In this document: one piece after another, positions 1 to 64,000 of the stretch
Layout: every line of letters begins with the position of its first letter
Position numbering within the stretch: the stretch's first letter is position 1
Assembly: GCF_028009165.1 (NCBI RefSeq)
Contig: NC_079242.1
Span: 2,852,001-2,916,000 of the forward strand
Origin: Akanthomyces muscarius
Lineage: Eukaryota; Ascomycota; Sordariomycetes; Hypocreales; Cordycipitaceae
Direction: 5' to 3'
Length of the DNA: 64,000 bases
The notes under the pieces: generated by a model
What the model saw: only the letters and a program-made list of their open reading frames with translations
What the model was told of the DNA's origin: nothing
Databases searched by the model: none
Program-made: the position numbers and the translations under genes

Positions 1-1359
1 CAAGACCGTCGACCATATATTATGAAAGAGACTGGGGAAGCCCGCAGCATCTTCGGCATCGGTGCTCATGAGCGTCACTGCGGCAGTTTCATCAAAGACA
101 CCATCCTTGAGCGTGAGGGAATCACTGTAGATAATGCCTACGAGACCTAACCGCGAAATGCGTTCGATGCGTGCAAGTAGGCGTTGATATATCCCATCGA
201 AAATCTATATTAGCGGTCAGCACTTCTATAGTCACTGCGGCCATTGCTTCGTGTCGACGCACCGCCATGCCAGTGTAAATGATGAATGTGAATAGCAGCA
301 GCCGAAATGCCTCATTTCGCGTTTCAAATGGCGTCAAATCTTTTGTGACAAATTGAATCGTGCGGCTGATGAGAAGTGGTTGACAGCTTTGCAGTATGAC
401 AAAGATGGCACGTGGTGGAATGATGTACACGTTTGGCCACCAGAGACATTTCCACTGCGCTCGCAGTAAGGTGAAGCGGCCTTCTGGCTTTCCTAGACTC
501 GCATTTAGTTGGATTCGTCATATTTTGGTCAGCGCTCACTTACTTCTCTTGCTCCATTCTTCCAGCATTGCTTTCCGCGCCTCTGCCGCATCCAGTGATT
601 GGGACAAGGGTGGCATATCGCCCAAAGACAATGGGTTGGTGTACCCGACTTTGAGAATTTTATTCACCCACCAGAAAAAGCACCTGCCCATAATACCAGT
701 TGTTTCCTCAGGAGATAACTTATTGTATGGATCGCGCAGAATAGACCTCTTTGTCCGGCTTTCCAGCACAAGCAGTACGAGTTGTGCTGCAAACGCAAGT
801 CCAGCAAGGCTCAGTAGGGAACCTGAATTCTTCGCTATGTAGAGGAGACCGGTCTGGATGACGTCACTCGAGCATGTTAGCAGCAAATATCCAGTTATAA
901 TTGTAGATGGCGCAACAGCTCTGCCGTGCTCCAAGAAAGAAAGCACGACGACGGCAATGTCTTTGGTCAGGAAAAGCAGCTCGGTGCCGCGAAAGGTCCA
1001 CGGCGACATCGGAACGTCCTCCCAAAGATGGGCTATCCGCAAGACCAAGAGCAGAAGAGTTACTGCCTGGAAGTCAATCTGTTAGCTAGTGTATACTCTC
1101 TAGCTCATTCGGAGATGCCCACAATCTTGGCGTAACCGCGACGGTTTGGGAGCACAACGAGCTTTGAGCGCCGTAGTTGCTGGATTCTAAAAGGGGCGCC
1201 GACGAGAACCCAAATAGATGGGCCAATTATCATCAGGCCCTGAAGAGCGGCATCCAATGTAGGATTATGGGAGAGGTATCCACGAAGCGGTACTGAGTTG
1301 TCGTTTCCGAGGCAGAGCTGCTCGGGCCAGTTGCCGAGCGCAGACGTTGGCGACCACAT
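1..1359 (-). CDS. ABCC-type (MRP-like) multidrug ABC transporter, N-terminal part
   Basis: Partial gene that leaves the window at its 3' end. Exons are 1359-1123, 1066-544, 492-263 and 204-<1. The three introns (56, 51 and 58 bp) have CTAAC/CTGAC branch sites, and the phase closes over 398 visible codons. The first intron's donor (GTGGGC) is weak, so that border could move by a few codons. The protein starts with hydrophobic segments typical of the TMD0 region of ABCC transporters, followed by the linker and the start of the first transmembrane domain (an IYTGMA segment, then RLGLVGIIYSDSLTL and ALMSTD-like TLMSTDAED). ABCC proteins are usually about 1,400-1,500 aa with two ATP-binding cassettes; those lie outside the window. 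Family members export conjugates, drugs or metabolites from plasma or vacuolar membranes. Its place beside a UstYa gene fits a metabolite exporter, but the substrate is unknown. Confidence 0.88.
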
Positions 1360-1612
1360 GGCGGCTTGAGATTTCGCGATTGAGATACAGGGAAGCTTGT
1401 CCGAGTTGAATATTTCGGGATTATGCTGCTTTCAAAAATGCCTTCCCCGCGTTTGCAAGGGATAAATTAAGAGGCACTGAGAACGACAAGGCTGCTGCAC
1501 CTCTTATACGTCCGTCGCACAGGACCCACCAAGCCACTCAGGGTCGCCCGCAGCTACAGCTCTTCTTCTACGCCTCAGACAACGCAAAATAATCGGTTGT
1601 GATACTTTTTAT
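1360..1612. promoter_or_regulatory. Upstream region of the ABC transporter / 3' flank of the HxxHC protein
   Basis: Short gap between two minus-strand genes. It holds the 5' region of the transporter. I see no ORF with coding features and no strong motif. Confidence 0.4.
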
Positions 1613-2242
1613 TCATCGAATCTCAACTAGACACGAAGAGAATCCCACCGTCGTCTCCGTAGTGAAGCTCGCTAGCTTCTCCGGCTCCAGCTCCGCCGTG
1701 TACATGAGCACTTCTGAGCAATGTCTTGTGTGGTGAAAGCTCGCGCTGTTGTCGTCCAAGTACAGACCGCCCTTCAGGTACCCCTTATGTTGCTTCTGCC
1801 AGACGTATGCGCAATGTACCGCGTGCTCCTTGGCGGTTGTGTAGTACTTGCCCGGCTCGACTCTCTCCGCCATGGCCGCCAGATCCAGCATCTCCTCGCC
1901 TTCTGCGTCGTTGTATCCATGCCAATTCACCGCTCTCTGGTACGCTGCGGCCGTCTCGGCGTCGAAGCACGGCTCGGGCACCCACAGGAAGGATAGGACG
2001 TCGAACTGGCAGCCGCGTGCCTTTGCATCGGCGGTCGAGTTTCCGCATGAAAGTGTCTTGGTGTTCTTCCGGGTCAACGAGATGATGTCGCTTGGGAAAA
2101 GAAAGAAGAGCCACCAGAATACGGATGTGAAGAAGGATGCCAGTATTATCGAGCTAAGCCGGGTCCTGGAAGTGCCCTGGCCTCCACGGCCAAGCACAGC
2201 GGAATGGGTGTTGGAGCCCATCTTTTGTTTCTGCGTGTTCAT
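1613..2242 (-). CDS. Small single-pass membrane protein with two HxxHC motifs (UstYa-like arrangement)
   Basis: Single exon of 209 aa; Met8 is an alternative start. Residues 1-30 are polar and basic, a membrane segment spans about 31-50, and the rest would be lumenal or extracellular. After the membrane segment comes a block with conserved-looking cysteines (CGNS at 66-69, GCQFD at 77-81, PEPCFD near 92). Two HxxHC motifs follow, His140-Cys144 and His171-Cys175, 31 residues apart. Paired HxxHC motifs behind one membrane anchor are the hallmark of UstYa (DUF3328) oxidases, and the spacing is similar. The N-terminal cysteine block, however, belongs to a widespread uncharacterised fungal family and is not typical of UstYa. 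I therefore call it UstYa-like by motif only. It lies between the transporter and the DOMON gene of the candidate peptide cluster. Confidence 0.75.
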   Translation of the reverse strand: MNTQKQKMGSNTHSAVLGRGGQGTSRTRLSSIILASFFTSVFWWLFFLFPSDIISLTRKNTKTLSCGNSTADAKARGCQFDVLSFLWVPEPCFDAETAAAYQRAVNWHGYNDAEGEEMLDLAAMAERVEPGKYYTTAKEHAVHCAYVWQKQHKGYLKGGLYLDDNSASFHHTRHCSEVLMYTAELEPEKLASFTTETTVGFSSCLVEIR

Positions 2243-2393
2243 TTTGTCGGAGATACACGGATTATTCGTCCTCTTCCATGGAGTTTATTTTGTTTCGAGC
2301 ACAACTAAAGTTCGGTGGAAGTAGGCTCGAATGAAGACGCTCAATGGTAACTGTGATCTCCCGGGTTGTCTCCCGGGTGGTGCTGGGCACCTG

Positions 2394-2419
2394 AGCAGCA
2401 CTCAGCTTGGAGTGCTGCT
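2394..2419. repeat. Perfect 10-bp inverted repeat (hairpin), 6-nt loop
   Basis: AGCAGCACTC at 2394-2403 is the exact reverse complement of GAGTGCTGCT at 2410-2419, with AGCTTG between them. Function unknown. Confidence 0.6.
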
Positions 2420-2565
2420 AATCAAACCACCTCGTAAATCCGGGGCAACTCACAAGGCGGGCCTCCTACAGAAAGGGATTGTCAAGCCTGGAATCTTCCT
2501 CAAGAATCCGGTTGCTGATAGTCCCTTGCCACTCGCCAAGGCCAGTGACAAACAATATTGGTTTA

Positions 2566-2747
2566 CTTCGCATGGATAACTCGATTAGGAGTAGTGCCAA
2601 CCTTTCATGAGTTGTCAACTGTAATCAGGCTGGGGCCCAATCCTTTCTGATGCAGAACCGCAAGTGTTTTGGGCTAGTTATATTGTCCCCAATTATAGCT
2701 GCAACAAGGCTATGCGCGACGCCTTCGCATGGATAGCTCGATTGGGA
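2566..2747. repeat. 25-bp direct repeat, two copies (2566-2590, 2723-2747)
   Basis: Both copies begin CTTCGCATGGATA and match at 23 of 25 positions. The two differences are A/G transitions. It may be a remnant of a repeat altered by C-to-T mutation, or a paired regulatory site. Confidence 0.5.
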
Positions 2748-3292
2748 ATTATGCTTGAAGATACTCTGTCCAGATAAGCATAAAATAAAGCCAAGTTTAC
2801 ATGCGCGGTCACTGCAAGGTTCCAAGCGAACCGTGATGGTACTCGCGCAAGGGCCATATAAGTCGTTAAGAGCCATCACCCAAACTCAAATACACGGATG
2901 CAGTGTACTGCGGCGCTAGATGCATTATTGGCAGCCAAAAGCTGCAGCGCCGAGTACTATCAAATGACGAGGCGGGCTGTATGCTTCCAGCTGTAGGATT
3001 TCCGCCGGCAGAGAAATATGAGTTGTCAGGTGTCGCCAAGTCGGCGGCCCGTCGCTCCAAATATGGGACTTTGAGGCTGTGAGAGACGGCATCGCATCAA
3101 TAGCTGGAGGAGTACATACACGCTCAAAACGCCATGATATCTGGGGGTATTTGGTATTTATTAGCCTGTTGTATGACGGAGTGCTTTCGGTAACGCTGTA
3201 TTGCGTCGTCCACTTCGGAGAGATCGTTAGAAACGGCGGGGATAGAAGCTTTTCTATCTCTACAAATTCCTCATTGTGTTCTCGGCGAGAAA

Positions 3293-4597
3293 ATGAACTC
3301 GAAAATTTGGCTACTTCTTGCTGTAGCTTCCTTCATTTGCCGCACCCTGGCGCAATCCGCACAGTACTGCAACTTCCCGGCTGGCCAACAACATCCCTCC
3401 GAGAATGACTTTTGTATCGCTGTACGGGCTCAACGAAACCACACCACCAGCCATGGTGATCTATACATCACCATTCACGTGTATCGTACCGACGAAAAAA
3501 CACTCGGATGGACTGCTCTGGGAATTGGTGCCAGCATGGCACAGTCACTATCGTTCATCGTCTATGGAGATCCTGGCAGCGGCGAAAGTCCCATCTTGAG
3601 CGTACGGCGATTGAATGGCCACTGGGAGCCCCAATCAATTGACAGCGCAGCGAATACGAGCGAAATCAAAGTCCTGCTGAGTGCCGCTGCGTGGAACGCA
3701 CATTCATTGAACTCTGAGGTCAAATTAACAGTGTCAGAACTGACTTTTATTTGCTTCTCTTGCGACACTGGGCTAGATTCCGACCTAGAGCCCTTGGTAT
3801 CTCTGGGATCCTTTTCTCAGCCCTGGATATGGGCTAAAAACACCGAACAGCGTCTCGCGGAATTTTCTGACACCAGCACCTTGGAGATGCATTCACTGAA
3901 GAATGGATGGGGAGCTTTCTACATGGACATGACCCAGACTGTCGCTTTGATTGCAAAAGAGGCCGTCGCACCCGCCATCAAGCCCGATGTGAGTGCCGTG
4001 GCCACATCAGCGACAGACAGGTCGCTTTCTCCGGACGAGCCGCCAAAAAGAGCCTCCTTGTATAGAATTCAGGCGTCCTTGCACGGCTTCTTCATGAGTC
4101 TTGCATTCTTGCTACTCTTTCCCTGCGGCGTCCTCGCAATTCTGTCCAGCCACCCCAGCGCGGTTCAACGCCACCGGATGCTTCAGGTAGCAGCCATGGT
4201 CTCTGTCTTCATAGGCTGTGTCCTAGGACTCCTCCTGCAACCACATCTTTCTGCAGTTCATCAAAAGCTCGGTCTCGCCACTTCAATATCAGTTGGATTT
4301 CAAGCAGCCATTGGCATGTATCACGATGTAACATTTCTTCGCAGGCATCGCCGTACGTGGGTGTCTGACGCCCACGTCTACCTTGGTCGTGTAGTTTTGG
4401 GTGCTGGGTACTGCAGCATTGTAACCGGCCTGTTGTTACACAAGACACCGGTTCTAACGTACGTGGTGGTAGGAGCTATTATGGCGTCAAACTTAGGCTG
4501 GATTGTATGGGCAAAGCTGCACAGTGAGCAGCAGCTTGGTGAGGAACCCTGTGTGCATACTGGGGCTTATCGGCTGGTAAAAGCCGAAGACGACTAA
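3293..4597 (+). CDS. Secreted DOMON-domain protein with C-terminal cytochrome b561 membrane domain
   Basis: Single exon, 434 aa. A signal peptide covers residues 1-20. A DOMON-type heme b domain follows at about 25-215: the GIGASM segment places a Met at 82 where these cytochromes carry a heme ligand, and His200 sits in the H(x5)G(x5)DM context of the second ligand. After a linker, about five membrane helices start near 255, with His264, His294, His323 and His361 in positions suited to bind the two b-hemes of a b561 domain. DOMON-b561 proteins are transmembrane electron carriers or ferric reductases. The gene lies between the two HxxHC genes. UstYa-type oxidases are metal-dependent, so it could move electrons or reduce metal for them, but that is inference. 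It could equally be an independent surface reductase. Confidence 0.88.
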   Translation: MNSKIWLLLAVASFICRTLAQSAQYCNFPAGQQHPSENDFCIAVRAQRNHTTSHGDLYITIHVYRTDEKTLGWTALGIGASMAQSLSFIVYGDPGSGESPILSVRRLNGHWEPQSIDSAANTSEIKVLLSAAAWNAHSLNSEVKLTVSELTFICFSCDTGLDSDLEPLVSLGSFSQPWIWAKNTEQRLAEFSDTSTLEMHSLKNGWGAFYMDMTQTVALIAKEAVAPAIKPDVSAVATSATDRSLSPDEPPKRASLYRIQASLHGFFMSLAFLLLFPCGVLAILSSHPSAVQRHRMLQVAAMVSVFIGCVLGLLLQPHLSAVHQKLGLATSISVGFQAAIGMYHDVTFLRRHRRTWVSDAHVYLGRVVLGAGYCSIVTGLLLHKTPVLTYVVVGAIMASNLGWIVWAKLHSEQQLGEEPCVHTGAYRLVKAEDD

Positions 4598-4727
4598 TTT
4601 ACAAGATGTCTGTATTGCATATTCATGAATTAGAAATTAATCTTAAACGTAAAATATTGCATACTAGAGCGAATAGGCCACTTATCGTGAAAACTTTCCA
4701 AACCTTGAGTGGTTTGTTTGTTTGTTT

Positions 4728-5748
4728 TTACGCCCACCCCATCTCTTCCAGTGTACGTCTCGCATCATCCGCAACGCCTTCATCGCCAATTCCATACTCA
4801 TAATTCGCAATATTTCGTCTCAAAACCCATTCATGAGCTTCATGGTAGCTCTTACAGGTATGGGTTTGTCTAAAATCCGGCAGAATTCCACCTTTGTTCT
4901 CCGACCAAACAAGGTTAATTGGCGTCATGTCCATGTGACACTGGATATATTGTCTTATAGCATCGATGCAGTGGTCTGCTCCATAGTCAATACGTGTTTT
5001 CTTTTGGAGATTCCTGACTTGTTCTCGGAGGACATACCCACGTGAACTTGTTGAAGCTTGGTTACGCCGTCTGGCAAGTAGGTCTGCCAATACACCGACT
5101 GCCGTACCTGGTCCTGCGTCTACGTCAGCACACGAACAACCTATTTCATCTGATTGATCTTACTAGGCAGTGAAGAACATGGAATGTAGAGATCTCGATC
5201 GTCGCAATATCTGTATCGGGGTAAAAGTAGAAAGCACCACCGATCTGCTCCGCCTCGTCTCGCGTAATATTCATGTCAGATGGTATCAACAAGTCCCAAT
5301 TCGTGTCGATCTCGTCACTCGGCTGACCAACATATTGCGGCGCACCTTGCATCGATGGTGTGCGCACAGGGTCGCCGTTGGCGTCAAGCTCCAGACCGGC
5401 ATCAAATTGGACCCGTTCGACGCTGAGCGTAGGAAATGGCGCGCCTGTTGGCAATCAGTCTTGTCTGTGGAAAGGGAAACATGAATCCGCCGTACCGAAA
5501 GCCGTTTTCCACCGTCCATCGTCCACTGAGGCTTGGGAAAGAAGGCGTCTGGCGAAGAATATTAAGTTGATGAATAAAACGGCGCCTCCCAGTATAGCAA
5601 AGAAACGCTCGATCTTTCGCCGCCTTTCTTGAATTTTCTCTCCTTTACCGTTTTGTTTTGATAAAAAATACTCTTCTTCTTCCTCTTCCTGGACTTCTTT
5701 ATTGAAATGAGCTTTCGACTTGGGTGAAACCAGAGACGGGAAACCCAT
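4728..5748 (-). CDS. UstYa-family (DUF3328) oxidative cyclase
   Basis: Four exons: 5748-5496, 5444-5164, 5113-5038 and 4975-4728, giving 285 aa. Introns of 51, 50 and 62 bp have good GT..AG ends and the phase closes. The start at 5748 is the first ATG in frame; upstream in-frame codons lack ATG. An acidic, lysine-rich cytosolic segment leads to one membrane helix at about 49-66. The family's two copper-binding HxxHC motifs are present: HVLHC at 173-177 and HVDHC at 202-206. The second is created exactly by the last splice join and is followed by IDAIRQYIQC and an HTCKSY segment typical of the family. UstYa proteins catalyse oxidative ring formation on ribosomal peptides (ustiloxin, asperipin, phomopsin) and on some other metabolites. 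It is divergent from the small peptide gene at 6267 and shares its 518-bp promoter. Confidence 0.93.
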
Positions 5749-6266
5749 CGTGCCTCCGAACAAAAACTCTGGGCAGCGAGACTTGACAACGGTGATCACT
5801 TCTGCTGTCGTTGCAATGGATTTACTCACAGTCAAATCTTCTAGGTACGAAGTGACGAATGGATTCAGGTTTAAATGCACACTTGCTGCGTGCTGGGCAG
5901 ACCCCTTGCAGTTGCCAAACGTTGCGATGTGAAGTGTTCACCTTCAACAGATGCACGACTCCTGTCACCATGAGACATACGGAGGATCGTGGCGCTTCCA
6001 ATGCGGAAGTCGATGCGAGCGCCAAGACAAATTCCTGTAATAGCCCCAGCCTGGTTGCACATCATGCATCCAAGTCCGCTGCCGCCACCATGTAAACAAA
6101 GCCTAGTTTACATAAAGCATTGCTCAAACGATCTCCATATTCGCAGGCAGATTCTGTAAAGCGTACAAATACAAGGAATCAACCCGGTCTGCTCAACCTT
6201 AATTATTAGCCAGTGTTTCTCATAGACTTTTCACCTCGTTCCAATTCGACACTCTCAACATCAACA
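5749..6266. promoter_or_regulatory. Shared divergent promoter of UstYa gene and small-peptide gene
   Basis: The two genes are transcribed away from this 518-bp spacer, which suggests co-regulation. The last 45 bases before the peptide ATG are CT-rich and end in CATCAACA, a typical fungal leader. An inverted repeat containing a forkhead-like core lies at 6090-6113. Confidence 0.6.
6090..6113. promoter_or_regulatory. Perfect 8-bp inverted repeat with forkhead-like core
   Basis: ATGTAAAC (6090-6097) and GTTTACAT (6106-6113) are exact reverse complements separated by 8 bp. Each half contains GTAAAC, and the left one continues as GTAAACA, the forkhead core. It lies 154 bp upstream of the peptide ATG and about 340 bp upstream of the UstYa ATG. 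Its use as a binding site is inferred. Confidence 0.4.
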
Positions 6267-6392
6267 ATGCAGTCCAAACTCATTCTAATTACCATCCTTG
6301 CCGCCGTCGCGGCCGCAACTCCTCTTTCCACCGTTCGAGGTAAAAAGGTCACATTCCTTCCAAAGGACTACAAAAAGTCCGTGTCTTCTTAG
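6267..6392 (+). CDS. Small secreted peptide; candidate RiPP precursor with one lysine-flanked core
   Basis: Forty-one codons, too short for most gene finders. Residues 1-17 form a clear signal peptide (MQSKLILITILAAVAAA), cut before TPLSTVRG. Then come a KK pair at 26-27, the block VTFLPKDY at 28-35, a second KK at 36-37 and the tail SVSS. Dikaritin precursors share this plan: signal peptide, then tyrosine-containing core(s) between dibasic sites cut by Kex2-like proteases. Known ones usually have KR and several copies; here there are KK pairs and a single copy. The leader before the ATG is typical of an expressed fungal gene. A caution: GTAAAA at 6340 and TTCTTAG at 6392 could bound a 53-bp intron that removes the whole KK..KK block and leaves a 28-aa peptide. 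Transcript data decide. Confidence 0.55.
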   Translation: MQSKLILITILAAVAAATPLSTVRGKKVTFLPKDYKKSVSS

Positions 6393-6448
6393 GTGTGTAT
6401 AGTTAATATGCCCGACGTTCTCATGTATGTAAGCTAACTGTCGAGCAG
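6393..6448 (+). other. Possible 56-bp intron directly after the peptide stop codon
   Basis: GTGTGT begins right after the TAG stop. GCTAAC lies about 12 nt before a GAGCAG acceptor at 6448. All three signals fit the introns of neighbouring genes, so it is probably spliced in the 3' UTR, or used by an alternative transcript that changes the peptide C-terminus. Confidence 0.45.
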
Positions 6449-7255
6449 TGTGTCTTTGGCTGTTAATGGCCTTCGGTTAGGTTTTCACCCTGTCAGTTGG
6501 GGGTTTACCTACCCTGTATGCAAATTCAGAGGCCGATATGGCGCAAATGTATTTATTGTGAAAAAATGCTTTTTTTAGCCACCCCTATGTCTTGCTTGTT
6601 AAACTAGTAGATGTTGTTCCCGCAGGATGCGTGGGGTAGAGGAAGCAACCCGCATGCAAGTGACCTCGTACACTTCGGGCAGAAACGTCAACCTGGCGCG
6701 GCACCACATGTGCATCAACTTATTGATTGTAACGTTTATATTGTTTTCCAGCGCAGATCAGCATTCTGTAGAGATGCTAGGCAATAGTGGCCAATTAAAC
6801 CCCTCTCGACAATACTTGCAGTTCGTGCTAGGGCTTGGGAAAGGCCAAGTTTTATTCGCCACAGTTCTGCGCTCGGGATTATTTTGGCGGTCTTGCGTGC
6901 GCATGGTAGTGGGCACAGCTCTCTCCAACGGGCATGATAGGCCGCTAGTACAGCACGTCACTAGGTAGCGTGTATCTACTTGAGAATTCTTCTGCATCCT
7001 GCAACGACACGCAATTAGTATGCGCCCAGACAGCAACAGGATTCTGTTTGGTTTTCAGCTTCAGCCTGGCTTCTCCGGGGCCTGTGTTATGCGCATGACT
7101 CGGAGCTAAGATCCGCCGCAACTCTTGGGATCATAAATCCGCCGCTCTGGACATTCCCGATCTGTGGCTGTCGAATAGTGCTGCGTCTACGTTGAATACA
7201 ACATCTTCGCCTAGTGTTGCATTTGCTTCGCTTATTGTGTTCTTTATCTTAAAAA
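6449..7255. other. Intergenic, no supportable gene
   Basis: About 800 bp between the peptide gene and the regulator. An open frame near 6627-6968 has no recognisable domain and probably arises by chance. The last 100 bp are the AT-rich leader of the regulator. Confidence 0.45.
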
Positions 7256-8297
7256 ATGCCTAATACTGGAAAACCGTCCCCAGGCTGTCATTTATGTAGG
7301 TCTAGGCGAGTCAAGGTTCGTTGTGTCGCCCTTCTTGCAGATAATCGACTTTGCAGACTTACGCCGATTACTTCAGTGCGACCTCAGAAGGCCGGTTTGT
7401 CAAAAATGTAGCGTATACGGTGTTATTTGTCCCGGGTACCGCGCCGATATAGACTTGCTTTTTCACCACGAGCGGCCTGACAAGACAGCCAAGAAACGAC
7501 ACAGGCGGTCTTCGTCCAGCAAAGTGATCGATTCAGCTATAGCGGTACGGTCTCGTCGAGATACAGACCAGTGTTCGTCCATATCTATCTTTTTGAACTG
7601 GTTAGCAGCGTCACCTAGAGGTTCTTCGTCACACACAGTTCGGAGCTTTTTGCCAGAAATTTACTCCGAAGTTGAGGCAGATCACTGTATGGTGTTGGCG
7701 ACCAGTGCAATAGTACACAAGCACCTACTCCTTGATATCAGTGACGCAAGGGTCAGGGGGCTATATTGCATCGCGCTACAAGCGACGAAGCGTATGTTGA
7801 GCTCACCTGGCGCGGCTGTCACAGACGCCGGCATCGTTACTGTTTGGCTACTCTCACTCTACGAGGTATTTTTCTTGCTCTTCTCATGCCACTCCACCAT
7901 GTCTTTTGGATTACACTTTTTTTCGCTAACTTCATCCAGATGTTATCAGTAAGCTCTTCTCAGTGTGCATCTCCATCTCCATCTCTAGTAGCATGGTCGC
8001 ACCACACGGACGGCCTCAGCGCCCTCATTTCCCTACGCGGTAACTTTCAGTGCAAAACTGCCCGCGGGCGCGCCATATTCTGGGCCGCCCTCGAACACAT
8101 CGTAAGCAACTTCATCGTCCTCCTAATATCCTCCTTCTCATTTTTACTAGATCTTTCGGCATTTCAAAGCCCAAGAACCGATTACAGGTACATGCTTGCA
8201 GTCCCTCATGAACATTCGCTACTTCGCAGACTCTCAAGACGTGAGCTTCCTTGCAGAGTGCTGTTTCTCTATGCTACAGTCTGCCTATATTGTCTAA
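7256..8297 (+). CDS. Short Zn2Cys6 (GAL4-type) transcription factor
   Basis: Exons are 7256-7315, 7377-7865, 7940-8101 and 8151-8297 (285 aa). Introns are 61, 74 and 49 bp. The second has an excellent GCTAAC..CAG end and the phase closes. The first splice join completes a perfect CX2CX6CX6CX2CX6C zinc cluster at residues 11-38 (GCHLCRSRRVK joined to CDLRRPVCQKC), followed by a basic stretch (KTAKKRHRRSSSSK) near 60. The middle resembles the fungal regulator domain, including the LYEML..SS and SHHTDGLSALISLRG segments. Most such regulators are 400-700 aa, so the C-terminal half is short; a stop at 8297 and the next gene at 8556 leave no room. It may be a truncated or reduced cluster-specific regulator. 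The exact 3' end is less sure than the N-terminus. Confidence 0.82.
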
Positions 8298-8555
8298 TGA
8301 AGATAACAATGATATATTTCTTCTCAGTCTCATTACCTTCGGTTTCGAAGAAACCTAAATATCCAGGACATAGACTAAACCGAAGATAGTGCCACTTATA
8401 AGCCTAAACCCCCACTTAACGTTCATTATTTAGTTAACAGAAAGGGCGTGTAATGTCATTCTCTGAGAATTATGCCCTTTTAAAAGCTGTGCATTCTCGG
8501 CCGCCCCGTGCCCAAGCGCTTTCCCAAAGTAAAGAAGGAGAATATACACGCCAAA

Positions 8556-9275
8556 ATGAAGACTGTCGGCATCATCGGAGGTAGCACTGATCTCGCCACT
8601 GCCGAGTATTATAAGCTCATCAACGCCACGGTGCGGGAGCAGCTCGGCGGCCTGCACACTGGCGAAATCATTATCAATTCCATGGACCTTGCCAAGAGCG
8701 CGCACTACGTCCACAACGCCCTCTGGGACGAGGGCGGCGCGTACCTCGCTGGCAAGGCCCAGAGCCTCGAGCGCGCCGGCGCCGATTTCATCATCGTCGT
8801 CTCCAACACCTGGCACCGCGCGGCTTCCATCTTCATGAAAGACGTCACGATTCCGCTGCTGCATATTGCGGACCCTACCGCCACAGCGATCAAGGCCCAA
8901 GGCTTGAGTAAGGTCATTCTACTGGGCACGAAGGCGACCATGGCCACGCCATATCTCATTGAGGAGTTCAAAACGCGTGGGATAGAGGTGGTAGTCCCGA
9001 CGGACGCGGAGCAAACGTTCATTGATGATGTGATTTTCAAGGAGCTGAGCTTCTGGCAATTCAAGGCAGTGTCGAAGCAGAGGTATCTGGAAATTATGGA
9101 TCGTTTGGTAAAGGAAGAGGGCGCGCAGGGTGTCATTCTGGGATGCACAGAGATTCCACTTTTGGTGAAGCAAGAGGATAGACCAGCGGTGCCAATGTTT
9201 GATACCCTGACACTGCACGCCAAGGCCGCGGCCCTCCGAGCCGTTGAGGACGGTGTCAGACTACAAAAGGTGTGA
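8556..9275 (+). CDS. Aspartate/glutamate racemase family protein (L-specific type active site)
   Basis: Single exon, 239 aa, starting at the ATG in CCAAAATGAAG; the open frame extends upstream only through non-ATG codons. The N-terminus MKTVGIIGGS is the family's first strand and loop. In place of the first catalytic cysteine there is Ser83 in the segment VVSNTWH. The second, Cys197, is intact in LGCTEIPLL. The E. coli relative YgeA/L-DER uses the unequal pair Thr83/Cys197, so this protein falls in that group and not with the two-cysteine racemases. The expected reaction is interconversion of L- and D-aspartate or glutamate. It is a single-exon gene beside the regulator and could supply a D-amino acid or be unrelated to the cluster. 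Confidence 0.88.
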   Translation: MKTVGIIGGSTDLATAEYYKLINATVREQLGGLHTGEIIINSMDLAKSAHYVHNALWDEGGAYLAGKAQSLERAGADFIIVVSNTWHRAASIFMKDVTIPLLHIADPTATAIKAQGLSKVILLGTKATMATPYLIEEFKTRGIEVVVPTDAEQTFIDDVIFKELSFWQFKAVSKQRYLEIMDRLVKEEGAQGVILGCTEIPLLVKQEDRPAVPMFDTLTLHAKAAALRAVEDGVRLQKV

Positions 9276-9848
9276 TGATAGAAATATAAAGCATGAAACA
9301 GCGCGAAGAGACTCGTACATCGTAAGCTTGCCGCCAGATTGAATAATAACGATTTGTCAATCAAACGTGGGACGTGATCGCCAGAGTCGCCAGATGGACG
9401 CCGCTAACGGCGGATACGTTTATTTTGACTCCGACACATCGGTTCTCCTCCAAACCGGTTTATAAGCTGTTCTGCGCCTGGCGACAAGATTTATGATATT
9501 GTCTTGTAGAAAATACATTCACCTCGCAATGCATCGGCTGGAATACCACCGTCTTGCCCGGGAACTGACGCTAAAAACTACTATCTAACACCAATAGAAC
9601 TACATGTGCCACGTTGAGTGCGTGGCACATGTATCACCTCAGGGTAAGAAATGCTGAAACGCGCTTGTTCAGACAGGTAATTTAAATATATATTTTAACT
9701 ACCTGCGGTTTTTTTTTTTTGCCCTGATCTTAACTCTGCACCTTCGTTTTTAATCTACTCTATTTCTAATTTTTCTCAGCCAGTTTCCATACCGCGAAAC
9801 CTTTCGCTCGTCCGTTCAGATAAGCGACAACAGGCACAATGGCTTGCT
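9276..9848. other. Convergent intergenic region with a strong hairpin
   Basis: Lies between the 3' ends of the racemase (+) and the phosphatase-like gene (-). It holds the inverted repeat at 9601-9633, an AT-rich stretch near 9680 and a T10 run at 9711-9720. No gene seen. Confidence 0.5.
9601..9633. repeat. Perfect 13-bp inverted repeat, 7-nt loop
   Basis: TACATGTGCCACG (9601-9613) pairs exactly with CGTGGCACATGTA (9621-9633) around TTGAGTG. It lies between two converging genes. It could form an RNA hairpin in either 3' UTR, or be a transposon end remnant. Confidence 0.6.
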
Positions 9849-10785
9849 TTATGTAAAGATGGGCCGAGCAGCGGCAGTGGTTGCAGCTGGCAGGAACTTC
9901 TTGTCCATGCAAGCAATCACTGGATCGAAATTAGTGGCTTGCACTATCTCGAATACACATTGCGCAACTTGTCGACGGCATTCGTCCTCCTCCATGTTGT
10001 ACTTGTTCTGGCCTGCCGAGGTTGAGCAAAGCGCAGTCTCCATCTCTTTCGGGCCGAGTGGCTTGCTTGCGGAGGGCTGCGCAGGAGCAGCCGAGACTGG
10101 TGCATCTCTGAGCCTCTGCTGCAGTGCATCAAGAGCCGCCTCCTGCTCTGGTGTTTCGACGTGGTTTTTTCCGTAGTCACCAGCGGTCCATTCTAGAGAC
10201 TCGCCTCTCTCGTGCTGCGCTTGCATCTGCAGGCCGGAAACCATAGTCCCGGTCCGACCATGCCCGTAGCCGCACCAGACCAGTGTACCGTTGCGATGTT
10301 GGACAAAACTCTCCCAGCCCTTCTGGAAGTCCTCTGGAGTGAGGGTGTGAAAATCTTCGACTGGTCGTGGTGTGTAGGCAATACCGGCTGTCGCAAGAGC
10401 CGTCTTCATATCCTCGGCATTGGCTTGACTATTAAGGCTAATCACATGTGTGATGCCGCTTTCTTTGAAGAACGCAATAGTCTCGTCTGTAATCTTTTGG
10501 TCACTGTCGGAACCGTGGTAATATGGCGCAGAGGAGCGAGCAAGCAGATCTCCAGGGGCAATATACTCCTTCACAATTTCGAACCGATAGAGGCCGCCTT
10601 CTTCTGCGCCGCGTCGAAAAACTTGCACCCAATTCATTAGCGATAAAGCATCATATCGTATCAAGTAGCGCCATACCTGGTCCGTACTGCTCAACACCAC
10701 GCTCTGCTTTGTCTGCTCCGTTTGGGAGAGCGTGGACCGCCGCAGCCACCCCAACAAGTGCAACAAATGCCTTCTGAATGAACAT
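9849..10785 (-). CDS. Secreted protein-tyrosine/dual-specificity phosphatase-like protein
   Basis: Two exons, 10785-10677 and 10603-9849 (287 aa), joined over a 73-bp intron with an in-phase CAG acceptor. A classic signal peptide covers residues 1-19 (MFIQKAFVALVGVAAAVHA). The catalytic P-loop is intact: Cys147, five residues (GYGHG) and Arg153, followed by TG, which is the CX5R signature of cysteine phosphatases. Asp120 in PVEDFHTL is a candidate general acid. The domain resembles small bacterial-type dual-specificity phosphatases. The C-terminal 100 residues contain a low-complexity stretch and a cysteine-containing tail (MEEDECRRQVAQC). A secreted phosphatase of this type is unusual in fungi and could act on host or environmental phosphate esters. 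The substrate cannot be read from the sequence. Confidence 0.82.
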
Positions 10786-12452
10786 GGCGCTAACTGAAGA
10801 GAGATATGTGGTAGAAAGACGTGTTTTGATAAAATCACCTATAGCTGACTATTTACCGCTGGTGTACTAATAACAGCTGTTGGAAGGTCGATCGGCACCG
10901 CCTTTATATATCCTGTTGTTGTTCATGGTTGTGTAATACGAGAACCGATCAGATTTGGTAAGACATGAGCCATGACGCATGAATCTAATTTATTCGTTCT
11001 TTATGCCCTGATCTTCTTTCAAGTGCCGGGGACTCACGACTCAGTTGTAGTAGAAGTATACATAACTTTCACGATTTTCGACCCGCAGCACCCATCAACC
11101 AAGTCCATTTTAAACTATGGTGCTTACTACGGCGCTAGAAATATGAAGCTACTAGCTGTTTTGGGCGCGATTTTCCTTTAGCACCGAGTCGCTCATATTC
11201 GGAACAATTCCGTCGGCTTGGTGCAAAGCCGCCTCTGTACCCGCTGCCTAGGTGATCCTGGTTGGGGGCGTTCGTACCTGCTTCCAGTGTCCACAGTGAG
11301 TCGCGAGTCGTCTGTCCTTTTTCAACTCGAGAGCGGTGCATTACCGCTTTTATTTTCTCTACTATATGGCAGCGTGGTTATGCGCGCGACGTATCATGAG
11401 AGTATTAATGACCTGGCTGGGTGGCTATCATAATGATTATGAAGCAAGGGAGAAAAGGGTTCATTGAGAAAACAGAGCTCAAGGGGCTTGGCCTCTAGGA
11501 CCCCTCGTATCTATTGTCTTCGATTGGTGGACCACAGCGACGGGCCGGGAACACAGCAGCAGTGCCTGAGTAGAGTTGCCAGCCTTTGTGGTCAGAGGCT
11601 ATGCAGTATGACTTGATTCGATATTCTTGCGAATGAAACGGTATCACTTGGCAGAGCCTCAGCAGATTGGGGCTGCGACGGGGATTTAGCATAGCCTCGG
11701 CAACTACCGACGCTCAGCCCGGCAGTGCTTCCGTGGTCTCGATGGGGCAAACCAGGCACGACAATGCAAGCCTTGGCAAGAAGAACAATTGAGTTAGTGA
11801 TTCGGCAGTCGGCGGCTTGGCAGGCTCGAATTAGGCCGTGATCGCGTGAGGCCACAAAGGTCGTTTATCAGTATGTCTCCATGGCCGAAAGTGCTGAAAC
11901 TCGTGCTCAGCTGCGTTGTGTTGTTTCAGCTGTCTAAATCCAGATCCTTTTTTAAAATCGCTTCCAGGGAAGCGTTTGATCGCCCAGTGAGTCCTGAAGC
12001 CTACCAGCGACGCCACTTGTCCTGACCACAGATCGCAAGAAAGCAGATGTGCAGAACTTTGACTCATCTAGGCCGGCATATAGTCAATCGCCCAATGTTT
12101 TATTTACACAGCGTGTAAAGTGAAGCCTAAGTAGAATATTTAGCAAGTGCGCTTTCGAGAGACGCCCTAAATAGTCTCACGCCCACTCCACAAATCAAGT
12201 CACCTGGTTAAATTGAAGAGTGCGAGAATAGAATAGCGGCTTTACGAATATGAGTTTAAAAAATCAATGGGGTATATTAATCAAAGTTTTTACACCACAT
12301 AAACACATTAAAGTTTCATCAGATAGAAAGAAGTCCTATTAGCACGGCTATTTGAAAGACTGACTCAAAGGCTTGTCTGCAGCTAGCGACAACAAGCTGA
12401 CCGATATTGTCTTCACCATGTGGAAAATGTGTTGACCTCGCAATGCCTCCGC
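10786..12452. other. 1.7-kb gene-free stretch
   Basis: No frame here has a convincing start, splice signals or a recognisable domain. It includes the upstream region of the secreted phosphatase and a 7-bp palindrome arm pair (TTTACAC/GTGTAAA) at 12103-12119. Probably decayed intergenic DNA. Confidence 0.45.
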
Positions 12453-13069
12453 CTATAGCCTCACTGTAAATGCAGCGAGCCTCTTAATCCGACCAGCAGC
12501 GTCAGAGTCTTTTTGCACTTGTGAGGCGTACGATGCTCCGTTGACAAAGGCTGCAATCATGCCCAGAAGCTTGCGTTCCTCGCTCCAAAGCGCGCCCTCG
12601 CCTTCAGCCTGAACCAGGGAATAAGATATTATATAGCCATATTATCTTATTATTTAAATCCTTTCAAGCACGTACTACAGACAACGTTGACCTCTCTACT
12701 ATATCTTCATCCTTCACTGCCTTAACGAGACTGTCCGCGATGTCTTCTAGAGACTCTTTGTCCGTGGGTGAGCAGTCATTGCCTAGCTTCGATCCAAACA
12801 CCAGCGCCGTCATGGCAATCATCCCACGCTGATGCCGGAACGCTATACAATAAAACAAATGCAGTGTGACCAATAACCGCCGTCATGAACAGAATCAAGG
12901 TGACGACAGCTAAATAGCCGATTCCACCTCTGATTGAGTACCCAAAGCCTTCAACTTCCGTCTGCAGAAACATGTCGACAGATTCAGAGCCCGAGGCCGC
13001 ACTAGGAATTTCCCTTTTCTGAGTGCTTCTGGTCGATGGACCTTGCAACACCACCACTCTGGCTTTCAT
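12453..13069 (-). pseudogene. Frameshifted 3' fragment of a fungal multi-spanning/anchored membrane protein gene
   Basis: The fragment begins near 13069 and reads through one membrane helix (GYLAVVTLILFMTAVIGHTA) to SAWDD. Near 12818-12826 the recognisable sequence moves to another frame and continues as IAMTALVFGSKLGND..., without GT..AG signals that would explain the change. It then crosses a plausible 67-bp intron (12675-12609) and ends at 12453 (exon 12608-12453, AEGEGALWSEERKLLG...). The pattern of a helix, then SxWD, then an ALxSK-like segment is the C-terminal end of a common large fungal membrane protein family. The long N-terminal ectodomain is absent. I read it as a 5'-truncated, frameshifted relic. 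A sequencing error could explain the frameshift but not the missing front. Confidence 0.6.
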
Positions 13070-13473
13070 ACACTAGGAACCGCTAAACAACCAAGTGCAG
13101 CCTAGGAAGGAAATTCAGCCAACCAGTGCTAAACTATGTCTCAGAGCTTCAAGCTCGCCGTTGCATTTGCGGTCAAGTCTTCCAAGCCCTATGCCACCGC
13201 TTGCCCGTGCAGGTTTGCTAGAGTGTAGATGATAGATTAAGCCTCTGTCGGTTTATCCTTATGAGCCTACACTTTACATCTTAGGCGCTAAAAAAATCAG
13301 AAGTATCTACAACGTTGGCCACCCACTTCGGAATACCCCCATGCCAGCAGGTCTGAATTCACATTTTGCTCAACGCGACATTAATATTCTCCACAAAGAC
13401 TTAGCGAGCACAGACACCGCCACGGATGCCATTTATAGATTCGTATGTATAACGAACTTGGTACAAACTTGAA
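13070..13473. other. Intergenic, no supportable gene
   Basis: About 400 bp upstream of the pseudogene. A 30-codon frame at about 13137 (MSQSFKLAVAF...) has a signal-like start but no other support. Confidence 0.4.
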
Positions 13474-14143
13474 CTATCTGCCTAGAGACCTCCAAAAGTC
13501 CTCTTTAGCATCCCTGGTGGTCTCAAATTCCCCCATGAAGCGCGTTGTCGTTGTTGTCGCCGTTGTCTTCTCAACACCTCGCATGACCATGCACTGATGA
13601 GTCGCCTCAATTACGACAGCCACGTCTCGAGGCTGCAGTACGTCGAACAAGCATTGTACCACCTGCGTTGTGAGACGCTCTTGCACTTGAGGCCGCCTGG
13701 CAAAAGTCTCAACAACACGCGCCATCTTGGACAAGCCAACAATCTTTCCGTTAGGTTTGTACCCGACATGGGCCTAATTAAATGTCAGGAAGTTAGGTAT
13801 ACTATAGCGCATATGCAGCGTTTACCTTGCCCACGAAAGGAATCAGGTGATGTTCACATAAGCTGGAGAATGCAATATCCTTGACGATGATTAAGCCCTG
13901 GTGATCTTCGTAAAATATGGCATCTTTGAGAATGGTACTTAGGTCGAGGTTGTAACCCCTAGTAAAGAAAGTCAGGGCTTTAGCAACTCGCTCTGGGGAC
14001 TTTCGTAACCCCTGGCGACTTGTGTCCTGTCCCGGGGCCTTCAGAATCAACTTCACGGCGCTTGAGATCTTTTCAACCTTGAGGGTCCATTCCAGGGTGG
14101 CAATAGTCTGTTCGCCCTGCTGTCCTGTTTCTGTAGAAGCCAT
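13474..14143 (-). CDS. GTP cyclohydrolase I, short form
   Basis: Exons are 14143-13826 and 13773-13474, joined over a 52-bp intron (GTAAAC..TTAATTAG), giving 205 aa. The enzyme converts GTP to 7,8-dihydroneopterin triphosphate, the first step to folate and tetrahydrobiopterin. The zinc and catalytic segments are present: [10 protein letters not shown] supplies the first Cys and His residues, [19 protein letters not shown] follows the splice join, and HQCMVMRGV supplies the second Cys. The conserved [12 protein letters not shown] helix is intact. Fungal housekeeping forms are usually longer because of an N-terminal extension missing here, so this looks like a paralogue, perhaps for a pterin cofactor in specialised metabolism. 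The gene lies in a mobile-looking neighbourhood next to a gene relic. Confidence 0.9.
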
Positions 14144-14894
14144 GGCAAAAAGGCGTTCCCGCCCGGGTCGAGTTTAGCCGTGGTGTTGCTTGAAGTTAGA
14201 TCAGTTTTGATACCGTAGGTGCTTTTTCGTAGATCATTTTCCATGTCGCCACGGCTGTGCTATTGGAGCTGCGACGCTGCGGCGATAAGACTGACTGTCT
14301 AGCTAATACAAGATTGTGATAAACTAGAATTAAAATCAATTTACGAATGACTTGATAGATTAAGTTTTTACTGGTGGTGAACTGCACCTGCCAATTCAAA
14401 CACTCTTTGAGGCAGTGCAGTGTGCCCGTCTAGCCGCCGTGGGCGTCAAGCTATACACTTCGCTAAACTCGACCGGAAGCCGGCATTGTATCACATCAAT
14501 GAGCTATTTTTACGCCTTTTTTTTGCTTTTCAGTGCCACCTTTCTGCTGTATGAGCTGAACTCATGGGTGGCGAGCCCCCCCTGGATCAATAGCTGTGAA
14601 GCACAACATCATCGTACTCTCGTCACAACAGGTACAGTGGCCCGCGCTTGATACCTGAAACAGTGTAAGTAATGCAACACGCGACCATTGTCTTCCATTC
14701 ATTGCCTCGCAGCATTATTTAAGGTGGATAAGTTGCACCACAGAGGCAATCTGTTAGCGCTGCAGGAGCTATGTCCCGCGACGTGTCTATGAATCACTGC
14801 CCTGATATCGTAGAGCATTTCCTATAAATTATCAGCCAATTCCGTAGCTGTAGTCAAAATTAATCTTTCTTTTTTTTTTCCACCTAGACTCTCC
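14144..14894. other. Divergent intergenic region
   Basis: Lies between GTP cyclohydrolase (-) and the first pseudokinase-like gene (+). A T11-type run just before 14880 precedes the downstream ATG. No gene seen. Confidence 0.45.
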
Positions 14895-16046
14895 ATGCAC
14901 AACACGATGGACGCGAGCTACGACGATATCCAGCTTCAGGTTGAAGTGCCTGTGCGGGTCTTTTCCGCCAAATGTAATTCAGCAATATCGTTGATTTACT
15001 TCGACTATTTCGGCAAGCCTGCGCAGATCACGATTCTCGCAGAGAACCAAGATGGTTCGAGCGCCGACTACCAAGTACGTCGCAGGTTGCTACATATGCT
15101 GGCTCAGAATCTCGAACCCAAGAGCAACTTTTGCATGGCAGTAAAGTATATTCCCATTGCAAGTCAAATTGAGGTTGTGCTAAAAGATGTCATGTTGGAT
15201 TCTGTACCGTCATTCTCAACATCACTCAGTTTGGCGGGGCTCTACCCATTGGAATGGTTTTTATCTATGGGTCGCCGACGGTTTCTGCTGACTGAGGTCG
15301 GGCATGGCAAGGTGTGCGTAGTAACAGAGAGCGGATGGCCCGACAAGTCACCAGCGATGGGAGACTTGCCTCCGTTACCGCAAAACTTACTCTCACTTTC
15401 TACAAAAGATCTCGAGGTGAATCCCTCACGCTGTGGAAAGGATCGAATCTGCGGCTCCATAAATATAGACCTTCACCCTACGGATATCAACGCCGCAGAC
15501 ACTTACCATTACACCTTTGTGTGTTTACGGGACATTGGCGCGTGCGCCGCCTTTGAAGGCTCGCACCGCGCCATGGCCGATCAGATTCGGCAGTTAGATC
15601 TGATCGACGGCTATTGCCAAGTACTGAGCCCCGAAGAGCGCCGAGCTGTCTGTGTTCCCAGTATTCGGGCGTGCCTCTTCTACGAGTTTCCCCGTCACCC
15701 AGTGCCGGGCAAGCTTCTAGTCGGGGCCATATTTGACGACCTCCCCAGGCTCACCCCGTTGCGCAACTTCAATGCCCCGCTGGAGGTAGTGAGAAAGTGC
15801 GTGCTCAAGATCTGCAAGACCGTGGAGTGGCTCGCAGACAAGGGCATCGGCTGGGGCGGGAGTGTTGGCTACCCGGCCACGCACAAGGGCCAAGCGCTGC
15901 TCGACGCAGCTGTTGTGGATGCATTTGGCCGACCATGGCTGATGGAAGGCTTTACCGACATCGAGGAAAAGATTGCAAGCGACCGCTTGGCAGTTCAGTT
16001 ACTTCGTGGCTCTTTCGATTTGTTGGAAATAGAGCAAATAAACTAA
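14895..16046 (+). CDS. Pseudokinase-like protein, copy 1
   Basis: Single exon, 383 aa. I do not recognise the N-terminal 200 residues. The C-terminal third resembles the end of a class of fungal kinase-like proteins in which a helix is followed by LHxxGIxWGDVKxxN and then a WLIDFGGG-type segment. Here these read WLADKGIGWGGSVGYPATHKGQ and RPWLMEGFT, so the catalytic Asp of the WGD motif and the Asp-Phe-Gly motif are both lost. If the comparison holds, it cannot transfer phosphate and would be a pseudokinase. It is followed after 389 bp by a second gene with the same C-terminal plan, so the two are probably diverged tandem duplicates. No signal peptide or membrane helix is seen. Confidence 0.65.
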   Translation: MHNTMDASYDDIQLQVEVPVRVFSAKCNSAISLIYFDYFGKPAQITILAENQDGSSADYQVRRRLLHMLAQNLEPKSNFCMAVKYIPIASQIEVVLKDVMLDSVPSFSTSLSLAGLYPLEWFLSMGRRRFLLTEVGHGKVCVVTESGWPDKSPAMGDLPPLPQNLLSLSTKDLEVNPSRCGKDRICGSINIDLHPTDINAADTYHYTFVCLRDIGACAAFEGSHRAMADQIRQLDLIDGYCQVLSPEERRAVCVPSIRACLFYEFPRHPVPGKLLVGAIFDDLPRLTPLRNFNAPLEVVRKCVLKICKTVEWLADKGIGWGGSVGYPATHKGQALLDAAVVDAFGRPWLMEGFTDIEEKIASDRLAVQLLRGSFDLLEIEQIN

Positions 16047-16435
16047 AAGGAAGACAGGCTTTTCAGATGATTTCTGGTTACGCATACATAAATACTAGTA
16101 GGAAGACCAAATACTGTATCACAAACTACGCTACAGGGTGAACCGTGCTGAGTATTGCTTGTCACACTGTTCCATTTATGTCTTGTTTAAGTAAACCAAG
16201 CGATAATTGCTTTATCAGCGCGGCCGCGTGCCGTTCCAGGCCTCGCACAACGAGAGGTTACATAGTGATAGCGCACTGTCCTGCATCCTGGAATAACGAG
16301 TGAACCAATCTTGATCAATATGCTGCCTATATATAACGCGATAGTAATACCGTCCTCTCGAAAGTAAATTCTGGCTCTGAGAACATTGATTCGGCTGCAC
16401 TCGAACCCGACTCCTGCCACAGATCATCGTCCACG
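16047..16435. other. Short spacer between the two pseudokinase-like genes
   Basis: 389 bp, AT-rich at its start; it contains the promoter of the second copy. No gene seen. Confidence 0.45.
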
Positions 16436-17521
16436 ATGGCTGAACGTTTGCATGTCTTCCATGGTATGGTGGTTGGAAACCACGTTGAAGTTATCTTTGG
16501 TCTGAACATGAAGACATTTCGCCTGTCTGTTTCCCCATTTCCAAAAGAGAAACCGTCACCTCCGGCTTTTGCTCATACCTGCAACGCCATCGTGCAGCTC
16601 GTCCTGCGTGGGACGAAAAGTCAATGGAAGTACGAGACAGAGCAGATTCATGACATTCTCTCGACTACTCCGAAAGTTGAACTTCTTGAGATCTGTCATG
16701 AAACACCAGAAGCGCCACGCCTCTGTTATGTGCAATCATATCTCAGCCACGGCCCTCGATCATGTGAGCTGCGACCAGGCGAAGGCGGCAAAGCGGTCCT
16801 GCGATTAACAAACAACATTTTCGACTCGAACTCTGACGAACTTGACCGCGAGGACGAACACTTTGCTAGCCTGCATGTCACGACGGGATTCTGCAAGATT
16901 TCGGCTAGTCAAGTATCCATCACTTCCACAGATATGATCTCTAGTTCCCGCATTTGTGGAGAGGTATATCGGACTGACTGTTCCTCAAATCACTGCATCG
17001 CGGCTAGAAACGCTCGCGCTAGAGGTGCTCAGCGCTGGTCATGTCCTGAGCTCCAACAGCTTATTGTTCGGAAGGCATTACAGGCCTCCTGTGCAGCCAA
17101 TCCTTTCGAAGGCTGTCGCATTCGAGTTCCTGAGCTGTTGGCATGTATCTACGACGACGATTTGGAATACGAAAAGACAATTCGACCCAGTCGCATTGTG
17201 GGTGGGCTGTACCAGACAATACAGGGCGTACCGTTGAGCGAGTTTCTCGATTCCGCACGGCAAGGGGATGCAAAAGTAAAACTTGTTGCCGGGAAAATTT
17301 CAGGAATGATGGAGAGTCTTCATCGGCTGGGATTTGTCTGGGGTGGCAGGTACAAGGGTGGTCAAGAGGCAAAGACGCTGATTGATTGCATCGTGGTTGA
17401 CGAGCAGTGCTTTGCCTGGCTCGTAGACGGCTTTGGCGCCGCATATGACGAAGAAGTGGTTCATAGCGACTGCCAGGCACTTATATCGCTACTGAAGCAA
17501 ATAAAAGTAGATGATTCATAG
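16436..17521 (+). CDS. Pseudokinase-like protein, copy 2
   Basis: Single exon, 361 aa. The N-terminal region (residues 1-200) has no domain I recognise. From about 240 on it follows the kinase-like plan more clearly than its neighbour: IVGGLYQTIQGVPLSEFL, then a helix and LHRLGFVWGGRYKGGQEAKT, where WGD-x-K-x-x-N would carry the catalytic residues, then CFAWLVDGFGAAYDEE, where DFG is altered to DGFG. Catalytic Asp and metal-binding Asp are therefore not in their usual places. The shared LHxxG..WGG and AWLxDGF pattern and the tandem position support duplication from one ancestor. Role unknown; related fungal genes often sit in variable, gene-poor regions. Confidence 0.68.
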   Translation: MAERLHVFHGMVVGNHVEVIFGLNMKTFRLSVSPFPKEKPSPPAFAHTCNAIVQLVLRGTKSQWKYETEQIHDILSTTPKVELLEICHETPEAPRLCYVQSYLSHGPRSCELRPGEGGKAVLRLTNNIFDSNSDELDREDEHFASLHVTTGFCKISASQVSITSTDMISSSRICGEVYRTDCSSNHCIAARNARARGAQRWSCPELQQLIVRKALQASCAANPFEGCRIRVPELLACIYDDDLEYEKTIRPSRIVGGLYQTIQGVPLSEFLDSARQGDAKVKLVAGKISGMMESLHRLGFVWGGRYKGGQEAKTLIDCIVVDEQCFAWLVDGFGAAYDEEVVHSDCQALISLLKQIKVDDS

Positions 17522-19116
17522 GCATGAAAAGCATATGTCGATACTGAAGGGCAGGGTTGGCCGAATCTAGAAGTTCTCTGACACAAAATATCTGAGACTG
17601 GTCAATTGCGACGGGCGGATGAGACCTTACTACCTAGGAAATCTGACTCAATCTATAATAGTCTATGAAGCGCTACCAATATTCTAACATCTGTCGAGTT
17701 CTTTACGTATTTTTCTCTGGGTTGCTGAGGCGCCTGGTCGTGCGGGCGCTTTCTCATGTCACCGTCGCACAACGCAGGTACGAGGCGTCATTAGCATCAG
17801 CCTTCTGTGCCACCTCGCAGTACGTACAAAATCTGAACATTGGGCTTCAGAGCCACAAATCATTAATATAGATGTCGCTGCGGGCGTGTAGCAGTTTCCA
17901 TTGTGCGTTGCGTGTTTGCCCTATGCGCCACAATGGCTTTGGGCTAAGTAGACGCTATTGCAAGCCAACAATCAAACAAAAAATAAACTTCAACTAGAGC
18001 AGGAAAAAAAATCGACTTCTGTCATCAGCATCATGTGGCAAAAAGGTAAAGAGATGTTTTACAAGACAGTGCCCAACCGGTGAAGCCACTGCATGCATCG
18101 TGATACCCAGTACGGCGGAATTATGGCGCGCCAGCGCTCTACCCTGGCGAGTTTTGGCGACGTCGCACGTAATTCCCGGGTAAATAGTCAGTAATTTTTC
18201 GTACCACATCCGTAGCCACAACTAGCTCTTGAGGGTGTGTCGCGTGAATCTTGGCGTGAGAGATGGCAAGCGGAACCAACTGCGCCCGCAGAGGCTCACC
18301 AAAACATCCGTCGACGACGCCCTCTATCATGATCAGTCCCAGTAAGGGTTGGTTCAATACACTGCTCCAGATAATGTGCCTTTTACCCAGTTTTTGTAGA
18401 ATAAGATACTTGAACCGAGAGGCTTCAGAGCCTCGGAAACGAAAGTCCCCAGCCAAAATCCAACCACCAACACACCCAGCCAATAGCACGGTCTTGTACA
18501 ACTTGGAATGTCATTGTTCTCTTGGCAACCCTTGAAGAGGGGTCACCGACATCCATCCGCATACCGATAGCGTGGTTCGTCTTCCATGTGGCGGTGTTCG
18601 TTTGCTGTCCCCGCATTCCAGCATGAGGCAATCTCAGGCCACTGCGCCGTTGTCAATAGCCGGGCTTCCGGTGTCGTATTGTCAGCAAGGCAAATCGCCA
18701 GTGACAATGGACGCCACCAACGGCTGTAAGGCAAGACACTCGAATCAGCAGGATTCCCGGTCCTGGTTCCCCAATCTGGGTGTACTGAGTCTTTCTATTG
18801 ATTCATCGGTGCCACACGGCCGGGGGCAGTGGCCAGACATTTGGCGCAGGACAGTCGGGTATAGTTGAAGGGCTATACCTGGGCAGCCTGCATCAGTCGG
18901 CAAGTTCTATGGGCATACATAAGTCTATTATAGATGGCAATGCATGAGTTATAAGCATTGCTTAGAATGATTGATAAGGCGTCACGGGGGGATATAGATC
19001 GGCAGTATTCGAACCTGGCAAACAACTCCATCATGCCGTGGCGTTGGCAAAGGGCGCCTCCATAAGCCAGCAGACGATAAACTAGAAGCCGCAACCACTA
19101 CGTAAAAAGCTCATAT
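17522..19116. other. 1.6-kb stretch without a supportable gene
   Basis: Several short minus-strand frames (about 18139-18501 and 18873-19094) have protein-like composition but no coherent start, splice joins or recognised domain. They may be decayed gene pieces. The last part is the promoter of the flavin oxidase. Confidence 0.4.
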
Positions 19117-20808
19117 ATGTACCCAAAGTATCCCCTTTTCGTGTCGGTCGTTTGTCTCTTTCTTGCGACAGCAATCATGACGACAGCAATCGTAATGATC
19201 TTTTGTGCACTTGTCGCCTTTGTTGGCTTCATCTCCGAAGTGGCTGCTGCGCCGCTCATCGAGGGTTCTTGCGTAGGCACAGATGCCGCACTCCAGTGGC
19301 TCGAGCCAAGACTATCCAACAACTCCGCAATCTCATGTCTTGGGCAGCCTCTCCAGCTACATAATGCTAACCGCTATTGGGGTACGCAATTTGGCAAGAA
19401 CGCATCCGTTGTCATCTATCCAGCAACGACGCAAGATGTCAGCCGGGTGGTAGAGGCCGCCAACTGGTCTCAATATGGAACTGACTTTTCTTTTGTTGGC
19501 GGTGCACATAGCGAGATCAACGCTAGCAGCAGCTATGGGATGGTCATGGATTTGTCGTGGATGAACAGCTCGAGATTGATCCTCAACTTCACTGAAGGTA
19601 GCGGCAGCGAGCCTTTTGTTGCTGTCGAGTACCAAGGTGGTGCAAACTGGGGCCAGGTTCAAACCGTTACTAATGGATCCGGATACACTGCTATTGGTGC
19701 GCGAGTGGCCAATGTCGGCGTTGGCGGCTTCTCCCTCGGGGGTGGTATCGGCTTCCTTGCTGGCGCGTACGGCTTCGCCATAGATCGTGTTGTGCAGATG
19801 GAAGTTGTTATCCCTACTGGTCGAATTGTTACTGCGACAAGGACAAACAGGTACTCCGATCTCTTTTGGGCGCTGCAAAGCGGCAGCGGCCAGTTTGGCA
19901 TCGTCACGCGGTTCTGGCAGCGCGCGATCCTCGAGCCGAAGAAGAGCACCATTGCCTTTTACTACATCCAGGACAGTGATGTCTCGCGGCTGCGTCAGCA
20001 AACTGTCGAGTTCTTCAACACGAACACGGACCCTTTCAGCCTTGTGTACTACAGTTTCGGCTACTTACCGGATACCCTCATCAGCCCAACGGCGGAAAGT
20101 TACGGGAAGCGCACGTTGCTCATCACTGTCCATTTTGACGATCCAAACAACGCGAGTCAACTAGACAACACGGCGTCCTTTGCAAGCTTACTTAACGGCA
20201 TTGACATTTCGAGGGGGGGGGCGATCCCGACTGATTACTACGCAAACCTGGCTTTCATCAGCGAACCTGCCTATCCGTACGGGTACCGACGAGGATTTTA
20301 TGGTGGGCAGACGTCTGAAATCGACGTCGACTATCTTGCCAAGATGACCGACACTTTTTGGAAATATGTCGACACACTCATCGAACGAGGCGAGCACCCC
20401 TACTCCGCCTCGTTTGTCATGCAATACATGTACCCGGAGTTGAATGGAAATCTTCCCAAGACAGATCACGAAACTGCGTGGCCGCATTCTTCCGTGGGCC
20501 ACCAAACGCTCTTCACACCAGCTTACCTGCACGCCGAAAACGACGGGCTCACAATCGCCGCCGTGCACGAGCTCAATGCTGTCACCTACTCCCAGCAGAA
20601 GAAGGTCAATGGCACATTTTTAGCCAATTATCCCAATTATGTTTCGCCTGGTGACACAGGGTATCGCGTCTGGGGTCACAACGTGAAGAAGTTGGCCAAG
20701 ATCAAGGAAAAATACGACCCGCGTTGCTTGATTCACAACGGGCGAGTCTTTGCCAGCCATGGATGTAAAATGGCAGGCTGGGCGAATGTCTTTGGCAATT
20801 GTTCATAA
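19117..20808 (+). CDS. FAD-linked oxidoreductase, BBE/6-hydroxynicotine-oxidase type, secretory
   Basis: Single exon, 563 aa. The first 45 residues contain a long hydrophobic segment ending EVAAAP, a secretion signal; Met21 is an alternative start that gives a more normal signal length. The FAD-binding PCMH domain lies at about 90-270: IYPATTQDVSRVVEAA, GGAHS with His131 as a candidate flavin-attachment site, GGFSLGGGIGFLAGAYGFAIDRV and the QFGIVTRF segment. The C-terminus (KIKEKYDPRCLIHNGRVFAS) corresponds to the YDP-x-x-x-F block of the berberine-bridge family. Several Asn-x-Ser/Thr sites fit a secreted glycoprotein. Such enzymes oxidise alcohols, sugars or alkaloid-like intermediates and are frequent in metabolite clusters. 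A nine-G run at 20213-20221 inside the coding region is prone to slippage but is in frame. Confidence 0.9.
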   Translation: MYPKYPLFVSVVCLFLATAIMTTAIVMIFCALVAFVGFISEVAAAPLIEGSCVGTDAALQWLEPRLSNNSAISCLGQPLQLHNANRYWGTQFGKNASVVIYPATTQDVSRVVEAANWSQYGTDFSFVGGAHSEINASSSYGMVMDLSWMNSSRLILNFTEGSGSEPFVAVEYQGGANWGQVQTVTNGSGYTAIGARVANVGVGGFSLGGGIGFLAGAYGFAIDRVVQMEVVIPTGRIVTATRTNRYSDLFWALQSGSGQFGIVTRFWQRAILEPKKSTIAFYYIQDSDVSRLRQQTVEFFNTNTDPFSLVYYSFGYLPDTLISPTAESYGKRTLLITVHFDDPNNASQLDNTASFASLLNGIDISRGGAIPTDYYANLAFISEPAYPYGYRRGFYGGQTSEIDVDYLAKMTDTFWKYVDTLIERGEHPYSASFVMQYMYPELNGNLPKTDHETAWPHSSVGHQTLFTPAYLHAENDGLTIAAVHELNAVTYSQQKKVNGTFLANYPNYVSPGDTGYRVWGHNVKKLAKIKEKYDPRCLIHNGRVFASHGCKMAGWANVFGNCS

Positions 20809-21795
20809 AGATAGTTGGGCAAGAAACGCTCCTGCAGCAAAAAGTATTAGTGTTGAGTTTTTGTATACAGAAGCGTAAATAAATACATGTCCATATGAAA
20901 TGCTTCATGTCCGTGGTAGCTCGTACCAGTTTACTTTATCCCGCGGCAAGCATCAGCGCAGAGCCTTGGGACTCGCTCGAGACGAGGTCATTGGCCTTCG
21001 GCGCAACGCCTTTTGTGCCACCCACATGCATCTGCCGGCAGTCCAGGGTTCGGCGCTGCGAAATATTTTGACCACACAAACCATGACTTTGAATAAAATT
21101 CATGATGAGGAGGTTTAGGAGAACGGGCTTCAGACCACAAACCTGACACGTATTTCAACTACTAGGGGGGACTAATGAGGCCTTGTATACAAGCAGCGGC
21201 TGTTCTAGCTCTGCATCTAGACCTCTGCACTAACGCCCTAACCCGACAAGAACGCGAAGAAAAAACACTAGTTAAATTTGACTATGCAAAATACACTTTC
21301 ACGTGTGTGGTACAATAAATAAGGCTTGCGCAATATTTTCTTTCTAAGAGCTGAGCACTTCCGGGCGTGTCTCTTAAACGATCTTTCAACTTGTAAACCA
21401 AATTTTTTTTTTTTCAAGGTACGCAGATTTATTCAGTGCACAGTCTCCAACCCACTAGAAGAAGTACTCGTTCTTGCTCAAACACTCCATAAAAACAATT
21501 TGGTAATGTAGAGTAAAATAAACACGTATAAAAGTTGTACGTAGCGCCGCCCGGTCTTTCGCTGCTAGCAGCCTAGCTAGACCCGAGCGAGTTCGATGAA
21601 TCAGTCGGACGAGGAGGCTCGCAGAAATTTATTTGTCTGTTTTGCTAGAAATATACAAAAATGAAAAGTAGGTCACTCTTCTTTTTAGGAGTTTTTTTGT
21701 GATTGCTTTGACCGCTTGTTCTTCCCAAATTTGTGTCGTCTTGGCTGGTGAGGTGAAGACGGCCAAAGGAAGAATGATGGTCTCTAAAACAACAT
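20809..21795. other. Intergenic, no supportable gene
   Basis: About 1 kb, AT-rich, with T and A runs near 21405-21417 and 21690. It contains the 3' flank of the flavin oxidase and the promoter of the next gene. Confidence 0.45.
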
Positions 21796-22788
21796 ATGAG
21801 TCTCCACCAGACATCGCGCGAGAGCACGTCCGATTCCGAGCTTGCGATTCTCAAAAAACCGTCGATTGCGGTCGCAGTAGTAGGCCGAGGTGGATTTCCG
21901 AAGCCTAGCCATGTCGTGCTGCCAGAAAAGTCGGAAAAGCCTCTAAGCAAGCCGCCGCTTCTGTGCCTGGGAATGGCACGCACTGGTACGGCATCTCTTT
22001 GTGCCGCGCTCAACACTCTGGGTATGGATCGGATTCATCATGACTTCAAGATCGTGAAGGAAGACTGGCAGTGGGAGCTCTTTGAGCGTGCCGCCGACGC
22101 CACATTCCCCGTGCTAAAAACTTACACCGATCAGCCATTCACCAGAGCTGATTGGGATGAGCTCTTCCGTTCTTATGATGTCGGAACCGACATCATTTCT
22201 TTTTTCGCCATGTCCCTCATTGACGCGTATCCCGACGCTCAAGTCATCCTCGTCGAACGCGACATTGAACGCTGGCACAAGAGCGTCCGTCTTCTGTTCG
22301 AGCCCTGGACGCACTGGAGCAATCGCGTGCTCATGAGGATTCTCGGTCGTCTGGCGGGCACCAAGACGGGCATCGCAACCTACAAATTTTCAATGGGGTG
22401 GACTGAATCGACCAAGCCCAAAGACATTATGGCGAATGCGCGCGCTGCCTATGTCAAGCACTATGAGGGCATCCGTGCGGCCGTGCCCCCGAAGCAGCTC
22501 CTGGAGTACAGGCTAGCAGATGGCTGGGAGCCTCTCGCAGCATTTCTGGGCAAACCGCCGCCCGCGCCGGATGTCAAGTTTCCTCGCATCAACGATGCTG
22601 CCGACTTCAAGCAACACAGGTGGTTTTACGAAAAGTATTTCTTGAAGCGGGCGCTGAACAAGATCTGTCGAGGATTTTGGAGGCGGTCGTTGGATGGAGT
22701 CTGTGAACAGGTCAAACACGGGATACCCTATACTAGAGTGGCTGATCATGCCGCGTGGGAAAATGGCTCGCACATAGTCTCGGCTTGA
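21796..22788 (+). CDS. P-loop sulfotransferase-like protein (Sulfotransfer_4 type)
   Basis: Single exon, 330 aa. After a polar N-terminus, the segment PPLLCLGMARTGTASL at about 53-68 is the 5'-phosphosulfate-binding P-loop of this fungal family (GxxRTGTxSL). It is followed by the usual CAALNTLG and a histidine pair in RIHHDF. The later segment DAYPDAQVILVERDIERWHKSV matches the family's 3'-phosphate-binding strand and helix. The C-terminal DGWEPLAAFLGKPPP segment is also typical. Family members are annotated as sulfotransferases, though few have a proven reaction, and they often accompany biosynthetic genes. The basic tail after 290 may be a membrane-association or low-conservation region. 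Confidence 0.88.
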   Translation: MSLHQTSRESTSDSELAILKKPSIAVAVVGRGGFPKPSHVVLPEKSEKPLSKPPLLCLGMARTGTASLCAALNTLGMDRIHHDFKIVKEDWQWELFERAADATFPVLKTYTDQPFTRADWDELFRSYDVGTDIISFFAMSLIDAYPDAQVILVERDIERWHKSVRLLFEPWTHWSNRVLMRILGRLAGTKTGIATYKFSMGWTESTKPKDIMANARAAYVKHYEGIRAAVPPKQLLEYRLADGWEPLAAFLGKPPPAPDVKFPRINDAADFKQHRWFYEKYFLKRALNKICRGFWRRSLDGVCEQVKHGIPYTRVADHAAWENGSHIVSA

Positions 22789-22931
22789 ATTTGACTTATA
22801 CGATGAGTTTCTGCAGTATTCCATATATTATATTCAGACCCTTTTTGCCGTTGAGTTACGCGAGATGGGGTGTTCAAAAGAAGCGCCGAAGTGGAAATAA
22901 TTGTCCTGCAGGCTAGTAGGCCAACTGATCA

Positions 22932-23636
22932 CTATTCCGAGTTGGCGACAAAGTAATTGACTGCCAACGGTTCGCCGAGGCCCATCTTCTGCTCAAACCA
23001 CGGCTGGTCCCAGCGGACGCGGGCTGTGAGGCCTGGCTCAGCGGGCACCGATAATGCTTGAGCGACCTCGTCGGCGCTCGCGACAGACGCGGGCTGCTCC
23101 CAAAGCATAAAGACATAGCGATGAGGTGCCGACGGTGGCGGCGGCCCGGGCCCAGCGTAGGGAAAGATGGATCGGGTCTCGGTTGCGAGCGTCGTAAAGC
23201 CGTCCCCTGAGCTGTCTTTCGCTGCCACCAGATCTGTCTGGAGCCAGTGCGTGATGGGGCCAAGGAAGGAGAATGACACGAAGGGAGCATCTAGATCAAT
23301 GCACATGGCAATGTACTTGTCGCCGTCATGAGGCTTCACCAGCGAAGTAGAGACGGAAATTGTCGGGGCATCTTTGGTTGCGAGCTTGGAAAGCTTGATT
23401 CCAACGCTGGATATAGCTGTGTTGCCTGGGAAGACAATGCGAAGCTGCGACGTCTTGTCCGGCGACGCGTCGAGCCTCTCGAGGGCAGTTAGGACACTCG
23501 GACAGGCCTTCATTGTGCTTTGCGTCGTGTTAGCGGGTGAGAGCAAACTTGGAGTGCGAGCAAAGCCAGTGTAAACTTACAGACAGAGAAATGCGGCGAG
23601 CAATTCTAAATCAAGTGCATTGGAGAGAGGATGCAT
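22932..23636 (-). CDS. Phosphatidylethanolamine-binding protein (PEBP) family
   Basis: Exons are 23636-23581 and 23517-22932, with a 63-bp intron that carries a CTAAC branch site and an AAG acceptor; the phase closes to 213 aa. The ligand-pocket motifs are present: YIAMCIDLDAPFVSFSFLGPITHWLQ corresponds to the DPDAP..HW block, and YAGPGPP with the following PHRYVFMLWEQP to the GPxPP..HRYVFLL block. PEBP proteins bind phospholipid or nucleotide-like anions and regulate proteases or kinases; the fungal relatives include carboxypeptidase Y inhibitor-like proteins. The first exon (MHPLSNALDLELLAAFLC) is inferred from splice signals. If wrong, translation would start at the Met of TMKACPSV and lose about 20 residues. 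Confidence 0.87.
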
Positions 23637-24226
23637 ACAACTTTTCGGGTCTGGGGCCTCCAGCATTTATAATTTAGCCCCCATTTCCGGTACAAGCCGA
23701 CCGAGGACGCACGCCGGCCGATCCAGCAGAGAATTACATGTACGGGCGGGTTCATCCGTAATGCCGGCGTAGCGTCGAGAAAATGTCGACTAATTTGTTC
23801 TATATCCGCAATTTATCTCCGTGCTATTTCTGAAAATTAGTCCTAATTGTTGATCTTGTATTTCTTCGTTATGCGCAGGGTTGGAAGGGGACCAGTTGGT
23901 CGGCGCCGTGTCGGCAAACTAAAAACCAAGGCTAAACCAAACTCAATCCCGGGAGCCGATTCGGTGCGGTCAGCACGGAAATACACTGGGAATTTCGTGG
24001 TCACGGCCTTGATCCTCTGTCATTTACCTGCAACACTCACTCTTAGTGGGCAAAATGACGCCGTAAGGCTCCGTGGCCCGCGCTAATCCGCGGATAGCTG
24101 ACTGCCATGGAAGGCGACACGAGAGTTCACGTTCCTGCATCTACAATTCAGTATAAGTAGTCCAGCTCGCCTCATTTCGATGCTGTCGCTGGTCATACCC
24201 CTAAGCAGTCGCTTTTGCATCTCATC
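23637..24226. promoter_or_regulatory. Divergent promoter region of PEBP and MFS genes
   Basis: 590 bp between two divergent genes. No coding feature. No clear operator was recognised. Confidence 0.4.
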
Positions 24227-25977
24227 ATGGATCGCCAGGCTTCAGAAAATATAACAAAGGCCACTTCAGTACCACCAGAAGCCTCTTCGGATCAAAACAG
24301 CGAGAGCCGAATACAACCTGCTCCTCAACCAATGCCGTCAGACGTCAACAGCCATGACAATAAACAGGCCATCTCTGACCAGGAGGGTAGGCAGCCAGGT
24401 TCTCCCGAGCCGGCGCAAGCTGCACCGCATTCCATCTTTTCCAGGCGTACAAAGATGTTCATCATTGTCATGACCGTCTTTGCGACCTTTTTTTCGCCAT
24501 TCTCATCATTCCTATACCTGCCGGCCATTACACCCATTTCAGAAGCATATCACCGCTCCGTTGGCGACATCAACTTGACAGTCACTCTCTATCAGGTCAT
24601 GCAGGCCATATCGCCTCTCTTCTTTGGCGATCTCAGTGATCAGATTGGCCGTCGCCCGGTATACATGGCCACGTTTACCATTTACCTGGCGGCCAATATC
24701 GCGCTCGCGCTGCAAAACTCTTACGGCGCGCTTCTCTTCCTGAGAGCTCTGCAAAGCACCGGCAGCAGCGCGACTGTGGCCATTGGCAACGCTGTTATTG
24801 CGGATCTGACGACGCCGGCAGAGCGAGGCGGTTACATCACCATCGTGCAGGCCACCATCATGTTTGCACCGGCATTGGCCCCTGTTCTTGGCGGAATTCT
24901 GACTCAGTACCTGGGCTGGCGGTCCACATTCTGGTTTCTGGTCATTGCCGCCGGCGTCTTCATCGTCTTATATGTACCACTCGTGCCAGAGGTAAGCTCC
25001 CCAGCCGTAGACACTGCAAACCACTCAAGAACGATATACCGACTAACGGGTAATCACAGACTGCGCGAAACATTGTTGGAAATGGCTCTATTCCGCCTCC
25101 CACGCTAAACAAGTCCATCATCTCCAGCGTGCACTGGCGTCGCAAAAGACGCGACGTCAAGGCAAACCCGGGCGAGGAGCCGATCCCGGAGCCCAAAAAG
25201 CTGCCTAGAAGAATTCCCATTCCCAACATTTGGGCTGCCATTCGAATCGCTTTTGAAAAAGATGTCGGCTTACTTCTACTTTTCAACTCGCTGCTTGTCA
25301 TGAGCAATTACGCCATGCTTGTGCCGCTCCAGGACGTGATCCGTAGGCGCTACCACTTTAACGACCTTCAAGTTGGTCTCTGCTATATCCCATACGCCAT
25401 TGGCAACATAATTGGCGCGTTATTAATGGGCAAGGTTCTGAACTGGAATTACGCACGGGTGGCGCGCTCCCTGGGCATGACTCCCGACCGCAAGCGCAAC
25501 GACGAGCTGCGCAAGTTTCCCATCGAGCGCGCCCGCACCGATCCAGTATGGCCCTGGGTCGTGCTCGCCATTGCCATGACAGCCTGCTGGGGCTGGGTTG
25601 TGGACTCTGGCGCGAGCCTCGCGGCGCCTCTGGTAGTGCTGTTCTTCCAGGGCGTCGGCGTCGCAGGCCCCATGTCTGCTCTGTCTACTGTCCTGGTAGA
25701 TCTATACCCCTCGAATGCCGGACGTGTCTCTTCCACGTTTAACCTGACCAGAGCTGCCATAAGTGCCGTTGCTTCGGCTGTGATCCAGCTGATCATCGAC
25801 GCCTGGGGCTACGGCTATACATATTTATTCTTGGCGATGCTTCTGCTGGTGGCGAGTCCTTCCATCCTTTGCGTCAGGATATGGGGTCCGAAATGGCGAG
25901 AGGAGAGATATGTTCGGATAGAAAAGCAGCAGGCAAAGGAGGAGGAGAAGCAAGCGGCAAGGCAGAGAGCAGGGTAA
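24227..25977 (+). CDS. MFS drug:H+ antiporter, DHA1 (12-TM) family
   Basis: Exons are 24227-24991 and 25060-25977 with a 68-bp intron, giving 560 aa. The start is the ATG of MDRQASENI; upstream in-frame codons are not ATG. About 75 polar residues precede the first helix (MFIIVMTVFATFFSPFSSF). The loop motif GDLSDQIGRRPVY is the MFS motif A, and the LVPE|TARNIVGNGS join is the standard position after helix 6 in fungal TPO/QDR-like exporters. Six more helices follow a cytosolic loop rich in basic residues and the GRVSSTFNLTRAAISAV segment near helix 11. Such proteins export drugs, polyamines or small metabolites at the plasma membrane. It could serve the nearby flavin oxidase and sulfotransferase genes, but linkage is the only support. 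Confidence 0.92.
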
Positions 25978-26120
25978 GAGGCGAAGTAGAGGAAGCGATC
26001 ATCCAAAAAGTCGTAGCCAATGAACAGACGACGCTGCATTTGAACGTACCCGCATACAATCGCATGAAAATAGATACAAATAATTGATATAAGCCCTCTT
26101 CCGCCTTTCTACGTTTCATC

Positions 26121-26603
26121 TCAGTTGTGCTTCTTTTGCCCAGGTACCTTTTTCAAGCCAACACCCAAAACAACCAAAACTCTGATGATGATCTGAGGCC
26201 AAGTCGACCAAAAGACCATGTGGTCATCTCTCGTCCAGTTTGCCACGTCTAGCCACACATTCCACCCACCAACAGCCTGCGCGGTCGCATGGCAGTACGC
26301 AGCATCGCTGAGGAGGATGCCCGCGCACAAGTATCGCCACAGACGGACGTCATCAAAAAGACGCATCACGACGGCCTGGATAAAGGCAAAATAAATCCAG
26401 CTTCCTCCCACAGTGGTGTACATGAATGTCTCGGACTCTGTAAAGGGGTGGGCGTCGCGTGTCATGATGGTCAGGTAGCTCCCCGGGTTGCGCAGGCACA
26501 TCCAGGCGCCACTGACCGCCGCCAGGGGTTCGAGGACGGTGAGGACGAAGCGAAAGACAAAGGGCACGGCGGCCGTGGCTCGGGTGGCGGTTTTACCGGC
26601 CAT
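26121..26603 (-). CDS. Small four-TM membrane protein (DUF7704-like)
   Basis: Single exon, 160 aa, starting at ATG 26603 (MAGKTATRATAAV). A longer open frame reaches upstream, but its sequence before this Met has low complexity of non-membrane type and no homology that I recognise. Four hydrophobic segments are visible: around 10-35 (VPFVFRFVLTVLEPLAAVSGAW), 65-85 (TVGGSWIYFAFIQAVVM), 95-115 (YLCAGILLSDAAYC) and 135-155 (WPQIIIRVLVVLGVG). The order of an EP motif in helix 1, an aromatic helix 2 and a WxxxxxWTxDD loop matches a small uncharacterised fungal membrane family. No function is known. Confidence 0.75.
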   Translation of the reverse strand: MAGKTATRATAAVPFVFRFVLTVLEPLAAVSGAWMCLRNPGSYLTIMTRDAHPFTESETFMYTTVGGSWIYFAFIQAVVMRLFDDVRLWRYLCAGILLSDAAYCHATAQAVGGWNVWLDVANWTRDDHMVFWSTWPQIIIRVLVVLGVGLKKVPGQKKHN

Positions 26604-26991
26604 GATGCGATTTGTTTTGCGGGCACTTGCGGCACACTTTCTCGTTTCGCTCTTGTAAGATGCGAAGTTGCAGGGTGAAAAATGAGTCGCTGATCTGCAG
26701 CGGCAGAATGTCGCCTCAAAATCCCCCACAAGCCCGGTTGACAACCACGACAACATCGCAGCGCACATTGTTTCACTTAAAATTTCAATATTTGCCTCCT
26801 CAAAACATCTCTCGTTGATTGGATTAGGCTTTAATATTTGGTGGTCGTCAATGTCGCTGTATACTTGTGACGTCATCTCACTCATCTACCGTCACCGCCG
26901 AACCGTCCAGATGAAATGTGAAGGAAAAGCCTGTATGAGTTGCTTCTATTCTATTTCAAGCATACTTTTTAATGCCCTGAAATCGAGTAGT
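26604..26991. other. Short intergenic region
   Basis: 388 bp between two genes on the minus strand. It holds the 5' flank of the DUF7704-like gene and the 3' flank of the coiled-coil gene. No further gene. Confidence 0.4.
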
Positions 26992-27813
26992 TTAATCCTC
27001 GTCCATGTCCATGGCCTCTGTATCCTCCAGCATCTCCAATTCCTCAATTTCCTTGAGCCTCTCGTCATCCTCCTGGGCATCCTCTGCTGCTTCGGCGTCC
27101 ATTCTTGCCCGTAGCTGCTTAATGGTAGCGAGGTCTTCCTCCGAGGCCGCCTTGAGCTCCATCTCCAATTGCTTCTGCAAGACGCCCTTCAGCTCTTTTG
27201 CCTTTGCGTCCTGCTGCGCGAGGTGCTTCTCATGCAGTTCCTCGAGCTCACCTTCCGTCTTTTGGGACTCGTCTAGGCTTGGCATAGAATCCTCGCCCTC
27301 GTTCTCCGTCGTCTCAGGTAGCAAAAACCTGGCCCTGGCCGCATTCTCAAACGCAAACTCGGCAGGTCGGAGTTTTTCCGCCACGAGGCCTGCCGCCGCC
27401 GCCACTGCATCATCTTCGTAGTCGTCGTCGACGGCGTACACATCGCTAGTGTCAAAAGTCCACCACCCCATCGTGATGGTCTCGAGCCCGCCGTACCTCA
27501 GCTTGTCGGTGCGGTCAGGCGCCCAATAGTCGCGGACAACCTCGGCGATGGAGCTGAGGCCGGTCATGGCCTTGATGGTGCGGATGAGAACTTCCCGAGG
27601 GGGGCGACCGCACACCTTGTCAAACTCAATGTCGTCCAGGGAGTCTGGGTATGCAATCATCTTGCCGTAGAGGTCGAAGCGGCTGAGGAACAGCCAGCGT
27701 TCCGCCTTGGTGAGCTGATCATTGTGCTTGCCCGCCTTTTCGCAAAGACGCCGCGAGATCACAGGGCGCGAAAGTCCGAAATGCTTCTGCGACAGGTTAT
27801 TGTCGCCAGACAT
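26992..27813 (-). CDS. Uncharacterised protein with acidic coiled-coil C-terminus
   Basis: Single exon, 273 aa from ATG 27813 (MSGDNNLSQKHF). I do not recognise the family. Residues 1-110 look globular and well mixed (RWLFLSRFDLYGKMIAYPDSLDD, RPPREVLIRTIKAMTGL), so this part is probably a conserved domain. After an acidic linker (VDDDYEDD) and an alanine-rich stretch, residues 190-260 form a strongly charged heptad-like coiled coil (KELKGVLQKQLEMELKAA, KQLRARMDAEAAED). The tail is very acidic (MLEDTEAMDMDED). Composition suggests a soluble cytosolic or nuclear scaffold. The opposite strand shows a serine-rich open frame that only mirrors the Glu/Ala-rich codons. Confidence 0.7.
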   Translation of the reverse strand: MSGDNNLSQKHFGLSRPVISRRLCEKAGKHNDQLTKAERWLFLSRFDLYGKMIAYPDSLDDIEFDKVCGRPPREVLIRTIKAMTGLSSIAEVVRDYWAPDRTDKLRYGGLETITMGWWTFDTSDVYAVDDDYEDDAVAAAAGLVAEKLRPAEFAFENAARARFLLPETTENEGEDSMPSLDESQKTEGELEELHEKHLAQQDAKAKELKGVLQKQLEMELKAASEEDLATIKQLRARMDAEAAEDAQEDDERLKEIEELEMLEDTEAMDMDED

Positions 27814-28222
27814 GTTGCCGATTTTTTTTCCTGTTGTTGTGAGAGTAAGTCTGCCGGTTGTTGTTGTGAGGGGCGGTGGAGGCCAACTCACCGTCACAAA
27901 GCGGCGCTACGAAAAATTATCCAGGCAGCGCACGGAAAAAAAAAAGTCCAAGAGCAAAATAAGTATATCATGTATGTTTCCAGAATCGTAACCAACCCGT
28001 GATCATCATGGTGATCATCATGGTGATCATGAAGTGGTTTAGTATTGGCATTGTCATTATTAGTTGACGCAAATGAGTAGTTATGAGCAAGAGAGAAGAT
28101 GAGCGGCAAGGATTTTTTTTTCATAGCGTATAAAATATTGCAATTAATTTCAATCTCTATCATTGTTGCTCTGTTGAATGTTGCTCATTTTATCGTCTAC
28201 TTCCAGTACAATACGCCAGTAC
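27814..28222. other. Intergenic with a 12-bp tandem repeat
   Basis: 409 bp between the coiled-coil gene and the HET gene, both minus strand. It contains GTGATCATCATG repeated at 27999-28010 and 28011-28022, with a partial third copy to 28031. No gene seen. Confidence 0.5.
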
Positions 28223-30454
28223 CTACGTCAACAATAGGCTTACTTGCTCAACCGTCATTTTCTCCCAGGCCTCAAGCCATATTCTACCCAGCGCCTTGCG
28301 ATAGACTTTGTCGTCCTTCGTTCTTCCAATCCAAAATACACTCACAAATTGATACCAAATCTTGCCTCCATATTTGATCTCGTCCCAGTCTTTCGCTTCC
28401 GTCGTCCACGAGTGGTCCTGTGCGGCCTTGACCGTGATTTTGGCCTTTGAAATGGCAATGACTTCCTGTAACTCTTCGTATTCGGGCAGCCTACTTCCCG
28501 GCTGCATGTTCAAGCGAATCCGTCCAATCCGATTCCCGTCTTTTACGTTCACAATTTCCATCTCAGGCACTAACCCTTCGTCTAGCAGCGTCTTGTTTGA
28601 ATTCTCGCGCTCCTCCGCCGTTCCCCGGAACTGAAAACGCACGTGCACTAAGCTGCCTTCGAACAGCAGATGAGGCCAGTAAGAGGCCGCGATGTTGGGA
28701 GGGCGCTGCTGGCTCGGGATTGGGTAGCAGAACTTGGGCGAGGGCTGAACGCGACTGAATAGTGAAGACTGATAGTATGGCGGATCTTGCTCGTTGGCAT
28801 GCTTGGTCCAGTCGTTAGGCGTCACTGCATCTGCGTTTTCAAATTGCGTGCGAACTACGTGGTATGAATTGTCCACGTCTTCCCAGTCCCCTGTGGCCTT
28901 GTTCTTCTTCTTCCACTTTACAAGCGGGGAGACTACCAAGTCTGGTTGTGGGTGCATAAAGTCGGCTTCCCAGAAGTTCTGCAGATGCAGCGCGTGATGC
29001 GATATCCACGACCAGCTTGGAAACTCGTGCTTTGTCCCGGTCCAGTCCAAGCCGGAACGCGGTTTTGCTCCTCTTCGCCTGTGTTGCCACAGTAGGCCGA
29101 TGTCGAAAATGAACTCAGGGATCCCAAATAAGAACCCCCCTGGAAGATACTGTCTCATAGGTGCCACGATTCCCTCAAAGGCATTGAGTGTATCATCGGA
29201 CATGGTTAACCGGCGGCCGGCATACTCTGAAGCAAGACTGGAGTACTGAGACATGTCTGGCCACTCGGGAATGTATAATTTATCTCTCTTCTCGGTTAAT
29301 GCGTGCTGGCTGTCGATCTCGGACAGAACTTCCAAGTCCTCCGACCACTGGGCGCCCGGACACGCCCAGGAGGCAACGAAGCTCAGGCCAAGAAGCCGCT
29401 TAGACAAAGCGGTCTCCTGCAGAGTCCAGGCTCGTTTCGTCCACATGGTACGCGAATGAATCAGGGGCGTAAGGCTGACACCCTGCGACGCTCTTATCAA
29501 CGTCTGGCACGGCAGGTGGACGAAAGGCGACGGGTCAGAACTCGACCTGCATTGAGAGACTCGCGGGATGCCGGAATTGGCGCCTTCCGACATTAGTGCA
29601 ACAAGTGTCAGATAGGCGTTGGCATATATTGAGCTCATCGCGTTGATCTGCTCCATCTTAGACTCCACATCATCCTGAACGATGCACATACTGTCGACCC
29701 AAAGGTATCGAATTCCAATGCTAGCGCAAAGACGCACCACGTCGTGTATAGTAGCTGGCAGCTCCATATAACCGCCTTTCAGGAACGCGCCAGGAAGTCG
29801 AAGGAAGGTTATGTTTGCCTTTTTTGCCATCGGCACTTCGGCAGCCCCCCAGACATAGCTCAGCGCAGCGTAACGAACGGGCTCGTCCGGCGTGACGATG
29901 CACAGGTCCTCGACATCAATCAGACTGAGTTTCGCCTTGGGCAGGAGCAAGTCCTTGTACTTGGCCGAACAGGTCGATTCGTGGTGCTTGTCGCACCGCT
30001 CAATCCAGCGCCGGATCAAGCTAACGTTGTAGCCATCCAAGTCATACGGTCGACCCCGACCTGCGGCGGACTTGGCCAGGATGGGGTTCGTGGATAGTAG
30101 CTGATCCAATCTCAAGTTGATAAATTGGTCACGCCGCTGTGCAGGATCGTCATTGTTCCCATCAATATTTCCCCAGGCAATGTCAAGTAGAGGCTGTTTG
30201 AGGCGGAAGTGAGCGCTCACACCGTAGGCCATCCCGAGTTTCTCTTGGAGGTTTCGGTGACTTGAGCATGCCAGAATTGACCGACAGCTTTTGCAGCCGT
30301 CGGACGAGCGAGCCTCGAGATCAGCCGCGGTACCGAGGAAGAAGTTGTACTGTCCCGGGTACTGGCCGGTCGTCCCTTGCGCTACGGCCACTTCCCAGAG
30401 GAGAAGATAGCCGCTCAGTGTTAGGCATTTCTCACATGCTTTGAGTCGATCCAT
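28223..30454 (-). CDS. HET-domain protein (heterokaryon incompatibility type)
   Basis: Single exon, 743 aa. The N-terminus has zinc-finger-like cysteines (CEKC at 7-10, CKSC at 54-57). The HET domain runs from about 195 to 350 with its standard blocks: RYAALSYVWG, LPATIHDVVRLCASIGIRYLWVDSMCIVQDD, MSSIYANAYLTLVAL and KRAWTLQE. A C-terminal region of about 350 residues has no recognised domain. HET proteins trigger cell death after fusion of unlike fungal cells or act in related immune-like signalling; the domain is TIR-like and the C-terminal part often senses the trigger. These genes are numerous and fast-evolving in Pezizomycotina, which fits the accessory character of this region. It marks the left border of the long gene-free stretch. 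Confidence 0.93.
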   Translation of the reverse strand: MDRLKACEKCLTLSGYLLLWEVAVAQGTTGQYPGQYNFFLGTAADLEARSSDGCKSCRSILACSSHRNLQEKLGMAYGVSAHFRLKQPLLDIAWGNIDGNNDDPAQRRDQFINLRLDQLLSTNPILAKSAAGRGRPYDLDGYNVSLIRRWIERCDKHHESTCSAKYKDLLLPKAKLSLIDVEDLCIVTPDEPVRYAALSYVWGAAEVPMAKKANITFLRLPGAFLKGGYMELPATIHDVVRLCASIGIRYLWVDSMCIVQDDVESKMEQINAMSSIYANAYLTLVALMSEGANSGIPRVSQCRSSSDPSPFVHLPCQTLIRASQGVSLTPLIHSRTMWTKRAWTLQETALSKRLLGLSFVASWACPGAQWSEDLEVLSEIDSQHALTEKRDKLYIPEWPDMSQYSSLASEYAGRRLTMSDDTLNAFEGIVAPMRQYLPGGFLFGIPEFIFDIGLLWQHRRRGAKPRSGLDWTGTKHEFPSWSWISHHALHLQNFWEADFMHPQPDLVVSPLVKWKKKNKATGDWEDVDNSYHVVRTQFENADAVTPNDWTKHANEQDPPYYQSSLFSRVQPSPKFCYPIPSQQRPPNIAASYWPHLLFEGSLVHVRFQFRGTAEERENSNKTLLDEGLVPEMEIVNVKDGNRIGRIRLNMQPGSRLPEYEELQEVIAISKAKITVKAAQDHSWTTEAKDWDEIKYGGKIWYQFVSVFWIGRTKDDKVYRKALGRIWLEAWEKMTVEQVSLLLT

Positions 30455-33400
30455 ATGGTCTGGATAATTGCGTGATAGATTGCTCTGGCGGAAGAGATGA
30501 AAGTGCCGACATCATGCCTTCAGCGGCAGTGGCTGAAAGGCGGCTGAAGGAGGGCTGGCTTTCACAGTGGGGCTACCAAACGCGGGGATAATATTTTAGC
30601 TGAAATGATGGGCTTATTTATGCATAAGCAGCCAGTTTTCACTTATAAAACCGCGCCTTCTTATCCTTTCTTACCGCAGTTTGCTTCAGAGCTGGTTGGA
30701 GTCGTCGCCCCGAGCTCTGACTATTCGTTAATCTTCTCTTCAGCACTTATCAAGATCTACATAAAAACACCGGCGTCACAGTTTTTGCTATTGTGGATTA
30801 CCGCGAAAATTTTGTTGCCAGTCCATCGTGCACGTCTCGAAGTCTGTGTGGCATATCAATTGAAAAGACTGAATCTGGTTACATCACGCCGCACTGCTTC
30901 ACACTAGCCACCCTGAATTCTTCCGCCCATTGTAATTTCGATGCAAATTGCTAATGACTTCGTGACTTAGAGAATCTCGGAGGATATTCTCCTTTACTGA
31001 CGGGTATCCGCCGCTCTCGGAGCTCTTGCGCAATCGAGTCTGGAGTTCTGGTTACCCTGGAACGATAGAGAAATGTCTAGGCCATTGGAGGTATGCGGAG
31101 GCCCGATTGCGTTCTAAGGCATTCTCACTCTACTTCTTGCATTCTATCTGGCTATAAAATAGTCTCTGCGCACCTCTCGATAGGAGTTCCGAGACTCATG
31201 GGGAAATCGAAATACATGAGAGTTCCGAGCCGATGCATCCGTCAACCTACAGATGGACACAATCATGTGACCGTTCCCCCGTTGAAGGCACCAACTTTCA
31301 TATTACAAATGGAAAGATTATATATCTAAATTGCATTAGAAGCCTATTGTGGACAGAAGATGCGAGCAGGTTTTCTGGTGGCCGCCAACGGAGGCTGAGA
31401 CAGATTTTTTATATCTTCAACCAAAGTCAAATGTTCCGCGCTCAGCAACAAAGATAAGTATCGCTTTACAAACACTTGTTGTTTATCAGAAAAGAAAGGT
31501 TACAAGCAGACATAGTTGTCAACGCCCTTCGACAGCCACGCCGCCTACGATTCAGCTTTCCATCTCATCCAGGGCTATCCGCATAGAATGGGCGAATATC
31601 TCTGCCAAATGCGTAATAAACACAACAAAGAAGATCCTACAGTGAGAAACGGCTTTGCCGTAATATTGCGCTCGTTGTCCTTGTGCAGCGCCGTTCTGCA
31701 GCACAGTGGTGTGAGAGCAGGACGGCTACGGCGGGAAGGGCGAACCACGACTCCATCATGAGGAGTACATTTTATTTCGCTTCATGGATCCTAGGGCGAT
31801 GAACATCCCTCTTTGGCCTCCTTTTCCATATAAGGTACGAACACCGACCGCGTGTGACTTCTGGGGTTATTTCAGATGCGGGCCGGGTACAATGAGGGCG
31901 CAACAGCGCGAGTATACGTTCTCTCTGAGACACTTTTGCGTCATGGAGTCCAGCGTTAATGAGAACGCGAACTTTAAAGTACGGGGGATCTGGCGAAGCG
32001 CGTATTACCAGAGCGGCCATTATCAGTTCTCCCTTGCATCGGAAGAACTACAACGGTTTAGCATCATCTCGGGTCATTCTTTAGCCTCAGATAGAGTGCT
32101 ACCGAGGATCAACAGGTACGCGAGACACGCACGAAAAAAAGAGAGACAGGCTGCAAAAGGGCAGGGTTTAAATGCGCTGCAGTTATTCAGCAGTACGGGG
32201 GTTGTGTGCACGCGACAAGGATGCGACGCCATTGCCGCACGAAACTCTCCCTTGAGTTGAGGCGCTCAGCTGCGACCACCGAATCGCGACTCTAACGAGC
32301 CTTTTCGCGTCAGGCTCCCTTGTGCCACGTCCGCGAAGGACAAACATCTAAAGATGGGGATAAAAAGTGCAATCTCGGTTACCACAATAGTTCGGACTCC
32401 AGTTGCCCGACCACGAAATGGGAACACAGGCGATATCGTCACACTACAAGACTCGGGCGCGAGAGCACCACACGGAATCATGCGTTGCGCAACCCCTCGT
32501 CCCACAGTTGTCTTTTTTGGCCCAACGAAATCTCCGGACTCGAAACGACAAAGCAGCTTTTACTAGTAGTTCGTAAGAGGATCATATGAGCATCGGTCGG
32601 TTGTGTATCACGAGCTGTGTGACCACCTGGTCGCCCCGAATAGGGTCGGAAGTCCAGGTCGCGTTGTTCACCTCGGGCAAAGGCCAGGAGCATGTTACAG
32701 CCAAAAAGAGATCGGGGGAGGAGCAATCATGTCATTGTGTAGCGTCACATAGAGTGACCCGCGATTTTTCGAGGCGAGAGTGACGTCGGAAGAGCCACCC
32801 CAACGTAGCTCAAGCCGACGATGTCCAAAATGCAAGGCACCAGGGCGTATGGACCTGTTCCAGGTGACAAAAGAGGCCTCGCGTACCTGTCGGGCACGGC
32901 TCGTGAGCTGCATGTTGTAGCACAGTTGCTCTCGCAGCCACAACGAGGCTGCAGGCAAAAACATCAGGGTTGGAAGCAAAATATAGCCAGAACGGGCAAG
33001 TATACCTAGTTAGAGGAACGGCAGATGGCCGCGGCGCCCTAACAGAATTTAGTTGTGCAGCCATGTCACCGAGAGAATGGGTAGACCCAACTAGCTGCGG
33101 GCGCCGCTCGAGTTCAGCAAGTGAGCTGGACTCGTAATTGGCAGTTTGCATACGTGTACCTGCAAGCCACCGCAAATCACTCTTGGTCAAGGATTCAGTA
33201 ATCAGGCGAGTATGGGCGCTCAATGGCTGCCATGTGTCTTGGGCACCAAACAGCCCACTCTCCGGATTGAAAAAGAAAAGATAACGCCTTGGTGGAGCTG
33301 GCTAGCGCAGTCCCGAGGATGTGGTAGTCAGTGGCCTGCAGGAGGCTGGCTGCACGGGTGAACTAAGCCAAGTCAAGGCCTCGTAGGCGAGGACCATGAC

Positions 33401-36400
33401 TCTGTAGATTGAAGCTAGCTGCCATCAACCTTCCGCGGATCGTGAGAGTCGCAAGGTCCCGGCGTTTGAAACTTGCGCGCATGGCGTCATAGATTGAACG
33501 TGTTTTCTGCTGTTTGACAACGTTGGTCTGGTGAAATAGAGTAACGGCATGATGCCACTCTGTAGAGTCGCAGCGCTAGTTGCCTTGTCAGGCCGCCTGT
33601 AAACTTTGCTACCAGGACTGTGTGAAGTTGTGACATGGAGGCGTGCCGTCTCTCCACAGCGTCGGGCAATTTGCGGCGCCTAAATACGGTGCAGATTCGC
33701 CAATCTGGGATGGCTCAGCTATTGCGACGGGTGGAACCATCGCCGTGATGAGCAATGATTTGTCAAAGCCCGAGTAAAAGAGAAAGTGGAAGTCACCTGC
33801 TGTCTCAGAAATTGTCACCGGGAAGTGGGAAACGAAAGCTGGGCGAAAAAGGAAGGCGTCAAGCTGGCGGGAAGCCCCAGTGGGCTCATCTAGCGGCGCT
33901 GGTTAGAGGGCGTGGCTGATCCAAGAGCTGAGCGCAAGCAGGGCTGTCGACATGATTGAATGCCTTGCACTGTGGACGCGGGGACGCCGGCGCAGCTGAA
34001 GATGCAGCCTTGATCATCAGAGGTGGCTTTCCGAGTTTAGTCTATTAATGCACGGGGACCGAGCCACAGTTTCGAAACATAACCACTGTTTCTCGCGATT
34101 TATATTACTGGCAACCCAATGAAATTGGGCCTGGGTCGAGACCCTTTCCAGGCACTGGCCTGTTGATGACAGCCGCTCGGGATGCCGTTCTGGTTGGGCA
34201 GCGTATATACCTCTAACAAAGCTACGGACAAGTGCCGAGGCGATAACGCTGATAATCTTGTCAAGAAGAGCCGTACATGAACAAGGATGATGAAGAGGGC
34301 GTGTCGTAAAAAAAGAGGTGCTCGACTAGACGTGTGATGCGATGCCGTCGACGTGGGAGTTTTCGAGACAGGGCCGAGGCCGCTTGATTTGAGCATGTAC
34401 CTGCACTCTTACTTGCAGCTATGCGTTTACAGCAATAGCTTCAAGCCTCTGCTACCAGGAGCCCGGCTCGTCGCCGATGACTTGGCAATTTCAAGCAGCG
34501 TAGTCTGGTACCAAGGTCGGAGGACATCCGAGGCTCACGGAAGTATCCGTTATGACGCAAGACAGGTGACGGATGGGTGCTGCAGCTCCTGCGGAGCAAA
34601 ATGTGCGCGGGATATCGAGAACAAGGCCAACGCTCCCACACCGACTGGGAGTGATGACTTCAGGGGATATGCCTGCAGTGTGTCGGTCTATGCTGTATGT
34701 CGTTAGGCACAGAAACCAAAAACTAGTTAGCCTAGTTCGCACCCGGCGGGCTGGTAAAGGGCTTGAGCTGGGCGCTCCGATGAGCGCGGCCCTGAGCGTA
34801 GATGTTGAGCGATTTGAACCGGGTCTCTGGGCCTGTTTACGGATAGAGACTGTTCGCATCCTTGGCGGACATGCCGTGGTCAGATTACTCCTGTTTTTTT
34901 TTTCATCTTCGCTTACGCTCTTCCCCTTATTACCATTTCCTCGTTAGCTTGGCCTTCTGCCTGGATTGCGACGGAGGTCGTAGAACCTGGGGGCGGCGGG
35001 ACGCTAATAAAAGAGGGTGCAGGGTTCGCTGCAGTGCCACGCCAGCAAGACGCAGATGCCACTGGCGGGATTGACTCGCGGCGTGCAGCAAAAACATACG
35101 CTTAAAGGGTGTAAGTGAGCAAGGCGGCCCGACATATGGCATGTTCCGATAGCCAGTTCAGCGGGAGAAGGGGATCATTTGCCTCCCACTCAAGATTACG
35201 AGGCTGGCGGGCCAAAACAAACAGCGAACAAACGAAGCCATGTCGAAAAGAGAAGCCAGCTCCGAAGGAAAACGCTTCAATGTAACACGCCCCGCCACCA
35301 CGATGGCTGCAAGTCGCAGGCTATGGCGGAGACGTGGCCAATCTCACTAATCTCATGTGGGAAAGAAGCGTAGCGGGGAGGAAAAGATGCTGATAGCGGC
35401 GTGTTTTCTTTCTGATTCGATTTCTTTTCCTACATCGCGCGGTGAATAGCTAAGGCGCCCTACACGGGACCGGGGGGCCTGTTCGAAGGAACTTGCCGTG
35501 GCCAATGTCTCAGGTCAATGCAAGTCATGATACTAACGCAGCTGGAGGAGTTGCTTCTGTTAGTAGCCCGACGAAGGAATTACTTGTTATGCTGTGATTT
35601 GCGTGAGAAGACAACTAAATAGTACGCCCACTAACTGCCGTGTAGGTTGAAGGAGTGTTTGTACTGGTATATGTTGAAAATGCAAATGAAAAGATTCATA
35701 TATGGGAGCCAGCCACAGTGGGCAGTGGCTGTTCGTCACACGTGGTCGCGGGTTTTCGAGATGGTTGCTCCTCCTCTTTTGTCCCGTGGCTGAAGAGAGG
35801 CGCTGTCGTCTCAGACGGCGTCGAGAAAACAGGGTCGCCGTGGGCACCGAACTGCTGGAAGGCGCAGCCAGAGATTGTCAAACGCAGGATGGCTCGACCA
35901 CACGATGCTTGCTTTGTATCCAAGCAATGCCGCCAGCCGCGGGACTTGGCCGGCCTCAATCAGTCTTTGGGTGACAGAAGAAAGCAGGAAGCAAGGCCTC
36001 AAAATACTGATAGCTCACATTGAGGCTGCTGTAGCTACCCAGGGTCAACCTTGACACTTCCACGACAGCCACCTAGGCTATTCGCTGTGGATTAGTATTT
36101 GGAATTCGTCACTGTCAAGACATCGCTAGTTCAGCATCGAGACTGTGATCTCAACGATACCCAAAAGGGTTACAACATGAGAAGGCACTGTCATCGTGCA
36201 CAAGAGCATCATTGCTCCGTAGTCGGCGATATATTACGGCACGGGGCGGTTGCGCATCTGAGATGACAGCACTCGGTCGTTGGTGACGCTGACGCTTGCC
36301 TCATTTTCTACGTTTTTGGCTTGGTCTTACACTTCTGAGACTATGGAAGCTTTCTGAGATCGTTCCCCGGGGGCGGAAGCGCCAACACACTTCTAGACGA

Positions 36401-36492
36401 CGGCCTAGAACCCAAGTCTTTCCAGGCTAATGCAGCGCTAGCTCCGGTGGACTAGCTGCTCCAGAAACGCCAGAGGCAAGGGCCGGTAACTT

Positions 36493-36503
36493 GGGGGGGG
36501 GGG
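36493..36503 (+). repeat. G11 homopolymer
   Basis: Run of 11 G in the gene-free region, one of several long G/C runs there. Confidence 0.9.
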
Positions 36504-38052
36504 TATCAGTAGGAACGAGGAGGTATGCCACAGCTCCCCTGGATGTGACTTGGTTGAAAGTAGGTACGTAGTCGAGCCAGTTCGTCGTTTGCCCGGGGTC
36601 ACTCGGCCTCCCAGCGTCACTTTTTGGCCCCCTACATGATTAAACAGGTGAGGCGTCCGACTGCCTACCCACAGGGACATGAAGGGGCGTGCGGATTGAG
36701 ACAACAGGGCTCGACGAAATACCAGACGATTGCCTTCGCGCCTTGCGCAGCGAAAGACCTGCAGCTCGCTAATTGTGGAAAGGGAATGGGCCTCGTGGTG
36801 TCCTACGTTTCGCCGGGCAACTCCATCCGCATGCCGCGGCACGCGCCCCGTTCCCATACCAAATGCAGGGCCGACAAAGCGCAGAAAATTGCTTTTGTGT
36901 TTGACCTTTTGATATTCGCTCATGTCTCTTATTATATCTCGTTTCATTGTTACAGTATCAAAATACCTCGAGCGTGACGAGCGGCAGCCAGCTCTTCGGG
37001 AGCCCCCCGTCCTCGTAGCCATGATGCGGGCTTGCAAGCCACCGGCGGGACGCCAGCAGCACAGACCCCTGGCCCAACAAGGCCAGAGGAAAGCTCGAGA
37101 TTTGGCTGGCTGTAAGTGGCCATGTAATCTGTAGAAGCGCATGTTTCGTAAAAGTGCATTAAGTTCGCTTCCACAGCAACCAGCTGAGGGTACAAACAAC
37201 TCTTAGGCGATGCTGTACAAAAAGAAGTGCTCGGCGCTGTTCCTGCCCAGTTTTCCTTTTTGTTTTCGTCCCCCAGCCTTCTCCAGTTTTCGCGCCAGAT
37301 GCTCCATCAAACTTCCGTCTTCCTTGTGCGACGGAATTTGACCGGAGACAAGAAGGCAATGCAGCGACAATAACGGTGCAAACGTCTTCCAGCAAATTCT
37401 TCATATTAACCACGTTTGTTTGGCAGCTGCGGCTCTTGTTCTATTTTAGTATGGCTGCGTCTGCTGTCTCGCATTGTCAGTGCCATTCAAAGGCCACGGG
37501 GTGTCTAAATAAGCTATCCCTTGCCTACTTACAGTAGATGCGATGTATCATGTATATCACCTTGCTTAACCCTGCAAGGATCTCTGAAAAGAGGCGGTGG
37601 GCTGTTTTACTAGGTATAATATGGCCACTTTGCTAAACTATAGCTGTTGATTGGATCACAGTGTAGCTACTCCATTATCCGGACGCAAGCCATCTCTGGA
37701 AATATTTCATGATATAGCTCTCTGTGATCATTATTGCATGCACAAGTCCTCTTCCTGCCGATCTCCCTCAATAATGGCTCTGTGGCTCCGTTTGTGGCGC
37801 GATGCTGAATAAATCTGTGCCTTCGTCTTTATTTTTCCCCGAGAGACATCTCCCACTGCTGAGGCATAGGAAGCCCCAGTCGAACGCATCTCGATCCAAG
37901 AGGAGCTATTTCGTCAAGATGATCGCTCCGGATGTTTTCCCTTGTTTCCGGATGCAGGGAAAGCGACAGTAAACAATTCAGGCAAAAGATCCGGTGCTGA
38001 AGCACGCAGCCACCTGCGCGAATAATTTCGACCCTTTTGCAGCGCCAATGAC

Positions 38053-38068
38053 ACTCCTACGTAGGAGT
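38053..38068. repeat. 16-bp perfect palindrome
   Basis: ACTCCTACGTAGGAGT reads the same on both strands; it holds a central TACGTA. A possible dimer-binding site, with no further evidence. Confidence 0.5.
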
Positions 38069-39189
38069 TACTTTTTCTCTTTTTGAGGCTCTCAGAGGTA
38101 GATCTGAAGCAGTTACCGTCGCATGTTTAGAACAGGCCTTTTTTTGGGTAAACACTCATGCTTCAGAGGGCTGAGCAGCCGCATCTTGGAGGTGAATCCA
38201 GCCACAGCTCAGGTAGCGGATGTCGAGGCGTGGGCGCAAGAACATATGCTTAGGGGACAAGCCCAGACCATGATACAACTTTTACCATTTTCTCAAACCA
38301 GATATGAATGTCTGGTCACATCAAAATCGTGTTTGAATCTTCCTTTTTGAAGATCATTTGCAAGGTCGGTCATGAACCAGGTCTCAGACAGCCGTTGAGA
38401 TGCTCGCTTTGTACCAGTAACTAGGGAGCCGGAAAGCGCCACTTTACTGTCATTACAGAGGAGACCAGTTTGCCAGTAACTAAGTTACAGTCACCACGCC
38501 CACCAAGCACAGCACTGCTAGTAACATAAAATAAAAGACAGTCCCACCAACGAAAGCGTTGTCAACTGCCTAAATAATAAACGGTAGACTGCCAACAAAT
38601 GGCCCGAGCTAAAAGGGCTCCCACAGGCTAAAATATCGTCAGGCTACTCAGTACAAGATTGTTGGAGCTAGGGCTGGGGGTGCCAGTAACGTTAAGGACT
38701 AGGTCATTCGCACTACGGTGATCCATCCAGCAGGGAGAGGCCTGCAGACAGACAACAGAAGTCTACGTATAGCAGGCACCTTGTGAGTGGAGAGCAGTGA
38801 CACCAAGCCTCCTGTCGTCACGACCCATTTAGGTGATTTGGGAATGATGGGGAGTACTCCGTGTGGAGAGGAGACTGGTACACAGAGTTTGCTCATTGAT
38901 AGGCAATCTACCCTCTCGCCTCCCGCGGATATCGAGGCGAAAAGGCGTCGCGGCGTCAACTCGTACGATTTTACCAAAGCGTCGATGGCACGCATCGATG
39001 GCACGATTTCACACATGCTCGAATCCATATCCGGAGCTTGACCAGCGCCCAATCGTGTGAGGGCCGCCTCTGCCAAAGGGAAGCATTTGCCATTGACGCC
39101 ACAACCATGCCACGGCGTTATTAATAGGCTGTAAAGAGTCTCGATTGTAGCGCAATTTCACGGCAGTGCTGTCCCTGTGCCGTGAACAG

Positions 39190-39210
39190 CCCCCCCCCCC
39201 CCCCCCCCCC
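39190..39210 (+). repeat. C21 homopolymer
   Basis: Uninterrupted run of 21 C. Its exact length may be uncertain because of sequencing. Confidence 0.9.
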
Positions 39211-39743
39211 AAAAAGGCAAAAGAGGAAAATCAGTTACAGATTATGTGCAGAGGAGTCAGGCCTTGACTACTCGACCTGAGACGAGACAATGGGCCAATT
39301 TTAGCTCTGCAGCAGGCTACTGTACTCCGTTCATGGGGCTGGGATTCTAGCACCACCAAAACCGCCATCGACGGAGAGACATACTGGTGGTGATACCGCA
39401 CCATACTTTATCTGGCAAGCCGCTCCGGCACACTGGTAATGACGGTCCGGTAAGTTCACTGGAGGTCATGGTTGCGTGGGGATCTTTTGTTAGCTGGACG
39501 AGACGGCAGTTGGGTTCGATGCGCATGCCTACCATCTGCTCGAAGCCAATGTATGTATGTTACAGAATTTAGTCCTCTATTTTTACACCTTTTCCTCGTT
39601 GCTCTGCTAATTAATCCCAGTAGCCGTCTCTCTTCCCCAAAAGCCGGACTGTCATTCTCCATCTTTTTGTTCCCTCCAAGCCACACCACCACAGTGGACC
39701 AAGTCCATACATACATGGGCTCGCTGGCTGGGCTGACAACCTT

Positions 39744-39756
39744 CCCCCCCCCCCCC
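39744..39756 (+). repeat. C13 homopolymer
   Basis: Run of 13 C flanked by CTT and TTCC. Confidence 0.9.
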
Positions 39757-42700
39757 TTCCTGTTCAAGCCCCAACTGTCCTCATTGTGCTCTTTTCTTCA
39801 TGTCACCGGTCACTGGCCAGCAATGCTTCCACTTGTCTAATTTCTCGATTTGAACGTGGCTGCAGCTCTAATTTGAAATCGTGTCGGGATGAAGCTCGTG
39901 GCTGCCTCCCGTTCTAGCCTAGCCTCCCGAAGCCAACTTCCGTCCTCCCCTCTCCTAGCGCAAGCTCGATTCGCTCTTGTTTTTCTCGTTGTCAAAAAGT
40001 GGACTTTGGGCCGGGACCGACCGGATCTGCGCTGGTTTCTTTGGCTCTGCCTGTCGTTGCTCGTGCCACGCCCCCCCTCCAACTCGAGCCAGCCACCGGC
40101 CGTCACTCCACTGACAAACCGCAATGGGCACTTCTGTGTAGTTCCCCGACGCAAAGGTTGTTGTTGTTGAGGTAGCAAAGGCCAACGACAGGTACAGATG
40201 GAAGAATAACGAATGACTAGACAGGGCCAAGGGACGGGAAACAGGGACTGGGGGGCCTTTGCGCACAGAGAAAACCGTTTCCTGCCGGGGGGGAAGGCTT
40301 CCCTGGACAACCTTTTGTGAGAAGAAACGATGGCCCGCCTTCTGTCGTCGTCGGCCTACCCATACGAAAACGATGGTGGGCTGGCTGTTTTAGCTGCATG
40401 ACATCAGGGGTGCCTAGCTCCTGGCAGCACATGGCAGCAGGGGGCACGGCGTGCGGGCGTTGTTGGACTGGAGAAAGGAGCGCAAGCCATTTTTTTTTCT
40501 TCTTCTTTTTTTTAACACCAATGGAGGGGCCAAAGGAATAAGTCAAAAGAGAGAGTGGCAGCCCAGGGAAAAGCAGAGAGGCAGACGATGTTCCCTGGTG
40601 TGGGTTTAAAGTCTGCCCCTACATGGATGAAATTGTGAGGCTTTTTTCCCTGACTTGTTCGCCTAAATCCAGCTAAAAGTAAACTTGCGCCACTGGCCGA
40701 TTTGGAAAAGGGAGCTTGTTTGCTTTTCCCTTTTCTCCCATGCTTTTTCTCTCGGGCCCCCAACTGTAGATGATTTGTGACAAGTGGTAAAGAATGCGGC
40801 CCAGCCAGGCCCTCTTCTAGAACAATGACGCCATCCAAAGGGGGGATAGCTCTGGCATGTCGATTTCAAAGTAGGGTTGTTCTTTGGTCTTGGATGAAGA
40901 AGAAAAGAATGCTACTTGGCAGCTTGCTCATACGGGCCAGCTTGTCTCTGACGGACGGCACAGCGCGATGCTGGCCTCGTGCATCTACAGTGGCGGCACG
41001 GCTGACAGCCTCGACCCATGCACCACATCATGTGGAGGGGGGGTTGTTATTCTCCGTTGCGAGGCCCGCGCGGTGTGTCTGTCAAGCAAAGCCTGCCGCA
41101 TTTCGATGCTGCGTTGCCGTTTGAATATGTCCCGTATACTATATATTGCTCAACGGCTCTGCAGCGCCCACGGTGAAGCCAATCAATTCTATCGATTTGA
41201 TCGTACGTTGCGACGCATACAGCATCTCCGGTGTTTGCAGCTCGTGGTAACGCTGCGAGCCAGCAGGAGCGGCCTCGGTGGCTTCGGTCTTAGTGCTGAG
41301 ACAGCATTTGCCGGCGACGCCGCTCAGGAAATCCGCCAGCCAGAACTATGACTACGAGATTGGCTCCTGCGAACATCATCAAAGATGGGCGCCTAAGCAA
41401 GGGCCAATTAAAGTCGCTGCCTTGATTCAATCTGCTCTCCTCTCGCATCTTCCTTCCGCCCCGCCGCTGCAGTTATCATGACGGATGAGTAGCGCTACAG
41501 TCATGTTCTTTGCAAAAGACTCCCCCACCTTCCGAGCCACTGGCGACGCTAGAAATTCTACTGGTAAACAGACCCATCCACAGGCAGCAAGCCCTGGTTA
41601 CTCCATGGCTCCATCTCACTAAATAAATCGGGGGGGACGACTGGCGCAGCTTCACAGAGCAAGAGGGATAGGCAGCAAGATATACCCAAGTAGAGCTAGT
41701 TGACGAAGCCAGCGACAGCTAACGCAGTTTGGCAAAAACAGAAAGCCTCGGGGACTAGCCGAGCTCTCTGGCCATTCCCCCATTGTATGTTTATGCGTTG
41801 ACTTTTATAGCGGCGGCATCACATCTCACGTCGCTGGCAGTGATCGCGGGGTGGCACTTACATGCTGCGCGGTGCCCGCCCCAATCTCAGTTAGAGTTTC
41901 GTTTCACATGGAACCACCAGGGAGCAACCGTTTCTTCTTGTTCCATGATTTTTAATCAAATGCTGTCGTTCGTTTGTTCGTTTGTCCCCTCTGGGTCCGG
42001 ACAGGGACAGGCTTGCGCGTCGCCGCCGCCTCCCAGCAGAAAGGGTAGATTGACTTTCTCTTGACTCAGCGGGGCGCAAAAGCCCAACCCGCCAGCCATA
42101 CCCGCGATATTTCGGACCGTTGCTTTTCCCTCCCATCGGCTGCAAATGCTTGACAGCCTGTTTTTAAGAGGCCCTCCGCTTATGCCTCGCTACTTGTATT
42201 TCAAATGCCGCTCGTCCCCATCCGCTCAACGGCCGTACCGGTAACCGCTTACAAACCTAAAGTCGAAGGTGCAATTGCCACGCGGTGTCCCAGGTTGACC
42301 GCCCATCAGCATCGTCATTAGCCTATCCAGCTGGTAGCGCCTCGCTCCACCTGTCATGGTAGCACGACCGTCCGGATACACCTATTCTGTACATCTCTGA
42401 GATCACCTGAGTGGATTGTGCAAGAGCTCCGGGCGCGAGGCTTCTCGTCTGCCATGTTCTGCCCTCTGTGATTGGACCTCGGCACTCTGCATGATAGCAG
42501 GCGTCGACCCAAAAGAAACCGCTTGGTTACACAGTCGCTCAGTGGCTACGAGTAGGTGCTGCGCAATCTCGGTGTGTCAGACATTTCATGTCTCATAAAT
42601 CGAAAATAGAAGCCCAAAGCGTATAAGGGACGGCGAGCGAAGAGCCAAAAATAGACAGCTTCAGGAAATAATGGTAGTATAGATAGCTGCACGCAGTTGA

Positions 42701-45700
42701 CGGCAGAGAGTCTGAATAACTCTTTCATCTTCGGATGCAATCATTGCACCTTCAAAGCGAGAGTCCGTAAGTTGTACAGAAGATTTGCAACGGCCTCCCC
42801 CCGCCAGCAAATGTGAGCTTCGCAGGCAAGGAGGCGGGTTGAAGGAATTGGCTAGCCGAACGACGTCCGATACAAAGACCAGGCAACCTACAACTCGCTG
42901 GCCCTAGCTGGGGTAGTAAAACGTGCCCGGTTAAAAAGACCGGATCTTGCCGGGGCGGTTATTAATCAAAATATTGTTTCGCAGAGTCTTGAAACAAACT
43001 TCAGTTGGCGGTCCATCTAGCTACAGAGTTGGATAAGTCGTGGGGTCGCGCAGGATGTGGACATCACCATACGAGGCCGCATCGGTTTAAGTCAGTTGTG
43101 TTTTGGTCAATCCATTCAGTTTGGCCTGTTGTCTGCGAAATCCTCTTCATCCATGTTGTCAAGCGGCATTTTTAGCACTTGCCTCCGAGAACCAAAGAGC
43201 GACTGTGCCCAGGTTTTGGGGGCGTTGTGCAAGAGCCAGCAACCCGCTTTTACGCACGTAAGAAGAAAACATCACTGTGGTGTGTAGAGCGGGCGTCTGA
43301 ATCTCGCAACACAGGCGAATCAGAAACGGGCGGACAAAAAAAGAGGGAGGGTATTGACTGAATCAGGCAAGCCACGGCGCCCGGAGGAAGCGGCGGTGGG
43401 CAAAGGCAGCCTCTGACTGGCAAGCTACTGGTTGAAAACAACAGTGAGTGGGAGAGAGGGCTGACATGGTTGGCTGGCTGATGGCTGGGCTGGCAGGGTG
43501 AGGGATCGCCGGCAAGTGGTCCGACGACAATGCGAGGCCAAAAGAGGTGCTTGCTCCGAACCCAGAGCCTGTAGGCTCACTGCTGGTAGAATGCACAGGT
43601 TGCCCATGCAGGGCTAGGGACCTGCAACACTGCGATGCACTGATGCGCGACCGATGCACTGATGCAATTCTGGGGCAGCGGCCACCACCACTCTCACCGT
43701 AACCAAACCACACCCGTCTTGGGTGTCTGGGCCGTGTGCTGTGCCAGGGGGGGCGACATGGTGCCTGTTGAGCTACAGCGCCTTTTCTTTCATTTGAGTC
43801 AAAGTTGGCGATTGCGCAAAGTAGATGAGACCCCTCCCCGGTCCCCGGCCCTGGGCCCGACATTCTGGGTCCTCTCTGGACTTTGCTTTGCTCATCTCTT
43901 CCTAGTTGACCTGGTCAGTCTGCGCAGTCCGCACTTTGTCTTGGGCTATTCTTAGCCCTATTTTGGTGTGTGGCGGCCGTGCCTCTCTTTCTGTGTTACT
44001 CGTCACTGGTGACGAGTTGTCGGACAGGGCTCGCTCTTCCGGAGGGTGCACAATGATGTCCTGCACAAGGCACAAGGCGGGGGGCAAAGAGGGGGTACAA
44101 AGGAAATGAGCGACGGCTCTTTTTTGTTTTTGTTTTTTGTTCGTGTGTAGCTTGAGAAAAATGCACCCAACTGGGGTAGCACCCAGTAAAAAAGTAGAAC
44201 CACAAACAAGAGATGCAACAATGCAGGTAGGAGGAGATGCGGGAGATGATGCCCGTCGGCAACCGCACCAACCCGTTCTTGGACTTTGCCTCCCCGGTGC
44301 AGAGACTGTGTAATAAGAGTCGGCCGACTTGGATATACATGCGAAGAGGGAACAAAAGAAAATCCAAGTTTTGCTAGAGCGGATGTTGTAGTTGCATTCG
44401 CTGCACACGGAAACGGCTGTCGAAGCAGAAACGAGCCTGGCGCAGACATCGTCGCCAGCACATGCTGCATGACTAGTTGCCTTGTTACCCATCGCTTTTC
44501 ATCTTGCAACTCGTGTCATTCTTTCTAGCTTGGTTCCAAGCCTCCAGGGCACGCAGGAACAGCGTACTGGTAGGCTCTGCCCAGCTAGCCTCGCTGCGCC
44601 AGCGACGCTAACACCGTCACCGTCGCTACGGCGTGTGCTAGCCTCCCGCCGACGGGCGGACAAGGCAGGGGAGGCGAGGGCTAGGCATGCGCTGGTTTTT
44701 CTTCTGTTTGTTCCGCCCTTCGGTACGGTCCTTGTACCAAAAACGGCCTCGATGCCCGTTCAGTTGGCGAGGTCGGAGTCCACAGAGCCTCATCCGAACC
44801 CCCCCTTTGTGAGACCTACTAGCCAGACACCCCCTTCCCAGTGACGGTAATACCCTCTTTTTTCTTTCTCTTTGATGCTCTCGCGTCAGCGAATGGCTAC
44901 GATACAATGAAGATGCATGTATGTCTCGACGGCTTTTGAATATAGGTGAGCAAAGGCAACGGATGTAAGAACGGCAATAGTCTCGGGAGGTTCCGTTCTG
45001 TTGACATACTGATGCGACAGAGCCTACGCGAGATGAGTCGAGGCGGAAATGTTCCTCACTGCTCGGGTGTTACATTGCATCTCTGGGGAGACATGAGAGG
45101 AAAGTGGTGTGTCGAGAGCGGGAGGACAAAAAACAGCCCCCAACGCCATACCACTTCAAGTAGCCTGCCACGGTCAGGGTCGTGATTCAAAGTAACACCA
45201 GCGGCGGTTGCTGGCTGGTATCTGGCAGCCAGGTCTCAAATTGACAACAAAGGTACCCAAAAAACGGCCGACCTCATCTTGGAAGAGGCATATGGTATCC
45301 GTCAATCATGGAGATGAATGGAGCTACCTACCAGTACTACCACAACACTGCGGATCCCCTGCCTCAGTGTCGTCTGGACTTGACAGCACACGGTTTGGAC
45401 TCGACCCGCTGGAGAGCACAAGAGAATGAATGCAGGCAAATGGATCCGATGAACGCGCCCCTTGTGGCTCTCACAGCTCCGGTTCGCTGCCCCAAACCGG
45501 TGCCAGGTTCCAGGAGGAACGCCAGGCCATGCACGAGGACAGGTGAAAACGGTGTCCAATGGAAGCTGCCGCTCATGAGGCCCACTTCGAACTGGCGTTA
45601 CTCGCAGCTGGGCAGTTGAAGTGGATGATACGCGAGGCTGCTTGCAGTGTAGTCGGTCTCTGTTGGGATACCAGGCTGTTGTAGGGATTAGCGACGTAGC

Positions 45701-48290
45701 GTTTCCCAAGCAAAGTCGATGGTCCGTAGCGGAACGTCTCCAGTAGCCTCCGTATGATGCTGATGATGATGCGCGCTGAATCTGCTGTAGCACACGACCT
45801 GCATGCCGGCGACGGCAAAGGCGTCATACCATCACTTGCAGACATCCTTGCCCAGGTGTCACTGGGCTCGCTTCTGTTGCCCATGGCGCAGCGAGTGCGG
45901 GCAATGTACGGATCTTGACGGGTGCAGAAGAGGATGGGTAAGGTGTTTGATTGTACGTCGCAGTATGCTTACTTTGGTATGTTCTCCATACTGGCAATGC
46001 TTCATGGTTTGGTATGGGAACTGGACAAGAGCTGCCAGGTGTTGTAATGGGCACCGGACGATAACAGCCGTCGCAATCATGGGCTCTTACTACATGCAGC
46101 CAGCCCCAGGCCGACCAACCGACGAACCCTGGTCGGACGGTACGGGACAGCGGGGGGGGGCAAGGTGGCGGCTTCGGTGATGAGAGGCATGGGCATGGAT
46201 CATTCTTTTGGGTTCATCTTTGGCAGTGGAAATTGGAGTGCATGTACTGAGTAGGTGCATCTGCATCTGTCTACAAGCAGGAAGCAGAGAGAGGTGGCGG
46301 TTTGGATGTCGAGGTGCCACCACGCGGGCCAAGAGACCGCAAGCCCACTTCTGCGAGCATCAAACAAGATGTTATAGACGGGGATTCGGGGGGATATGCA
46401 TGGCACATTGGTTTCTGATTTATCAGGCTCAGCAACAAGGTTGAGAACATTTTCATCTGCCAAGAAGAAGAAGAACAGGTACAAGCGCCCTTGAAGAGAG
46501 GACTTTGTTCAAACGGAATGAAGATGGCGATAGTTTGGGTTCGTTGCTCTCCCTTTATTGACGGGATTTGAGATGAGATGAACGGAGGCACCAGTCGTAT
46601 TTACAAGCTCAAGGAGCCAAGGAGGCCCAGCTAGATGGCAATAACGTGACGAACCATTGAAGACCTCCCTCATGGCTCTTTGCCCCTCGTTCATGCGCGA
46701 CCCCTCCCTGTGGTGTAGAGCCCCATGGCCGCGTAAGGAAGCCGAGATGCAGGTTATACGTGTATGCGTGAGGGTGATGCGGTCTCCGCCCGCCCTGTGC
46801 TCCGTATTGGTTGAGCGCGTCGTGTGTGCGTGCTGCAGATAGACTTTCTGGGGGGGGCAGAGTCGTGAACCAGGGCAACGGATGAAGAAGGGAGGACGAG
46901 GTCTGTCTCGACAACAGCAACAGCAGCAAGCTGGAGGGGCAGCAGCCACAGTGCTACTCTGTCTATTTACAGCACCTTGCAAAGTACTGGTAGTGCTGTT
47001 TGTACCAGTAGCAGCCTGCAGCGCAGTGCTGTGGGGTCCACTGTCGCCCAGCTTCCGCGGTCTGTCTACCCACCTTGCAGGCACCATACTGGTATTAGCG
47101 GTCCTGATGAATCACCTCGAGAGCTGGAGCTAATTTGAAAAGAAGAAGCCCCCCTCCAGAGGGAGACGGGTCGGTACCTAGCGCAGGTCAAGACGCGCTG
47201 CTGCACTCCCTGTGCCAGGTGAGCGTGTGTCCACCGCACAGCGGCCCCGGTGACAATCTGACAAGGTCCAGCACTGTAGAGCCCCTGTAGGCCCGCTGCC
47301 CTTGACCACGCTAGGTGCCCTCTCCGGGTGCGAAGCGTGGCGCGCGCGCTGCAGCAGCCCACCGCCCGCTAAAACGCCAGCAGTGGCACCAACGCCAGCG
47401 TCGACGCCGGCGCCAACGCCAGAAACCCTTGACGAGCAATTGTTGTTTTCTTCTACAGGGTCAATGCTGCAAGCTAGCTATTGCTTGCTCTCATCTACAG
47501 AGACGTGGCGGTGCAGAACTCGTCGGGCAAAATAAAGGCAAAGGCATCGGAGCAAGCATTACCCAGCAGCCGGGCTCAATGGCGGTCCCCAGCCAGCTAC
47601 AAGCGTGGTGCATCCAGGTAGGTACAGAGTACAGAGCTGTTAATGCCCAGCATCGCAGCTATAGCCACTAAATCACCCGCTGTGCCATTTGTGCTGGTCC
47701 TCAGTAACGGTAATGGATGGTGTTCGCTGCTGCTGGCGCTACTGGTGCACCCACTCGGCAAGAACCCGCCCCCTCGCAAAAAGGAAGAAAAAAACCTCTC
47801 CGCATCCACTTCTCATCTCACACCCCCTCTCGTCGACTTTGTTCGCGTCGCCTGCTTTTCCTCTCTGCTCTCTCGCTCCGGAGACCAGGGGGAGGAGGGG
47901 CGGACCAGCCTGGAGGCGTGTCGCTGTCGTCGTCGACCTCGCCTTGGTGCTTGCTTGGCCTCTTGCCCGCGCAAAAGAGGTCTGAGCTGATCTCCGTCCA
48001 CCGTCCACAAGTCGTCCGCCCACCACACACACCACCACCACAACACCACACGCCCTCTCATCCCCGGTCCGCTTCCCTGGCCCAGGGCCTCGTCTTTTTC
48101 CTCCTCCCCCTCCTCGTCCTCCTCGTCCTTTGCCTGGCGCTGGCTTCCTTGCCCTCCTCTTGGCTTGCTCTCCGTACCCGCACCGCACCGCACCCAGGCA
48201 GGATGCGCCACCGGTCGCCAGGGGTCAGATTGTCCTGTCTGTCTGCTTCCGGCTACCCCGTTCCCCATAAGTAGCACATCACACACACAA

Positions 48291-48314
48291 CAGCCAGCCA
48301 GCCAGCCAGCCAGC
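48291..48314 (+). repeat. (CAGC)6 microsatellite in the HTF1 leader
   Basis: Six perfect CAGC units, preceded by a CA-rich stretch, about 820 bp upstream of the HTF1 start codon. Confidence 0.85.
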
Positions 48315-48505
48315 GCCAGGCTGCAGACCTGTCACGGCTCACTCCCTCTGTCTCGCCGCGTCCAGCTCGCACGCCTCACCCACACCCACCTCACGTACCT
48401 ACCTGCAGGTGGTACGGCTCTGCCACACACAACGCGCACACATCCAGTACACACACTCCTCCCTCACACGCACACTCACCCATCTCACACCTGGCCCGCG
48501 ATGTG

Positions 48506-48544
48506 TGGATGTGGATGTGGTGGATGTCCTGGTGGATGTGGATG
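48506..48544 (+). repeat. GGATGT-type minisatellite in the HTF1 leader
   Basis: Imperfect repeats of GGATGTGG/TGGATG over about 39 bp, in an otherwise pyrimidine-rich leader region. Confidence 0.7.
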
Positions 48545-49132
48545 ACCCAGCCGACCAGGGCCCTTCGCCTCTCTCGCGCCTCCTCTCCTCCCCTCGGTGC
48601 CAATGCCGGACTACAGAATACATTGTCTTGCCCTTTTTCTACCTCGTATGCCCCTCTCCTCCTCTGGCCCTGTCCCACCATGCTATACCTTCTCTTCAAG
48701 AAGATCTTCCCCCTTCGTCAAACTCGTCCTACCAGGGCAGAGTTACAGTACTGACTGAGCTTTCTTGTCTCACCTCTTGTACCCTTCTCGCTTGCTAAGA
48801 TCCCCTCCGCCCATCTCATCCAATCTCTTAATAAAGCCTCCACCTCCGCCGAACCTCTTGCCGCTGTCTTGTTCATCATTGCTTCAGCATCTTCACTCTT
48901 CGCCGCAAAGATCACTTTGTACTCCAACTTGCTCGTGCTCAAGAGCCTCTTCCCATTCTTTATCGTACACTTGCTTCTTATTCAAAACGGTCTTTCGCTT
49001 CTTCTGCTTTGCTTCCCGCCTTAGCCTCCTCTCGGCTCTCAGCAATAGCCTTCGACTTCATCCTATAACACGCCACAACTCACAAACACCTTGACCAGCA
49101 GCGCAATCTCTTCGCAGCCTTCAGTCTCCGTC

Positions 49133-50786
49133 ATGGGTCCCTTTGCTTCCAACAACTGGGCCTGGCCTTATGCTCCGATGAACGACCCTTACACCGCCGC
49201 CGCTGCCTACTCACAAATCTCCAACAACACCTATCCGACATTCCTGGCAGATTCCATGGACACTTATTCAGTGCACCAACAGCGTCTGCTCAACCAGCAA
49301 GCGCCTCGCACCACAGAGTCCAAGCCTCGCCTATCCAAGGAAGAGGTGGAGGTTCTCGAGGCCGAGTTCCAGAAGAATCACAAGCCCAACAGCACAACAA
49401 AGAAGGCTCTCGCCGAGTCTATGCGAGTAGACAATGCTCGTATCAATGTAAGTTGCTCTCTGCCCCGACAGACCAAGCTGCTCTTTCACGACAGCCCCAG
49501 CTAACATACCCAAGAACTGGTTCCAGAACCGTCGTGCCAGAGAAAAGAAAGAGAAAAACATCAGAGAATACGAGGCCAAGCAGAGGCAGGAGAAGGAAAA
49601 GGCCGTTGCTGATGGTGTCATCATGGGCGGTGACCGCAAACGTGACCTTGTTGCCTCTAGTGCTCCTTTCCCCGGCTCCCAGCCTGCATCTCACATCCGC
49701 GATGGCTCCGACTCGCCATCAAGTCCTGCCGATCCCGATGCCGGCCTCGACTTGATCCGTTCAGACGATATTGTGCCCTCCATGGAGACTACGCCTGACC
49801 TCATAAGTGAGGCCACTGCTTTTGCGAAGCGCGAGGCGTCTGCCAACGACGAGACCGAGGGCAAGTCGCCAGAGGAGATGCACGACTACATCTCCCTCTC
49901 CGAGGCCAGCGCCGATGGCATCGACAATGAGCTGTATATGCCCATGGCCAGCCGTAGCCCCAGCCAGCTACTTGGCCCCGAGTTCCAGGGCATGACCGCT
50001 GGTGCTGCCAAGGCTAGCCAGTTCTTCTCCTCGCCGATGTTCCTGGGTAGCCTTCAGACCGACCAGTCTACCTTTGGCTTAGTTGACCGTGATGTTTCCA
50101 TCAGCCCAACTTCGCAGCTCCCGGCCGGTATGCAGCTCAAGTCGCCGCCCTCCATCGACATTGCCACTCGCCGCAACCGACGCCCGACTCCTCTGTCAAT
50201 CAACGCTGCTCGCATCGGCAACCCGGGCTCTGGGTTCCCCAAGACCGCCATCGACCTTAACAAGGTGGCCGATTCGGCTAGATTTATGCGCAGAACCTCA
50301 TCCGCTTCGAGCTCTGGACGCATCTCGAAGCCTACGACTACGCCTCGCAACATGTTCACCATGCACCGATCGCCCTCGTCAACCGGTGCCGCCAGCTCCA
50401 TGGCTCCCCCGACGCCCGACACTCCCATCGTTAGCAATGTTCAGAACATTAACGATCTGGCCCTGTCGGGAAACTTTTCGCTGGACACCAAGATTGCCGG
50501 CTTCATGTCCCACGACCCTACGCTGTCAACACCCCCCAGCACTCCGGGCATGATGGACAGCGGCTTCCACATGAACTCGGCCTACGGAATGGGCATTTCG
50601 GAGGACTACCTGGTCAACACTGGTCTGACGGGTCTTCCTTCAAACTTTGATCTGTCCGCCATTTCTGTTCCCGGATACGTCAACGGCGCTGGCATGTCTG
50701 TTCAACAAGCGGCCGGCGTATACAACCAGCAGAGCAGCAGCCCTTCGTACCTGGGCTTCTATGGCAATGCCGACTGGTCTGCTTAG
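49133..50786 (+). CDS. HTF1: Homeobox transcription factor HTF1/HOX2 (conidiation regulator)
   Basis: Exons are 49133-49447 and 49515-50786, joined over a 67-bp intron inside the homeodomain (ARIN|NWFQNRRARE), giving 528 aa. The homeodomain spans about 63-122: helix 1 KEEVEVLEAEFQKNHKPN, helix 2 STTKKALAESM and recognition helix DNARINNWFQNRRAREKK, with Gln and Asn at positions 50 and 51. The rest is low-complexity and Ser/Pro-rich, with short conserved-looking blocks (TPLSINAARIGNPGS, TPTTPRNMF-like) typical of the HTF1 group. In Magnaporthe and Fusarium this regulator is needed to form conidia or phialides. The start is the first ATG after a long CT-rich leader. Frames upstream show only non-ATG starts. 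The unusually long upstream region suggests complex developmental control. Confidence 0.93.
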
Positions 50787-52919
50787 ATCCACTGTGGGAT
50801 CGGCAGCAAGACAGAAAAGCGAGTGCATTTTTTCCTTTCGTCGAGATGGGCGCTGTCGCATCTTGATTTGACATATATCCGACGACGGTTCATCGTCACA
50901 TATACCCACATTTGGCTACAAACCTGGCAGCCCCGGACTTTGAAGCCGGGGCACTGTACACTACGAATTCGCGCGGTGGCCATCGCAGCAACACTTGCAT
51001 TCTGGAACTGAAGGGCCATCTGTTTTGAGGGTGGCTCTACCAGGCTGGTCTGCTGGCAACCAGCACGACGATTAATAATGTAATGAATCGACGACCGTTT
51101 GCAGTGGTTGATGATTTTTTTTCTTCTTCTTATATATAACCACTTTATCAGGGACATTTTCAGGGATTTTTGGCGCTCGGTATTTACTGGGACTTGTTAT
51201 TTATGCTGGCAAGGATTTAAGATTCTCATTGCTACGCGGAGTTTTTGTTTGCGCGGGGGGTACATCTGGGTTCTGGTCAGCAAATGTTGCTGGGGAAAAG
51301 TTGACCATGGTATATGAAGGGAATCACAGAATACACAATTTACCAAGTACACAACATGTCCATTTTACCTAATTTGTGATGTTTACCGCGACTTGGGTCG
51401 GGCAAAAAAATTGTTTGGTTGAAATGACGGTTTGCCTAGTATGTGCTATTTGGGAAAAAAAGCCTCCGATCACAAGTATAGGTTGTGTAAGCGAGGAAAT
51501 CCGCTGTGCTACGTGGAATTGAATTGGGAAACGATTGTCGATCTGCACGACATTCCGATCTTAGCACCATCTATTTAGATGGTTAAATTTTTCTTACCTT
51601 ACCAGTACTCTTTTTTTTTTGCTAAAAGGGAGGGGTGTGTGCTTTATTGGGAGGGATTTTCAATTTGGCTGGATCATGGCAGATCCAGGACTTGACTCTG
51701 AGCCCAGAGCCACGTGGCCGAGGACGCTTGAGCGCGCACGCACGCCCCCTCTCTCTCCGATCTCTGGACCGCAGTAGTGTGGCGGTGCGAGGCTGAGGTC
51801 ACAACAGCACAATGGGCGGAAAGGTTAAAAACGATGCTCCGTGATAGGAAGGGATCGGCGTGGAACTTGGGTGGGGAGATATTGGCTGGTGCTTGCTTGA
51901 CAAAATTGGGCAGTTGGGTGTGGTGGGGGGAGAGAAAGACGCGTCTCTTGTTTCCTTTTGCTGGATATAATTCAAGACTGCATGACGAAGTGATCGCTTT
52001 GGTTGCAGATGTGAATCTGCCTTCTGGGTAGAGATCGATTTCGCGGTCTTTGGGTGAGTCAAAGGGGCTTTGATCTCATTTAACGCCCTTGGGTGCTTCA
52101 AGCGTGACCAGCTTACCCTGCAGCGATTTTGTCATTTTCCATCTTGGCGCTGGGTGGCCCCGAATAGCCAGAAGTGTACTGTAGCTCATTCTGTAGTGTC
52201 CTTACGGGCCAAATATATATATTCTATGCTTTTTAAACGCTCAGTGAGATGGGTGGTGGCGGTTTTAAATTGCTGAGCGTCTTGATGCACGACTTGCAGA
52301 GAGGCGCTGCTTTGGCAGTAAGCACAAGGTACCAGCAACCGCCATTTCTATTTTGCGGTCGCCTGCTGTGGACAGCCTAAGATCGTACAAAAAAGGCTAG
52401 AAATTACAGAGTTGAGCGTTATTCACGTTACAGTATACACAAAAAGGACCTCTTCAACCAGAAAATTGCATTTGCAGTAGAAGCCATTTATAGCTGTGCA
52501 TCCTCGTGTGACATGCTTCCAGCGGGAGGATACCCGCGCCGATGCATGCTCGCAAGCCTGCAGAAGACCGCCAAGTTGCAAAAAAACAACCCTCGAGCGG
52601 CTCATACGAAGAACAATCCATTATTTCTCAGCAACATATCTGCAAAATTCGGTACTGTCGCTCACCGCGACAAACATCGTCATAGGTAGTTCCGCCCCAC
52701 TGGTTACCGCCAGTTCAACGACGCGTCGTACCGCGCCGTTAATACTGATGGCTCCACCAAAAATCACCACACAGACAACATACAACATACCTCGAACCAT
52801 TTGTATATGCATTTTGTACACCTGCGACGAAAATATTATACTGCACCACACGCCGGCTAATATAAACATTATTCGACACGCGCACGCCATGTCCGACGAA
52901 TGAACAGCTACTCGTGCCC
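50787..52919. other. 2.1-kb intergenic region (3' flank of HTF1, 5' flank of SLD3)
   Basis: No supportable gene. It contains T runs near 51117 and 51611-51620 and a TACCAGTA copy at 51600-51607. The last 300 bp are the SLD3 promoter. Confidence 0.45.
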
Positions 52920-55900
52920 ATGTCCTCCTCTGTCGCCCCGGATGACAGGGGCGCGTCACGCCCTCACTCCGGCATCCTCACGCCAAGCTCGGATGGAAGC
53001 CTCAACTATGCTGGCAGTACCGCTGCCGCTTCACCGTTGACGTGGACAAAGCGACGATCCGATCCGGCTATGGAGAGGCTGCTCAAACCCTCCATTGCCG
53101 TCAAGGTTAGTAGCCGTCCATCGCAGCATCTGGGCCATCAGAAACCCCGAACAATATGCTGACGCACCTCTTCGCGATACAGCCGCACCCGCACGCCCTC
53201 CACGTACAGCCCAGGACGCTGTCGCCTCTATTCTTACTACGACGCCAAAATCTCCCCCTCGGCTGCATCGACTTCCAGGCCACAACGACCGAGAGCGCCT
53301 ACACCCGCCTCGTCGAGTCCCGCATCAAGATTCTCGACCTCGAAACCCGCATGGGCTCTACGCAGAGCGTGCTCATTGCCCGGCACGACGCCACCCGCAC
53401 GATACATGCCATTGAACGCCAGAATGACGGCCTGTACGCCATGTGCAAGCTCGGTGCCTGGGTCGACCTCGAACAGCTCGCGCAGGACGCCACTGCGCTC
53501 TGCCCCGAGCGAGTCTTCCCTGTCAAGTCAGAGGTGGCGTCGCCGCCGCAGACTTCGCTGGCGACCATGACGCCGCACATGATCAGTCAGCAGAAAAAGA
53601 AGCGCGCCGCCATCGAGGCGATCCAGTCGCTCGTGCGCAAGAAGCCCAAGGCGGAGCCCGGCCCCTCGAGCGACGAGGCGCCCCTGGCACCAGAGGTGCA
53701 ACGCCGAGTGTGGGACCAAGCACTGCGGCCTACACCAGAGATTATGATCCCGTTTGTGAAGAAGAGCATAGAAGAGACGCCCGTGCCAGAGCTCATAGCA
53801 CCTGAGGCACCAATGCCGGAGATTATGGTTCGGTATATCAAGCAAAGCGATGGTTCGGCGCCAATGCCGGAAGTCAGGATTCCGCACAACGAATCGAAAG
53901 ACGAGACCCCCATGCCAGAAGTCATGATACGGTATATCAAGCAGGACGATGGTTCGGCGCCAATGCCAGAAGTCATAATTCCGCATAACAAGTGCAGGAA
54001 ACGCGAGGAGCCAATGCCTGAAATCATGTTTCCTTGCGTGAAGCCTCACCCGGAAAACACCCCGACGGCGGCAACAATGAGCTCTCAGGCTCGTCCCCAC
54101 ACTGGGGAGACTAAAGGCGAAAGTTTAATGATGGGTGCTGCATCGGTGCTCCCACCCAGCCAACTCCATGCCCCAGCCCTCGACGACGATACACAAGACG
54201 TGGCTACCAGCATATTTGAAAACATCCGATCACATTATTTCGAAGCATTATATAAATCTATGGTGAGTGCTTTTCGTAGATACTTTCAGATTCTTATTCT
54301 AACGCGATGCGTGTAGGGATCACTTGCATACTTTGCCAAAGGCCCTTTATCACGAGCTAGATCAACATTCCTCCTTGACCTTGAGGCAAACCTCGACATG
54401 GCGGACCTCATCGAATTCCTCAAGAGCCTGATTCTCACCACGGTACAAATCGACAAGAAATACCGCGAGACCGCGCCAGAAATCATCTCGCAGCTATCCG
54501 CCCTCGTCGAAAGCTCCGACGAGACTCACTCAAAGAGGCGTAAACTCAAAAAGATGAGACTCGGAAAAAATGGCCTCTATCCCAACGAGGACGACCGCAT
54601 CCGAAAATGGTGGAATGCCAACAAGCCCGAGCTAGACGAGGAGCAGCCTTCATACACGGCTATGCAAATCAAGTCCAATTTGTCGCTGCTCCGCACCCGT
54701 GAGACACAGCTGCAGATGATTCTAATCATGGAGATTCTGGCCCTCGAGCCTCTGAAAGCCGCAGACGATGCGGCGGACAGCAGCCTTCCTGTACTCCCTG
54801 GCGCCTCCGCCTCAGGGGCTCACCGCTCGCCAGCGGCTGCCCAGACGAAGAAGAGAAATAAGCACAACCTGCCAGTTCTGATTGATGTTCACGCCGACCG
54901 CTTGACGATCTGGCAGTCGACCGCCACTGACGAGCAGCAACTAGCAGAGGATTCGCAAGCCAACAGGCAGAATCTCAATGGTAACCGCGTGCAAAAGACA
55001 TCTTCGGAACCTCTCAAGGACTTCTGTACTGATGTCATCGTGCCATTGTAAGTCATTGTGCTCCGAACCACACGTTTTTGAAAGCTAATGACCTTTAGCT
55101 TCTCGGCACGTATTCCTGAAATATGCGACGCTATTAACAGGAAGCTTGGAGGCCCTGTGATTGTGCCGACGGGCAGCGGCAAGTCCCAAAAGCGCTCAGC
55201 GAACAAGAAGGAACAAAAACCTGGCTCTGCAACCAAGAGACCTGCCGCGCCCCGGCCGCCAAGGACACTCCAGCGCGCACTATCAACAGACCAACATAGC
55301 CGAAGGAGCGTCTCTCGTGGACCGAGCAATATGATTGCTCTCATGAGATCTGCCACCTCAACATCCGTGCCTACCATAAGACGCGAGGGAAGCGAATCGG
55401 CCAATCTCAAGCGCCTGCTCAAGAAGGAGGACGAAAGCCAGAAAAGGCCGGCGCTCTCTCGCAGCAGCAGCAACGTGGCGAGCCAAGATGGGTCCAAGGC
55501 GAGCAGACAAGCCCTTGTTGACGCCCAAGTCAAGGATGCTATTGCCGCCTTGCGGAAACCAAATAGAGAGGTTGTTGGCCAAGCTATGGAAGAGGCCGAC
55601 CAGCAAAAAGCGCTCGCAGTGAAGAGTAAGTATCGTTTTATAAATTGATTCGTGGCAAAGGACTAACAGTTTTTGCAGAAGCTCGCAGGATGCAACGAAG
55701 TTCTGTTGTTAAGGCGACACCGGCAAACAACAGATTCAAAGACGTGTTTGCTTACAGCCAGGGAAATCCTGACACGCCCTTGCACCACATGGACGAGGTC
55801 ATCCCACCTTCGAGCATTGGGCCGTTTATCCCGTCCACTGGCCAGCGTATTGGCTTCCGCAACCCCATGGATCTCAACACATCGCCGGCTATTGATACCG

Positions 55901-56247
55901 TCGGCAGCACTCCGACGAAACGAGTGAATAAGGCCACGTTTCTACACCGCGGCAACGACGAGCCCTGTGTTCCGCCATCGCCCTTGGCGCGGACGAGCAA
56001 CCCAGCGCCGCACTCGCTCCCTACCAGTATGAGCGCGAATGGCCTACTGCAGCCTCCCAGGCCCAATGAGGGAACTATGAAGCAGTACCATAGCAGGGAC
56101 CACATATTTGCCACGCCGGCTAAGAAACAAAAGCACCAGCAAGTTCTTAGTGCCAGTCCTGTGGCGCAGCTGAAGCTGCAAGACCAGAACAAGCCTCAGA
56201 AATCCATCTACGACACCCTCGGCTGGGATGATGAGTACGACATTTAA
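52920..56247 (+). CDS. SLD3: DNA replication regulator Sld3
   Basis: Five exons: 52920-53105, 53183-54262, 54317-55047, 55099-55625 and 55679-56247 (1,030 aa). Introns are 77, 54, 51 and 53 bp and the phase closes throughout. The Sld3 domain lies in exons 3-4: SLAYFAKGPLSRARSTFLLD, LYPNEDDRIRKWWN and SLLRTRETQLQMILIMEILALE are characteristic. Sld3 brings Cdc45 to the loaded MCM helicase and, when phosphorylated by CDK, binds Dpb11. The C-terminal part is basic and Ser/Thr/Pro-rich with many potential CDK sites. An unusual feature is a Pro-Met-Pro-Glu repeat region at residues about 247-348 in exon 2. Introns have clear CTAAC branch sites. The gene stands alone on its strand between HTF1 and TRS65. 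Confidence 0.9.
53810..54010 (+). repeat. Intragenic tandem repeat in SLD3 (two units of 99 and 102 bp)
   Basis: Unit 1 (53810-53908) and unit 2 (53909-54010) each encode PMPE[IV]-x-[VI]RYIKQ-x-DGSA, then PMPEV-x-IPHN. The units keep frame and are also similar at DNA level. Single PMPE/PVPE motifs flank them on both sides. Confidence 0.85.
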
Positions 56248-56664
56248 CGAACGAAATACTTCTGGCTCTGAAAGGGCTAGAAGTTTTGCATTGTCCTTGG
56301 GAGCATTATTGGTGGGAACCTCTCTTTTCTTTTACACATGGGCGAGACGCATATCATTCGGAGTTTTATCATTTTTTTTTACATTGGGATTATTTGGACA
56401 ACGGCATGTGGTACAACCATTTTGGGATGTTGGCATCGGGTGGTGTTTGTTTTTTTACTTGGCATAGCATAGCATATGCATTACCCCATGTGGCGGCAGA
56501 AAGACCATGCTGCTGAACGAAGCGAAGCTAGCATATTGATACAATAACACCATGTTGCAATTTACTAGCGAGCATCAGATCATGTCATATTTGGCAGTAC
56601 ACTTTTTTGTGATGATGTAGTTTCTTTCTGATTTTTTTATAGAATATTTAAAACTTGTTTGATC
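56248..56664. other. Convergent 3' region between SLD3 and TRS65
   Basis: 417 bp, T-rich, no gene. It serves as 3' UTR and terminator region of both genes. Confidence 0.5.
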
Positions 56665-58660
56665 TCATGCGCCGAGCGGCTCTATCACCGTCGTCGGCAA
56701 GTCCCTGATATCGACGTGCTCCTGCGACCCCAGGTCCACGACGCGAATCGCCTCGATGCCCGCTATGCCGGGCCGCAGCGCGAGGAACTGCAGCTCGACG
56801 ACGTGGCAGGCGCCCGGGCCGAGCGGCCCGACGCGCGTGTCGGCGCTCAGGCACACCAGGTCGGCGCCGTCGAGGACGGCATTCTTCTGCAGCGCGTGCA
56901 GCACGTTGTCGTCCACGACGGCCGAGGCGATTTCCTTTTCGCCGTGGCGGCGCGATGCCGTCGACGGCGGGCGCACCGACGACGACCGCGCCGTCTCCGG
57001 CCGGCGGCGCCTGGGGATGGCCACGAGGGCCAGCTTGCGCGGAGATTTGGCCGGCTGCGCGGCGGTGGATGGAGGAGGAGGAGGTGTGGAAGCTTCGCTC
57101 GTGCGGTTGAGGACGTAGACGGTCCAGGAGAAGACGTCGCCGGGGCGGACGACGCCGGCCGGGGCGTTGAAGGACATGGTGATGCCGAGGTTGGGGACCG
57201 ACGCCGCGGTCTGGGCGACGACGGCGGACGCCTCGAGCATGGGCAGCGAGTCGGGGCGCGTGACGGACGGCGACTTGAGGGGCATGACGGCGCCTGCGCC
57301 GGAAGACGGGGAGGAGGCGCTGTTGTTGCTGCTGGCAATGGAGAGCTGCGCGGGGCGGTGCGCGCGCTGGATGCCCGTCGTCTCGGTCACGGGGCCGAAG
57401 CTGGGGTTCAGCGGCGTGGCAAAGTCGAGGCTCGCCGTCCAGGCCATGTCGATGCGCGGGGTGCAGACGCCCGGCGCGACCTGGATCGACGCCGAGACGA
57501 CAATGTGGAGGGTGTTGCTGGCGTCCTTGGCGTTGATGTCGAGCCGGTGCGGCCGAATCTCGTACACCAGGGTGACGTGGTCGTGCGAGACGCAGCTGAT
57601 AGGGAGTCTGAGCGCGGCGACATCGTCACCATCGTGATCGGTCAGGCTCGTAACGGTGCCGGCCGACGTCGTCAGCGCGACGCGGTCGACGAGCGCCTCG
57701 CAGTCGAGGTCGGGCGTAAAGTCAAACTCGAGCAGCGCGACGACGGTGCTCGTCGGGGGCGCCGCGCTGGGCCGCGCGAAGCGGATACGCGCGTGCACGA
57801 GCGCCGCGATCGGGAGCTGCAGCTGCGGCAGCGTGCGCAACCGCGTCAGGAGATCCTGCTGCCGGGTGACGGGGGCGACGCGCGACACGCGCAGCGCCGA
57901 CAGCCGCGGGCGCACGCCGTGCAGCGCCGGGTCGCCCGCAAAGGACTCGAGCAGGTTGAGGCCCGAGGGTACGCCGCTCTGCAGGTAGCCCGCCGTGCGG
58001 CCGCTGTCCTGGTCGGCGGCCGCCGACTGCTCGGGCTTGACGCCCGCCGAGGCGGAGAAGACGACGGACGGGCGGTGGAGGCGCATGCGCGGCCGCGAGA
58101 GCGGCACGGCGAGCTTCCATACGGCGTAGAGGTACTGCGTGGTCGAGGAGGAGTCCGAGTCGCTGCTTGCTTCCTCGTCCACGACGACAAAGGGATCGCT
58201 AATGTCGCCGACGGCGCCGACGTAGATGGACTCTGAGGCGGCCGGGGCGGGGGCGTCGCGGTTGGCTGCGGTCGGGCTGTTGACGACGTGCGCGGCCAGA
58301 GAGATCATAAGTCTCTGGAGGCTCGACTGCAGCTCCTTTTCCTCCACCCATGGCGTCTTGAGGATGAGCAAGACTTGCACCGTCTCATCTGTGAGAGTTT
58401 GGTCAGTCGTGTGAGTGAGATGAAAGGTGGGAGGAGCGGTGGGATGTGGTACCAAAGAAAAGAGTCTCGCGTTGCGGTATCGATTCTAATATGGATTTTC
58501 CTTGCTCCAAGCCTTTGAAGGCCTCGTCGAGGTCGATGTCCGTCTCGGAAGGCACCAAGTAGGTGAGATACGACAGGTCTGTGAAGCTTCCAGAGTTGTC
58601 TCGCGGCAGGGATTGTGATGGCGGCAGCTCTTCTGATATCCTCGCATCGGTTTCCGACAT
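56665..58660 (-). CDS. TRS65: TRAPPII complex subunit Trs65
   Basis: Exons are 58660-58453 and 58388-56665 with a 64-bp intron, giving 643 aa. The exon join gives RETLFF|DETVQVLLILKTPW, which matches the start of the Trs65 domain; the end (CHVVELQFLALRPGIAGIEAIRVVDLGSQEHVDIRDLP) is the family's most conserved block. Trs65 belongs to the TRAPPII complex, which activates Rab GTPases at the trans-Golgi. The protein is mostly beta-sheet-like, with Ser/Pro-rich inserts (the 330-370 and 430-490 regions). The gene is GC-rich, with long open frames on the opposite strand that are only shadows of biased codons. Confidence 0.9.
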
Positions 58661-59071
58661 GATGCGCGGAGTGTAGGTGGGACAAAATTATAACAGACCC
58701 ATAGGCTTCAGACGCTATCAAGAGCGATGCGCAGACCTCTAGGTATTTGACCCCATGAGCTTCAAATAGCAGTGGTATTGCAATAGCGACGCCCCTTGGC
58801 TAAATAGTTGTTAATACTCCGTAGAGCTAGAGCGCTGTGAGGCAGTGTGGCACAACAAGTGGATGTGGCTGGTAGAAATGTGGCTCGTGCGCCACGAACC
58901 GTTCGCCCAGGCGGCAGAAAAATTACCAGCCCGTTTGGCAAACCGTCGTCTTGCCTAGCTCCTGTCCATCCTCCTCGTTTTGCCCTTTCGCATCCCTCAA
59001 ATCATCGGCGCTACTGTCGCAAGGCTCACGGGCATCGTTATAACCACTGCACAGAGCGGTGAACTCCCAGC
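58661..59071. promoter_or_regulatory. Divergent promoter between TRS65 and PRP40
   Basis: 411 bp. Two housekeeping genes are transcribed away from it. No specific motif claimed. Confidence 0.5.
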
Positions 59072-61786
59072 ATGAACGGATACGGCGGCCAGCAGGCGCC
59101 CCCGGCGTCGCCATGGGCGGAGCACCACACGCCAGATGGAAGGGCGTACTACTACAACAGCGCAAGTCAGGTTACGCAATGGACGAAGCCAGAGGAGATG
59201 ATGACGCCAGCAGAGGTTCGTACCCAACAAGCGCCCTCCCCAACCATTGATTCTGGTGCCAGCACTAACTGATGATGCGCAGCGTGCCCTGTCGTCGCAA
59301 CCATGGAAAGAGTACACGGCCGAGGGCGGGCGCAAGTACTGGTACAACACCGAGACGAAGCAGAGCTCCTGGGAAATGCCCGATGTATTCAAGGCTGCCC
59401 TTGGCCACGGCGGTGCACCATCCGCGCCATCGTTTAATCAAGGCAACGCGCAGGCAGGCTACGATTCCCACCGCGACGGCCGCGATGGCCGTGATGGTCG
59501 TGACGGACGCGACCACCGTGAATACCGTGACAATCGTGACCAGCGCGACCGCCGTGACCGAGGAGATCACAGGGACCACCGTGATTACCGCGACCGCGAC
59601 CGCGACCGCGATTCGTACGCTGATGCCCGACAAATCGCCGCACCCATCGACCCCAAAATCAAGGCCTTTGTGCCCGCCAACGACGAACCCGACTACGCTA
59701 CACTCGAAGAGGCAGAGGCTGCCTTTGCAAAGCTGCTTCGTCGCAGCGGTGTGCAGCCAGACTGGACTTGGGAGCAGGCTATTCGCGCTTCCGCCAAGGA
59801 TCCGCAGTTTCGCGCCATCAAAGACCCTAAGGACCGTCGCGCTGCTTTTGAAAAGTACTGCCAGGATGTCGTCATGCACGACAAGGAACGCGCTGAGGAG
59901 AGAATGGCCAAGCTGCGAAGCGATTTCGAGACTATGCTGAAGCGCCACCCCGAGATTAAGCACTACACGCGATGGAAGACTGCGCGACCCATCATTGAGG
60001 GCGAGACAATCTTCCGAAGCACGAGCAACGAGAACGAGAGAAGGCATCTCTTTGAGGAATATATCCAGGGACTCAGGAGAGCTCACAAGGAGCAGCAGTC
60101 GAATCTCCGCAAAAGCGCCATGGACGGTCTCCTGGATCTGCTACCAAAGCTCAACTTGGAGCCATTTTCCGACTGGCCCAAAGCTCAGAAGGCCCTTTCC
60201 TCTACGCCCAACTTCCAGGATGACGACAAGTATAAATCTCTGACCCAGTTTGACATATTGACAGCGTTCCAAAACCACATGAAGGCACTGGAACGCGCTT
60301 TTAATGATGCCAAGCAGGAGGAAAAGAACATGACGCTACGACAGGAGCGCAAGGCCCGGGAGCATTTCAAGCCTCTGCTTGCCGAACTTCGACGTGATGG
60401 AAAGATCAAGGCTGGAACTACATGGTCACAGATCTTCCCACTTATTGAAAAGGACGAGCGCTACATTGCCATGGCTGGTAACGCAGGCTCGACAGCCCAG
60501 GAGCTCTTCTGGGACGTCATGGAAGAGGAGGAGCGCAACCTGCGTGGTCCCAGAAACCACGTGTTTGATGTTCTTGAAGTAAGCCATTATGATTACAAGA
60601 ATAAAAGCAATTACTAACTTGACACAGGACAAGAGGGTTGAAATCACACCCACAAGCGAATTAGAGGAGTTCATGTCCATTATGAAGGATGATCGACGCA
60701 CTGCTAACATTGATCCTGATATTCTTAAACTCCTCTTTGATCGGGTAAGCCACATACTTTGCTCCAGGCCAATAGATATCACACTGACAAAGACATCAGC
60801 TGCGCGAAAAGCGAACCTCGAAGCGTGACGAGGACAGGCAGCCTGACCGCCACCAGCGCCGAACAATGGACGATCTCCGCGTCTATCTGAAGCGCATGGA
60901 TCCTCCCGTCGCCCTCAGTGACACTTTTGACAAGGTACGACCACGAATACTGAAGTCTGCAGAATTCCAGTCGCTCCCGGACGATGCCCTCCATAGCGTC
61001 TTTGACAGACACATGCGCCGGCTTCGCGAGAAGGAGGAGGACTTGGAACGAGGCGTGCGACGATCCAGCGAGCGCGACGTGTCGCGCCGAGACGGCGACC
61101 GCGCGCCGCGCAGCGAACGGTCACACCGTAGCGGTGGTGCCGGCGGACGGCGACGCAGCCGCAGCCCTGCGGAGCTGGATCCCTACGAGGCGGACAGGCG
61201 CAAGGCTATTGCCGAGCGTGAGCGCAATCATCGTAAGTCCACCATGGCCGAGAACCTACTGGCTAGTGAGCGAGGCAGCGGTCGGCTCTCGCCGCCGCCG
61301 CCGCCGCCGCCGTCTTCGCGTCGCGACCGAGATGCGCGCGACCCGCGCGACTATGATCGCCCGAGCCGCCCGCGACGGGGCGACGACGATCGCGAATACG
61401 ACCGCCGCGACAGAGAGGAGGATCGGTACCGCCGTCGGGGTGCGGATCGAGGTTCGTATGACGAGCTCCCCTATGGTGATGAACGTCCGGCTGGTGCGCG
61501 CCGTCGCCGCCAGGACGAGGAAGATGACTATTCGAGGAGAGACTCGAGGGATTCCAAGGTATGTTTTTCTCTCCACTGCTCATGCAAAATTGATGGGATG
61601 GTTACTGACTGTCTACAGCGAGCGAGAAGGGATCGCTCCCGCGAACGCACTCCTGCCCGCGACGAGCGCCCACGGGCCAAGACGCCTCCTCGGGCTGCAG
61701 CCGCCACCGCCGCCGCACCAGACGCGGGTAAGGACAAGGACGCCGAGATGTTGAGCGGCAGCGAAGAGGGAGAGATTGAGGAGTAA
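59072..61786 (+). CDS. PRP40: Pre-mRNA-processing factor Prp40 (U1 snRNP)
   Basis: Exons are 59072-59215, 59283-60578, 60628-60744, 60800-61558 and 61619-61786 (827 aa). Introns are 67, 49, 55 and 60 bp and the phase closes. Two WW domains lie at about 13-45 (SPWAEHHTPDGRAYYYN, TQWTKP) and 53-85 (QPWKEYTAEGGRKYWYN, SSWEMP). Four to five FF domains follow from about 165 to 560 (for example EEAEAAFAKLLRRSGVQPDWTWEQA). Prp40 bridges the 5' splice site and branch-point factors in the early spliceosome. Between the WW and FF parts is an Arg-Asp repeat region (59461-59640), and the C-terminal 200 residues are RD/RS-rich with a proline run and an acidic end, features of metazoan-like splicing proteins and many filamentous fungi. 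Confidence 0.94.
59470..59615 (+). repeat. Arg-Asp low-complexity tract inside PRP40
   Basis: Tandem codons for DGR and then [DH]RD-type units (GRDGRDGRDGRD, DHRDHRDYRDRDRDRD). Flexible charged linker between WW and FF domains. Confidence 0.8.
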
Positions 61787-62487
61787 GAAAAAAACAACAA
61801 CAACCGAAGAACACGACTTACTGTTCGAACGTCTTTTTCAAGCTAACCGATAATGGGACGTTCCTTGAATGTGTCATTGCGGAAAACATTGCGATTCCTG
61901 CATCTCGTCGCTTCCCCTCTCTTACAAAATGATCTAGGAGCCATGCCGTACCTATTTTCGCTATCGTAGACGCATATGGCGCTTAGCAGTATATACATCG
62001 AGAGCAGAGGCTTACTGCGGAGAATAATACATCCATTTAAATATCTTTTGATTGTGTGAGCGCGCATGGAGTGAATGCGATCAAAATTGGATTTATTTCA
62101 TTTTGTAAAACTTATAGACATAAAACTTTTCTCATAAAAAACGAGCCCGTCTTCCCGCGAGGATAGGAAACGGGCACGTTTGGTGGCAAGCAGCCCTCCT
62201 ATCTTGTTCCGTTGTCCCTCAATCTGCCGTGGATGAGATTACAGCCACAAGCCGCAATACTCATCGTGGCAGGACCAGACAACAGGTGAGAGACTGCTTG
62301 CCGCCGATGTTAGTCGTCCGGCTCGTCGTCCTCGCTGGCGCCGTTTTCTGGCACCGCCAAGTCTTGGCACTCCAGGTCGACGTGGATTCCTAAGTTGCAA
62401 CTGGCTTCGCTGCCGCCCCTGCCATGCGTCTGCTCATACGGCGACTGCTGGTAGTGCGGAGGAGCTTTATCCCTATGGATGCCCTTT
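61787..62487. other. Convergent intergenic region between PRP40 and RLI1
   Basis: 701 bp between converging genes. AT-rich around 62040-62140. It holds both 3' UTRs. No gene seen. Confidence 0.5.
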
Positions 62488-64000
62488 TCAAGCAGTAACC
62501 TTATCGTCGTTGTCATCCAGGAAGAAGTAGTTGCCATTCATCTTCTGCTCCTGATCCAGCTGAGAGTCCAGCTTGTTGATACGGGGGCGATAGTTGGTGG
62601 GGTCACGGCGGAAGGTGACGTCAAGATTCTTGAGGAAAGTGTTGCAACCGGTGAGGAGGGACTCGGGGGTGTTTGCGTGCGCGTCGATACCGGGCTTGCC
62701 GTCAAAGACAATGACACGATCAGCGAGGTAGGTGGCCATGATGAAATCGTGCTCGACGACAAAGGCGGTCTTCTTGTTATGCATGATGAAACGCTTAATG
62801 ACACGCGAGGCAATGATACGCTGCTCGGAATCGAGGTAGGCAGAGGGCTCGTCGATCAGGTAGATGTCAGCAGGGAGACCAAGAGCCAGAACAATGGCCA
62901 CACGCTGCAGTTCACCACCAGACAGGTTTTTGACTTCCTGGTCAATGAAGTCGTCGAGCTTGAGAGGCTTGACGACATCCGTCTGGAACTGAGGAGACAG
63001 GAACGCGGCCTTGATCTTCTTGAAAAAGAGTTGGCGGACAGTACCATCGTACTTGGGTGTGATGGTCTGGGGCTTCATGCTGATTCTCATCTCGGGAACG
63101 CCAGCCTTGGTGTCAGGCTTGAGAGCACCGGCAAGCAGACGACAGAAGGTAGTCTTGCCAGTACCGTTCTCTCCCATCATGACAATGATCTCAGAGTCGG
63201 TGAAGTCACCAGAGTCAATACGGAGACGGAAGTTGCCAAGAGTCTTCTCCATCTTGGGGTACTTGAAAGCGCGAGAACGATCCAGGGCGTACTCGTCGGC
63301 ACCCTCGGAAATGCGGAAAGTCAGAGACTCGTCACGGAAACGCAAGTTCTCAGTAGGGATGTGACCGTCGAGGAAGATGTTGATACCTTCACGGACTGAC
63401 GAGGGCAGAGTAACCACGCCGTAGATGGCGGGCTTACCGTAGAGAACGCAGATGAAGTCGGAGAGATAGTCAAGAACGGACAAATCGTGCTCAACAACAA
63501 TGATGTAGTCATTGTCACGGAGAAGCGAGCGAATGATTCTGGCAGCAGAGAGACGCTGCTTGACATCAAGATACGAAGAAGGCTCGTCAAACATGTAGAC
63601 ATCGGCATTCTGGACACACACGGTACCAATGGCGAAACGCTGGAGCTCACCACCAGAGAGGAGGGTAATGTCACGGTCCATGATGTGATTGAGCTCGAGG
63701 ACATTGGCGACCTCCTCAGTGTTGTTGAGAGAGGCACGGCTCTCGATAAGGTGGCGGACGCTCTTCTCAGGGCCACGGACGGCCTTGGGAATCTGATCGA
63801 CATACTGGGGCTTGACGACAGCCTTCAGGTCATCCTCCAGAAGCTTGGTGAAGTAGTCTAGATGGGTGTTAGTTAGCCAGAATCACTACCATGGAAAATA
63901 AAAAAGTAACGGCTTACTCTGAAGCTCAGAACCACGGAAGTGCTTGATGACGTCCTCCCAATCAGGAGGGTTGTCGAAGCGACCCAGGTTAGGCTTGAGC
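62488..64000 (-). CDS. RLI1: ABCE1/Rli1 ribosome recycling ATPase, C-terminal part
   Basis: Partial at its 5' end. Visible exons are 64000-63918 and 63857-62488, with a 60-bp intron ([13 protein letters not shown]). The first ABC domain shows [12 protein letters not shown] and the Walker [16 protein letters not shown]. The second shows Walker [25 protein letters not shown] and [15 protein letters not shown]; both have the EHD/EHDF switch-loop histidine. The C-terminus ends as expected ([14 protein letters not shown]). The iron-sulfur N-terminal domain and the first Walker A lie beyond the window. Rli1 splits 80S ribosomes after termination and also acts in initiation; it is essential in eukaryotes. 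No degeneration is visible. Codon bias is strong, as in highly expressed genes. Confidence 0.97.

Follow-up and report, generated by a model that had tools for sequence, protein, structure and literature searches.

Dikaritin clusters, e.g., those for ustiloxin, phomopsin and asperipin-2a, combine a UstYa/DUF3328 protein carrying two HxxHC motifs with a small secreted-type ORF and with transporter and regulator genes nearby. An older definition of the class comprised five genes, including a tyrosinase and a methyltransferase (quoted in PMC12048977); in the accessible part of that paper the class-defining component is a DUF3328 enzyme with two HxxHC motifs. The Akanthomyces muscarius locus described here, found in a window of 64,000 nucleotides (the whole stretch of DNA that was analysed), has such an enzyme, together with a small secreted-type ORF, a transporter gene and a regulator gene. 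Unlike the dikaritin clusters, it lacks a repeated core and contains a DOMON-cytochrome b561 gene and a second HxxHC protein. No tyrosinase or methyltransferase was found among the proteins scanned from selected frames of the window and of the stretch upstream of it (L009).

The cytochrome domain of cellobiose dehydrogenase supplies electrons to the copper LPMO. An analogue of this pair, a CDH-cyt heme domain feeding a copper oxygenase, is proposed for the window locus, although the CDH-cyt domain there is fused to a b561 membrane domain, not to a flavin domain, and its proposed partner is UstYa. CctR, a lumenal DUF3328 enzyme that shares family and motif with the window UstYa, binds two coppers and requires O2 and electrons; in the accessible part of the report its authors postulate an accessory protein, which they leave unnamed, that would provide lumenal electrons or Cu(I) (PMC12435403). 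In contrast to the reading favoured here, the substrate of CctR is a non-ribosomal peptide. At the window locus a candidate donor gene adjoins the DUF3328 gene. The lichen Clan R1 and R2 clusters (PMC12048977) also have a UstY gene without repeats, and a single core peptide is raised by the authors as a possibility. Their other accessory genes differ from those in the window, and no precursor is proposed for them in the accessible part of that paper.

Gene content of the locus

The UstYa/DUF3328 gene (4728-5748, minus strand) has four exons (5748-5496, 5444-5164, 5113-5038 and 4975-4728) separated by introns of 51, 50 and 62 nt. The 285-aa product carries the motifs HVLHC and HVDHC, the second of which appears only once the 62-nt intron is spliced out. 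It matches the PF11807 profile with an E value of 2.2e-34 and 119.7 bits (cut-off 25), and homologues in Lasiosphaeris, Pestalotiopsis and Cordyceps are 55-61% identical to it. No related solved structure was detected up to E 1.

A 209-aa protein (1613-2242, minus strand) also has two such motifs, HAVHC and HTRHC, and no match to it was found in Pfam or NCBIfam. The genome yielded a single paralog, 289 bp away from a UstYa match on contig C5. When compared with a UstYa profile by hhalign, both motifs align with an E value of 0.0025 but a probability of only 12%. Structural likeness to UstYa was dropped as a line of evidence because the models (mean pLDDT 40 and 43) are too weak to search. Predicted models, of low confidence and no evidential weight, place both HxxHC motifs in helices.

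The transporter gene occupies 1-1431 (minus strand; frames 536-1081 and 1105-1431) and runs upstream out of the window into L009. The upstream part has ABC_membrane and ABC_tran domains together in a single frame, plus another ABC_tran in a different frame, and its best PDB relatives are ABCC1 (MRP1) structures (E 8.8e-94), which place the gene in the ABCC type; the two unspliced frames inside the window, taken alone, gave no Pfam match. A Zn2Cys6 regulator gene with introns lies at 7256-8400 (plus strand, 3' end approximate). Its PF00172 domain scores 19.8 bits unspliced (cut-off 21) and 34.2 bits when a 61-nt intron (7316-7376) is removed. The first-pass annotation had claimed this regulator, the ABCC-type transporter, a UstYa protein with both motifs and a second protein with paired HxxHC motifs, and all four are borne out.

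The racemase gene claimed alongside them is present as well (8556-9275, plus strand), and its product is an Asp/Glu racemase family protein by both PF01177 (E 9.2e-34) and the solved relative 5hqt (E 9.3e-50). It has SNT and GCTE at what we take to be the first and second catalytic places. The two other racemase genes found in the genome are more than 2 Mb from any UstYa match on their contigs. This lack of linkage led us to reject the racemase as a pathway gene; it is probably a bystander neighbour, and the D-amino-acid step suggested earlier is without support.

Candidate precursors

A tiny gene divergent to UstYa, with a signal peptide and a Tyr-ending block between KK pairs, had been noticed at first pass and is indeed there: a 41-aa ORF, MQSKLILITILAAVAAATPLSTVRGKKVTFLPKDYKKSVSS, at 6267-6392 (plus strand), recovered by a frame and signal-peptide scan, with 519 bp between the two starts. 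Its hydrophobic core (3.25) is among the strongest in the scan. The block VTFLPKDY is a plausible core, present once and flanked by the KK pairs. Where dikaritins have a signal peptide with repeated cores, the window thus offers a signal-like candidate 519 bp away and no repeats; no repeat precursor was found by a tandem-repeat scan of the window or by a Kex2-repeat scan of the window and L009. Relatives of the ORF were found neither in the protein collection nor elsewhere in the genome. By eye, a GTAAAA near 6340 weakly resembles a splice donor and a TCTTAG resembles an acceptor, so that the core could be spliced out as an intron. ORFs that combine a crude signal peptide with a Tyr-containing block flanked by dibasic pairs occur four times in 291 kb of this genome (this one included) and 0.1 times per 64 kb of Markov sequence; such an ORF adjoining UstYa is therefore unusual, not decisive.

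Small ORFs with signal peptides are denser around UstYa genes in general. In 11 stretches, counting only DNA free of long frames and using home-made signal-peptide rules set after some loci had been seen, there were 12 within 1.5 kb of UstYa matches (42.2 kb) and 9 farther away (113.5 kb), a density ratio of 3.6 (p 0.0035). With the window locus left out the counts are 11 near and 7 far (p 0.02), and the Markov background is 3.1 per 100 kb. Small secreted-peptide candidates lie near 12 of the 17 UstYa clusters examined, six being repeat precursors and six lacking repeats. The dibasic sites of the five repeat precursors from the Kex2-repeat scan are KR or RR, which speaks against the 41-aa ORF with its KK pairs. 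One repeat precursor, C3:2446003, has cores of the form AAKK-FGDISTLIETNY-KR, ending in Tyr and preceded by KK as proposed for the 41-aa ORF. No promoter motif was shared, in that no nine-mer was common to three or more intergenic stretches. The enrichment, the repeat-less candidates in six clusters and the Tyr-ending cores between KK and KR make a single-core precursor plausible, and we tentatively assign that role to the 41-aa ORF, at slightly under even odds.

The locus could also be a genuine UstYa peptide locus whose precursor is another gene, spliced beyond recognition or located elsewhere in the genome. Among the six repeat precursors, three (C11:851025, C1:1214569 and C3:2446003) seem by eye to have an intron right behind the signal peptide, so a spliced precursor could evade a frame scan, and five of the 17 clusters have no accepted candidate, four of these with a flank of only 1.5 kb. 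This is nonetheless rather unlikely, given the strength of the hydrophobic core in the 41-aa ORF and the absence of a repeat precursor from the scanned DNA.

A candidate electron donor

Between the second HxxHC gene and UstYa lies a gene (3293-4597, plus strand) for a 434-aa protein with a CDH-cyt DOMON domain (E 3.2e-10) and a Cytochrom_B561 domain (E 1.8e-5), the combination of CYBDOM-like proteins. In an alignment of 13 rows M82, H200, H264, H294, H323 and H361 are invariant; these are presumably heme ligands. There are eight CDH-cyt matches in the genome. For four of these, the window gene together with its three best paralogs, the distance to a UstYa match is 230, 3237, 7985 and 12862 bp, and the remaining four are 102 kb to 1.7 Mb away, a split made by score and post hoc. 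With the window cluster excluded, DNA no more than 13 kb from a UstYa match makes up 1.6% of the genome, and three of the seven other CDH-cyt matches lie in it (p 1.5e-4); with the two C1 genes merged to one locus, it is two of six (p 0.004). These paralogs adjoin two UstYa clusters that have repeat precursors. The tree places the window gene, the C11 gene and the C1:2045 gene each in a supported group of its own, apart from the other two. The two C1 CDH-cyt genes gave no PF03188 match.

A similar arrangement appears in Lasiosphaeris hirsuta, where the UstYa homologue (B0H67DRAFT_588614) and the DOMON-b561 homologue (588617) are both on contigs of 4,599,326 bp and are apparently linked. Neither P. 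fici nor C. javanica was represented among the 26 matches to the DOMON-b561 protein. The earlier view of the DOMON-b561 gene as foreign to such a locus is contradicted by these linkages in the two genomes.

The protein might instead be a general ferric or ascorbate-type reductase, near UstYa by coincidence or through a shared preference for accessory genome regions. Plant CYBDOM proteins, in the accessible literature, function in iron reduction. At least one far match, C4:3202, also has a b561 match, and weak b561-like matches adjoin the CDH-cyt matches C3:70 and C3:250, so DOMON-b561 proteins exist far from UstYa; a gene of the near type is found within 13 kb of only two of 21 other UstYa clusters. 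Set against the linkage statistics and the L. hirsuta pair, such a general role is rather unlikely. That the DOMON-b561 protein serves UstYa is a tentative reading, to which we give nearly even chances. Literature searches, in whose coverage most subscription papers are not included, returned no paper joining UstYa with cytochrome b561, nor, among the matches listed, one joining UstYa or DUF3328 with DOMON or b561.

Proposed pathway and its implications

The earlier view that this is a ribosomal-peptide cluster finds good support in the genomic context of UstYa genes. The outsider status of DOMON-b561 and the D-amino-acid step have fallen away, and the 41-aa ORF as precursor is plausible. The UstYa enzyme probably acts on a ribosomal peptide. 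That it acts on a non-ribosomal or other small molecule, with the small ORF unrelated, is improbable: DUF3328 proteins do work outside RiPP pathways, CctR on cyclochlorotine being an example (PMC12435403, accessible part), but no NRPS or PKS was seen in the scanned proteins of window positions 1-11 kb and L009, and small ORFs are enriched near UstYa genes.

In the pathway proposed for a ribosomal substrate, a short precursor, for which the 41-aa product is the likeliest candidate, would enter the secretory pathway via its signal peptide. Membrane-anchored UstYa, whose two observed HxxHC motifs would bind a pair of coppers on the lumenal side, would oxidise or cross-link the core, with the Tyr of VTFLPKDY as a plausible site, if its chemistry resembles that of other family members. 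Judging from its domains, conserved His and Met residues and linkage, the DOMON-b561 protein could move electrons across the membrane and re-reduce the copper centre of UstYa, perhaps also that of the second HxxHC protein. Dibasic-site proteases would free the core and the ABCC-type transporter would export it; the racemase would be dispensable. To the full explanation, a UstYa-type biosynthetic locus with a small secreted ribosomal peptide as substrate and the steps as proposed, we assign a probability of roughly 0.4.

The DOMON-b561 protein is a concrete candidate for the accessory protein postulated for CctR-type enzymes. A broader and more doubtful proposal is that the electron donors so far missing for lumenal copper-dependent UstYa/DUF3328 enzymes are DOMON-cytochrome b561 proteins, a secretory-pathway counterpart of P450 reductase, and that many UstYa enzymes of A. 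muscarius use short single-core secreted peptides missed by repeat-based mining. DUF3328 enzymes carry out difficult C-H chemistry, and a linked heme-b561 gene is a testable donor candidate that could aid their reconstitution. Single-core precursors, if true, would broaden the mining of fungal RiPPs, which now relies on repeats.

UstYa and its neighbours

UstYa, an oxidase of the DUF3328 family (PF11807), is encoded on the minus strand from 5748 to 4728 in four exons. The 285-residue product matches PF11807 at E 2.2e-34 in a profile search, and both HxxHC motifs claimed by the first-pass annotation are present in it as HVLHC and HVDHC, the second readable only once a 62-nt intron has been spliced out. 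The window holds a real UstYa locus. The proposed regulator and transporter were also borne out: the Zn2Cys6 gene, beginning at 7256, gives a domain score of 34.2 bits after removal of one intron, and the ABCC-type transporter gene extends out of the window into the stretch directly upstream (L009). Upstream of this transporter are a PF00144 beta-lactamase-fold protein and an ADH_N fragment (L009:2956-4149 and 5073-5648). The first-pass interpretation stands in part. The locus probably serves a ribosomal peptide with a candidate single-core precursor; linkage contradicts the view of its DOMON-b561 gene as a foreign partner.

A 209-aa protein (1613-2242) carries a further pair of motifs, HAVHC and HTRHC. 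The one paralog found in the genome (36.2 Mb in 12 contigs) is 36% identical over the matched part, keeps both motifs, and has a UstYa match 289 bp away, within a C5 cluster that carries a repeat precursor. Profile comparison with UstYa aligned both motifs at E 0.0025, with a reported probability of only 12%; the protein is possibly a distant relative of UstYa.

The Asp/Glu racemase (8556-9275) resembles along its whole length the Asp/Glu racemase structure 5hqt in the PDB, at E 9.3e-50. For the two further racemase genes found in the genome, UstYa matches lie 2.2 and 3.0 Mb off, and the window racemase is read as a neighbour of the UstYa locus. A dual-specificity-type phosphatase frame (9849-10838; PF22784, E 9.6e-9) has a secreted-looking start upstream in a different frame.

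Precursor candidates at UstYa clusters

The candidate precursor is a 41-aa ORF (6267-6392) with the N-terminus MQSKLILITILAAVAAATP and a single block, VTFLPKDY, between KK pairs. No relatives were found among 5.8 billion proteins (one candidate, with no score at E 1 or better), and no second copy was found in the genome. ORFs with a crude signal peptide and a dibasic-flanked Tyr block occur about once per 73 kb (4 in 291 kb of genome); the stronger argument for this one is its UstYa context rather than the rarity of its type. By eye, a weak donor-like GTAAAA and an acceptor-like TCTTAG bracket the putative core (6340-6392); splicing between them would excise VTFLPKDY, and a good branch point was not seen there.

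UstYa matches in the genome group into 22 clusters, named here by contig and approximate kb position; the window itself is C2:2852001-2916000. Flanks were inspected at 17: in depth across 11 stretches (ten blocks of the genome, plus the window joined to the DNA upstream of it), over roughly 1.5 kb of flanking DNA at five clusters, and through short loci at C5:2938. C6:2423, C3:3596, C4:782, C4:1964 and C10:323 are outside the count. Repeat precursors are present at six: SVEDYTIGPEKR at C1:1214, SDADAATAYKADKR at C1:2061, IEYTHPAGGVTDKR at C3:2382, SDADAATAYVVDKR at C11:851, APKGDILYNNQAGWGKR at C5:2940, and three imperfect copies of KKFGDISTLIETNY at C3:2446, where an intron follows the signal peptide. 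Non-repetitive candidates occur at C3:2302, C3:3193, C3:1768, C5:40 and the window, with C1:213 uncertain. Both types together give a candidate at 12 of the 17. The C2:1773 flank has none; among the five short-flank clusters C5:40 has one, three have none, and the C5:2845 ORF was rejected as weak.

The C3:2446 cores have KK before, KR after and Tyr at the end, and are the nearest precedent for KK-VTFLPKDY-KK. This precedent and the 12 clusters with candidates make a single-core precursor credible at the window locus. PMC12048977 describes UstY clusters that lack repeats and raises a single core among the possibilities.

Signal-peptide ORFs are denser close to UstYa. Across the 11 stretches studied in depth, and counting only DNA without long frames, 12 lie within 1.5 kb of UstYa matches (42.2 kb) and 9 farther off (113.5 kb; p 0.0035). 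Some clusters contribute more than one of the 12, and at least 3 of the 12 look spurious by eye. Excluding the window locus leaves 11 near and 7 far (p 0.02), and three alternative settings give ratios of 1.9 to 3.5 (p 0.013 to 0.03); these p-values are optimistic because the rules were set after some loci had been seen. A Markov sequence background gives 3.1 such ORFs per 100 kb.

Short non-repetitive secreted-peptide ORFs adjoin UstYa genes in other stretches (L033, L039-L040, L031-L032 and L003), some needing one intron; they contain Tyr or Trp and may be single-core precursors. The stretch L025-L028 (G000:C1:2040001-2080000) holds a UstYa pair, the SDADAATAYKADKR repeat precursor and, by eye, frames like S53 peptidases and OPT transporters; a large peptidase frame there resembles, again by eye, a Ste13-type membrane dipeptidyl aminopeptidase, which could trim DA steps. 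Its sister cluster in L041-L042 (G000:C11:835001-852000) has three UstYa genes, the SDADAATAYVVDKR precursor, DOMON-b561 and S53-like frames, the last by eye.

Linkage of DOMON-b561 to UstYa

The DOMON-b561 protein of the window (3293-4597) has its best paralogs at C11:844, C1:2068 and C1:2045 (34-35% identical, E 6e-44 or better), the next match being C4:3202 at E 9e-11. The window gene and these three lie 230, 3237, 7985 and 12862 bp from the nearest UstYa match, which contradicts its description as foreign. The other four CDH-cyt matches are at least 102 kb away. With the window cluster excluded, 1.6% of the genome is within 13 kb of UstYa matches, and 3 of 7 other CDH-cyt matches fall there (p 1.5e-4); C1:2045 and C1:2068 flank one cluster, and taken as one locus they give p 0.004. 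The C1 and C11 clusters carry SDADAATAY repeat precursors too. Against the linkage, only two of the other 21 UstYa clusters have a gene of this type within 13 kb, and DOMON-b561-like genes also occur distant from UstYa (C4:3202, with C3:70 and C3:250 as weak matches). PF03188 (b561) does not match in the two C1 genes, although C1:2045 retains the conserved histidines of the alignment.

A tree was built from 25 proteins, and in it the window gene groups with Lasiosphaeris hirsuta and metagenomic proteins (99/100). The C11 gene joins Colletotrichum (96/98), the long-branched C1:2045 joins Trichoderma (100/100), and C1:2068 has no clear placement. The UstYa and DOMON-b561 homologues of L. hirsuta have ids three apart on equally long contigs, from which we infer one contig and adjacent genes. 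As a further point against the linkage, none of the 26 DOMON-b561 matches (7999 candidates scored) is from Pestalotiopsis fici or Cordyceps javanica. PMC7329392 reports that 22% of 7878 Kex2 repeat proteins have a DUF3328 gene next to theirs, and its section 7 makes no mention of DOMON. No paper linking UstYa or DUF3328 with DOMON or b561 was among the matches listed, in which subscription literature is thinly covered. The repeated linkage is a more interesting result than the candidate single-core precursor.

A possible electron supply

DOMON-b561 combines a CDH-cyt-type heme domain with a b561 membrane domain. M82, H200, H264, H294, H323 and H361, invariant in 13 aligned sequences, are presumably the heme ligands. 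CDH-cyt supplies copper LPMOs with electrons, and cytochrome b561 serves copper monooxygenases in secretory vesicles. The signal-like N-terminus would place the heme domain on the active-site side of UstYa, and domains, linkage and topology suggest that DOMON-b561 may serve UstYa.

CctR, a DUF3328 enzyme of the cyclochlorotine pathway, is described in PMC12435403 as a dicopper enzyme that faces the organelle lumen, uses O2, acts via Cu(I) and requires electrons; its authors hypothesize an accessory protein that passes electrons or supplies Cu(I). The repeated linkage puts DOMON-b561 forward as a candidate for this postulated electron-supplying partner.
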